Positions 1 to 41,567 of a DNA stretch of 41,567 nt are shown one piece after another. A model generated the notes under the pieces. It was not told the origin of the DNA, searched no databases, and saw only the letters and a list, made by a program, of their open reading frames with translations. The number at the start of each line of letters is the position of its first letter. Position 1 is the stretch's first letter. Where the stretch lies: contig JAEHKU010000002.1 of assembly GCA_016838825.1 (NCBI GenBank), positions 29,351 to 70,917 of the forward strand, read 5' to 3'. This DNA comes from Nitrosopumilales archaeon (GTDB lineage Archaea; Thermoproteota; Nitrososphaeria; Nitrososphaerales; Nitrosopumilaceae). The translations under genes were made by a program, and so were the position numbers.

Positions 1-58
1 CTGCCTTTGGCTCTTCGGAGACTTCAGGTGTTGTTGTTTCGTCTTCAGTTTCTACCAT
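1..58 (-). CDS. N-terminal fragment of an unidentified gene cut by the window edge
   Basis: An ATG at 58 opens a leftward frame that runs off the window. The 19 visible residues are very rich in Glu and Thr with no recognisable motif. A TATA-like element sits 27 bases upstream, so the gene may have its own leaderless promoter although it follows rpsJ by 42 bases. Too little is present to name a product. Its position after tuf-rpsJ hints at an information-processing protein, but this is only inference. Confidence 0.6.
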   Translation of the reverse strand, partial: MVETEDETTTPEVSEEPKA

Positions 59-80
59 CACATTTCACGAAATATTCCAG

Positions 81-89
81 TAATTTAAG
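81..89 (-). promoter_or_regulatory. TATA box for the truncated gene starting at 58
   Basis: On the minus strand this reads CTTAAATTA, centred at 85, which is 27 bases before the ATG. That spacing is typical of archaeal leaderless promoters. Confidence 0.5.
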
Positions 90-100
90 GCTAAGCAAAA

Positions 101-409
101 CTACTTTAGCAATAATTCGATGTAAACGTTTTCTGGAATTCTTAGTCTCATAAGCTGTCGTATTGCCTTGTCATCAGCAGCGAGATCAATTATCCTACGA
201 TGCATACGCATCTGCCATTTTTCGTACGTATTTGTTCCCTGGCCGCATGGGGATTTGCGAGTAACCATGTTCAGACGTTTAACTGGAAGCGGAGTAGGGC
301 CTTTAATTTTAACACCAGTCTTTTTGCTAATACCCATTATTTCATTACAAACGCCATCAAGAGCTAGTAAATTTGTACTTGTTAACTTGATTCTAGCGGA
401 TTGAGTCAA
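101..409 (-). CDS. rpsJ: 30S ribosomal protein S10 (uS10)
   Basis: This 102-residue protein is a small-subunit head protein. The PTPLPVKR segment followed by TRKSPCGQGTNTYEKWQMRMHRR is the typical uS10 core, and the C-terminal LRIPENVYIELLL matches the family end. Length is normal for archaeal S10. The start is TTG at 409, nine bases after the stop of the EF-1alpha gene. The tuf-rpsJ order is a classic archaeal arrangement, so the two are probably cotranscribed from the promoter at about 1750. The visible frame has no better start. Confidence 0.95.
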   Translation of the reverse strand: MTQSARIKLTSTNLLALDGVCNEIMGISKKTGVKIKGPTPLPVKRLNMVTRKSPCGQGTNTYEKWQMRMHRRIIDLAADDKAIRQLMRLRIPENVYIELLLK

Positions 410-418
410 CTAATCCAC

Positions 419-1723
419 TTAGGGGGTATATTTTTCAGTGATTTCCTTTACAACGCCGGCTGCAATAGTAGCGCCCATGTCTCTTAAAGCAAATCGACCC
501 ATTTCAGGAAATTCTTTGAAAGTTTCAATTGGAGTTGGTCTGACAGGCTTGATTCTTACAATTGCAGAATCACCAGCTTTTAGAAACTTTGGATTCTTTT
601 CTTCTTCTGCTCCTGTCTGTGGATTAATCTTTGATTCAAATGCAACTATAGTAGCTGCCACTTGAGCTGTGTGAGCATGCATGACAGGAGTATAACCAGG
701 TGCTAAGGCAGTTGGATGGTGGATTACAATAATTTGTGCTCTAAATTCATTTGCTACTGTAGGAGGATTATCAGGTGTTCCAAGTACGTCTCCTCGCTTG
801 ATATCTTTCTTCTCTATACCTCTCAAGTTAAAACCAATGTTATCACCAGCTTCAGCAGATTCCATCTGGGTATGATGGGTTTCTATTGACTTGACTTCAC
901 CCTGAGCTCCGGATGGCATGATTATTACTTTAGCTCCTGCTTTGAAGGTTCCAGTTTCAACTCGTCCAACTGGCACTGTCCCTACACCAGTGATTGAATA
1001 AACATCTTGAATTGGAATTCGTAATGGTTTTCCTATTGGTTTATCAGGAATCTTAAAGTCATCTAATGTTTCCAGTAATGTCTTTCCTGTCCACCATTTC
1101 AAATTATCAGACTTTTTAATCAAATTGTCACCTACCCAACCAGAAACTGGTATTATTGGCACTTGATCAACCTTGTAACCAACAGACTTTAGCAATTTTT
1201 CACCTATCTCTTTTGTAGCTTTGAAAGCATCTTCTGAATAATTATTAGTATCCATCTTGTTAATTGCTACCATAATTTGACCAACACCTAAGGTCCTTAA
1301 GAGAAAAGCGTGTTCTCTAGCTTGACCCCCTGGAGCAACTGCAACATTGGCTTCATCACCTTTTGCAGATAAAACCAAAATAGCACAATCTGCTTCAGAG
1401 GCACCGGTAATCATATTTTTTATAAAGTCCCTGTGTCCAGGAGCATCAATTAGTGTAAAGAAGAATTTTTGAGTCTCAAATTTCTTAAATGCTAGATCTA
1501 TTGTAATTCCTCTTTCCCGTTCGTCTTTGATGTTGTCCATAACCCAAGCATACTTGAAAGTATCGCCTTTTCCAATCTTTTCAGACTCTTCAGCGTGTTG
1601 TGCAATTGCTCTTTCATCTATCACACCCATGTCCATCAAAAAGTGACCCATAGTTGTAGACTTTCCATGATCTATATGGCCAGTTATAATCAAGTTCAAG
1701 TGTGGCTTCTTACTAGCACTCAT
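419..1723 (-). CDS. tuf: Translation elongation factor 1-alpha (EF-Tu/EF1A)
   Basis: This 434-residue GTPase delivers aminoacyl-tRNA to the ribosomal A site. The P-loop GHIDHGKST is at residues 15-23, DAPGH at 93-97 and NKMD at 155-158. The switch-I region contains DERERGITID, the signature of translational GTPases. Two beta-barrel domains fill the C-terminal half, ending in EITEKYTP. Length is typical of archaeal EF1A. It leads a leftward unit with rpsJ nine bases downstream. A TATA-like element centred 27 bases before the ATG suggests a leaderless or nearly leaderless transcript. The identification is unambiguous. Confidence 0.98.
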   Translation of the reverse strand: MSASKKPHLNLIITGHIDHGKSTTMGHFLMDMGVIDERAIAQHAEESEKIGKGDTFKYAWVMDNIKDERERGITIDLAFKKFETQKFFFTLIDAPGHRDFIKNMITGASEADCAILVLSAKGDEANVAVAPGGQAREHAFLLRTLGVGQIMVAINKMDTNNYSEDAFKATKEIGEKLLKSVGYKVDQVPIIPVSGWVGDNLIKKSDNLKWWTGKTLLETLDDFKIPDKPIGKPLRIPIQDVYSITGVGTVPVGRVETGTFKAGAKVIIMPSGAQGEVKSIETHHTQMESAEAGDNIGFNLRGIEKKDIKRGDVLGTPDNPPTVANEFRAQIIVIHHPTALAPGYTPVMHAHTAQVAATIVAFESKINPQTGAEEEKNPKFLKAGDSAIVRIKPVRPTPIETFKEFPEMGRFALRDMGATIAAGVVKEITEKYTP

Positions 1724-1746
1724 ATCGATTCCGATACTGTTGGGGC

Positions 1747-1754
1747 TTTATTAC
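1747..1754 (-). promoter_or_regulatory. TATA box for tuf-rpsJ
   Basis: The minus strand reads GTAATAAA, centred about 27 bases upstream of the EF-1alpha ATG at 1723. It lies back to back with the rightward promoter at 1833-1840. Confidence 0.6.
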
Positions 1755-1832
1755 CATTTCGATTTTTTTGAAATTTTACACACAATTTTTCAATAATTAT
1801 GATCAAAAATGAATTTCAAAAATTTTACATAT

Positions 1833-1840
1833 ACTATAAA
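1833..1840 (+). promoter_or_regulatory. TATA box for FBP aldolase/phosphatase
   Basis: ACTATAAA is centred 27 bases before the GTG at 1864. An upstream GTG at 1853 reaches a stop after three further codons. The promoter position therefore supports the GTG at 1864 as a leaderless start. Confidence 0.7.
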
Positions 1841-1863
1841 TCAAAGTCACCTGTGAAAAAATC

Positions 1864-2964
1864 GTGAAAGTTACTGTTTCTGCAATCAAAGCTGATGTCG
1901 GTGCAATTGGAGGGCATACAAAACCAAGTGAGGCACTTGTAAAGGCGGTAAAGCATACAGTAAATGACGCATCAAAAAGTGGCACGGGATTGTTAATTGA
2001 TTATTACATAGGTTATTGCGGTGATGATGTGCACATTGTGATGAGCCATACTAAAGGAGTTGATAATAAAGAGATTCACAGTCTTGCGTGGAATGCATTT
2101 GAGGAAGGTACCAAGGTAGCAAAAAGTGAAGGGCTTTATGGTGCAGGACAAGATCTGCTCAAGGACTCTTTTTCAGGAAATGTGAAAGGAATGGGACCTG
2201 GCGTTGCAGAGATGGAATTTGAAGAGAGGCCTAATGAAGCATTCACTGTTTTGGCTGCAGACAAAACCGAACCTGGCGCGTTCAATTATCCTCTTTATAG
2301 AGTATTTGTAGATGCGATTAGCAATACTGGTCTTATCATTAACAAATCATTAGCACAGGGAGTTAAGATCAATGTGATGGATGTTGAGAAAGCAGAAATT
2401 GCCGAACTTTCTATGTGGGAAGATAAGCCCACCCTTGAAGCTGCACTCATGTATCCAGGAAGATATGTTATTGCATCTGTTTATACTAAAGACAACGAAC
2501 CAATTGTTTCAGCATCGACTGATAGACTTCACAACATTGCAGGAAAATACGTTGGAAAAGATGATCCTATATGCATAGTAAGAACACAGAAAAATTTTCC
2601 CGCCACAGAGGAATTAGGAAGTGCTTTTAACAATCCTCACTATGTAGCAGGAAATACAAGGGGAAGTCACCATATGCCGTTAATGCCAGTAAAATTAAAC
2701 TCTCCTGCAAGCATTAACTTTTGTATACCCATAATAGAAGCTCTTGTGTTTAGTATGCATAACGGTAAATTCGTTGGACCAATGGATGGTTTTGATACAC
2801 CAGATTGGGATTATGTTAGACAGATCGCTACCAAAAGAGCTTTAACAATTCGAAGTCAAGGTTTCATTCATCCAGCAACTCTAGTTCCATCTGAGCTTGA
2901 ATATGGTGAAGGATACAATGATAGAATGGATGTTCTTAGAAAAAAGATGAAACCTATGAAATAA
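1864..2964 (+). CDS. Bifunctional fructose-1,6-bisphosphate aldolase/phosphatase
   Basis: This 366-residue enzyme condenses dihydroxyacetone phosphate with glyceraldehyde-3-phosphate and then dephosphorylates the product to fructose 6-phosphate. It makes the gluconeogenic direction essentially irreversible. The N-terminal KVTVSAIKADVGAIGGH and GDDVHIVMSH segments are family hallmarks with Mg-binding Asp residues. Tyr229 and Lys232 occur in AGKYVGKDDP, matching the aldolase Tyr and Schiff-base Lys known from crenarchaeal enzymes. Length is normal. It is monocistronic and divergent from tuf, with a leaderless GTG start. In autotrophic thaumarchaea it would feed hexose synthesis from 3HP/4HB-cycle carbon; that role is inference from family knowledge. 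Confidence 0.96.
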   Translation: MKVTVSAIKADVGAIGGHTKPSEALVKAVKHTVNDASKSGTGLLIDYYIGYCGDDVHIVMSHTKGVDNKEIHSLAWNAFEEGTKVAKSEGLYGAGQDLLKDSFSGNVKGMGPGVAEMEFEERPNEAFTVLAADKTEPGAFNYPLYRVFVDAISNTGLIINKSLAQGVKINVMDVEKAEIAELSMWEDKPTLEAALMYPGRYVIASVYTKDNEPIVSASTDRLHNIAGKYVGKDDPICIVRTQKNFPATEELGSAFNNPHYVAGNTRGSHHMPLMPVKLNSPASINFCIPIIEALVFSMHNGKFVGPMDGFDTPDWDYVRQIATKRALTIRSQGFIHPATLVPSELEYGEGYNDRMDVLRKKMKPMK

Positions 2965-3113
2965 ACCAAACTAGCTAATCTCAAATCAATAAATTACTGC
3001 ATATTCATTTTAGGAAAATAAAATTAGCATTTGGATTATTTTGAAAAAACTGTAGTGAAATGTTCAATAATTAAAACAATAAAGTTAAATGAATACGTGA
3101 AGTAATATGTCAT

Positions 3114-3524
3114 ATGAAAATTAGGAAATGTTTCAATGACTTTAGAGCATTTTTGGTTGTAGGAACAGTATTCTTAACGTTTTCCAATATTGTATGGGTT
3201 TTGTTTGCACAGACTATTCCAAGTGTGGTGATGACATTTTTCCGAGACATGGGTACTATTGTGATTATGAGTGCAGTCTTCTTTTTTACAGTATTATGGT
3301 TGATACGTTCTAGGCCTCACATGTCTCTAAAGCATTATTTTATAATAATATATGATGTGTTTGGCAACGAATGCTTAATTGATGGATTAAGAACCGAATT
3401 TAGGACTCATGATGTAGCATGGAGTTTCATGAAACAATACAAAAAACTGTATCCTCTATGCAATTTTGCACTTGTTTCAAACGTGTCAGATTCAGAAAAA
3501 AAGACAATCTTCAGATATATTTGA
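3114..3524 (+). CDS. Small membrane protein of unknown function
   Basis: The 136-residue product is not recognised. Two hydrophobic stretches, roughly residues 12-33 and 43-64, look like a transmembrane hairpin. A soluble C-terminal part of about 70 residues follows and ends in ERYI-like basic sequence (TIFRYI). The start ATG at 3114 has an AT-rich element (around 3084-3091) about 27 bases upstream, a weak TATA candidate. It stands alone between the FBP aldolase/phosphatase and DNA ligase genes. The frame and base composition look coding, but no family can be named. Confidence 0.7.
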   Translation: MKIRKCFNDFRAFLVVGTVFLTFSNIVWVLFAQTIPSVVMTFFRDMGTIVIMSAVFFFTVLWLIRSRPHMSLKHYFIIIYDVFGNECLIDGLRTEFRTHDVAWSFMKQYKKLYPLCNFALVSNVSDSEKKTIFRYI

Positions 3525-3581
3525 AAGAAAAAAACGAAAGAGCGAGTAAATTGAAACGATGGATTAGTCGTTAACTCCAAA

Positions 3582-3590
3582 CTTTTATTT
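3582..3590 (+). promoter_or_regulatory. TATA box for DNA ligase
   Basis: CTTTTATTT is centred 25 bases before the ligase ATG at 3611. Confidence 0.5.
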
Positions 3591-3610
3591 CAGAAACCAT
3601 AAAGTCCAAC

Positions 3611-5386
3611 ATGAAATTTTCTCATTTAGCGGATACCTTTGCAATGATGGAAAATACAACCAAGCGATTAGAGTTAACGCAACATCTAGTAAAACTATTC
3701 AAGAAAACTCCTCCTGAGGTTATTTCTCATGTTACATATCTTTTGCAGGGAAAACTAAGGCCAAACTACGAAGGAGTAGAGTTAGGAGTTGCAGATAAAA
3801 TTGCATTGAAAGCAATTTCCAAATCTGCTGGAATACCTCTTAAAAGAATTGAAAAAGAATATCAAGAAAGTGGCGATTTGGGTCATGCTGCTTCAAAAAT
3901 TCTGCAACAAAAAACTCAGACAACGTTTCTTGTTGAACCAATTACAGTGGAGAGAATGTATGATACACTATTCAAAGTTGCAAAACTTCGGGGCTCCCGA
4001 TCTCAAGATATGAAGATGAAATACATCTCTAGTCTGTTAAATGATGCTAGCCCTACCGAAGCACGTTTTATTCTAAAAATAATTACTAGTACATTACGAC
4101 TAGGAATAGCAGATAACACGATTATGGATTCTCTTGCAATTGCATTTACAACCTCAAAGGAAAATAGACCAGAGCTAGAACGTGCTTACAATGTTTCAAG
4201 TGATTTGGGTAGTGTAGCTGAAGCCATTGCAAAAAAGGGCTTAACAGGTATTACAGATTTTCAGGTTTCTATCTTCAAACCAGTTAGACCAATGTTAGCA
4301 GAACGTGTAAAAAGTCCACAAGAGGCCCAAGAAAAAATGGGAAAGGAATTTGCAGCAGAATACAAGCTTGATGGTGAACGAGTTCAGATTCATCTAGAAG
4401 GAGACAAAGTTTTACTTTACTCACGAAGCCTTGAGGATATCACAAGCTATTATCCAGATATTGTTGAAAGAGTTACCAAGTCATTGAAGGTAAAAAAGGC
4501 AATATTAGAAGCAGAAGCAGTGGCTATTAACGAAGACTCGGGTGAATTTCTTCCTTTCCAAGAACTCATGCATCGTAGACGAAAGTACAAGATAGCAAAA
4601 GCCGTTTCACAGTATCCTATTACAATTAATTTTTTTGATATTTTGTATGTTGATGGTAAAGATTGCCTTGATATGTCTTACAATGATCGCAGAAAAAAGC
4701 TTGAGGAAATAATACAGGAAGATCAATTTGCAAGATTAGTGCCAATGACTATAGCAAAGACAGAAAACGATGTTGAGGATTTTTTGGAGAATTCAATCAA
4801 TGCAGGTTGTGAAGGTCTGATGTTAAAGATGATAGATGCCCCATATAGAGCAGGAGCCAGAGGGAATAGCTGGCTTAAACTAAAAAGAGAATATAGGAAT
4901 GAACTTGGAGATAGCCTTGATCTTGTTGTAATTGGAGCATTTTTTGGAAAGGGACGAAGAACTGGTAGATATGGTACGTTACTGCTTGCAACTTATAATG
5001 ATGAAGAGGATGTTTTTCCAAGCATATGCAAGGTTGGAACTGGGTTTACGGATGAAAATCTGGATCAATTCTATCAAATACTTTCTAACAAAGTTAAACT
5101 CAAAAAATCTTCTAGAGTGAAAAGCGAAATGGAAGCTGACGTTTGGTTTGAGCCGGAACTTGTAATAGAAATTGTTGCGTCAGAAATAACATTAAGCCCC
5201 ATACATAATACTGCTTTGAATGTAATTAGAAAGGGAAGTGGACTTGCCCTGCGATTTCCCAAGTTCACTGGAAAAATAAGATTAGAAAAAAATCCTGAGA
5301 ATGCTTCTACAGTTCAAGAAGTAATTTCACTCTACAATGGACAAAAAAAAGCAATTCACGATGAACATAAAACAGAAAGAACCTGA
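3611..5386 (+). CDS. lig: ATP-dependent DNA ligase (archaeal replicative type)
   Basis: This 591-residue ligase seals nicks during replication and repair. The N-terminal DNA-binding domain covers about residues 1-215. The nucleotidyltransferase motif KLDG is at 252-255, with Lys252 the adenylated residue. Motif III-like FFDILYVDG, motif IV EGLMLKM and motif V WLKLKREY follow, and an OB-fold domain runs from about 430. Length fits archaeal LigI-type enzymes. A DUF47/PhoU-like gene follows after 57 bases on the same strand. Cofactor preference (ATP, possibly ADP) cannot be read from the sequence. Confidence 0.97.
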   Translation: MKFSHLADTFAMMENTTKRLELTQHLVKLFKKTPPEVISHVTYLLQGKLRPNYEGVELGVADKIALKAISKSAGIPLKRIEKEYQESGDLGHAASKILQQKTQTTFLVEPITVERMYDTLFKVAKLRGSRSQDMKMKYISSLLNDASPTEARFILKIITSTLRLGIADNTIMDSLAIAFTTSKENRPELERAYNVSSDLGSVAEAIAKKGLTGITDFQVSIFKPVRPMLAERVKSPQEAQEKMGKEFAAEYKLDGERVQIHLEGDKVLLYSRSLEDITSYYPDIVERVTKSLKVKKAILEAEAVAINEDSGEFLPFQELMHRRRKYKIAKAVSQYPITINFFDILYVDGKDCLDMSYNDRRKKLEEIIQEDQFARLVPMTIAKTENDVEDFLENSINAGCEGLMLKMIDAPYRAGARGNSWLKLKREYRNELGDSLDLVVIGAFFGKGRRTGRYGTLLLATYNDEEDVFPSICKVGTGFTDENLDQFYQILSNKVKLKKSSRVKSEMEADVWFEPELVIEIVASEITLSPIHNTALNVIRKGSGLALRFPKFTGKIRLEKNPENASTVQEVISLYNGQKKAIHDEHKTERT

Positions 5387-5443
5387 TGTGGCCATCATAC
5401 TTCACGCAAGAATTAATTACCTCCCCCAAAATAGACCACTAGC

Positions 5444-6100
5444 ATGTATAGTGGCGAATTAGAAGTACAAGCTAAAAGAAAAGCAATTGCAATTCTACAA
5501 GATGAGGTAAATAGAATCCTCAATGCAGCGAGAGATCTTTCACGCTTACCTGCTCTTATTGTAAAAAAAGATAAGTCTGAGATTAAGGCTACAATGGAGA
5601 GAATTATAAGTATTGAGGATGAGGTAGAAAATCTACGACGAAAGATTACGCGTGAAGTAGCAGATGTCGGAGGCCTGCTAATCAACAGAGAAAATCTGTT
5701 ACATACAGCTTATACAATGGATGAAATTGCAGGTTATATCAACGGAATCGCTTTCAAGCTGTCAAATGTCAAGGGTGCTACTCTCAAAAGTTCAAAATTT
5801 GACAAGGAACTAACTCTACTAATTGAACTTGTAGTTGATGAAATTTACAAGATAAACGAAATTGTTCGAAGTCTTAGTAACACCAAGGCAACAGACGCAC
5901 TTGAACTCGTATCAGAAGTACAAAAAATTGAACGAGAGGTTGATACTAAATATCGCCTGGCAACGATCAGGGCAATTAATGAAATATCAAACACAAAAGA
6001 ACTTTTACTAATAAAAGATGTCATCGAAAATACAGAAGAAATGGCGGACAAATGTCTTGAGGTTTCAGATTCATTTGTTCTCTTGGCTCTCAGTTTATAA
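5444..6100 (+). CDS. PhoU-like / DUF47 family protein
   Basis: The 218-residue product is almost entirely alpha-helical, with repeated acidic/basic heptads such as ERIISIEDEVENLRRK and EVQKIEREVDTKYR. It has the two-fold helical repeat of the PhoU/DUF47 superfamily. In bacteria and archaea such proteins often pair with phosphate (Pit) transporters and bind metal clusters, but no transporter is adjacent here. It follows DNA ligase after 57 bases. An AT-rich element at about 5410-5418 could be its own promoter. The phosphate-regulation role is inferred from family only. Confidence 0.8.
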   Translation: MYSGELEVQAKRKAIAILQDEVNRILNAARDLSRLPALIVKKDKSEIKATMERIISIEDEVENLRRKITREVADVGGLLINRENLLHTAYTMDEIAGYINGIAFKLSNVKGATLKSSKFDKELTLLIELVVDEIYKINEIVRSLSNTKATDALELVSEVQKIEREVDTKYRLATIRAINEISNTKELLLIKDVIENTEEMADKCLEVSDSFVLLALSL

Positions 6101-6153
6101 TGAGTCGTATTTTCGTAAAACGTTCGTGAAATTTCCCTTCTCGCTTCCTCATG

Positions 6154-6162
6154 TTTTTAATT
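6154..6162 (+). promoter_or_regulatory. TATA box for the unknown gene at 6186
   Basis: TTTTTAATT is centred 28 bases before the ATG at 6186, giving a leaderless arrangement. Confidence 0.55.
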
Positions 6163-6185
6163 AGCCCATTTACAATTCTATTCTA

Positions 6186-6836
6186 ATGCATAACCAATGC
6201 TTTATCGAAGTTGATGACTTTAAGAATTTAGCAAGATATGTTTGTGCGTTTAGAGAAAACTCACTAAGAGTTTATTTACATGACCTGAATGGTTGCATGG
6301 TTTTTTCAGCTGAACTTGCTCTTGCTAACACTCTGCTTTCATTTTATACACCCACAATGAAGAAGGGACGATATGTTTCATACGAATTAAAAGGCGGAAA
6401 AGAACATTGTGATGTTGTTAACTCAACTAAAACTATTTCCCATTATGCTCCTATAATACATCTTGAATCACTTCCCTCTAAGATCAAGATAAAAACAGAG
6501 AATCTTGAGGATCAATTCACTCCAATCAAGACAGGGAGTTTGGGAAGTCTAGTTAGGATTGCGTTCTCGTCGGACCCTGATGTACCAGACCTTACTCTTT
6601 TTCTATTTGAACATAAAAAAAAATGGATAATAGGACAGATTTCGTCAATCGATTTTGATGATCCTGTTTACTGTTTTAATTATGTAACGTTAGACACTGA
6701 ACCAACTAAACCTTTTTTGAGATATTCAAGTCAAGATGGAAAAGAACCAAAGTTTACTGACAAGTTTGAACACGGTTACTCATATCTTGCCGTGATTAAA
6801 CTAAAACAAAGTTATTCCATTTTTGGGTTAAATTGA
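6186..6836 (+). CDS. Conserved-looking protein of unknown function
   Basis: This 216-residue protein is not recognised. It lacks a signal peptide or transmembrane segment and is predicted soluble. The pattern of alternating hydrophobics suggests a mainly beta-sheet fold (for example SLRVYLHDLNGCMVFSAELA and LVRIAFSSDPDVPDLTLFLF). It is a single gene between the PhoU-like protein and endA, with a well-placed TATA box 28 bases before the ATG. The promoter and intact frame support a real gene. No function is proposed. Confidence 0.7.
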   Translation: MHNQCFIEVDDFKNLARYVCAFRENSLRVYLHDLNGCMVFSAELALANTLLSFYTPTMKKGRYVSYELKGGKEHCDVVNSTKTISHYAPIIHLESLPSKIKIKTENLEDQFTPIKTGSLGSLVRIAFSSDPDVPDLTLFLFEHKKKWIIGQISSIDFDDPVYCFNYVTLDTEPTKPFLRYSSQDGKEPKFTDKFEHGYSYLAVIKLKQSYSIFGLN

Positions 6837-6865
6837 TTTATTCTCTAACGATACAATTGATGTAT

Positions 6866-6874
6866 GTTTTATCT
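6866..6874 (+). promoter_or_regulatory. TATA box for endA, deciding its start
   Basis: GTTTTATCT is centred at 6870, 29 bases before the ATG at 6899 but only 23 before the TTG at 6893. The ATG is therefore preferred. Confidence 0.5.
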
Positions 6875-6898
6875 AATAGTTAGAACTCACTCTTGGGT

Positions 6899-7435
6899 AT
6901 GAACGGTGAACTAATAGAAAATAGAATAGTCGTTTGGAACATACAAGACTCACAAAATCTTTTTGCACAGGGATATTATGGTAAACCACTTGGAATTGCA
7001 AAACCTAAACCTGGTCAGATTGATGCTCCACTTATTTTAGATCTTATGGAAGGGTATTACCTACTACTAGAATCTAAAATTAAAATTTGTCAAGGAAAAA
7101 GAAAAGTAACTGAGGAAAAGATGCAAAGTATTTGCAAAGCCGAGTATCATGACTTTGATAAAAAATTCATTGTTTACAAAAAATTCAGAGATGATGGTTA
7201 CATAGTTGGGGCAGGAATCAAATTTGGTTGTGATTTTGCAGTTTATCAGAAGGGACCTGGAATTGATCATGCACCTTTCTTGGTTCAGGTATACAATAAG
7301 GGGGATACCATAACCTCAACAGGAGTAGTTCTAGCCGGAAGATTGGCAACTTCGGTAAGAAAACACTTCATTCTAGCAATACCGCGAAGCAAAAAAAACG
7401 TAGACTATCTAGCGCTAGATTGGTGGAAGGCCTAA
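6899..7435 (+). CDS. endA: tRNA-splicing endonuclease (EndA)
   Basis: This 178-residue nuclease cuts introns from pre-tRNA at bulge-helix-bulge motifs. The catalytic triad of the family is visible: Tyr116 in CDFAVY, His124 in IDHAPF and Lys155 in SVRKHF. The sequence FRDDGYIVGAGIKFGCDFAVY is the typical C-terminal nuclease domain signature. The short length fits the homotetrameric or alpha/beta-type archaeal subunit rather than the fused dimer. A TTG at 6893 would add two residues, but the TATA box favours ATG 6899. Its 3' end overlaps the convergent gene at 7432 by four bases. Confidence 0.93.
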   Translation: MNGELIENRIVVWNIQDSQNLFAQGYYGKPLGIAKPKPGQIDAPLILDLMEGYYLLLESKIKICQGKRKVTEEKMQSICKAEYHDFDKKFIVYKKFRDDGYIVGAGIKFGCDFAVYQKGPGIDHAPFLVQVYNKGDTITSTGVVLAGRLATSVRKHFILAIPRSKKNVDYLALDWWKA

Positions 7436-7803
7436 GACTTTGTTATGTAAGAGGCTATCTTGTCATAAATCTCAAACAATTCATGCGTAATTCCAAATTC
7501 ATGACCATTTTTCCATTTTCCATAAATTCTCACACCATTTTCTGTTGGATCAACCCAAATACTAGCATCTTTTACAGATTGTTTTATGATCATTTTTGTA
7601 AGCTTAGTATCATCATTTAGAGCACTAGCAAGTTTTCCTCCTACCCATTTTACACCAATTACTTTTTTAGAACTAAAATGTCCCTTTGTAGTAAGACTTG
7701 TTTTCGCTGAATATTCATCATTAGTTTTGTCCGTGTTGCGGACAATAAAATGAGCTTGATAACGGTCTTGTGCTCCCCATGGTAATGGATTCGGATCCTG
7801 CAT
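7432..7803 (-). CDS. Unknown small protein, distal gene of a two-gene unit
   Basis: The 123-residue product is not recognised. It is soluble, with the segment KKVIGVKWVGGKLASAL in the middle and Trp-containing ASIWVDPTENGVRIYGKW near the C-terminal half. It starts six bases after the stop of the 78-residue gene at 7810-8046, so the two probably form one operon controlled from the inverted-repeat region at about 8077-8109. Its end overlaps endA by four bases on the opposite strand. No function is proposed. Confidence 0.7.
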   Translation of the reverse strand: MQDPNPLPWGAQDRYQAHFIVRNTDKTNDEYSAKTSLTTKGHFSSKKVIGVKWVGGKLASALNDDTKLTKMIIKQSVKDASIWVDPTENGVRIYGKWKNGHEFGITHELFEIYDKIASYITKS

Positions 7804-7809
7804 TATGTT

Positions 7810-8046
7810 TTATCCCTTCTGAATTATCTGAACTACGTCAATATTGGAATTTTTTATTTCAATACATCCTTTGTTTGTAACCATACGAGGTGTTTGCACA
7901 AAATACCTGCTGTAGTAATCGCCTTTTTCAACTTGGTCGGTAGCGATTTCTTTTGTTGTAGCTTCGACATCAATTGCTTTTAACATATCACAAAACTCTT
8001 CATTTTTACTTTTTAGTACTATCGTGTCAGGTTCTGAATCATGCAT
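7810..8046 (-). CDS. Unknown 78-residue acidic protein, first gene of a two-gene unit
   Basis: The product is not recognised. It is short and rich in Asp, Glu and Lys, with no membrane segment. The ATG at 8046 has a TATA-like CTTTATTT about 29 bases upstream, and that element touches a perfect 10-bp inverted repeat that could be an operator. The gene at 7432-7803 follows after six bases. Size and coupling suggest a small regulatory or binding partner of the next protein, but this is only a guess from layout. Confidence 0.65.
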   Translation of the reverse strand: MHDSEPDTIVLKSKNEEFCDMLKAIDVEATTKEIATDQVEKGDYYSRYFVQTPRMVTNKGCIEIKNSNIDVVQIIQKG

Positions 8047-8071
8047 ATAGGTCTGAGGTTAGATTACCCTA

Positions 8072-8079
8072 AAATAAAG
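8072..8079 (-). promoter_or_regulatory. TATA box for the 8046-7432 operon
   Basis: The minus strand reads CTTTATTT, centred 29 bases before the ATG at 8046. It overlaps the left arm of the inverted repeat at 8077-8109. Confidence 0.5.
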
Positions 8080-8109
8080 AATTCTACTGGTTACTATGCT
8101 AGAATTCTT
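8077..8109. promoter_or_regulatory. Operator-like inverted repeat with two AGAATTCT palindromes
   Basis: AAGAATTCTA (8077-8086) and TAGAATTCTT (8100-8109) are perfect reverse complements around a 13-base spacer. Each arm also contains the 8-bp palindrome AGAATTCT, and the two palindrome centres are 22 bp apart, about two helical turns. The left arm overlaps the TATA box of the leftward operon. This is the layout expected for a dimeric repressor site, though AT-richness raises the chance rate. Confidence 0.45.
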
Positions 8110-8128
8110 CACTATTTTGAAAAATACT

Positions 8129-8165
8129 AGTCAATTTTTCTTGTAAAATGAGACTAAAATTGACT
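8129..8165. repeat. Perfect 10-bp inverted repeat in the 8.1-kb intergenic region
   Basis: AGTCAATTTT (8129-8138) pairs exactly with AAAATTGACT (8156-8165) across a 17-base loop. It lies between the divergent transcription units. No T-run follows on the plus strand, so a terminator is unlikely; a protein-binding site or RNA hairpin is possible. Confidence 0.4.
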
Positions 8166-8183
8166 CAGGAATTAATCGGCAGA

Positions 8184-8191
8184 TCTATAAG
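8184..8191 (+). promoter_or_regulatory. TATA box for the mini-gene at 8220
   Basis: TCTATAAG is centred about 32 bases before the ATG at 8220, which would leave a leader of about 5 bases. Confidence 0.4.
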
Positions 8192-8219
8192 CTAGGATCC
8201 CCAGAACAATGAAAGACAG

Positions 8220-8333
8220 ATGCCTCAAGAAACTATGGAATGGTGGAAAGGGATTGGAGAAGAACTTGAAATAGACATTGAAGTTGCTGAGTCCTCTCAT
8301 GTAGATACACCATTACAAAAAACAACCAACTAA
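8220..8333 (+). CDS. Possible 37-residue acidic miniprotein
   Basis: This short frame begins MPQETMEWWKGIGEELEID and ends at a TAA at 8331-8333. The double Trp and acidic helix-like N-terminus resemble a real peptide, and a TATA-like element lies 32 bases upstream. An overlapping 21-residue frame from the ATG at 8209 is less convincing. It precedes the Cys-rich mini-gene at 8389. With no homology evidence the call is tentative. Confidence 0.4.
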   Translation: MPQETMEWWKGIGEELEIDIEVAESSHVDTPLQKTTN

Positions 8334-8358
8334 AAAATACTGTTTTCTGCCAAGAAAA

Positions 8359-8365
8359 TTATAAC
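8359..8365 (+). promoter_or_regulatory. TATA box for the Cys-rich mini-gene at 8389
   Basis: TTATAAC is centred exactly 27 bases before the ATG at 8389, strong support for a leaderless transcript. Confidence 0.55.
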
Positions 8366-8388
8366 CTAAAAAGCTCTCATGTATCTAA

Positions 8389-8490
8389 ATGGAGAAAAAA
8401 TGCTTCATATGCGGTTGTAAAGATCATAGATTGATTGGGTGTATAACCCATTGGGCAAAACATTGCAGTTGCATTCAAACTGATAAATAA
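8389..8490 (+). CDS. 33-residue Cys/His-rich miniprotein, probably metal-binding
   Basis: The frame encodes six Cys (positions 5, 8, 10, 18, 26, 28) and three His (13, 21, 25) in 33 residues. The CFICGC start resembles a zinc knuckle, and the spacing suggests one zinc site or a small Fe-S or thiol site. A TATA box sits exactly 27 bases before the ATG, so it looks transcribed and leaderless. The stop lies just upstream of the SDR gene, whose own TATA-like element overlaps its last codons. No named family was recognised. Confidence 0.55.
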   Translation: MEKKCFICGCKDHRLIGCITHWAKHCSCIQTDK

Positions 8491-8491
8491 T
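8483..8491 (+). promoter_or_regulatory. TATA box for the tandem SDR gene
   Basis: ATAAATAAT is centred 25 bases before the GTG at 8512 but only 19 before the TTG at 8506, so GTG is the likelier leaderless start. It overlaps the end of the upstream mini-gene. Confidence 0.45.
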
Positions 8492-8511
8492 GAAAAAAAT
8501 AGTCTTTGTCA

Positions 8512-10305
8512 GTGCTCAAGTTTGTAAATAAAACCATAGTTATCACAGGAAGTGGAACTGGTATAGGTCAGGCAATTGCTAAGAGATTTGCTGAACATGG
8601 AGCAAATGTAATCATTTTAGGAAGACGAAAAGAACCATTAGAAGAAACTGCAAAAATTTTACAACAAATAATTACCAAAGCAAAAAGTAATGCATTCGTA
8701 AAAATTTTTCCTGGAGTTGATGTCAGTGATGAAAAGAATATTACATCGATGTTTAATTCTCTGAAAAAATCAGATGTTAACGTAGACATCGTAGTCAATA
8801 ATGCAGGTGTATCAGGACCAGTAACTTGTTTTGCAAATTCACCAATTGATGAATTCAAGAGTACTGTAGCAATACATCTTAGTGGAACTTTCTGGACTTC
8901 TAGTCAAGCGTTAAGGGTAATGAATCCAGGTTCTAAAATAATTACAATTTCAACGTTCTTCACTGAGGAAAGACCACTAGAACAACGTCCGTACAGATTT
9001 AGAAGTCCTTATACTGCGTCACAAGGAGCAAAGAATCGACTTGCAGAAGTAATGTCATGGGAACTTAAAGATCGTGGAATTTTTTCAATTGCTACAAACC
9101 CTGGACCAGTTCATTCCGATAGAATCTACAAGACAGTATATCCAAAAGCTGCTTCGGAATTTCTTCGTGTAAGCGGTTTTGAAGATCTAAGTCCCGAGCA
9201 AGTACAAAGTGCAAGCAGTGAAATTCTGCCTCTGTTAGGCGAAAATGAAGAGACTGTTAGTAATGGAATAAAGAAAGCCGCAGAAAACCTTGCAAAGACT
9301 ATGGGAAATAAATCTGAAGCGGATGTAAAAAGATTAACAAAGACTCTTTCAGATTTACTTGCTAAGATACAAACTGTAGCTGAAAAGATTCAGCGAAACA
9401 CATCAAAGATGATTTCAGATGAACAATTCCTGTCTCAATCCCAAGTCGCACAAATGGTGATGAATTTATGCGATGATGAAATTTCAAAAATGATTAACGG
9501 TAGAGTAATTCCAGGTGATAGAGTGTTCTATCCAGTAAGACCACACATTACTTCAACTATTCCTTCAATGCACCAACCCGATCTTAGTAACCAAGTTTTT
9601 CTTTTGACTATTGATACTGCAGAAAAACATGATCTAGAAAGGATTCAGTATCTAATAGAAAACCTAGGAAAAAATGGTGGTAAAGTAGTTTGCCTAATTT
9701 CTAAGAATATTTCTAGGGAGATACAAGAAGTGATTAATAAGAAAGTTCAAACTAATGTTGTGGATTTATCAAATCCAGCTGAAGTCGAAAGATCATTTAA
9801 TACTGCAAAGAACATGGGTGTAATTTCAGCAGTTATTCATGTAACAGGAAAAGTTCCTCAAATAGGTAAATTGATTGAATTGTCAAGGGCAGAGTGGGAT
9901 AAGTTAGTAGAAAAATTTGTAAATGTGCCTGCTGTCGTAGCACAACAATCACTAAATCTCTTCGTTCCAGGTGGAGGAAAGGATCCACGTCTGTTCAAAG
10001 GAAAATCAGGATCCGTCATAATAATAGGTCCTGATCTACCTGTAGGCTCCAAGATATCTGAAAATGAAAGAGCAAAAGTTGAAGTCTTTCGTGGGGCACT
10101 AAGACCTTTTACCACCACAGTAAATCAAGAGCTTAGTGATGTTCTAAAATCGAATGTCAGAATCTTTCTTGTACTTCCCGGTAGCATAACAGGAAAGGAA
10201 TCTAATAATGAGCGAATCTTCGATGCAATTAACTACTTTAATTCTGATAAGGCACATTCTAATTCTGAAGTCATCTTCAATCCTGATGAAACCAGAGTCG
10301 GATGA
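8512..10305 (+). CDS. Tandem short-chain dehydrogenase/reductase protein, malonyl-CoA-reductase-like layout
   Basis: This 597-residue protein (from GTG 8512; a TTG at 8506 adds two residues) has an N-terminal SDR domain. The NAD(P) motif TGSGTGIG is at 12-19, NNAG at 96-99, Ser147 and Tyr167 fit the active site, and NPGPVHSDRI follows. The usual YxxxK lysine is Gln171; Lys174 lies at Tyr+7, the spacing of FabI-like divergent SDRs. A helical insert spans about 220-315. A second, degenerate Rossmann domain without a glycine motif fills about 355-597. From memory, this SDR, helical insert, degenerate SDR order matches one half of Chloroflexus malonyl-CoA reductase. It is coupled by an ATGA overlap to a MaoC-like gene. 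The substrate is unproven; a generic SDR is the alternative. Confidence 0.8.
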   Translation: MLKFVNKTIVITGSGTGIGQAIAKRFAEHGANVIILGRRKEPLEETAKILQQIITKAKSNAFVKIFPGVDVSDEKNITSMFNSLKKSDVNVDIVVNNAGVSGPVTCFANSPIDEFKSTVAIHLSGTFWTSSQALRVMNPGSKIITISTFFTEERPLEQRPYRFRSPYTASQGAKNRLAEVMSWELKDRGIFSIATNPGPVHSDRIYKTVYPKAASEFLRVSGFEDLSPEQVQSASSEILPLLGENEETVSNGIKKAAENLAKTMGNKSEADVKRLTKTLSDLLAKIQTVAEKIQRNTSKMISDEQFLSQSQVAQMVMNLCDDEISKMINGRVIPGDRVFYPVRPHITSTIPSMHQPDLSNQVFLLTIDTAEKHDLERIQYLIENLGKNGGKVVCLISKNISREIQEVINKKVQTNVVDLSNPAEVERSFNTAKNMGVISAVIHVTGKVPQIGKLIELSRAEWDKLVEKFVNVPAVVAQQSLNLFVPGGGKDPRLFKGKSGSVIIIGPDLPVGSKISENERAKVEVFRGALRPFTTTVNQELSDVLKSNVRIFLVLPGSITGKESNNERIFDAINYFNSDKAHSNSEVIFNPDETRVG

Positions 10306-10754
10306 AAAAATTTTCAGAAATTAAGGTAGGTGACGAATACTTTGTCAAATGTAAGATATCTAGAGAGGAACAGGATAAGTATGTCTCATTTTCGAGAATA
10401 AAGAATGTGTTTTTGGAAAAACACTCGAGTCAAAAAATAGTTTCTGGACGAGCAATTCTTGCAAGACTTGAAGGAGAATTTACTAGATTGGAGGAAATGT
10501 ACGGAAATATCATAATTCTTTATGGAATGGATGGTGAACCTTTGTGGAAAAACAGGCATGCAAGATTCTTGAATCCACTTTATGCAGATGAAAAACTTGA
10601 GATAAAGTTTAAGATATCTGAAAAAACTGAACTTTCGGAAGAATTTGGATTACTTGCAGTTGACTTTGAAGGAACTAAAGAAAATGGTGATCTTGTTGTT
10701 GTTGCAAAAAGAAACTTGTATCAGATTAAAAAGGAACCTCTAGTGAATCAATAA
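10302..10754 (+). CDS. MaoC-like hotdog-fold protein, catalytic motif apparently lost
   Basis: This 150-residue protein has the single-hotdog layout of MaoC dehydratases. It has an N-terminal FSEIKVGDEYF strand, a central hot-dog helix around VSGRAILARLEGEF, and an FLNPLYADEKLEIKFKISEK segment typical of the family's second half. The expected Asp/His hydratase motif (GDxNPxH) is not seen, and the usual IVHG is IVSG. It may therefore bind CoA thioesters without dehydrating them, or act as the non-catalytic partner of a heterodimer. The ATG overlaps the SDR stop as ATGA, implying translational coupling. The 3' end overlaps the convergent permease gene by 29 bases. Confidence 0.75.
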   Translation: MKKFSEIKVGDEYFVKCKISREEQDKYVSFSRIKNVFLEKHSSQKIVSGRAILARLEGEFTRLEEMYGNIIILYGMDGEPLWKNRHARFLNPLYADEKLEIKFKISEKTELSEEFGLLAVDFEGTKENGDLVVVAKRNLYQIKKEPLVNQ

Positions 10755-11484
10755 ACAGCTTAACAGCAGCTGCAACCATCACTATAGTAACTAAGATCCT
10801 AAGACTTCGTTCTTTAATTTCTAGAGATAATCGTGCACCAATCAATCCACCACCAAACGCCCCAATTACAAGCAAAAACGCTTGATAAAAATCTGCATGA
10901 CCAAGAATTGTGTGAACTATCATCCCAGACCCTGCTGCAAAAAGTAAAATAAGCTGCGAAGTAGGTGCCGCTAATCTCATCGATAATCCAATTCCTACCA
11001 CCATTAGAGGTACAAAGATTATGCCTCCTCCAATTCCAAATAGACTTGATATGATTCCTGCAAAAAAGCTAGCAGTTACTGCTAAAACAGTTACTTGTGC
11101 TTTGAAATTATGACTGTTTGATTTTATTTTTTTGTTTAAGAAAATATAAGCACTTGATGCAATTAGAACTATCCCAAACAGAATCTTAAAGTGTGATGTA
11201 GTAATGTCTCCCGAAATGAACGCCCCAAGTATTGTGCCAGGAATTGATAGTAACCCAAGTTTCAATCCTAGTGAATATTCAATGCGTTTCTGTTTTGCGT
11301 ATGATATAGTTGCGGCCGTAGCGTTACTAAATGCCGCAAATAGACTACTGCTTGCTGCAAGTGTTGGTGGGAAACCCAAAAATGTAAGAGTGGGAACTAT
11401 GATAATTCCTCCTCCAAGACCTATTATGGAACCTAAAACTCCTGCTACAAATCCAAGTGGTATTAGCCATAAATCTTCAAACAT
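10726..11484 (-). CDS. TauE/SafE family membrane permease
   Basis: This roughly 252-residue integral membrane protein has about eight hydrophobic segments arranged as two similar halves. Each half carries the family motif, GLGGGIIIVP near residue 22 and GIGGGIIFVP in the second half. Family members export or import sulfite, sulfonates or other organic anions, but specificity cannot be read here. The ATG at 11484 is chosen because a TATA-like TATAAT on the minus strand lies about 32 bases upstream; a TTG at 11496 is too close. It overlaps the MaoC-like gene tail to tail. The sulfur genes lie far away, so no functional link is claimed. Confidence 0.88.
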   Translation of the reverse strand: MFEDLWLIPLGFVAGVLGSIIGLGGGIIIVPTLTFLGFPPTLAASSSLFAAFSNATAATISYAKQKRIEYSLGLKLGLLSIPGTILGAFISGDITTSHFKILFGIVLIASSAYIFLNKKIKSNSHNFKAQVTVLAVTASFFAGIISSLFGIGGGIIFVPLMVVGIGLSMRLAAPTSQLILLFAAGSGMIVHTILGHADFYQAFLLVIGAFGGGLIGARLSLEIKERSLRILVTIVMVAAAVKLFIDSLEVPF

Positions 11485-11583
11485 TGCAAACACCAAAAGA
11501 AACTATTACTGACTATAATGTTTTGGCTACTGAGTAAAATCTACGATTAAAGCGAGAGTGAAAAATTAATATTAATAAATTCC

Positions 11584-12612
11584 ATGAAGTCCTTTCCTGT
11601 ATTGAGAATAATACTATGTGGCTTCGGCGTCGTAGGTCAAAGTCTTAGCAAGCTGTTGCTATCAAGAGCTGAAGATCTTTACGCACGTTATGGTCTAAAA
11701 CCAAGAATAGTGGGAGTGTATGACAGCAAAGGCTCTGCTGTAGATTCATCAGGCCTAGACTTGAACCAACTTTTACAAGTGAAAAAAAAGAATGGTACGA
11801 TCAAAAAATATCGAACAGAGAAAAGTAATGTGAAGGTAATTGACATGATTAGCAGTTTAGATGCAGATGTGCTAATTGAAGCTACTAGTAGTAACTACAA
11901 AGATGCAGAACCAGGAATGTCTCACATCACAGAAGCAATGAAAGGCGGTCTCAGTGTAATTACAGTGAATAAAGGGCCATTGGCACTTGCTTTCCCTTCA
12001 TTAACTGAGCTAGCTACGTATAATCACGTGATGCTTAGATTTAGTGGAACGGTTGGAGGTGGTACTCCAATTTTAGATTATGCAAAAAATAGCTTACAAG
12101 GTGAAAGAATAACTTCATTTGACGGAATTCTGAACGGCACCACAAATTACATCCTTACAAACATGACAAATGGCATGACCTTTGAATCTGCACTAGCAGA
12201 TGCTAGGAAAAAAGGCTATGTTGAGGCAGATGAATCTCTTGATATCGATGCACTAGATGCTGCAGCTAAATTAGTCATTCTTGCAAATTGGATTATGGGG
12301 ATGAAAGTTACTATGCCAGATATTAATCGGACAGGAATACGTGATGTTACTACTGAAGACATAAAACATGCCACCGAAAAAAAATGTGCAGTCAAGTTAA
12401 TTGCATCTTGTAATAGAGAACTTGTGGTTGGGCCAAGAGAGATATCAGTAAACGATCCCCTTTGTGTAAATGGCACACTAAATGCAATTACTTTTAATTC
12501 AGAACATTCAGGGCAACAAACGATAATTGGTAAAGGGGCTGGCGGTATGGAAACAGCTAGTTCTATCCTACGAGACCTTTTAGATATTAGACAAGGAATG
12601 TTGAATCATTGA
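11584..12612 (+). CDS. hom: Homoserine dehydrogenase
   Basis: This 342-residue oxidoreductase reduces aspartate semialdehyde to homoserine, the branch step to threonine and methionine. The NAD(P) motif GFGVVG is near residues 13-18. The catalytic region has GTVGGGTPILD and GILNGTTNYILTNM, followed by DIDALDAAAKLVILAN with the conserved Lys. It has no ACT domain or aspartokinase fusion, as in many archaea. A strong AT-rich element at 11566-11580 is too close to ATG 11584 but would suit a TTG at 11602, so the first six codons are uncertain. The PUA gene overlaps its stop by four bases. Confidence 0.95.
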   Translation: MKSFPVLRIILCGFGVVGQSLSKLLLSRAEDLYARYGLKPRIVGVYDSKGSAVDSSGLDLNQLLQVKKKNGTIKKYRTEKSNVKVIDMISSLDADVLIEATSSNYKDAEPGMSHITEAMKGGLSVITVNKGPLALAFPSLTELATYNHVMLRFSGTVGGGTPILDYAKNSLQGERITSFDGILNGTTNYILTNMTNGMTFESALADARKKGYVEADESLDIDALDAAAKLVILANWIMGMKVTMPDINRTGIRDVTTEDIKHATEKKCAVKLIASCNRELVVGPREISVNDPLCVNGTLNAITFNSEHSGQQTIIGKGAGGMETASSILRDLLDIRQGMLNH

Positions 12613-13085
12613 AGGCAAACCTCATTTCAAGGAGTGAGACAGCCTCATTGCTAAAGGAGTTAAATTTACAATGGGCCATCAATTTGCCAAAAATAAAAAA
12701 TCTTAAGATTCATGAAATAAGTGAAAATGAATCCATCATAACTAGCAAAGGATTTGTTGCAGTTAAAACAAGCGATGTTTATTTACCATTCTTGGGAGAC
12801 ACTTCGCTGTTAGAAAAATTTCCTATGATAACAGTGGATATGGGAGCAGTCAAGTTCATTTGTAATGGAGCAAACGTGATGAGGCCTGGGATCACACGAT
12901 TTTCAGAATTTGAAAAAGGACAAATTGTTTGTGTTATTGAAGAATCACAGAAAAAATATCTTGCTGTAGGCAAATCTCTCCTATCAAGTCAAGAAGCTAA
13001 ATCAAATACAAAAGGCGAAGTAGTTAAAAATATGCATTACATTTCTGATAAATTCTGGAATATAGGAAAAGAAATTAAAGAATAG
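12609..13085 (+). CDS. PUA-domain RNA-binding protein (Tma20/MCT-1-like)
   Basis: The 158-residue product carries a C-terminal PUA domain. The segment ITVDMGAVKFICNGANVMRPGITRF is the classic PUA core, followed by KGQIVCVIEESQKKYLAVGKSLLSS. The N-terminal part resembles the pre-PUA domain of archaeal proteins related to eukaryotic MCT-1/Tma20, which act in ribosome recycling and non-canonical initiation. The start is TTG at 12609, overlapping the hom stop (TTGA), so it is translationally coupled to an unrelated biosynthetic gene. Its end abuts the convergent proteasome gene. The RNA target is not known from sequence. Confidence 0.88.
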   Translation: MKANLISRSETASLLKELNLQWAINLPKIKNLKIHEISENESIITSKGFVAVKTSDVYLPFLGDTSLLEKFPMITVDMGAVKFICNGANVMRPGITRFSEFEKGQIVCVIEESQKKYLAVGKSLLSSQEAKSNTKGEVVKNMHYISDKFWNIGKEIKE

Positions 13086-13685
13086 TTAGCTTTTTTCGGT
13101 AAATTCCCGACTGCCTTTTTTGTCTATCACCATAACGTCTACTCCATCTCCGCTAGCTGTATCTCTCATAATTGCAGAACGGATTGCTTTCAAGGCTAAG
13201 TTAACTGCCTCCTTTTCTTCCATGCCTTCTTTGAAGTCATTATCCATAACTCCTAATGCCATTTCAGCACCTGTTCCTACAGCAGCATAATCATCTGGTA
13301 GCACAGATCCTAATGGATCCAATGTATAAATTTCTGGCTTGCCTACAACTCCACCAACAATTACTTGAGTGAGTAACGGAAAGTATCGTCTTTCATACAT
13401 GAGTGAAGACATCATCTTTGCCAATGAGTTTGGAGGAATCTCCCTTTTGATATTCAATTTTCTGATCTTCGCAAGAGCTATCATCTGTAAAGTAAGAATT
13501 TGCATATCCGCTACAAGGCCAGCACAAGCAGCGCCAACATAATCGGTTATTGAAAAAGTCTTCTTGGTTGATTTACTTACTAGGAAATTTCCATAAGCAA
13601 TTCTTCTCTCACTGGCTATAACTACTCCTCCATTAAACGTTAAACCAACGGCAGTAGCTCCCGGCATATACTCAAAATAAGCCAT
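13086..13685 (-). CDS. psmB: Proteasome beta subunit lacking the catalytic Thr1 (predicted inactive)
   Basis: This 199-residue 20S proteasome subunit aligns along its length with archaeal beta subunits, including ASERRIAYGNF, a Lys in the position of Lys33, and the RDTASGDGVDVMVI region. In active subunits the propeptide ends Gly-Thr-Thr-Thr-Val-Gly; here it reads PGATAVG, so the nucleophile position is Ala. Glu17- and Lys33-equivalents remain. It is thus predicted to be a structural beta subunit needing an active partner encoded elsewhere. The ATG at 13685 is chosen because a TATA box is centred 26 bases upstream; the longer TTG start at 13709 lies inside that box. Confidence 0.93.
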   Translation of the reverse strand: MAYFEYMPGATAVGLTFNGGVVIASERRIAYGNFLVSKSTKKTFSITDYVGAACAGLVADMQILTLQMIALAKIRKLNIKREIPPNSLAKMMSSLMYERRYFPLLTQVIVGGVVGKPEIYTLDPLGSVLPDDYAAVGTGAEMALGVMDNDFKEGMEEKEAVNLALKAIRSAIMRDTASGDGVDVMVIDKKGSREFTEKS

Positions 13686-13705
13686 AATCCCTCTGCTCGA
13701 AATGA

Positions 13706-13715
13706 GCAATAAAGC
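13706..13715 (-). promoter_or_regulatory. TATA box for the proteasome beta gene
   Basis: The minus strand reads GCTTTATTGC, centred at 13711, 26 bases before ATG 13685. It lies in the gap and tail region just after the M20 peptidase stop. Confidence 0.6.
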
Positions 13716-13720
13716 CGTTT

Positions 13721-15082
13721 CTAATCTTTTGCAAATTTTTCAAGAATTCGGCACATACATTTTGTCGTTTTTTTAATTAGATCAAGTCTAGCAAATTCAT
13801 TTGGAGAATGAATTCTTGCGTATACATGAGTACAACCTATGGAAACGCAAGGGGACTTGAGCACTTGAGCAAATGCATACATTGGACCAGTTCCTGCAGA
13901 TGATACACTTAGTATCGATTTTCCATAGATTTCATTTGCAGATTCTTGCACCTGAGAGACGAAAGGATCTGAAATGTTAGTCTTTGAAGCAGCTTCGCCA
14001 TGATATACAGTCATCTTTAGATCGCCAAACCCCTTAGATTTGAGATGACTTCTCAATCTGGCAAGTTGTTTTTTTGGGTCCATATTAGGAACCAATCTAA
14101 AATCAATTTTCACAAAGGCACTACCAGGAAGAACTGTTTTTGCACCTTGCTCAGTATATCCAGAAACAAAACCAGCAATGTTACATGTAGGCTCTGCTAC
14201 CAAAGCCTGCTTTGCGGCTTTCCCTTTTTTGTTTGCAACAAAGTTTTTCACACCATATTCTTTTTTCATGCCTATTTCATCAAAAGGCTCAGACTCGATT
14301 AATTGTAGTTCTTTTTTTGTGAGCGATTGAACTTCTTTATACCAATCTTTAATGAGTATTTTTCCATCAGCATTTCGCAGTGATTTTACTGCTTCTAATA
14401 ATCGCCATGCTGGGTTCTTAATAATCACAGCAAGACTTGAATGTAAATCGCGAGTTGACTCTTTTTTAGAAAGTTCGACATAAAGTAGTCCTTTCATACC
14501 AAGGCTGATTATAGGCCTGTTTTTTGAATCGACATATCCAAATTCCCAAATTACTGCATCACATGCAAATTTTTTTCGATATTTTTTTAGGTATAGTTCA
14601 ACGTGTTCACTTCCAATCTCCTCTTCCCCCTCTACTACAAATTTTACATTGCAGGGTACATCACCATTAGTTCTCAAGTAAGATTCAACGGCCTTAATCC
14701 GTGTGATTAATTCACCTTTGTCGTCTGACGAACCTCGTCCAAATATTTTGTTGCCCTTTATTTTTCCACTAAAGGGTTTATCGTCCCATAGTTCAAAGGG
14801 CTCTACTGGTTGAACGTCATAATGATTATAAAACAAGAGAGTTTTGTTTGGATTTTGTTTTGATTTTACTTCTCCAAACACTAGAGGTGGAACTCCTTTT
14901 TTTAGACGTAAAAGTTCTGATTTTATTCCAGACTTTTTCATAATATTGCAAACAAGTTTTGCACATTTTTCCAACCCTTCATTCTTTGCAGAAACACTTG
15001 GTTGTCGTATCAAAACTTGAAGGTCAGAAACAAGTCCTTTTGTGTGATCATCTACATACCTAAGTGTGTGATTCATGTTCAT
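13721..15082 (-). CDS. M20-family metallopeptidase (dipeptidase/carboxypeptidase-like)
   Basis: This 453-residue protein is a cytosolic zinc peptidase of the M20 (ArgE/DapE/CNDP) clan. Metal-ligand motifs are in order: NHYDVQP, GRGSSDDKG, EGEEEIGS and the late HSPNEF histidine. A dimerisation domain is inserted after SLGMKGLLYVEL. The CNDP-like layout suggests a dipeptidase, but substrate is not determined. The ATG at 15082 overlaps the nnrD stop as TGATG; a GTG at 15085 is the alternative. It ends a trmI-nnrD-M20 run of overlapping genes, so all three are likely one operon. Confidence 0.9.
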   Translation of the reverse strand: MNMNHTLRYVDDHTKGLVSDLQVLIRQPSVSAKNEGLEKCAKLVCNIMKKSGIKSELLRLKKGVPPLVFGEVKSKQNPNKTLLFYNHYDVQPVEPFELWDDKPFSGKIKGNKIFGRGSSDDKGELITRIKAVESYLRTNGDVPCNVKFVVEGEEEIGSEHVELYLKKYRKKFACDAVIWEFGYVDSKNRPIISLGMKGLLYVELSKKESTRDLHSSLAVIIKNPAWRLLEAVKSLRNADGKILIKDWYKEVQSLTKKELQLIESEPFDEIGMKKEYGVKNFVANKKGKAAKQALVAEPTCNIAGFVSGYTEQGAKTVLPGSAFVKIDFRLVPNMDPKKQLARLRSHLKSKGFGDLKMTVYHGEAASKTNISDPFVSQVQESANEIYGKSILSVSSAGTGPMYAFAQVLKSPCVSIGCTHVYARIHSPNEFARLDLIKKTTKCMCRILEKFAKD

Positions 15083-16023
15083 CACTTTATCTTATCAAAT
15101 GACTTCATAACGATTGGTACAAAGTCTAATAGATCTGTAGCAGCCATATGAAGTCCATATTTTTTCTGCGCCATCTTGCCAGCAAGACTATTCATATACA
15201 CTCCAACGGCTGCAGCCTCTACTGTATTTCGATTTTTTGCAAGCATACCAGCAACAAGACCTGACAAAACATCACCTGTCCCGCCCACAGTCATTGCAGG
15301 AATCTTTTTTTCATTAAGAAACGTTTTACGTCCATCTGACAGGACATCAGTTTCGCCCTTTAGAAGAACTGTAAGACCGTTCTTTTTTGCTTGTTTTTCG
15401 ACTAGTGAGATTCTTTCTTTTTTTGAATCTGGAATTTTAGAGCCGAATAGTCTTTTGAATTCACCTGCATGGGGAGTTACTACAACGTTTTTGTCTGCTA
15501 ATAAGGAGAGAACATCTGGAACTAATGCGCTGGCATCAAGTGATAATCGTACGTCTCTGTCCAGAAGAGAACTGATGAGAGATTTTAATGCCTCTAAGTG
15601 TTGTATTGCAAGTCCCATACCAATTGTTGCTGAATCAAGTTCCTTTGGCAAGTTGCCAATTAATTTCCTAGCTGCCCCTCTAGTCAGCTTGAAGTCAACA
15701 AGTGGTATTACGATTAAGTTTGGAGATATTGCACGAGTTGCTTGGACATTGATTTTTGGAACAGCGGTATACACCAGATCAGTTCCACATCTCAAGGCAG
15801 CTAATGATGCTAATATGGGCGCACCATGGTAAATATGACTACCACCAACAACGAGAACTTTACCATTTTCGCCCTTACGAGAACTGCTTAACCTAGGCGA
15901 AATGAATTTTCTAATATCAGATGACTTGAGTATTCTGTGAGCCAACAGCACAAATCTGACTTTTTGATTGAATAAATCTTCTTGCCATTTAAAAAACAGG
16001 ATACGTAAAAATCTAGACAGCAT
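15082..16023 (-). CDS. nnrD: ADP-dependent (S)-NAD(P)H-hydrate dehydratase
   Basis: This 313-residue enzyme repairs damaged NAD(P)H hydrates using ADP. It is the ribokinase-like C-terminal half of the YjeF/Nnr system. GKVLVVGGSHIYHGAP near residue 54 and VTPHAGEFKRLF are family motifs. GGTGDVLSGLVAGML near residue 250 is the nucleotide-binding and catalytic Asp signature. The epimerase half (NnrE) is absent, so it is a stand-alone dehydratase. The ATG at 16023 overlaps trmI by 11 bases. The first 40 residues are unusual in their Phe/Leu-rich makeup, so the true start may be downstream. Confidence 0.92.
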   Translation of the reverse strand: MLSRFLRILFFKWQEDLFNQKVRFVLLAHRILKSSDIRKFISPRLSSSRKGENGKVLVVGGSHIYHGAPILASLAALRCGTDLVYTAVPKINVQATRAISPNLIVIPLVDFKLTRGAARKLIGNLPKELDSATIGMGLAIQHLEALKSLISSLLDRDVRLSLDASALVPDVLSLLADKNVVVTPHAGEFKRLFGSKIPDSKKERISLVEKQAKKNGLTVLLKGETDVLSDGRKTFLNEKKIPAMTVGGTGDVLSGLVAGMLAKNRNTVEAAAVGVYMNSLAGKMAQKKYGLHMAATDLLDFVPIVMKSFDKIK

Positions 16024-16771
16024 CAGTTTTTTTGGGTTTCCGCTTGGCCCTTATACTACCATTGTATGCCTTTCTGGCAAAAAGTACGTAGGTTGTATGG
16101 CCTATTCCATGGAATGAGTGTCGTGTTTTTCCAACTCTGGCTTCGATTGTTCTAAGTATTTGTTCAGTACACTCAATATCACAAAAATTATTCTTTTGAA
16201 GAACCGAAACAGTTTTTTCAAGCTGATTCATAGTTGGGCAAATAGCTATAAACGATCCACTTCCCTTGAGAATCTTTCTTACCTGTAGGATTAGAGTCCA
16301 AGGATCACCCAAATCTACAACAACAAGGTCAGCATCAATTATTGGAGGCTTTGTTGTCTTTTTTATGTCAAATTTTTTCATGGTGACGTATTTTTCCATA
16401 CCAGCCTTTTTGATATTCTTACTTGCAATGTCCATGAATTTAGATTCTACATCAAAAGTGTACACATGCCCTCGTGGTTTCACTATACTAGCAAGAAATG
16501 TAGTGAGAGAACCACTACCAGTACCTATTTCAACTACTTTTTGACCACTCTGTAATCCAGTTCTTGCTGCTATGTAACCAAGATCTTTAGGATATACAAT
16601 TTGTGTACTGCGTTGACTTTTCAATACATAATCGTATATTGTAGGTTCTAACAAAAAGAGATATTTGCCCTTGTTCGTTTTAATGACAGAACCAAATTCC
16701 TTTCCTATGGCATCATTATGATCTATTACTCCAATGTGAGTATGAAATTTTTGTTTTCTCGATACCTTCAT
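16013..16771 (-). CDS. trmI: tRNA (adenine-N1) methyltransferase TrmI-type
   Basis: This roughly 252-residue SAM-dependent enzyme makes m1A in the T-loop (positions 57/58 in archaea). The SAM motif VVEIGTGSGSLTTFLA and DADLVVVDLGDPW are present, as is the N-terminal YLFLLEPTIYDYVLKSQRSTQIVYPKD segment. The C-terminal tail is basic. The ATG at 16771 starts MKVSRKQ, in line with family length. A GTG at 16834 would add 21 Phe-rich residues and has a TATA box 26 bases upstream at about 16854-16866. That choice, and the hairpin between them, is discussed separately. It heads the trmI-nnrD-M20 operon. Confidence 0.93.
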   Translation of the reverse strand: MKVSRKQKFHTHIGVIDHNDAIGKEFGSVIKTNKGKYLFLLEPTIYDYVLKSQRSTQIVYPKDLGYIAARTGLQSGQKVVEIGTGSGSLTTFLASIVKPRGHVYTFDVESKFMDIASKNIKKAGMEKYVTMKKFDIKKTTKPPIIDADLVVVDLGDPWTLILQVRKILKGSGSFIAICPTMNQLEKTVSVLQKNNFCDIECTEQILRTIEARVGKTRHSFHGIGHTTYVLFARKAYNGSIRAKRKPKKTDAV

Positions 16772-16797
16772 TAACCAATTTTTTGAACTGTTAAAAA

Positions 16798-16823
16798 AAA
16801 ACAGAACATAAGAATTCTGTTTT
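16798..16823. terminator. Perfect hairpin flanked by T-runs on both strands, argS/trmI boundary
   Basis: AAAACAGAA (16798-16806) pairs perfectly with TTCTGTTTT (16815-16823) around an 8-base loop. On the minus strand nine Ts follow the stem, and on the plus strand a run of seven Ts follows. It lies about 60-85 bases downstream of the argS stop. It may be the argS terminator, or a leader element of trmI. Confidence 0.5.
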
Positions 16824-16853
16824 ATTTTTTTCACTAGACAAAAAGAAATCTTG

Positions 16854-16866
16854 TTTATTATAAACT
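16854..16866 (-). promoter_or_regulatory. TATA box upstream of trmI
   Basis: The minus strand reads AGTTTATAATAAA, centred about 26 bases before the GTG at 16834. It implies transcription starting near 16834, upstream of the hairpin at 16798-16823. Confidence 0.5.
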
Positions 16867-16882
16867 CACGTAATCTAGATTA

Positions 16883-18763
16883 TTACATTCTATCCAAAGC
16901 TGATATTCCTAACAAATCTAGTGCATTAGCAATTGTTTGTTTGAAAGAACTCACTAGACACAGACGAGAATTTACTAAGGATTCATCGCCAGCAGTCAGA
17001 ACTTTTACGTGTTCATAAAATCCATTGAATGCTACTGCTAGATCATAACAATAACGGGCGATAACTTTTGGTGATAGATTTTTGGCTGCATCCTCTATCT
17101 GAATATCAAATGTTCCTATTTTCTTAATCAGATTAATTTCATATGAAGTTCCTAATGAGCCTAAAATATTATCAAAATTAGGTTCATGAGCTGCTTTTTC
17201 TAGAATTCTTTTAGCTCTTGCATGTGCATATTGGATGTACGACGCGGTATCACCTTCCAAACTTAGTGATCTTTTCGTATCAAAACTGATAATTTTATCC
17301 AGATCCTGCTTGGACATCTCGTATCTTATTGTACCAATTGAAACTTTTTCAGCAATTTCTAAAAGAGCTTTCTTGTCAGAATCTTTATTTCGTTTCTTTG
17401 CTTCCTCATAAGCTTTGTCGCGTAAAGTGTCGAGCACTGAATCTGCATTAACGTATATTCCTTTACGACCCGACATCTGGACTTGTTTACTACTAGCATC
17501 CACTCCAAGGGATTTTGCAGTTTCAGTGCTTAATGTTACTGATTCGTATGCAAGATGAACGTAAGCATTGGGTTTGGCCTTGAATCGTGTCATCAGAGTT
17601 GTGATTATTTTTTGTAGTCTAGCCTGACGAGAGTCTATAACAGTTATCACCTTATCACTTACAAATTTTGGATGAACTTCAGAATTTTTTTCTAGTGTAG
17701 TTTGCCAAAGGGCTTTGTTGTTATATTGAACACAATATTTTGTATAGTAAAATGGGTCATCAAGTATGCCTAGCTTCCATGCAGCATATGGAATATCTTT
17801 AGCTATGTAGGTTGCAGTACCATTACTTCTAACCAGTACTTTGTCTTCATCACTTTTTGATCTTATTACCCAACATCCAGCATTTTTTCCATCTTTTTCT
17901 AGCTCAATTAGATTCATCTGCTTCATTTTTTCGAATATTGTATTCCACAGTTTAGACTGGATTATATGAGACTCAAAATTCAGACAATCAAAGGTAGCGC
18001 CAAGTCTCCAGCAAGTTTTTAGTTGCTCTGCAAGAACGCGCTTTGTAATTTTTTTTGCAAATTGTGCCACGTCAGATGATTCATCTTCAAGTTGGCTCAA
18101 TACTTGATTTCTGAGCTCCTCAAGTTTAGGGTCTGTTTCATACTTTTGTGTGGTTTGAACATAAACAACATCTCCACAGTATTGATCAAATTTCTGAGAG
18201 TTTGGTGGCTCTTCAGGAAATCCACCGTGTTTAAAACCAACTACAATATCAGCAACTTGAAGACCTGAATCGTCAATATAATTTAGAATCTTAACGTCAT
18301 AGTTTGCCTTTTCAAGTATTCGACCAATCGAATCGCCGATCACTAAATTTCGGACATGGCCAATGTGTAATGATTTATTTGGATTTACACTTGTGTGTTC
18401 TACAATTATTTGGGAGTTGTCACCTATGTCTATAGTACCATAATTTTTTTTACAAGATTCGCCAAGTATGACTTTAGTTAATTCATTATAATTTACTGAA
18501 AAGTTTAGGTAACCAGATGAGTGTGCTTCCACTTTGGTTATGAATTTACCTAAATATTTTTGATATTCTTTAGAGATAGTTTTAGCAATTTCATGTGGGC
18601 TATTCTTTAAAGATTTTGCAAGCAAAAATGTTACATTTGAAGTTATATCTCCAAATCCTGGTTTCGCTTCTTCGACAACAAAATTGTCAACGGAGAAATT
18701 TAGCTCTAAACAAATTTTTTTTATATTAGATTTAATTTCGTTTAGAACATTCCTGATTGTCAA
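16883..18763 (-). CDS. argS: Arginyl-tRNA synthetase
   Basis: This 626-residue class I synthetase charges tRNA-Arg. HIGH is at residues 133-136 (SLHIGHVRN), and the KMSKS-equivalent is the variant MSGRKG at about 428-433. An N-terminal tRNA-recognition domain (residues 1-105) and a C-terminal DALR anticodon-binding helical domain ending in LLGISALDRM flank the core. Length is normal. It starts three bases after the phosphatase gene stop, so the two are cotranscribed. A perfect hairpin with T-runs lies after its stop. Confidence 0.97.
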   Translation of the reverse strand: MTIRNVLNEIKSNIKKICLELNFSVDNFVVEEAKPGFGDITSNVTFLLAKSLKNSPHEIAKTISKEYQKYLGKFITKVEAHSSGYLNFSVNYNELTKVILGESCKKNYGTIDIGDNSQIIVEHTSVNPNKSLHIGHVRNLVIGDSIGRILEKANYDVKILNYIDDSGLQVADIVVGFKHGGFPEEPPNSQKFDQYCGDVVYVQTTQKYETDPKLEELRNQVLSQLEDESSDVAQFAKKITKRVLAEQLKTCWRLGATFDCLNFESHIIQSKLWNTIFEKMKQMNLIELEKDGKNAGCWVIRSKSDEDKVLVRSNGTATYIAKDIPYAAWKLGILDDPFYYTKYCVQYNNKALWQTTLEKNSEVHPKFVSDKVITVIDSRQARLQKIITTLMTRFKAKPNAYVHLAYESVTLSTETAKSLGVDASSKQVQMSGRKGIYVNADSVLDTLRDKAYEEAKKRNKDSDKKALLEIAEKVSIGTIRYEMSKQDLDKIISFDTKRSLSLEGDTASYIQYAHARAKRILEKAAHEPNFDNILGSLGTSYEINLIKKIGTFDIQIEDAAKNLSPKVIARYCYDLAVAFNGFYEHVKVLTAGDESLVNSRLCLVSSFKQTIANALDLLGISALDRM

Positions 18764-18766
18764 TGA

Positions 18767-19459
18767 CTATACCCCTGAAAATTCTGTTGAGATATGTTCA
18801 AGAGCTTCAATTACACCGTCACCTGATTTTGCTGAAACACTGATAGTAGCTTGAGACTTGACAAATTCTGAAGAATTTCCAAGTGCTATACTGAGACCTG
18901 ACACATTGAATAGAGGAATATCAGTTTCGCTATCTCCTATCGATATGATGTCATTCCGTGAAGCTGAAAGCATCTTCATTACTTCTTCCATTCCAGCTCC
19001 TTTGTTTACCTCTTTAGAATTAATGTGAAAGGCATACTGACTGTCAGATAGAACTACTGGTAAATTATTTTCTACCACGATTTTTTTGGCTTCTTCTATA
19101 TCAAATGTTCTTTCAAGTACTACCTCCGTCATTCTTGGGAACACATTTTTTTCTTCCACACCTTGAATTTTTGACGCTATGATCTTAAATGCTCTGATAC
19201 AATCTTGCTTATTTCCCAACAATTTATGACTAGTAGGACCAAAGGTTATAGCTCCGCCATTTTCCCCAACTGCTATATTTGTTGTACCTGCGAAAACAGA
19301 TAACAAATAGCCTTCAACTGAAGATCGTCCTGAAACAAACAGAACCTTATGTCCTAGTTTCTCCATATAGCGTAATTGACGTAGTGCATCAAGGTGAATT
19401 CGACCTTTTCCATTTTCTGTAATGGTACCATCAATATCAATTGCAAAAATCTTATGCAT
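18767..19459 (-). CDS. HAD phosphatase, phosphoglycolate phosphatase-like
   Basis: This 230-residue hydrolase has HAD motif I DIDGTITENG near residue 7, motif II VSGRS, and motif III/IV in KGAGMEEV and IGDSETDIPLF. The archaeal Cof-type cap lies between. The pattern matches archaeal phosphoglycolate phosphatases (2-phosphoglycolate to glycolate), though related sugar phosphatases share it. A TATA box is centred 26 bases before the ATG at 19459; a second ATG at 19462 adds one Met. It heads the operon with argS. Confidence 0.88.
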   Translation of the reverse strand: MHKIFAIDIDGTITENGKGRIHLDALRQLRYMEKLGHKVLFVSGRSSVEGYLLSVFAGTTNIAVGENGGAITFGPTSHKLLGNKQDCIRAFKIIASKIQGVEEKNVFPRMTEVVLERTFDIEEAKKIVVENNLPVVLSDSQYAFHINSKEVNKGAGMEEVMKMLSASRNDIISIGDSETDIPLFNVSGLSIALGNSSEFVKSQATISVSAKSGDGVIEALEHISTEFSGV

Positions 19460-19480
19460 CATGGCAGATTTTTCATAGCA

Positions 19481-19489
19481 AGTAATAAT
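19481..19489 (-). promoter_or_regulatory. TATA box for the phosphatase-argS operon
   Basis: The minus strand reads ATTATTACT, centred 26 bases before ATG 19459. Confidence 0.55.
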
Positions 19490-19575
19490 TGCTACGTGAC
19501 TAGAGTCTTATTTCAATTCTAGATAGAGAAAAATTAACATATAGAACTAAAATATGATTTGATAAAACAAGAAAT

Positions 19576-19800
19576 ATGGCAAAAAAAGGAAAATTATCTG
19601 AAATTTTCAGCATGGCACAATTTGGTGACAATCCAATGCATTACATGGTGGGTTATAGAGATTTTAAAACGACTAGAGAAATATCATTACCAGAATTTCT
19701 TAAAGAATCGAACAACTTTGAAACAATTCCCATGACAAGAATTGAGTTTATTAAGAAAAAAAATAAAATTCTATATCTAAAATCCAAAAAGAGGAAGTAA
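19576..19800 (+). CDS. MJ1316-domain (UPF0248/DUF504) protein
   Basis: This 74-residue basic protein fits the short archaeal MJ1316 family, once DUF504. The pattern HYMVGYRDFKTTREISLPEF, then IPMTRIEFIKKKNKILY, matches the family's VGYRD and IPxxRI motifs. The domain has been proposed to recognise RNA cyclic-phosphate ends. It starts at ATG 19576 and lies five bases before the Drg GTPase gene, so they probably share a transcript. A weak TATA-like element is about 27 bases upstream. Function rests on family assignment only. Confidence 0.75.
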   Translation: MAKKGKLSEIFSMAQFGDNPMHYMVGYRDFKTTREISLPEFLKESNNFETIPMTRIEFIKKKNKILYLKSKKRK

Positions 19801-19805
19801 TCAAG

Positions 19806-20912
19806 TTGGGAATACCTGAGAAAATTCAATCTATAAAAGATGAAATGGCAAAGACGAAGCTGAACAAAGCTACGGAACACCACGTTGGAGTATTGAAGGC
19901 TAAACTAGCTAAGCTCAAGCGTGAACAAGAAGAAAAAAAATCAAAATCATCTACGAGTTCGAAAGGTTTTGATGTTAAACGAATGGGCGATGCTACAGTC
20001 GTTATAATCGGACTACCCAGTGTTGGTAAATCTACATTACTGAATAGACTTACAAATGCAAAGTCTGCTGTTGCTGTTCATCAATTTACTACTGTAACTG
20101 TAGTTCCTGGAATAATGGATTACAAAGGAGCGAGGATACAAGTTTTAGATTTACCAGGAATAATTAAAGGTGCATCAAGTGGTAAGGGTTTAGGTAGACG
20201 AGTTCTTTCAGTCGCAAGGAGTGCTGATTTAGTTTTGCTTGTATTGGATGTCTTCCAACCATATCTTGAAAATGTACTTCGTACCGAGCTTGCAAATATT
20301 GGAATTCGTTTAGATGAGCTGCCACCAAATATACTCATAGAAAAAACTGGTGTTGGTGGTATTGGGGTAGTCCAGCAAGTAAAGTTAACCAAAATGACTA
20401 CATCTCTTCTGAAGGATATTCTGCGTGTCTACGGCATAAATAATGCACGCGTTGTGATTAGGGAAGATATCGATTCTGATCAATTAATTCACTACATATC
20501 TGGTAACACCACCTACGCTCAATCAGTAACTGTAATGAACAAGATAGATCTTGTAAACCAAGGATTCGTCAATGAATTACAAGAAAAATCAAAGTTCAAG
20601 TTTATTCCAGTCTCAGCTGATGCAAACGTTAACCTTACTGCATTGAAAGAAAAAATCTTTGAGCATCTGAACTTTATTCGAGTTTACATGAGGCCAAAAG
20701 GAGGTAAAACAGATTTTGAAGAGCCGCTTATTGTTAGGCGAGATTCAACTATTTTAGAAGTTTGTAATAAGCTCCATCGTCAGATGAAAAGGCAGTTTCG
20801 ATTTGGTATGGTATGGGGTAAAAGTGTGAAATTTGGTGGTCAAAGGGTCGGACTTCGTCACATCCTCCAAGATGAAGACGTTCTCACGATAGTAAAAACT
20901 CGAGGAGTTTGA
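19806..20912 (+). CDS. Drg-family GTP-binding protein
   Basis: This 368-residue GTPase belongs to the developmentally regulated GTP-binding (Drg) branch of Obg proteins, which associate with ribosomes. A basic coiled N-terminus (1-55) precedes the G domain. GLPSVGKS is at 69-76, a TTVTVVPG switch follows, DLPG is near 117, and NKID is near 247. A TGS domain closes the protein from about 290, ending in EDVLTIVKTRGV. The TTG start at 19806 has GAGGAAG eight bases upstream as a Shine-Dalgarno site, consistent with an internal operon gene. Length is typical of archaeal Drg. Confidence 0.95.
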   Translation: MGIPEKIQSIKDEMAKTKLNKATEHHVGVLKAKLAKLKREQEEKKSKSSTSSKGFDVKRMGDATVVIIGLPSVGKSTLLNRLTNAKSAVAVHQFTTVTVVPGIMDYKGARIQVLDLPGIIKGASSGKGLGRRVLSVARSADLVLLVLDVFQPYLENVLRTELANIGIRLDELPPNILIEKTGVGGIGVVQQVKLTKMTTSLLKDILRVYGINNARVVIREDIDSDQLIHYISGNTTYAQSVTVMNKIDLVNQGFVNELQEKSKFKFIPVSADANVNLTALKEKIFEHLNFIRVYMRPKGGKTDFEEPLIVRRDSTILEVCNKLHRQMKRQFRFGMVWGKSVKFGGQRVGLRHILQDEDVLTIVKTRGV

Positions 20913-20917
20913 ACAAC

Positions 20918-20925
20918 ATATTTTT
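20918..20925 (+). promoter_or_regulatory. TATA box for the zinc-ribbon gene at 20949
   Basis: ATATTTTT is centred 27 bases before the ATG at 20949, just after the Drg stop. Confidence 0.5.
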
Positions 20926-20948
20926 GAATAGATAGCTTTTGAGTAACA

Positions 20949-21125
20949 ATGAACCAAGAATATGAGCGAAGGTGGTGCAAAATGTGCATGTCAAATACAA
21001 AACAAGAGATCATCTTCGTGCCAAAGATTCCTTCCTATAAACGCCGAAAACAATACAAATGTACAATTTGTGGAAAAAAAAGTTGGTTACTTGGAAGAAG
21101 GCCATCAGCTGAAAGTGTTTATTGA
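20949..21125 (+). CDS. 58-residue zinc-ribbon protein
   Basis: The frame encodes two CxxC pairs, Cys10/Cys13 and Cys38/Cys41, separated by 24 mostly basic residues. That is a standard zinc ribbon. The C-terminal tail has KKSWLLGRRPS. A TATA box is centred 27 bases before the ATG, so the gene is probably leaderless. Such small ribbons often bind nucleic acid or ribosomes, but no specific family is recognised. It sits between Drg and the RNA helicase, both RNA-related. Confidence 0.65.
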   Translation: MNQEYERRWCKMCMSNTKQEIIFVPKIPSYKRRKQYKCTICGKKSWLLGRRPSAESVY

Positions 21126-21246
21126 TTTTCGTTAAACTTTTTCTGAAAAAAACATCGATGATTTGTAATTAACCTGAGAAACTATACTTTTTTGTTCATC
21201 TTGATATCAAATTAGCTTACTTGACTGGTCATCAATTTTTTAGAAA

Positions 21247-21327
21247 GGGTTTATTAGACCCAGAAATTGAGTCTAGCTCAATCATAGGAATAATGACGAA
21301 TTGGCAATGAGCTTTTTCTGTCATTGC
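21247..21327 (+). promoter_or_regulatory. Structured leader upstream of the DEAD-box helicase
   Basis: Several perfect short stems occur in a row. GGGT/ACCC pairs 21247-21250 with 21258-21261. ATTGAG/CTCAAT pairs 21266-21271 with 21277-21282. Two mutually exclusive stems then share one 3' arm: AATGAC (21292-21297) with GTCATT (21320-21325), or GCAATGA (21304-21310) with TCATTGC (21321-21327). A TATA-like element at about 21181-21187 would start a leader of roughly 130 bases. This is unusual in a window of mostly leaderless genes. Confidence 0.5.
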
Positions 21328-21342
21328 TTAAGATGATAAAAA

Positions 21343-22644
21343 ATGACTACATTTGAAGAATTAGGAATTAAAAAACCCATACTGGAGGGACTAGAGGAAA
21401 TGAGCTTTAAGAAAGCTTTTCCAATACAAGAGGCTGCTATACCCGTCTTACTTTCTGGTAATGACGTTATAGGTCAAGCACATACTGGAACAGGAAAAAC
21501 TGCAGCCTTTGCATTGTCTATATTGCAAAACGTTACACCTAAGAATGGCATACAAGGCTTGATTCTTGCTCCTACAAGAGAACTTGCTATACAGATTACA
21601 AATGAAATGAGAAAATTTGCGAAATATACTGGAATAAAGGCTGCCACCATTTATGGTGGACAGGGAATGCAAATCCAATTTGATGCACTTCGGGGAGGTG
21701 TAGAAATTGTTGTTGCAACTCCAGGTAGGTTAATTGACCACATAAAACGTGGTTCAATTAAACTTGATAAAGTAAAATATGCCGTTCTTGATGAGGCCGA
21801 TACTATGTTGGATATGGGATTTATTGATGACATAAAATTCATCTTGGGACGGACTCCTAAAGAAAAAGTTATGTCAGTGTTTTCAGCCACTATGCCGCCT
21901 GGAATCGTACATTTATGTGAACAGTATTTGAGAAGGCCAAAAGAAATCCTGTTAGATGAGGATGAACTAAGCATAGAAGGAATAGATCAATCATTTCTTA
22001 CAATAAGAGACAGAGACAAATCAAAATACCTAATTGATTTCATAACTGAAAATAAACAAGGACAAACAATTGTTTTTTGTTCTACAAAGCAAAGAACAAG
22101 ATTAATGGCAAGTATACTGTATAGACGTAATTTCAACGTAGTAGCTATAGAAGGAGATATGTCTCAACATAAGCGCGAGAAGTCAATGTCTAGATTTAAG
22201 AGGGGACTCGCTGATGTTCTTGTGGCAACAGATGTAGCGGCAAGAGGAATAGACGTACCTGAAGTTGCACTTGTCATTAACTTTGACGTTCCACGTCAAG
22301 AGCTGATTTATTTTCATAGAATCGGAAGAACTGCAAGAGCAGGTGGTAAGGGCAAGGCAATAACTCTTGTTTCCTACTCTTCTATTGGGATTTTTGAGCA
22401 AATTAGAAAAATAACAAAAGTGGAAATGACAGACCTTAACAAGAAAATGGGAATTGAAATTAATGTCCCAGATCCTCTAAAAATCGAAGAGGGCCCACGA
22501 TTTGTACGACACACTTCAAAACCAAGGTATTCATCTAAATTTTCTAGGTCAGGATCAACGTCAAGCAGATTTGGTCGAGAAGGCAGATTTCGAGGAAGAC
22601 GGTACAACGGAAAAGGTCAACACCGTCCGCGAAATAATTGGTAA
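21343..22644 (+). CDS. deaD: DEAD-box ATP-dependent RNA helicase
   Basis: This 433-residue RNA helicase has the Q motif (FPIQ near 27), motif I AHTGTGKT at 46-53, Ia PTRELA, DEAD at 150-153, SAT, and VI HRIGRTARAG. The C-terminal 65 residues are rich in Arg, Gly and Ser, a flexible RNA-binding tail. In archaea and bacteria such helicases help RNA unfolding and ribosome assembly, often in the cold. The gene is preceded by a 200-base gap with several hairpins, and meets the collagen-like gene tail to tail. Confidence 0.96.
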   Translation: MTTFEELGIKKPILEGLEEMSFKKAFPIQEAAIPVLLSGNDVIGQAHTGTGKTAAFALSILQNVTPKNGIQGLILAPTRELAIQITNEMRKFAKYTGIKAATIYGGQGMQIQFDALRGGVEIVVATPGRLIDHIKRGSIKLDKVKYAVLDEADTMLDMGFIDDIKFILGRTPKEKVMSVFSATMPPGIVHLCEQYLRRPKEILLDEDELSIEGIDQSFLTIRDRDKSKYLIDFITENKQGQTIVFCSTKQRTRLMASILYRRNFNVVAIEGDMSQHKREKSMSRFKRGLADVLVATDVAARGIDVPEVALVINFDVPRQELIYFHRIGRTARAGGKGKAITLVSYSSIGIFEQIRKITKVEMTDLNKKMGIEINVPDPLKIEEGPRFVRHTSKPRYSSKFSRSGSTSSRFGREGRFRGRRYNGKGQHRPRNNW

Positions 22645-22712
22645 GTTACCATAAATAAAATACAACAAGCTTCCAAAACTTTGTTTCATTAAAATAGAAT
22701 ATTTATTGTAAT

Positions 22713-24056
22713 TTAGTAGAGGAAACTAAGTAATTTTATTTGCTGTTCTGTGGATATGATATCCTTAGCTGTTAGTATATCAAGCAATTCTTTTAGTATT
22801 GCTTTCTCTTGTTCTGAGAATCCAGCAGCACCTGCAGTACCTGGTGGACCTGGTGGACCCTTTGATCCTTGTTCGCCTGGAGAACCCTGCGGACCTTTCG
22901 GACCAGGTTCACCTGCAGAACCTCTTGGACCTTGAGAACCTCTTTCACCTTGTAATCCTTGAATTCCTTGAGGCCCTTTTTCACCAGCTTGTCCTTGTGG
23001 TCCATTAGGACCTTTATCGCCTTGCGAACCAGGAACTCCTCTATTACCCTTATCACCTTGTGGACCAGGAATTCCAGTAAGACCTTTTTGACCTGTGGGG
23101 CCTTGTGGACCCTGTGTGCCTTTATCTCCTGGTGAACCTTGTTGTCCAGTAATTCCTTTTGATCCTGATAGACCCTGAACTCCTTTATCACCTGACTGAC
23201 CTTGCGGTCCAGTAGTACCTTTATCACCTGACGGTCCTCTAAGTCCGAGGCCGCCTTTATCGCCTTTATCTCCTGGTGAACCTGTTATTCCTTTTGCTCC
23301 TTTCTCACCAGGAGAACCTTGTGAACCTAGTATTCCCTTATCGCCTTGGACGCCTTTATCACCAGTGGATCCCTTTTCGCCACGCGGACCTTGTGTACCC
23401 TTATCACCTTTATCGCCCTTGTCTCCAGTAATTCCTTTTTCTCCTGGAGATCCTCTCTCACCAGCAGGACCTTTGTCTCCAAAAGTACCAAGTGGGCCTT
23501 TAGATCCATTATCTCCAGGAAGACCTTGTGGACCTGTAACTCCTCTTTCTCCGGTAGAACCTCGAGGACCTTTTTCTCCACGTGGACCTATTTGTCCTCT
23601 CAGACCACTTTGACCACCAAGTCCTTTTTTACTAGCTGTACGTCGGGTCTCAGTTATTTCACTAGGTTCTTCAAATGTTTCTGGTTCTTTTTGATACATA
23701 CTATCAAGGCTTTCTTGTGGAGTTTCTGGAACAGATTCGGCTTGACTTTCTGACATTAATTTTGCAACTTCAATCTTAATCGATGTATAAGTTGGCGAGA
23801 ACTCATCTACTACTACAATGTAAACTGAGTCTAGATCAAAAACAGATTCAGGAATTGGATTTTTATCACTTCCAAGAATCTCGGTAAATTTTCCGTTCTT
23901 TACTGTTAGATGAAATTTATCACTCCAAAGAGAAGTGAAACTTTTATCCTCTATTTTTTTAGTAATAGGCTTGGTTTCACAAATTGAGATTTGTACCTCA
24001 AAAGTTCCTTCAGATTGCCTAAAAGGTGAGGTTCCTTCTACCTCTATCCTTTGCAT
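22713..24056 (-). CDS. Collagen-like Gly-X-Y repeat protein
   Basis: This 447-residue protein (from ATG 24056) has three parts. Residues 1-144 hold a beta-rich N-terminal region with [23 protein letters not shown], a pattern I associate with N-terminal domains of some bacterial repeat or tail-fibre-like proteins. An acidic linker follows. Residues 145-414 are 90 uninterrupted Gly-X-Y triplets. The last 33 residues are a Leu-rich helix-like tail that could trimerise. GDK and GEK triplets abound, giving Lys-Gly-Asp/Glu pairs known to stabilise triple helices without hydroxyproline. No signal peptide or membrane anchor is visible. A GTG at 24071 would add five residues, but a TATA element sits 26 bases before ATG 24056. 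Confidence 0.9.
22815..23624 (-). repeat. 90-triplet collagen repeat tract
   Basis: Every third residue is Gly across 270 residues with no interruption. The underlying DNA is a degenerate 9-base periodic tract, recoded enough that it is not a simple satellite. Aspects such as frequent GDK triplets suggest past tandem duplication. Confidence 0.9.
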
Positions 24057-24078
24057 CCGATCACTTGACACATCAATG

Positions 24079-24086
24079 ATTAAAAG
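24079..24086 (-). promoter_or_regulatory. TATA box for the collagen-like gene
   Basis: The minus strand reads CTTTTAAT, centred 26-27 bases before ATG 24056. A second candidate, CCTATAAG, lies at about 24112-24119. Confidence 0.45.
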
Positions 24087-24157
24087 GCACGCTATTTTTG
24101 TATTTGCCAGACCTTATAGGAAGCATAATTAGTAACCCATGTAATTTTCTGAGAATA

Positions 24158-24167
24158 GTATTTATCT
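24158..24167 (+). promoter_or_regulatory. TATA box for the TPR gene
   Basis: GTATTTATCT is centred 28 bases before ATG 24191, divergent from the collagen-like gene promoter. Confidence 0.5.
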
Positions 24168-24190
24168 AGAAAAAAGACGGTAGTTCATAC

Positions 24191-25291
24191 ATGAAAAAGC
24201 TCTTCAGTAAAAAATCACTCAAAAAAGATAAGGAAACAAGTATTGTAGATGCAGACTATGCTAGAAACAAGTATTTCAAAAAAGGCATTAATTTCATGGC
24301 AGACGAAAAAATGGAAGACGCTTGTGAAACGTTTGAAATGGCACTCAGAATAGATCCTAATCACGTTGATTCACTCCTAAAGTTGGGCTATGCTCACTTC
24401 CATCTTGATGATTACAACAGCGCCATGAAAGCATATGATAGAGTACTGCAGATTGACGTTACCAACGCAGATGCTTGGAACCTCGAAGGACTGGTCTATT
24501 ATGAACAAAAAAAATATGCAAAGGCTTTGGATTGTGTTGAAAAATCTATCGACTCAGAACCCACCTTCGGAATGGGTTGGTATAACAAGTCATGTTATCT
24601 TTCGTTATTGAATCAAGTGCCAGATGCAATAGATGCATTAAAACGTTCTATAGAAATAGATGTTAAAAATGCAAAAAGAGCAGTTAAAGATCCTGACTTT
24701 GTAAATGTCAGAGTAGAAGAAGGATTTAGAAGAATTGTGCAAGTCGTTGTTTTAGAATCTATACGACAAGGATACCATAACATGGGCCAAATTGTGTGGA
24801 CTACTTTTCTTAGTAAAAAAGAAGTTGAAGATGCTACAAGAAAGTTGATACTGAAAGGGTTGATCACCGTGCATGAGAAAAGACAGGGTCTTCAAAGAGT
24901 ACCAACGTGGGACTTGGTACCACAATTAGTCGATAAATTAAAGGCACAAAAGAGAGGGCTTCTTGGTCCTAAGAAAATAAGAGTTTCTTCCTCAATTAAG
25001 GAACTCAAAGAAGTGAGTGAAACAATTCAGTTGACAAAGATGGCAATAGAAAAAGGAGACGTTGAAGAAATTCTTACAAACTTCGAACAGTTTATTGATC
25101 CTGCAAAAAAAGGCTCACAAATGATCGACCACTTCTTTGAGGAACATCGTGACATAAGATTATACAAAATACGATTAAAGGAAAGAGGTTCTGACTATTT
25201 GAGCCTGAATAAGGACAAACTTTTAGAATTGCTTGACAAAATAGATTTAGGTATAACTAAAAAACTTCGTACTGAAATTACACAAAGCTAA
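24191..25291 (+). CDS. TPR-repeat protein with a winged-helix-like C-terminal region
   Basis: The 366-residue protein begins with a Lys-rich segment, then at least three to four tetratricopeptide repeats between about 25 and 165, for example ACETFEMALRIDPNHVDSLLKLGYAHFHLDDYNSAMKAYDRVLQID. After about residue 175 it becomes a mixed helical region. The segment GQIVWTTFLSKKEVEDATRKLILKGLITVHEKRQG resembles a winged helix. The TPRs imply a protein-binding scaffold, and the second part may bind nucleic acid; both are inference. It is monocistronic, divergent from the collagen-like gene. Confidence 0.85.
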   Translation: MKKLFSKKSLKKDKETSIVDADYARNKYFKKGINFMADEKMEDACETFEMALRIDPNHVDSLLKLGYAHFHLDDYNSAMKAYDRVLQIDVTNADAWNLEGLVYYEQKKYAKALDCVEKSIDSEPTFGMGWYNKSCYLSLLNQVPDAIDALKRSIEIDVKNAKRAVKDPDFVNVRVEEGFRRIVQVVVLESIRQGYHNMGQIVWTTFLSKKEVEDATRKLILKGLITVHEKRQGLQRVPTWDLVPQLVDKLKAQKRGLLGPKKIRVSSSIKELKEVSETIQLTKMAIEKGDVEEILTNFEQFIDPAKKGSQMIDHFFEEHRDIRLYKIRLKERGSDYLSLNKDKLLELLDKIDLGITKKLRTEITQS

Positions 25292-25304
25292 ATTTCATAG
25301 CATT

Positions 25305-25330
25305 TTACAAAAAGAATTCTTGTATTGTAA
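25305..25330. repeat. Short inverted repeat after the TPR gene
   Basis: TTACAA (25305-25310) and TTGTAA (25325-25330) flank a 10-bp palindrome, AAGAATTCTT (25312-25321). It lies 14 bases after the TPR stop and may be a terminator or operator; the AT-rich context weakens the case. Confidence 0.3.
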
Positions 25331-25335
25331 TTTTC

Positions 25336-25353
25336 ATTCTATATAATTAGAAT
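25336..25353. repeat. ATTCTA/TAGAAT inverted repeat upstream of the siroheme reductase
   Basis: Six-base perfect arms surround a TATAAT loop, about 70-85 bases before the reductase TATA box. Weak as a site because of base composition. Confidence 0.25.
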
Positions 25354-25419
25354 ATTAAACAATTGACATTTTTGGAACAAAGGATTGATTCTAGTTGTAA
25401 TTATTTCCGGCTTCAAATC

Positions 25420-25428
25420 TTTATATTA
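25420..25428 (+). promoter_or_regulatory. TATA box for the siroheme reductase, deciding its start
   Basis: TTTATATTA is centred 29 bases before ATG 25453. The longer TTG start at 25363 lies upstream of this box, so it is unlikely to be used. Confidence 0.6.
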
Positions 25429-25452
25429 TTTGTGAGACGAAATTCGATTAAT

Positions 25453-27258
25453 ATGGATCATTCCAAATTAGATTATTCCAAGTCTGGAAAATTATCTGAA
25501 ATTAAAATTAACTGGGCAAAACCAGAGGAAGTTGAAACATTTGCAAAAACGGTAAAACACTATCGCCAAGATAAGATTAGTCATGACGACTTTAGACGAT
25601 TTAGACTGCAACATGGTGCATATGGAAGCAGAATGACTGAAGACTACAGTATGGTAAGAATTAAGATTCCTGCTGGAGAAATACACCCACGTCAACTAGA
25701 GAAAATTGCAGACCTGAGTGAGTACTACTCAATTGGAAGTGCCCATGTATCAACCAGGCAGAATATCCAGTTACATTGGGTTATCTTAGAAGATGTGTCA
25801 GAAGTAATGAGAGGACTAGCTGAAGTGGGTTTGACAACAAGAGAAGCATGTGGAAATACTGTAAGAAACGTTATGTGTAGTCCCTTGGCAAACGTCTGTC
25901 CAAATGAAGAGTTTGATCCAACTCCATATGCAATTGCTACTGCAAAGTTCCTATTGAGAAACCCATTATGCCAATCTTTGCCTCGCAAGTTCAAGATCAA
26001 CTATACATGTTGTGATGACCACGGAATGGCAAGGATAGCAGATATCGGACTTATTCCACAACATAAGGAAATTGATGGGAAAATTAAGAAAGGATTCAAA
26101 GTTTTCTTAGGTGGTGGACTTGGAAACTGGTCTTCAGTAGGATACCAGCTGGAAGAATTTACACCTGAAGATGACTTACTTTACACTATACTTGCAGTGA
26201 TTAAATTGTTTGATAGACTTGGAAATAGAAAAAACATGGCAAGAAATAGGTTGCGTTATCTAGTCAACGAAATGGGATGGGAAAAATTCAGGAGTATATT
26301 TCTGAAGAAAAGGCAAGTAACAAGGACTACACAGTCAATAATACACAAACTTGATGTTGATGACACACCACAAGAATATACTCCTCCAGTTGTTAGTGTA
26401 GAAACCTCCAGTACTCCAGCTGGTTACTCACGATGGTTAAAAACAAACACCCTGAAACAAAAGCAGGATGGATTTCGAGTTGTGTTTTTGGCTTTTGAAG
26501 CAGGTGATATTACGTCTAATCATCTTCGTATGATTGCACAAATAGCAAGAGAATTTTCTGCAGAAGGAAAGATAAGAAATGGATTCATCCAGAACATGGC
26601 ATTAAGATGGGTTGCCGAAAGTGAACTTTCTAGACTTTATTCAAAACTAGTCGAAGTTGGTCTTGCCAAAACTGGAGCACTAACAATGGCATCACCAATA
26701 GGATGTACTGGTACTACTTCATGTAATCTTGCCATCACAAATTCGCATAGACTTGCAAAAGAAATTCAACGAAAATTCCTAGAACTAGGACTGGATAATG
26801 ATGAAGCTCTCCAAGATTCAAGTATTAAGATCAGTGGTTGTCCAAATTCTTGTGGTCAACATGAGATCGCTACCATAGGGTTTTACGGTGGAGGAGGTCG
26901 TAGTGGAAAAGACATGTATCCCTTGTATACAATGCAGCTTGGTGGTAGGGCAGATGGAGAAGCTAGGCTGGGAGCAACATGTATCAGAATGCCTGCCAAA
27001 AGAGTGATTCCTGCGATACTGAAAATAATTGATGTATTCAAGTCCGAGCGAAAACAAAATGAGACTCTAAGTTCATGGATTCAGAAAATTGTTGAAGGTA
27101 AGGGTGAAACAAATGTAAAATCCGTACGTGATATCAAAAATATTCTTGAACCCCTTACCAAGGCCCCCCTCATCAAAGAAGATAAAGACTTTTTCATGGA
27201 CTATGGAATTGGCGAAAGTTACCATGTAAAGACAGGTAAGGGCGAGTGTGCCGCTTAA
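25453..27258 (+). CDS. Ferredoxin-dependent sulfite/nitrite reductase (siroheme, 4Fe-4S)
   Basis: This 601-residue enzyme performs six-electron reduction of sulfite to sulfide or nitrite to ammonia. It has the duplicated hemoprotein beta-component fold, with AHVSTRQNIQLHW in the first half. The siroheme/4Fe-4S cysteines are Cys418 and Cys424 (CTGTTSC) and Cys463 and Cys467 (CPNSC). Which substrate is favoured cannot be told from motifs alone. The next gene, a rhodanese, begins directly after its stop (TAAATG), and Thi4, TrxB and TusA follow nearby, which leans toward assimilatory sulfite reduction. The ATG at 25453 is supported by a TATA box; an upstream TTG would add 30 Phe-rich residues. 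Confidence 0.93.
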   Translation: MDHSKLDYSKSGKLSEIKINWAKPEEVETFAKTVKHYRQDKISHDDFRRFRLQHGAYGSRMTEDYSMVRIKIPAGEIHPRQLEKIADLSEYYSIGSAHVSTRQNIQLHWVILEDVSEVMRGLAEVGLTTREACGNTVRNVMCSPLANVCPNEEFDPTPYAIATAKFLLRNPLCQSLPRKFKINYTCCDDHGMARIADIGLIPQHKEIDGKIKKGFKVFLGGGLGNWSSVGYQLEEFTPEDDLLYTILAVIKLFDRLGNRKNMARNRLRYLVNEMGWEKFRSIFLKKRQVTRTTQSIIHKLDVDDTPQEYTPPVVSVETSSTPAGYSRWLKTNTLKQKQDGFRVVFLAFEAGDITSNHLRMIAQIAREFSAEGKIRNGFIQNMALRWVAESELSRLYSKLVEVGLAKTGALTMASPIGCTGTTSCNLAITNSHRLAKEIQRKFLELGLDNDEALQDSSIKISGCPNSCGQHEIATIGFYGGGGRSGKDMYPLYTMQLGGRADGEARLGATCIRMPAKRVIPAILKIIDVFKSERKQNETLSSWIQKIVEGKGETNVKSVRDIKNILEPLTKAPLIKEDKDFFMDYGIGESYHVKTGKGECAA

Positions 27259-28056
27259 ATGGGAAAAAGTAATAGCACGACAATCGATGTAGATTCTTTA
27301 AGATCCTCCATCAGAGACAAGAGTGTTCGTGTTATTGATATAAGAAAAGAAGAAGAATACAAACAAGACCATATCCCAGGTTCTGTGAATCTTCCTCTAG
27401 CAACACTACTGTCTGATGACAGTCCTGAAAAAATAGTTCAGCTCGTTAACTCGTTTGGGATTGATGATGAAACTCCAGTAGTAGTCTATGATAACACCTT
27501 TGGAGCCCTTGCCTCTCGTGTGGCATGGACACTTGAATACATTGGACACTCTGATGTATCTTTGTTAGATGTGACCTTTGACACATGGAAGAAAATTTGT
27601 CTTGAAACAACACGAGAAATTAATGACTATCCAAAGAAAGAACATTCTATAAAATTAAGACCTGAAATACTTGCAACAGCTAACTATTTGGAAACTGCGA
27701 AAAAAAAGAATGGTTCTATATTAGTTGACAACAGAGAACGATTAAACTATCTTGAACAACATATTCCAGGAGCGATAAACATACCTTATCGGATGTTATC
27801 GTCTAGTGAAAAAATACTTAAGCCAAAAGAGGAATTAAAAAGACTTTTTCAAAACAGGAACATCTCATCTGACTCTGAATTAGTTACCTATTGTGGAAGT
27901 GTTGGTACTTTGTCTGGTCTTGGTTATTATGCACTAAAAAAAGCAGAAATGGGAAATACCAAATTATATGTACACTCATTCAAGGAATGGAAATCCTTAG
28001 AAAAACCAACAGAGACACAAGAAAGTGCTCACTATTGGGATCTATCCGCTGAATAA
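27259..28056 (+). CDS. Two-domain rhodanese (sulfurtransferase)
   Basis: This 265-residue protein has two rhodanese domains. The first (about 5-125) contains DIRKEEEYKQDHIPGSVNLPL but has Asp-Asn-Thr in place of the active-site Cys loop. The second holds the catalytic Cys212 in TYCGSVGTLSG, as in thiosulfate or mercaptopyruvate sulfurtransferases. The unusual loop CGSVGTL gives no firm donor specificity. Its ATG follows the reductase TAA with no gap, so the pair are one transcript, and it likely handles the reduced sulfur made by that enzyme. Confidence 0.93.
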   Translation: MGKSNSTTIDVDSLRSSIRDKSVRVIDIRKEEEYKQDHIPGSVNLPLATLLSDDSPEKIVQLVNSFGIDDETPVVVYDNTFGALASRVAWTLEYIGHSDVSLLDVTFDTWKKICLETTREINDYPKKEHSIKLRPEILATANYLETAKKKNGSILVDNRERLNYLEQHIPGAINIPYRMLSSSEKILKPKEELKRLFQNRNISSDSELVTYCGSVGTLSGLGYYALKKAEMGNTKLYVHSFKEWKSLEKPTETQESAHYWDLSAE

Positions 28057-28086
28057 TTAGATAATTTTTTTCAATATTGTTGGTAA

Positions 28087-28095
28087 ACTTTTAAT
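28087..28095 (+). promoter_or_regulatory. TATA box for thi4
   Basis: ACTTTTAAT is centred 28 bases before ATG 28119, so thi4 has its own leaderless promoter after the rhodanese gene. Confidence 0.5.
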
Positions 28096-28118
28096 GTCCA
28101 TCGCTAACGGAATGGTCT

Positions 28119-28937
28119 ATGCAGAAAACAACAAGTGACCATGAACCACCAAAGATCTTTTCAGATGTAAGCGAGGCACAAGTTACAAGAGCTATTGTAG
28201 ATGAATTTTATGCAGTTTTAACTGATAGAATCAATTCTGATGTAATAATTATTGGTGCAGGTCCAGCAGGCCTTACTGCTGGTAGGGAGCTTGCTACTAT
28301 GGGGTTCAAGACTCTCATAATTGAGCAGAATAACTACTTGGGAGGAGGTTATTGGCTAGGTGGATACATGATGAACCCAGTTACTGTACGTGAACCAGCA
28401 CAAAAGATTTGGGATGAATTAGGCATTCCATACAAAAAAGCATCGGAAGGACTGTATATTACACCAGGACCACACGCTGCTTCTAAGTTGATTGCAGCTG
28501 CTTGTGATGCAGGAGTTAAATTCCTCAATTTAACTAAATTTGATGATTTAGTTTTGAAAAACGGACGGGTGTGCGGTGTTGTAGTGAATTGGATGCCAGT
28601 CTCTGCACTTCCACGAAATATTACTTGTGTAGATCCCATTGCTTTGGAATCAAAAGTTGTAGTTGATGCATCAGGTCACGACTCTGTAGCAGTGAAGAGA
28701 CTTGTTGACAGAAAATTGGTGGAATGGAAAGGTATGGATCCAATGTGGATCGACAAGGGTGAGAACTCGGTGGTACATAAAACTGGCGAAGTATATCCTG
28801 GTCTTGTAATAGCTGGAATGACAGTCACTGAAACATATGGCTTGGCAAGAATGGGCCCCACCTTTGGTTCCATGTTATTATCTGGCAAAAAAGCTGCTGA
28901 AGTTGTAGCTTCAAAAATTAAAGAATTACAAAATTAA
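28119..28937 (+). CDS. thi4: Thiamine thiazole synthase Thi4, with an active-site Cys
   Basis: This 272-residue FAD/NAD-fold protein builds the thiazole of thiamine from NAD, glycine and sulfur. The dinucleotide motif GAGPAGLTAG is near 46-55, and the family LGGGYWLGGYMMN is near 74-86. The sulfur-site segment reads NITCVDP, placing Cys170 where yeast Thi4 has its sacrificial Cys205 and where Methanocaldococcus Thi4 has His. It is therefore predicted to be of the Cys-donating, single-turnover type rather than the catalytic sulfide-using type. Old databases call this family ribulose-1,5-bisphosphate synthetase or ribose-1,5-bisphosphate isomerase. Length is normal. Confidence 0.93.
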   Translation: MQKTTSDHEPPKIFSDVSEAQVTRAIVDEFYAVLTDRINSDVIIIGAGPAGLTAGRELATMGFKTLIIEQNNYLGGGYWLGGYMMNPVTVREPAQKIWDELGIPYKKASEGLYITPGPHAASKLIAAACDAGVKFLNLTKFDDLVLKNGRVCGVVVNWMPVSALPRNITCVDPIALESKVVVDASGHDSVAVKRLVDRKLVEWKGMDPMWIDKGENSVVHKTGEVYPGLVIAGMTVTETYGLARMGPTFGSMLLSGKKAAEVVASKIKELQN

Positions 28938-28997
28938 TTTAACATCGTAACTGAATTTGAATAAAAGTAGATAACTTCTCAAGATTATCTTTCATAG

Positions 28998-29783
28998 TTG
29001 AAGATTTCCAAACTATTTCTATATGATGAACCATCTGTACCAGAAATTGATTTAGAAAATTTATCTAAATTTATAAAAAAATCATTCAACATTGATGTTG
29101 AGATAAGAAAAAATATTTTCAATTTTTTTACTTTTCCAAAAAATGAAATTTGTAATCAACTTGCTTCTTGTAGGATTTTTGATACTAGAAAGCCATTTGA
29201 GAGGCATATGCCTTCTCAGGAGGAGATAGATTTTGAGATGAAAACAATCACGGATAGTAATTTGTTGAAAAATATTATAATGTATGATGGATTTGAGTTT
29301 CAAAGGATCGTTTCATTTTTAATTCCTGAAAACGAACGTATTATGAATAATTTTCATCTCATAATCACGAATAAACTCACCTGTACGTATGATAATCGTG
29401 ACTATAGATATCATGGTAGGGCAGTCATATGCTCGAATCCATCTATAATATCCACAACAGGTATTGTTGAAGCTCCCGCAAAGCCAAAAGAATACTATCG
29501 TCATTTAATGTTAAACATGCTGCAAGGTCTGAATGTAGAGAATGCTAAAAAGAAATTTCATGGAACTTATCTTGATTATCATGACTCAAAATTATCACGC
29601 GTTATAGAGGGATATGCAATGCAGGCAACCTTTTATTTTCTGACAGGAGAAGCATTTTGCGAATCTAAAGAATGCAGACTTCACAATGCACACTGGCAAC
29701 AAGATTTATTGTACTCACAAATTAAAATAGGGAAGTTATGTCATCGACACGAGCAAATTCTTCAACAATTATTGTGTGAATAA
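28998..29783 (+). CDS. Unknown protein with a Cys/His-rich C-terminus (possibly DUF6775-like)
   Basis: This 261-residue soluble protein starts with TTG at 28998; a TATA-like ATAAAAG lies about 34 bases upstream. I think it belongs to the archaeal DUF6775 putative-metallopeptidase group, from memory only. The C-terminal part carries Cys and His at spacings reminiscent of archaemetzincin tails: CESKEC, then HNAHW, then LCHRHEQ. The classic HExxH motif is not seen, so peptidase activity is doubtful. It sits between thi4 and trxB; no functional link is established. Confidence 0.65.
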   Translation: MKISKLFLYDEPSVPEIDLENLSKFIKKSFNIDVEIRKNIFNFFTFPKNEICNQLASCRIFDTRKPFERHMPSQEEIDFEMKTITDSNLLKNIIMYDGFEFQRIVSFLIPENERIMNNFHLIITNKLTCTYDNRDYRYHGRAVICSNPSIISTTGIVEAPAKPKEYYRHLMLNMLQGLNVENAKKKFHGTYLDYHDSKLSRVIEGYAMQATFYFLTGEAFCESKECRLHNAHWQQDLLYSQIKIGKLCHRHEQILQQLLCE

Positions 29784-29800
29784 TTTAAATTAATCCAGAA

Positions 29801-29807
29801 AGGAGAG
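29801..29807 (+). promoter_or_regulatory. Shine-Dalgarno site of trxB
   Basis: AGGAGAG lies about six bases before ATG 29813, one of few strong ribosome-binding sites here. It suggests cotranscription with the upstream gene, although a TATA-like stretch at about 29780-29791 is also at leaderless distance. Confidence 0.55.
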
Positions 29808-29812
29808 CGATT

Positions 29813-30787
29813 ATGCAAGTCGAACAGAAAAAAGAAGAATCTGAAAAACCTGTTGAAAAAAAGCTGAAGTTTGACATAATCATCATAGGCGCTGGTCCAG
29901 CAGGTTACACGGCAGGCATTTACTCTGCACGTGCAAAACGTGACACTTTGATTATATCAGGAATTTTGCCTGGTGGTCAGTTAATGAATACAACTGAAGT
30001 AGAAAATTACCCTGGTTTTGAAAAAGGAATATTTGGTCCTGAACTGATGATGACAATGAAAAAGCAGACAGAAAGAATGGGTGCTACCATTGTAGATGAC
30101 GAAGTAGTAAATGTCGATTTCACGCATAAGCCTTTCAAAGTTCTTACACCCTCTGAAGAATACGAATCAGAAGCAGTAATAATTTGCACTGGTGCAACCC
30201 CAAAAAAACTCAGTATTCCAGGCGAGCAAGAATTTAGTGGTAAGGGTGTATCGTATTGTGCTACTTGTGATGGACCCTTCTTTAGGAATTTAGAACTTGC
30301 AGTTTCAGGTGGTGGTGATTCCGCAATGGAGGAGTCCACATTTCTAACAAAATTTGCTAGCAATGTGCATTTAATTCATAGGCGTGATAAGTTACGAGCC
30401 AGTAAAGTTATGCAAGAACGTGCATTCAATAATCCAAAGATAAAATTTCATTTTAACAGCAGCATAGTAGATATAAAAGGTGACCAAAAGGTGCAAGAAG
30501 TCACTCTACTGGACAATAAAACAAATGAAAAACAAAAGTTGCAAGTTGGAGGTGTCTTTGTTGCAATCGGACATGACCCTAACACTAAGATATTCCAAAA
30601 TCAAGTTGAGCTCGATGAAAATGGTTACATTGTGCAAAAGAAAAATACAATGACTAGTGTTGATGGTGTCTTCTCAGCAGGTGATGCACATGATCATAGA
30701 TATAGGCAGGCAGTAACTGCAGCTGGTTTTGGTTGCATGGCTGCAATAGATGCTGATAGGTATCTTACTGAAAAAAGTACAGAATAA
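29813..30787 (+). CDS. trxB: Thioredoxin-disulfide reductase
   Basis: This 324-residue flavoprotein passes NADPH electrons to thioredoxin. The N-terminal FAD motif is GAGPAGYTAG, the redox pair Cys149/Cys152 sits in CATCDGPFF, and the NADPH-binding GGGDSAMEE follows. The C-terminal FAD motif SVDGVFSAGDAHDHRYRQ is complete. A charged 20-residue N-terminal extension precedes the FAD domain. A Shine-Dalgarno site is present. It meets tusA tail to tail after seven bases. Confidence 0.96.
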   Translation: MQVEQKKEESEKPVEKKLKFDIIIIGAGPAGYTAGIYSARAKRDTLIISGILPGGQLMNTTEVENYPGFEKGIFGPELMMTMKKQTERMGATIVDDEVVNVDFTHKPFKVLTPSEEYESEAVIICTGATPKKLSIPGEQEFSGKGVSYCATCDGPFFRNLELAVSGGGDSAMEESTFLTKFASNVHLIHRRDKLRASKVMQERAFNNPKIKFHFNSSIVDIKGDQKVQEVTLLDNKTNEKQKLQVGGVFVAIGHDPNTKIFQNQVELDENGYIVQKKNTMTSVDGVFSAGDAHDHRYRQAVTAAGFGCMAAIDADRYLTEKSTE

Positions 30788-30794
30788 TATGAGG

Positions 30795-31034
30795 TTATTT
30801 CACCTTTTTTATTGAAAACTCTAGGTCTTTGTCTTTTTTCTCAATACCAAGAAGTTGATGGCCAGTTCTATTAACCCATCCTGTGATATCTTCTTCAGAT
30901 GCAGGATCATCCGCAATTACCTTCAACACTTCGCCAACTCCCATCCTTTCCATTTCAATTTTTGTTCTAAAAACAGGTTCAGGACAAAACAATCCTCTCA
31001 TATCGATTGTTTTTTTTGTACTTTCATTTGACAT
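30795..31034 (-). CDS. tusA: TusA/SirA-like sulfur carrier
   Basis: This 79-residue protein has the family motif CPEPV, with the persulfide-carrying Cys17, in MRGLFCPEPVFRTK. Such carriers relay sulfur for tRNA thiolation or molybdenum cofactor chemistry, and in sulfur oxidisers for sulfur trafficking. The fold's second half GEVLKVIADDPASEEDI is present. It is convergent with trxB. A TATA-like region lies at 31067-31077, some 38 bases upstream of the ATG. The partner is not evident. Confidence 0.92.
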   Translation of the reverse strand: MSNESTKKTIDMRGLFCPEPVFRTKIEMERMGVGEVLKVIADDPASEEDITGWVNRTGHQLLGIEKKDKDLEFSIKKVK

Positions 31035-31200
31035 CTTTTCTTACCTGCGAATCTCAATCGCTTTTTGTTATATTAAAATCTATTTCAAATTAGATGAAGC
31101 TCAGTAGTTATTGTAAAACTTTTTTTATCAAAATAAAGCCATCTTCAACATTGTAGTTAGATTACGATCATACAAAATTGATGGGTCATAATCCTTGAAA

Positions 31201-31941
31201 TTATCTGAATAGGTCTTCTGGTTTTGGTCTCACGAGTTCCTTCACTGAACTATCAGATTGATTAAATTTGTAATCTCGAATTATTGCTATAGGGGAATCC
31301 AGATTTTTTCCCATAACTAATTCAGCTGCAGAACAAAGCTCATCTGCAATTGCAATAGCAGTGACTTTCATGGTTCTACCATACGTATCTTTGGTGCCTT
31401 CGTAATCAAGAATTGATGAAATTTTCGCTATCCCTATGGCAATATTTGTTTGACCCATTCTGAAGGGCCTTCCAAATGTATCAGCTATAATGACAGCTAC
31501 TTCCTTTCCAATTTTTTCTTTTATCTCTTGGCTTAAATTGTTAGCAGATGTATCTGGATCACGAGGCAACAAGGTAACAAAACCATTTTTCACGTTACTT
31601 TCATCTACTCCTGCGTTTGCGCAAACAAAACCATGGATCGTCTCTACTATGATGATACCATTCTCCATTCTTACTATACGGCTAGTTTGTGAAAGAATAA
31701 CTTCGATGACTTTTGGATCTTTATCGTATTCTGCAGCAATACCTGTAGCAAGAACTGATGGAATTACCTTTTCTAGGTTTACTTGATATCCTTCTTGTTT
31801 TGAAATAATCTTTTGAGCTACAATCAAAATATCTCCGTCATGAAGTTCTGAATTTGATGTCGAATTTAGTATAAGGTCAGTTAAACTGTCATTCTTTTCT
31901 ACGTTTTTTGAAATTTTAATTGGAATAATTTTAATTGACAT
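31201..31941 (-). CDS. cofE: Coenzyme F420-0:L-glutamate ligase
   Basis: This 246-residue enzyme adds glutamate residues to F420-0 using GTP. The N-terminal DGDILIVAQKIISKQEG is the CofE signature, and IADTFGRPFRMGQTNIAIG is the second conserved block. Length fits archaeal CofE. Other cof genes are not in the window. F420 in ammonia-oxidising archaea is known, although its partners are little explored. The ATG at 31941 has a TATA box centred 27 bases upstream. Confidence 0.95.
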   Translation of the reverse strand: MSIKIIPIKISKNVEKNDSLTDLILNSTSNSELHDGDILIVAQKIISKQEGYQVNLEKVIPSVLATGIAAEYDKDPKVIEVILSQTSRIVRMENGIIIVETIHGFVCANAGVDESNVKNGFVTLLPRDPDTSANNLSQEIKEKIGKEVAVIIADTFGRPFRMGQTNIAIGIAKISSILDYEGTKDTYGRTMKVTAIAIADELCSAAELVMGKNLDSPIAIIRDYKFNQSDSSVKELVRPKPEDLFR

Positions 31942-31963
31942 CAGTTTTTTTTCGTAATAGATC

Positions 31964-31972
31964 GTTTAAAAT
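31964..31972 (-). promoter_or_regulatory. TATA box for cofE
   Basis: The minus strand reads ATTTTAAAC, centred 27 bases before ATG 31941. Confidence 0.6.
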
Positions 31973-31980
31973 GATCCGTT

Positions 31981-32631
31981 TTACGCAATAGTTGGTACTT
32001 GTAAATTCGTCTTGTAGTGTTTGTTGATTATGTCAATTAGCAGCGACAAATCTTTCTGCTCCAAAGTAACTGTTGCCAAGTCTTTTACAACATCTTGTGC
32101 TCTAAACGCAATTCCAAGCTCGCATATATCAAAAAGAGTTATGTCATTTGCTCCATCAACAACTACCACAATGTCCTTTTTGTCTTGCTTCCATTCGTCT
32201 ATCTTGATATTAGCTGATTTGGCCTTGTCAGAATCTACATGAATTGTTACACCATCTAACTTATCATCCTTAAAAATAAGTTCATTTGAAAAAACATGAT
32301 CCAGACCAAGCTCTTCCTTGAGTCTGTCTGTAATTATAGTAAATCCGCCTGATACCGCCATGAGTTTCCATCCTGCACTCTTGAGTGCACGACATACCTC
32401 TTTTGCACCAGTCATTATTGGGAGTGAATCAGCAACTTCTTTGCATGTTCCATAATCTATGCCTTTTAGTAGATCTACACGTGACTTGAGACCTTCTTCC
32501 CAGTTTATTTTGCCTTGAATTCCTTTTTTTGTAATTTCCCAGATTTGATCCTGCTTATCTAATTTTTCAGCAAGCAGGGGAAGATACTCGGCGTCAAAAA
32601 GCACACCCTCAACATCAAAAATAACTAGCAA
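31981..32631 (-). CDS. SerB-like HAD phosphatase with a DxE motif
   Basis: The 216-residue protein resembles phosphoserine phosphatase: motif I near residue 5, SGGFT as motif II, and VVVDGANDITLFDICELGIAF as motif III/IV. Motif I reads FDVEGVLFD, so the second Asp of the usual DxDxT is Glu. That residue acts as acid/base, so activity may be altered. It could still act in serine synthesis or as another HAD-IB phosphatase. The start is TTG at 32631. It lies 39 bases upstream of cofE on the same strand, but cofE has its own TATA box. Confidence 0.82.
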   Translation of the reverse strand: MLVIFDVEGVLFDAEYLPLLAEKLDKQDQIWEITKKGIQGKINWEEGLKSRVDLLKGIDYGTCKEVADSLPIMTGAKEVCRALKSAGWKLMAVSGGFTIITDRLKEELGLDHVFSNELIFKDDKLDGVTIHVDSDKAKSANIKIDEWKQDKKDIVVVVDGANDITLFDICELGIAFRAQDVVKDLATVTLEQKDLSLLIDIINKHYKTNLQVPTIA

Positions 32632-32705
32632 TACCTTTACGCTTTTGACAGATAATTGCTGATTATATTAAGTTTAAGTGGTTTGTACTAGAAAAAGATC
32701 GTTAT

Positions 32706-32714
32706 CAATAAATC
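32706..32714 (+). promoter_or_regulatory. TATA box for the 4-Cys protein at 32736
   Basis: CAATAAATC is centred 26 bases before ATG 32736. Confidence 0.5.
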
Positions 32715-32735
32715 ATAGACATTACAAAATGAAAC

Positions 32736-33020
32736 ATGGGAGAACTTCCGCATAAATATGAAGTGGATATTCAACCTGCTGAAAAAGCTTTCAAGATTCC
32801 AGATGATGTAAAGACTGAACTAAAGTCTTCTGGAATGATGGATGAGAAAGGTAAATTGAAATTAAAAGGCGTCAGTCCCAAAATGTTAAAACGTATGAAA
32901 CTAGAAAAGGTGGATTGCCCTGTCTTAAAAAAAGATGTTGGGTTTGTCCAATGTTTTGTTTGCCCAAATTTTCAAAGTAGAGTAATTGGCAAAGTTCTTT
33001 GTAAGGGCGACCCACTCTGA
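32736..33020 (+). CDS. Unknown 94-residue protein with four spaced cysteines
   Basis: This short protein is Lys-rich in its first 60 residues, then carries Cys61, Cys73, Cys76 and Cys89. The CxxC and flanking single Cys suggest a zinc or Fe-S site. No family is recognised. It has a well-placed TATA box. The gene lies 40 bases before proS on the same strand, and proS has a Shine-Dalgarno site, so the two are likely cotranscribed. A role in translation is only a neighbourhood guess. Confidence 0.72.
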   Translation: MGELPHKYEVDIQPAEKAFKIPDDVKTELKSSGMMDEKGKLKLKGVSPKMLKRMKLEKVDCPVLKKDVGFVQCFVCPNFQSRVIGKVLCKGDPL

Positions 33021-33050
33021 CAAAAAAACTCATTAGTACACTTCGTTAAA

Positions 33051-33056
33051 GGAAGG
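33051..33056 (+). promoter_or_regulatory. Shine-Dalgarno site of proS
   Basis: GGAAGG lies four bases before the TTG at 33061, supporting this non-ATG start and internal-operon translation. Confidence 0.45.
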
Positions 33057-33060
33057 TAAA

Positions 33061-34503
33061 TTGAGTAAAGAAGTAGGTATTACCGTTTCAAAAAATGAAA
33101 ATTTCAGTGAATGGTACACTCAGGTTGTATTAAAGGCAGAACTTGCAGACTATGCCCCTGTCAAGGGTCTAATCGTTCTAAGACCCCATGGATATGCTAT
33201 TTGGGAAGCTATCAAATCGTCTTTAGATGAGAAGCTCAAAAAATCTGGTCACGAAAATGGCTTCATGCCCATTTTGATACCAGAGTCGTTGCTTAGTAAG
33301 GAAAAAACTCATTTCAAAGGATTCAATCCTGAAGTATTCTGGGTAACTCATTCTGGTGAAAACGAACTAGGAGAAAGACTTGCGTTACGTCCTACTTCTG
33401 AAACGCTTGTAAATTCACTCTACTCAAAATGGATAAAAAGTTGGAGAGATTTGCCTTTAAAAATCAATTTTTGGAATTCTGCCCTTAGAGCAGAAATAAA
33501 AGCTACAAAACCGTTCCTTCGAACTTCAGAATATTTGTGGCAGGAAGGACACACTGTACATTCTACTGAAGAAGAAGCTGAACAAGAAGTAATGGATATT
33601 CTGGAAATCTACAAGAAAACTATTGAAGAAGAGTTGGCTATTCCTCTAATTACAGGAAAGAAAAGTGAGAATGAAAAATTTGTTGGTGCCGTTTACACTA
33701 ATACAATGGAGGCAATTATGCCAGATGGAAAGGGTCTACAGATGGGAACTTCGCACTTTCTAGGTCAGAACTTTGCTAAACCATTTGAAGTAAAATTCCT
33801 CGACAAGAATAACGTAGAGAATTACGGTTGGCAGACATCATGGGGAGTATCATGGAGACTGATTGGAGCCATGATCATGGTTCATGGTGATGATAGGGGT
33901 TTAGTTATGCCACCGAAAGTAGCTTCAATTCAAGTCGTAATTGTACCCATTTACTATTCTGGAGACGACAGAAAAGATATAATCGCAAAAGCTGATGAAG
34001 CTCAAAAAAGGTTGCAAGAAAAAAAAATCCGTGTACGTGTAGACAAAAGAGACGAACTGACACCAGGTTTCAAATTCAATGAGTGGGAGATGAAAGGTAT
34101 TCCTTTACGAATTGAAATTGGGCCAAAAGATCTCGCAAAAAATAAAGTTGTTTTAGTAAGACGAGATACCCAAAAGAAAACAGATCTTCAGTTTGATAAA
34201 ATCGACACTGTAGTTGCTTCGACTTTAGATGAAATACAGAAAAACCTGTTTGATAATGCTAAAAAAATTCTAAAAGAAAAAACCACTGAAGTGGATGATT
34301 ATGAAGATTTTAAAACTCAGCTCGAAAAAGGCATGTTTTTGAAGGCGCCATGGTGTGGAAACCAGAAATGTGAAGAAAAAATAAAGAACGAAACTGGGGC
34401 AGATATTCGAGTAATTCCATTTAACAGTGAAAATACAGAATCCAAGTGTGTCATTTGCAAATCTTCTAGTGAAGTAATCGTCATTTTTGGTCGCGGATAT
34501 TAG
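33061..34503 (+). CDS. proS: Prolyl-tRNA synthetase (archaeal/eukaryotic type)
   Basis: This 480-residue class II synthetase charges tRNA-Pro. Motif 2 lies in ALRPTSETLVNSLYSKW and FWNSALRAEIKATKPFLRTSEYLWQEGHT; motif 3 in GVSWRLIGAMIMVHGDDRGLVMPPKVA. The anticodon-binding domain follows, then a C-terminal zinc-like domain with Cys pairs (CGNQKC and CVIC) that ends in the family-typical GRGY. It lacks the bacterial editing insert. The start is TTG with a Shine-Dalgarno site. Confidence 0.97.
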   Translation: MSKEVGITVSKNENFSEWYTQVVLKAELADYAPVKGLIVLRPHGYAIWEAIKSSLDEKLKKSGHENGFMPILIPESLLSKEKTHFKGFNPEVFWVTHSGENELGERLALRPTSETLVNSLYSKWIKSWRDLPLKINFWNSALRAEIKATKPFLRTSEYLWQEGHTVHSTEEEAEQEVMDILEIYKKTIEEELAIPLITGKKSENEKFVGAVYTNTMEAIMPDGKGLQMGTSHFLGQNFAKPFEVKFLDKNNVENYGWQTSWGVSWRLIGAMIMVHGDDRGLVMPPKVASIQVVIVPIYYSGDDRKDIIAKADEAQKRLQEKKIRVRVDKRDELTPGFKFNEWEMKGIPLRIEIGPKDLAKNKVVLVRRDTQKKTDLQFDKIDTVVASTLDEIQKNLFDNAKKILKEKTTEVDDYEDFKTQLEKGMFLKAPWCGNQKCEEKIKNETGADIRVIPFNSENTESKCVICKSSSEVIVIFGRGY

Positions 34504-34520
34504 AAAATTATCTCCGAAAG

Positions 34521-34530
34521 TGTAATATTT
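34521..34530 (+). promoter_or_regulatory. TATA box for egtB
   Basis: TGTAATATTT is centred 28 bases before the TTG at 34554. Confidence 0.5.
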
Positions 34531-34553
34531 CGTTCATTCATTGGGTTGATATC

Positions 34554-35864
34554 TTGGCTACCCTTTCCAAGGAAACTCTTTCTGGAAATCTTGTTAAGCA
34601 ATTCAAAAAAACCAGAGCCCAAACCTTAGAGCTAGTCAAAACATTAGAGAAGGATGACTATGTGGTGCAGACAGCGCCTTATATGAGCCCCCCAAAATGG
34701 CATATAGGTCATGTTAGTTGGCTTTTTGAAATTTTGCTAAGCAAAGCACTAAGCAATTATGAATTTTATTCAGAAGAATTTTCAAAATATCTAAACTCCT
34801 ACTATCATCAATTTGGAGAGCCTCATGAAAAAGCAAAAAGAGGTATTATTTCAAGACCGACAGTTGATGAGGCGTTAGAATATTTTAATACAATTAGTGA
34901 TCGTGTAATTAATTTTCTTGAAAACAATTCGCCTAACAAAGAAGTTTCAACACTATTCACAATGGGAATAAATCATGAATACCAACATCAAGAACTCTTA
35001 GTGTATGATTTACAGCATCTTCTTGCTGACGGATACAGGCCAGTACAAAAAAATCCACAACCCACAACAGGTTCCATGGAACAAAAATCAATCAAGATAG
35101 AAGGTGGATTATACAATTTGGGTTATTCAGGGAGTGACTTTTGTTACGATATAGAACTACCAGAACACAGAGTTTACTTGAATAACTACAAGATTGATGC
35201 CTTTCCAGTCACAAATCAGGAGTATGTTAAATTTATTGAAGATGGATGTTATCAAGACTACAAGTATTGGTTATCAGATGGTTGGGATGTTGTAAAAGCA
35301 AACAAGTGGGAGGCACCCATGTACTGGGAAAAAGAAAATGGTAAATGGATTATTCATGACTTTCTTGGAAAAAGAAATATCAATCCTAATGAACCTGTAT
35401 GTCATGTGAGTTTTTACGAAGCTGATGCTTATTCAAAATGGACTGGCAAGAGATTACCAACTGAAGCAGAATGGGAAAAGGCAGCATGTTGGAACAAAGA
35501 AAAACAAACAAAAACCATCTTTCCATGGGGAAATGAATTACCAATTGAAAACAAAGCGAACTTGCTAGAATCATACATCTGGGCTTGTTCTGAAATAGGC
35601 TCTTATCCTGAAGGTAAAAGTCACTATGGCTGCCATCAGATGATTGGTGATGTTTGGGAGTGGACTTGTTCTGAGTTTACGGGATATCCTGGATTCAAAA
35701 CTGGATTTTCGGAATATAATGACAAATGGTTTTCAAATCAGAAGGTATTGCGCGGAGGTTCATTTGGTACTCCTAAATTATCTATACGATCAAGTTATAG
35801 GAATTTCTTCAGATTAGATGAGAGATGGATGCTTTCCGGCATTAGATGTGCTGAGAGAGTTTAG
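34554..35864 (+). CDS. egtB: Hercynylcysteine-sulfoxide synthase EgtB-like (ergothioneine biosynthesis)
   Basis: The 436-residue protein joins an N-terminal DinB-like iron domain to a C-terminal formylglycine-generating-enzyme fold, the EgtB architecture. Iron ligands are visible: His50/His53 in PPKWHIGHVSWLFE, then His141, His145 and Glu147 in HEYQHQE. The FGE part has RLPTEAEWEKAA, GDVWEWTCSEF and LRGGSF. EgtB links hercynine to a thiol donor with oxygen; gamma-glutamylcysteine versus cysteine cannot be told here. The methyltransferase domain of OvoA/Egt1 fusions is absent, but a separate EgtD-like gene is convergent with it, overlapping by 23 bases. Confidence 0.93.
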   Translation: MATLSKETLSGNLVKQFKKTRAQTLELVKTLEKDDYVVQTAPYMSPPKWHIGHVSWLFEILLSKALSNYEFYSEEFSKYLNSYYHQFGEPHEKAKRGIISRPTVDEALEYFNTISDRVINFLENNSPNKEVSTLFTMGINHEYQHQELLVYDLQHLLADGYRPVQKNPQPTTGSMEQKSIKIEGGLYNLGYSGSDFCYDIELPEHRVYLNNYKIDAFPVTNQEYVKFIEDGCYQDYKYWLSDGWDVVKANKWEAPMYWEKENGKWIIHDFLGKRNINPNEPVCHVSFYEADAYSKWTGKRLPTEAEWEKAACWNKEKQTKTIFPWGNELPIENKANLLESYIWACSEIGSYPEGKSHYGCHQMIGDVWEWTCSEFTGYPGFKTGFSEYNDKWFSNQKVLRGGSFGTPKLSIRSSYRNFFRLDERWMLSGIRCAERV

Positions 35865-36882
35865 CTTTAGATAGCAATACAACAGCAAAATGATGGTTTT
35901 CGTCCTGCCATAATTTCGTAATTTTAAAACCAACTTCATCAGCCAACTGCTCAATCTGGGATATAGAATATTTGTATGAATTTTCAGTATGAATAAGCTC
36001 GCCTTTTTTGAAATCTAGAGATAGATCCAAGTCAGAGATGTGAACCTTTTGTTCGGTTTTAGAACGTAGGTACATCTCCATTCTACTTTTCTTTTCATTA
36101 AAAACTGCATAATGTTCAAAATTTTGAAGAATGAAGTTAGCTCCAAGCTCTTCGTTGATTCTTGATAGGAGGTTTAAGTTAAAATCTGCAGTAATATGTT
36201 GGGAATCATCATATGCAGATTCAAGTATTTTTTTATCTTTAACTAAATCAAGACCGATTAAAAAAAAGTCATTGTCATTCATTGTTGAATGAATTTTTTC
36301 GAGAAAATCTCTTCCAGAATCAGCATCAAAGTTTCCAAAACTAGAGCCTAAGAAAATAATCAACTTTTTTTGTTCATCAAAAGTTTGAATGAATTCAAGC
36401 CCTTTTTCATATCTGTCAATTATGCCCGTAATGTACAGGTTATCATATTGTTGGAGAAGTGAACGAGAACTTTCTTTGATGATATTTGATATATCAATTG
36501 AAAAATATTCAACTTCCTCTTGACTTTGACACAGGATATCTAGAATTTTTCTTGTTTTAGTAGAACTGCCACTGCCAAATTCAACTAGTCTATAGTGTTC
36601 TTTAAGATACTTTGATAGCTCACTAGTTAGTCTACTTAAAATTGAAATTTCAGTCCTAGTCAAGTAATATTCTGGTAACTCACATATTTTTTCAAAAAGT
36701 TTGGAGCCTCTGTCATTATAGAGAAATTTTGGATGAATGTGTTTTTGTTTTTGAGTGATGCTATGAGCAATTTCACTTGCAAAATTTTGTAATTTTATAC
36801 TATAGTCTGGAATTAAACATCTAAATTTAGGATTAACTAGAATCTGCTTGTAACCTGAAATACGTGTTGTTTTGTGAGTCAA
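35842..36882 (-). CDS. egtD: L-histidine N-alpha-methyltransferase EgtD-like
   Basis: This 346-residue SAM-dependent enzyme trimethylates histidine to hercynine, the first step to ergothioneine. SAM-binding VEFGSGSS is at 100-107. PKFLYNDRGSKLFEKICELPEYYLTRTE near 51-78 is the diagnostic EgtD block, followed by IFLGSSFGNF and the MEMYLRSK segment. The start is TTG at 36882, with a TATA element centred 27 bases upstream. Together with EgtB it covers the two core steps. The final C-S lyase is not in the window. Confidence 0.94.
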   Translation of the reverse strand: MTHKTTRISGYKQILVNPKFRCLIPDYSIKLQNFASEIAHSITQKQKHIHPKFLYNDRGSKLFEKICELPEYYLTRTEISILSRLTSELSKYLKEHYRLVEFGSGSSTKTRKILDILCQSQEEVEYFSIDISNIIKESSRSLLQQYDNLYITGIIDRYEKGLEFIQTFDEQKKLIIFLGSSFGNFDADSGRDFLEKIHSTMNDNDFFLIGLDLVKDKKILESAYDDSQHITADFNLNLLSRINEELGANFILQNFEHYAVFNEKKSRMEMYLRSKTEQKVHISDLDLSLDFKKGELIHTENSYKYSISQIEQLADEVGFKITKLWQDENHHFAVVLLSKAKLSQHI

Positions 36883-36904
36883 GATGATGGTGTAAAATCT
36901 TTTA

Positions 36905-36913
36905 CTTTAAATT
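36905..36913 (-). promoter_or_regulatory. TATA box for egtD
   Basis: The minus strand reads AATTTAAAG, centred 27 bases before the TTG at 36882, which supports this start. Confidence 0.6.
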
Positions 36914-36987
36914 TCTTGTGCATACTTTGGAATGATTGGTTCTATGGTATGGATTTCTTGATATACTTTAAGCAATAATTACTTGCG

Positions 36988-37953
36988 TTGGACGAAATTC
37001 TTTCAGTACAAAATTTACGAAAAATTTTTGTAAAAAAACAGATTTTTAGTTCAAAAACTTCTGTGGTAAGAGCAGTAGATGATGTGTCTTTTTCTGTAAA
37101 AAAAGGAGATGTGTTTGTACTAGCTGGTGAGTCGGGTTCTGGAAAGACTACTATTGCTAGACTTATTTTAAAAGCAATTCCAGCAGATGAAGGAAAAATC
37201 ATCTTCCAAGGAGAAGAAATAACAGATGACGAAAAGAGTTTGAAAAAAATTAGAATGCAGTGTCATATGATTCAGCAAGACCCATACTCCTCCATAAATC
37301 CTAGAATGAAAGTTTCAGAAATAATTTCAGAACCTCTAGAAATTCACAACGTGGGTACACAAAAGGAGCGAGAAAAAGCTGTAATTGATGCATTACGTGA
37401 GGTTAGACTAGAACCTCCAGAAGAAATTGTAAAAAAATATCCGCATATGCTCTCAGGTGGACAAAGGCAACGAGTAGTCTTAGCAAGAGCCCTGATACTA
37501 AAGCCAAAATTGATTATTGCTGACGAGCCTGTCTCTATGTTAGATGTTTCCATTAGAGCAGAGATCCTAGAGCTAATGCAGGAATTACAAAATAAACATG
37601 GAATTTCATACATTTACATCACTCACGATCTTTCAACTGCAAGGTATGTTGGTCAGAAAATTGCCATTATGTATATGGGCAAAATTGTAGAAACAGGACC
37701 GATTAACGATGTCCTTTTGCATCCAAAACATCCTTACACCCAAGCATTAATCGATGCAATCTCAGAGCCTGATCCTGATAATCGATTTAAAGAAAAGAAG
37801 ATCAGAATAAACGAACCACTTGATATTGATGTGTATCAAGGTTGTAGATTTCGTGCTAGGTGTCCTTATGCCATTGAGAAATGCAAAGAAGATCCTCCTC
37901 TTGAGGAGATAGACGGCAACCGTAAAGTCTCGTGCTTTGTTAAATTAGAATAA
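36988..37953 (+). CDS. Oligopeptide/dipeptide ABC transporter ATPase (OppF/DppF-like)
   Basis: This 321-residue ATPase powers import of small peptides or similar solutes. Walker A GESGSGKTT is at 47-55, QQDPYSSINPRM is the OppF-type Q-loop, LSGGQRQRV is the signature, and IIADEPVSMLD is Walker B. The C-terminal oligopeptide extension has the Cys-containing GCRFRARCPYAIEKC, a hallmark of this subfamily. No permease, binding protein or OppD partner is adjacent in the window. Start is TTG at 36988, divergent from egtD; the AT-rich TATACTTTA lies about 23 bases upstream. Confidence 0.9.
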   Translation: MDEILSVQNLRKIFVKKQIFSSKTSVVRAVDDVSFSVKKGDVFVLAGESGSGKTTIARLILKAIPADEGKIIFQGEEITDDEKSLKKIRMQCHMIQQDPYSSINPRMKVSEIISEPLEIHNVGTQKEREKAVIDALREVRLEPPEEIVKKYPHMLSGGQRQRVVLARALILKPKLIIADEPVSMLDVSIRAEILELMQELQNKHGISYIYITHDLSTARYVGQKIAIMYMGKIVETGPINDVLLHPKHPYTQALIDAISEPDPDNRFKEKKIRINEPLDIDVYQGCRFRARCPYAIEKCKEDPPLEEIDGNRKVSCFVKLE

Positions 37954-37954
37954 T

Positions 37955-40900
37955 CTATGATGCAATAGATGGCATTCGTTTATCTTGGTATGTGACAATG
38001 TGAGAAACTCCGTGTTTTGGATAAACACCGTAAATGAGTTTAGCTTTTTGAACCATGGTATCTTTTAATGAGACCATTATGAACTGGCTTCCTTCTGCTC
38101 TCTGTTCGATTATCTTGGCTAATCTTTCTGAATTAGGACCATCAAGGTGTGCATCAATTTCATCGAAAAGATAGAACGGTGATGGTTTCAACTTTTGTAA
38201 AGCCAACACAAAGACTGTTGCGGCCAACGTCTTTTCGCCTCCACTTATTGAGGTAGATTCTCTTTTTGGTTTATTTGGGAATTGAATAAGATACGAAATT
38301 CCTGATGCAAAAATATCATCTTCATTTTGAAGTTCAAGCCATGCTTGTCCACCAGTCATGATGTTGAATGCTTCACGGATTTCCTTGTCAACTTTGTCAT
38401 ATGCTTCTAAGAAAGTTTGACGTTTTTCTTTTTCAATTCCTTCTATGAATCTGACTATGGAGTTTCTTTCTTGTTCTAACTCATTCTTACGTGTAGATGA
38501 TAAACGATAGCTATCAGAAACTTCAACAAATTTTTCTGGTGCGATTGTGTTAAGGTATCTGGCCAGTTTTTCTTTTTCAGCAATTAACGGTTTTAAAATG
38601 AAATCTGCATCAAATGATTCTATAGTGTCATCATAACCATAAGAAGCAAGTATCTTCATTAGTTTTGCTTCTTCTTCTTGATGGTCTCGAATATCACGAG
38701 AAAGAGAATCAGATTTTCTATCATGGGTGCTGATTTCTGATGTAAGGACTCTGTCTTGATCATTAACGGCTTTCAATTTATCATCAAATTCCTTTATGAT
38801 AGAAACAGAACTTCCAGACGAAGAAATGAGTTCCTGTTCTTTATCTCTTAACGGGATTAGTTCTGCTTCTGCAGTTTCCTTTTCCTTAACTAGAGATCGG
38901 AGATTTCTTTCAAGATCAGTCTTTTCATGATTTAGTGAGGACCTTTCTTCTCCCAAAGTTCTAATTTTAGATTTGAGTGTATTTTCCTCACTTGTAATGG
39001 ATGTAAGTTCAGATGATTTTTCTCTATCTTCTGCGGAAGCAGCAGACAATTGTTTATCAAGTACAACCTTCTTCTCATTTATACTACGAAGCAAGATTCC
39101 TATACGATCCTGCTTTTCCTCGGCATAATTTGATTTTGTAAGGGAAATTCTTTCTTCAAGAGATGAAATATAGGATTCAAGCTTTGCTGATTCTGTAGAT
39201 AGTCTATCCTTTAGTCTTTGAAGATGTGAATTACGTGAAGAAAGCTGCCTTGTGATCCTAGAAATAGAAACTATCTTGGCTTTTCCTTCGGAATAACTTA
39301 GATCTACATTAGCAAGGCCAATCTCGGATAGATGCAATCTACGTAGAATTACTCTGCTAGTTACTTCTGATTTTTTAAGTTTAGATTTTTTCTTTTGTAT
39401 GAAATTTCTTAACAGTTCTAATGACTGCTTTAGTCCTTCGATCGAAGTGCTAGTTGAGATCACTTTGGTTAGATTAGAAATCTTGGAGTTAATGTCAACA
39501 ATAACTGCATTTGTTTTTGCTTCAATGAATTGACCATCAAGAGTTACTGTTCTATATCCTGATCGTGAGAACTTGAGAGCTGTATCTTTTGAATCTACTA
39601 GAATGACATTTCCAAAGATAAAGTTCTTTAGAGAATCCAATTTTTTATCACATTTTACAAAGTCCGACAGTAAACCTAGTACTCCTGGCTCTTTAGGTGC
39701 TGAGAGATTAAAGTTTGGAATTGCATCCAATGGAATTATTCTCAGTTTGGGTAGATTCTTCTGCTTGGCAAATTCTGATAGTTCAATGAGTGTTGTAAAA
39801 TCTTTTACAACGAAAGCCTTTACCCAATCGGAACCTGCAGCCAGAATTGCCCTCTCATACTTTTTGTCCCAGGAAATCATCTCATAGACAAGACCTTGTA
39901 TGCCAAGTGTTACAGAATCTTCTTTAAGTTTAGCTATAGAATAGTCTTCATGCATAATTTGTTTAACAATACGAACCTTCGCCTCGAATTGTGCTGCTGC
40001 CTTTGTTGCTTTTTCTAAAATTAATGAGGTATCGTCAATGTCTTTCTCAATCCTCTCTTGAATTTCTATTCGTTTCGAGTGTCTCGATTTTAGTTCTTTA
40101 ATCGCTGCGTGATGATCCATCTTGATGTGCTCTAGTTTTTGAATTAAATGTTGTAATCTCTCAGCTTCAGCTTGAAGGGTTACATCTTTTTCTGTATTTA
40201 TTTTTATTTTTTCTATGATTCCATTTACGTTTGATTGATTTTCTGATAGTGTAAGTCTTACACTGTTTAATTTTGTAGATAGTGAGCTAATTCTTCTATC
40301 TACTTCTGTTTTCTTTGTAGCTACTTGTGATTGTTCACGCAAAGTTCCGCTTCTTTCAGAATCTACTTGTGATAACTCTTCACTTGCAATGCGTCTTGTT
40401 TCGTGAATAGACTTGATAGTTTCTTTAAGCTGAATAATTTGTGGTTCTAGAGTTGATCTTTGTTGTTGTAATGATTCGAGTTCAGTATTGACTGTTGGTA
40501 ATCTAGAATCAATTTGTTCCATTCTTCGTGTGTCTGTTGCTATTACGCTGTTTGATTTTTCATAAACCTGCATTGCGTTTGACAATTTAGATTCTAGTTC
40601 GGCCTTGGCTTGGTTGTATTCATTCACTTCTTTCATAAATGCCGCTTTTTGTTTTTCCAGTTCTTTGATTTCTTTTCTTATTTCGGTCCGATGTTCCTCT
40701 ATTTTTTTAGATTCAGATGATATGGCGTGCAAATTCTTATCTTTTGACTCCTTTTCGACCCTAATCGTGCGTATTTTGTTCGAGGCTGCGATTGCGTTGA
40801 ATCTGCCTAATTCCCGTTCTACGAGGTCATGCCTCATCTTCAGGTTCCTTTCTGCCTCAAGTTCATCAATCCTCTTTTTGACCTCATCCATTCTGGCTAG

Positions 40901-41479
40901 GGCAATTTGGAGCATGCGGTCAGCATCATCGAGTTGCTTCATGGATTCGTCCTTTTTTTCATCAAAGTAGGATAATCCTATTAGATCCTCTATTGTCTTT
41001 CGCTTCTCTTCAGGAGAAAATTCTGAAATTCTGGTAACTGTTCCCTGCTGGACTGCATTTAGTGGATGGATGTTAGCATTTGCTACTTCGAGTAATTCTT
41101 GAATATGACCACGCTGGCTCTTTTTTTGATTCAAATAATACATGTTATCACCCTTATCGTCCATCTCACGAGTAATGGTAACCGTGTTAGAATCGATTGG
41201 GAGCTTTCTATCAGTATTATCCAAATGAACGCTCACTCGTACTATCTTTGGACCGTGGTGTCCTCCTTCAACGTCGTGTATGAGTGCACGCAACTTATCG
41301 ACTCTCAGTACTGTGGGCTTGTTTTCACCAAGTGCGAACATGATGGAGTCAAGAATGTTACTCTTACCAGAGCCGTTTGGGCCAGAAATAGATACTAGAC
41401 CACGGTCAAAATTTACAATAGTATTTTTAAATCCAAATGACTTGAATCCAAATATCTCCACCTTACGTATGTGTACCAA
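37955..41479 (-). CDS. smc: Chromosome segregation protein SMC
   Basis: This 1174-residue ATPase organises and segregates chromosomes. The N-terminal head has Walker A GPNGSGKSN at 33-41. Long coiled coils flank a hinge at roughly residues 515-665 (IQGLVYEMISWDKKYERAI onward). The C-terminal head has the signature SGGEKTLAATV near 1077 and Walker B YLFDEIDAHLD near 1106. Length is full for SMC, so there is no truncation. The start is TTG at 41479 with IRKVEIFGFKSF, the normal SMC beginning. No ScpA or ScpB is in the window. The gene ends one base after the convergent ABC ATPase. Confidence 0.97.
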   Translation of the reverse strand: MVHIRKVEIFGFKSFGFKNTIVNFDRGLVSISGPNGSGKSNILDSIMFALGENKPTVLRVDKLRALIHDVEGGHHGPKIVRVSVHLDNTDRKLPIDSNTVTITREMDDKGDNMYYLNQKKSQRGHIQELLEVANANIHPLNAVQQGTVTRISEFSPEEKRKTIEDLIGLSYFDEKKDESMKQLDDADRMLQIALARMDEVKKRIDELEAERNLKMRHDLVERELGRFNAIAASNKIRTIRVEKESKDKNLHAISSESKKIEEHRTEIRKEIKELEKQKAAFMKEVNEYNQAKAELESKLSNAMQVYEKSNSVIATDTRRMEQIDSRLPTVNTELESLQQQRSTLEPQIIQLKETIKSIHETRRIASEELSQVDSERSGTLREQSQVATKKTEVDRRISSLSTKLNSVRLTLSENQSNVNGIIEKIKINTEKDVTLQAEAERLQHLIQKLEHIKMDHHAAIKELKSRHSKRIEIQERIEKDIDDTSLILEKATKAAAQFEAKVRIVKQIMHEDYSIAKLKEDSVTLGIQGLVYEMISWDKKYERAILAAGSDWVKAFVVKDFTTLIELSEFAKQKNLPKLRIIPLDAIPNFNLSAPKEPGVLGLLSDFVKCDKKLDSLKNFIFGNVILVDSKDTALKFSRSGYRTVTLDGQFIEAKTNAVIVDINSKISNLTKVISTSTSIEGLKQSLELLRNFIQKKKSKLKKSEVTSRVILRRLHLSEIGLANVDLSYSEGKAKIVSISRITRQLSSRNSHLQRLKDRLSTESAKLESYISSLEERISLTKSNYAEEKQDRIGILLRSINEKKVVLDKQLSAASAEDREKSSELTSITSEENTLKSKIRTLGEERSSLNHEKTDLERNLRSLVKEKETAEAELIPLRDKEQELISSSGSSVSIIKEFDDKLKAVNDQDRVLTSEISTHDRKSDSLSRDIRDHQEEEAKLMKILASYGYDDTIESFDADFILKPLIAEKEKLARYLNTIAPEKFVEVSDSYRLSSTRKNELEQERNSIVRFIEGIEKEKRQTFLEAYDKVDKEIREAFNIMTGGQAWLELQNEDDIFASGISYLIQFPNKPKRESTSISGGEKTLAATVFVLALQKLKPSPFYLFDEIDAHLDGPNSERLAKIIEQRAEGSQFIMVSLKDTMVQKAKLIYGVYPKHGVSHIVTYQDKRMPSIAS

Positions 41480-41567
41480 GCAAATATTTGTCTGTGAATC
41501 TTCAATAATGAACTACTAACAAGTTTAATTGACAAACTAGGCAAACAATTGTTCTAATAGATCGGAA
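41480..41567. other. Upstream edge of the smc gene, no feature recognised
   Basis: This 88-base AT-rich stretch should hold the smc promoter. No TATA box at clear leaderless spacing and no strong Shine-Dalgarno site was found. Confidence 0.4.

Follow-up and report, generated by a model that had tools for sequence, protein, structure and literature searches.

The window analysed here, a stretch of 41,567 nucleotides from a Nitrosopumilales archaeon, carries on its minus strand a gene for a collagen-like protein of 452 amino acids (22713..24071), which opens with a GTG codon at 24071 and ends with a stop at 22713. A sequence-only reading of the same DNA had placed this gene at 22713-24056; its stop and its open reading frame are real, but the start is better placed at the GTG than at the alternative in-frame ATG at 24056, which lies 15 bases downstream. 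We prefer the GTG because the proteins of relatives begin at the same place, with (M/V)SS, and because a conserved promoter-like box stands upstream of it. In the window this box reads AAATACAAAAATAG (24092..24105, minus strand) and lies 21-34 nt upstream of the GTG; its general form, AAATACA(G/A)AAATA, is kept at an equal distance from the start in about 60 relatives, and such a placement would be expected of the archaeal TATA/BRE element of a nearly leaderless message. The encoded protein is built of 149 residues ahead of a collagen-like tract, 90 Gly-X-Y triplets and a tail of 33 residues. All six matches to the Pfam collagen family PF01391 in the host genome fall within this gene, and a second collagen locus is absent from that genome.

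The Gly-X-Y tract occupies residues 150-419 (22815..23624, minus strand), and an exact count from 23624 down to 22815 agrees with the 90 perfect triplets, or 270 uninterrupted residues, that had been described before. PF01391, the sole Pfam family matched by the protein, recognises it at 149.8 bits (E 1.8e-44) against a gathering cut-off of 27.2. The sequence-only reading had also described an enrichment of Lys-Gly-Asp/Glu and had built on it an argument for the stability of the helix. In our hands, the motif KG[DE], that is, Lys in Y followed by an acidic residue in X of the next triplet, occurred 3 times, whereas shuffling of the X and Y residues gave an expectation of 6.3 (probability of as many or more, 0.99), and as it is not in excess the stability argument that depends on it finds no support here. 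What is enriched are acid-lysine pairs within one triplet (GDK and GEK), at 18 against 6.4 expected. Eleven other members were tested, and while none had a significant excess of KG[DE], all had the excess of acid-lysine pairs within the triplet. With regard to the prolyl hydroxylation of animal collagens, a search of the organism's own genome (93% complete) with one Pfam family, the 2OG-Fe(II) oxygenases of PF13640, gave no match. A single unbroken tract is found in 58 of 60 complete genes of the family, with lengths of 68-163 triplets (median 121, commonest 124). Close to the C-terminal end of the tract lies a GPP-GPP clamp (22842..22859, minus strand) formed by triplets 4 and 5 from that end; 97% of members have GPP at each of these two positions, a share that drops to about 7% from position 15 onward.

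The tract is flanked by two further domains. About residues 9-101 make up an N-terminal beta-domain, hereafter the head (23769..24047, minus strand), which is conserved across the family. AlphaFold2, given a 35-row alignment, predicts that it is all-beta, with a mean pLDDT of 88 and a core of about 95, which bears out an earlier description of this region as structured. The head has no Pfam family match, and a fold search returned no significant match, the nearest solved structure being the region of the Enterococcus faecium adhesin SgrA that binds its ligand (TM 0.49, E 0.15). A suggested resemblance of the head to a domain associated with bacterial tail fibres was rejected: Pfam found no domain, a PDB profile search gave no credible match and the fold searches were non-significant, and a plasmid search with a consensus sequence gave no match either. 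Between head and tract lies a variable linker (about residues 102-149; 23625..23768, minus strand), which has low pLDDT at its start and is weakly constrained. The 33 residues of the tail (22716..22814, minus strand) are predicted by AlphaFold2, with a pLDDT of 90, to form a helical hairpin, in agreement with the helix-like tail noted before, and we infer that this hairpin is a trimerization domain. The C-terminal 40 residues were found in Nitrosopumilaceae alone, and there solely as the end of this protein; a suggested resemblance between the C-terminus and the SHOCT domain received no support from Pfam and no match in the fold search, and was dropped. Taken together, 14 close pairs gave dN/dS values of 0.039 in the tail, 0.096 in the tract and 0.099 in the head, as against 0.62 in the linker, and in 1569 aligned triplets of relatives there were 3 changes of Gly, 206 of X and 236 of Y. 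We consider head, tract and tail to be under purifying selection.

Compared with known systems, the window protein shares with PF01391 a perfect Gly-X-Y tract that scores far above the cut-off, but it differs in having a head and a tail outside Pfam and in the absence of an export signal. Its best NCBIfam matches are the streptococcal LPXTG-anchored collagen-like adhesins Scl1/Scl2 (NF038330, NF038329), in which a non-collagen head likewise accompanies a long Gly-X-Y tract. However, it falls well short of both models (152.6 bits against a cut-off of 325 for NF038329, and 145.9 against 400 for the other), it has neither a signal peptide nor LPXTG, and its head and tail are different ones. We regard the family, whose head and tail lie outside Pfam, as a variant of the collagen-like class.

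When the N-terminal region was used as the query, the gene appeared once per genome in 36 of the 37 genomes searched from the same family, and in none of the 24 from the order's other families. A profile search of 398 genomes of the phylum was positive for 60 of the 63 family genomes, and the other 335 gave nothing apart from one match at chance level. This match, in G259 (E 5e-4), was the only match to the head outside the family; it lies in a 292-aa ORF that has no Gly-X-Y tract, and we set it aside as chance. Carriers met in contig collections, which were searched with a sub-alignment of the family, include Nitrosopumilus, Nitrosarchaeum, Nitrosotalea and Marine Group I, and these names identify the family as Nitrosopumilaceae. 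We take the gene to be a single-copy core gene of these ammonia-oxidizing archaea, common to nearly every member, rather than the oddity of one genome. The window protein has all the features by which we define the family, namely the head, the unbroken tract, the GPP-GPP clamp, the hairpin, the promoter box and the locus. Both the collagen gene and the TPR-repeat gene that neighbours it are absent from G340 and G410, and since the TPR gene is missing too, the locus is probably missing from these assemblies; in G028, which has no collagen match, the TPR gene sits at the edge of a contig. In the fairly complete genome G430, a protein-isoaspartate-methyltransferase-like gene adjoins the TPR gene where the collagen gene would be expected (L197), and here the collagen gene has apparently been lost or the locus rearranged, a case that speaks against the reading preferred below. 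In one single-contig genome (G006, L042), the collagen gene is broken into several ORFs, through either a sequencing frameshift or decay of the gene.

The TPR-repeat gene (24191..25291, plus strand) stands head-to-head with the collagen gene and is a conserved landmark of the locus. At nearly all loci, genes for a DRG-type GTPase, HAD and ArgRS lie on the other side of the collagen gene, and genes for rhodanese, sulfite reductase and Thi4 follow on the far side of the TPR gene; the window has a DEAD-box helicase gene between the GTPase and collagen genes. The TPR gene is also present in sister families without the collagen gene, and at one locus (L187) the order is ArgRS-HAD-TPR-...-Thi4, with the collagen gene absent. 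We judge the TPR gene to be the older of the two, and the simplest history would be a single gain of the collagen gene in the Nitrosopumilaceae stem with vertical inheritance since. Elsewhere in the window, genes for an FGE-sulfatase/DinB_2 protein (34554-35864, plus strand) and a histidine-specific methyltransferase (35842-36882, minus strand) lie tail-to-tail, as in ergothioneine synthesis (EgtB/EgtD), and a 216-aa ORF at 6186-6836 (plus strand) has no Pfam match.

Two accounts would give the gene a foreign origin. One is contamination or misassembly, in which a collagen gene from a bacterium, an animal or a virus was placed in the contig, and a break in composition had been proposed as its sign. 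The G+C content does rise over the gene, to 0.43-0.45, but we attribute this to Gly and Pro codons; GC3 within the tract is 0.15, more A+T-rich than in the surrounding coding parts and host-like. Moreover, dozens of independent genomes, single-contig chromosomes and cultured strains among them, carry the same gene at this locus. Because synteny around the gene holds throughout the family, we exclude contamination, which is scarcely credible for this gene. The other account, a tail-fibre gene domesticated from a virus or a contractile injection device, is very improbable. Tail fibres of bacterial viruses with Gly-X-Y resemble the window protein in being long and fibrous, in having a collagen-like tract and in needing no signal peptide, and tail-fibre families of PHROGs do match it, though through the tract. 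Taken by itself, the head matches no PHROG significantly, and neither a set of 50,697 phage records nor IMG/VR yielded a relative of it; no viral fold match was significant, and the gene is a host gene held in fixed synteny among housekeeping genes. In PHROG, phage records, IMG/VR, the fold search and the locus, neither a non-collagen domain shared with viral fibres nor a neighbouring virion gene was found.

Where the protein resides is a separate question. The absence of a visible signal peptide, pointed out in the sequence-only reading, is confirmed by a mean hydropathy that peaks at 0.29 within the first 40 residues (averaged over 15 residues), and a peak of 0.92 over the whole protein (averaged over 19) indicates no membrane helix. 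The family maximum over 19 residues, 1.65, equals the usual membrane-helix threshold, and the window protein lies far below it; none of the relatives whose frame was recovered has a signal-like stretch, a membrane helix or LPXTG. Further collagen-like proteins with Gly-X-Y tracts occur in the same class, Nitrososphaeria (L188, L189, L190, L192, L193 and L194), but they carry signal peptides or N-terminal membrane helices, their other domains are different and most have only 14-40 triplets. Those encoded in the same family, L193, L194 and the very large L192, have signal peptides, and those of other families, L188-L190, are signal- or membrane-anchored. In L192 (G329, minus strand), the signal peptide goes with a run of 559 Gly-X-Y triplets without a break, which exceeds the longest tract of the family studied here severalfold. 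L189 and L190, from the order's other families, each combine an N-terminal membrane helix with 19-21 Gly-X-Y triplets and numerous CxxCH haem motifs, and they look like multihaem cytochromes in which the collagen-like stretch is a spacer. Because the other collagen-like proteins of the same family carry signal peptides, the missing signal in the present protein is likely to be meaningful and leans towards the inside of the cell. The question raised before, of an intracellular protein or an unusual route of exit, was an apt one, and the absence of a signal throughout the family tilts the answer to the former; we believe that the protein probably resides in the cytoplasm.

The main rival to a cytoplasmic location is that the protein leaves the cell without a classical signal and acts as a surface adhesin or as a fibre associated with the S-layer, which we see as possible but considerably less likely. 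Known bacterial collagen-like proteins are mostly surface proteins, archaea are able to export some proteins without a classical signal, and the nearest fold match of the head, though non-significant, is the adhesin domain of SgrA. Among openly available papers we found none describing the family and one likely mention of it, under a misleading automatic name; other papers that name both collagen and ammonia-oxidizing archaea had no bearing on it. In a 2026 study of 'Ca. Nitrosotenuis chungbukensis' MY2, a member of Nitrosopumilaceae, 'LPXTG-anchored collagen-like adhesins' were strongly expressed at low salinity, one was detected in the proteome and a role in the S-layer was proposed (PMC13037477). 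The MY2 adhesin may be the present protein, because its name is the title of NF038329, our protein's best, sub-threshold NCBIfam match; the identity is not certain, as Nitrosopumilaceae can have further collagens. However, its placement at the surface derives from the automatic name, and the proteome was that of whole cells on filters (PMC13037477). Against the surface also stands the lack of any export or anchoring feature throughout a family whose genomes encode signal-peptide collagens elsewhere. A different objection concerns the tract itself, which might be disordered and join head and tail as a flexible spacer rather than as a triple helix. In the window protein only a third of X and Y positions hold imino acids, which would suit such a spacer, but disorder would require neither Gly at every third residue, as seen in the near absence of Gly changes among relatives, nor an unbroken register over 68-163 triplets, nor a fixed GPP-GPP clamp beside a helical domain. 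We consider a disordered spacer improbable and, from the near-invariant Gly, the clamp and the C-terminal hairpin as signs in the sequence, a trimer with a triple helix highly probable.

Our preferred reading is of a triple-helical rod inside the cell, to which we assign a probability of roughly 55%. An imino-rich clamp next to a small oligomerization domain sets the register and starts the folding of many collagens, and on this precedent we would place nucleation at the C-terminus and the heads at the N-terminal end. In the model that we propose, three C-terminal helical hairpins would associate and set the register of the chains, and the GPP-GPP clamp beside them would nucleate the triple helix. 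The tract would then zip toward the N-terminus to form a rigid homotrimeric rod, at whose N-terminal end three beta-domain heads on flexible linkers would bind a partner. Computed at 0.286 nm per residue, the length of this rod would be about 77 nm here and about 104 nm for the median relative, and in the cytoplasm it would serve as a spacer or scaffold of fixed length.

What such a rod might do is suggested by the shape of the cells. Rods are typical of Nitrosopumilales and irregular cocci of Nitrososphaerales (PMC4129164), N. maritimus has a width of 0.17-0.22 µm (PMC12097351) and genes for crenactin or MreB tend to be present in the rod-shaped archaea of other groups (PMC7613921). An actin/MreB-family match was found in none of 37 Nitrosopumilaceae genomes, with bacterial controls positive. 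In cells about 200 nm wide, a rigid spacer of 80-100 nm is plausible as an internal support. A role in shape or as a scaffold, by which the protein would support from within the thin, rod-shaped, actin-less cell of Nitrosopumilaceae, is nevertheless a guess, and a tentative one. More doubtful still is the full proposal, that an intracellular collagen is a cytoskeletal rod or fixed-length scaffold that helps to give these cells their thin rod shape. Because the gene was, by the simplest history, gained once, the argument from cell shape amounts to one independent observation.

The structural part of our reading is strong and the location likely. Nearly all Nitrosopumilaceae keep a signal-less collagen-like rod under purifying selection, which makes it a concrete and testable candidate. 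If it is cytoplasmic, it would stand as a rare case of a cellular collagen that does not pass through the secretory route. The family would also offer a hydroxyproline-independent collagen with a built-in registration domain of 33 residues and, if our reading is true, it would represent a structural use of collagen within a cell.
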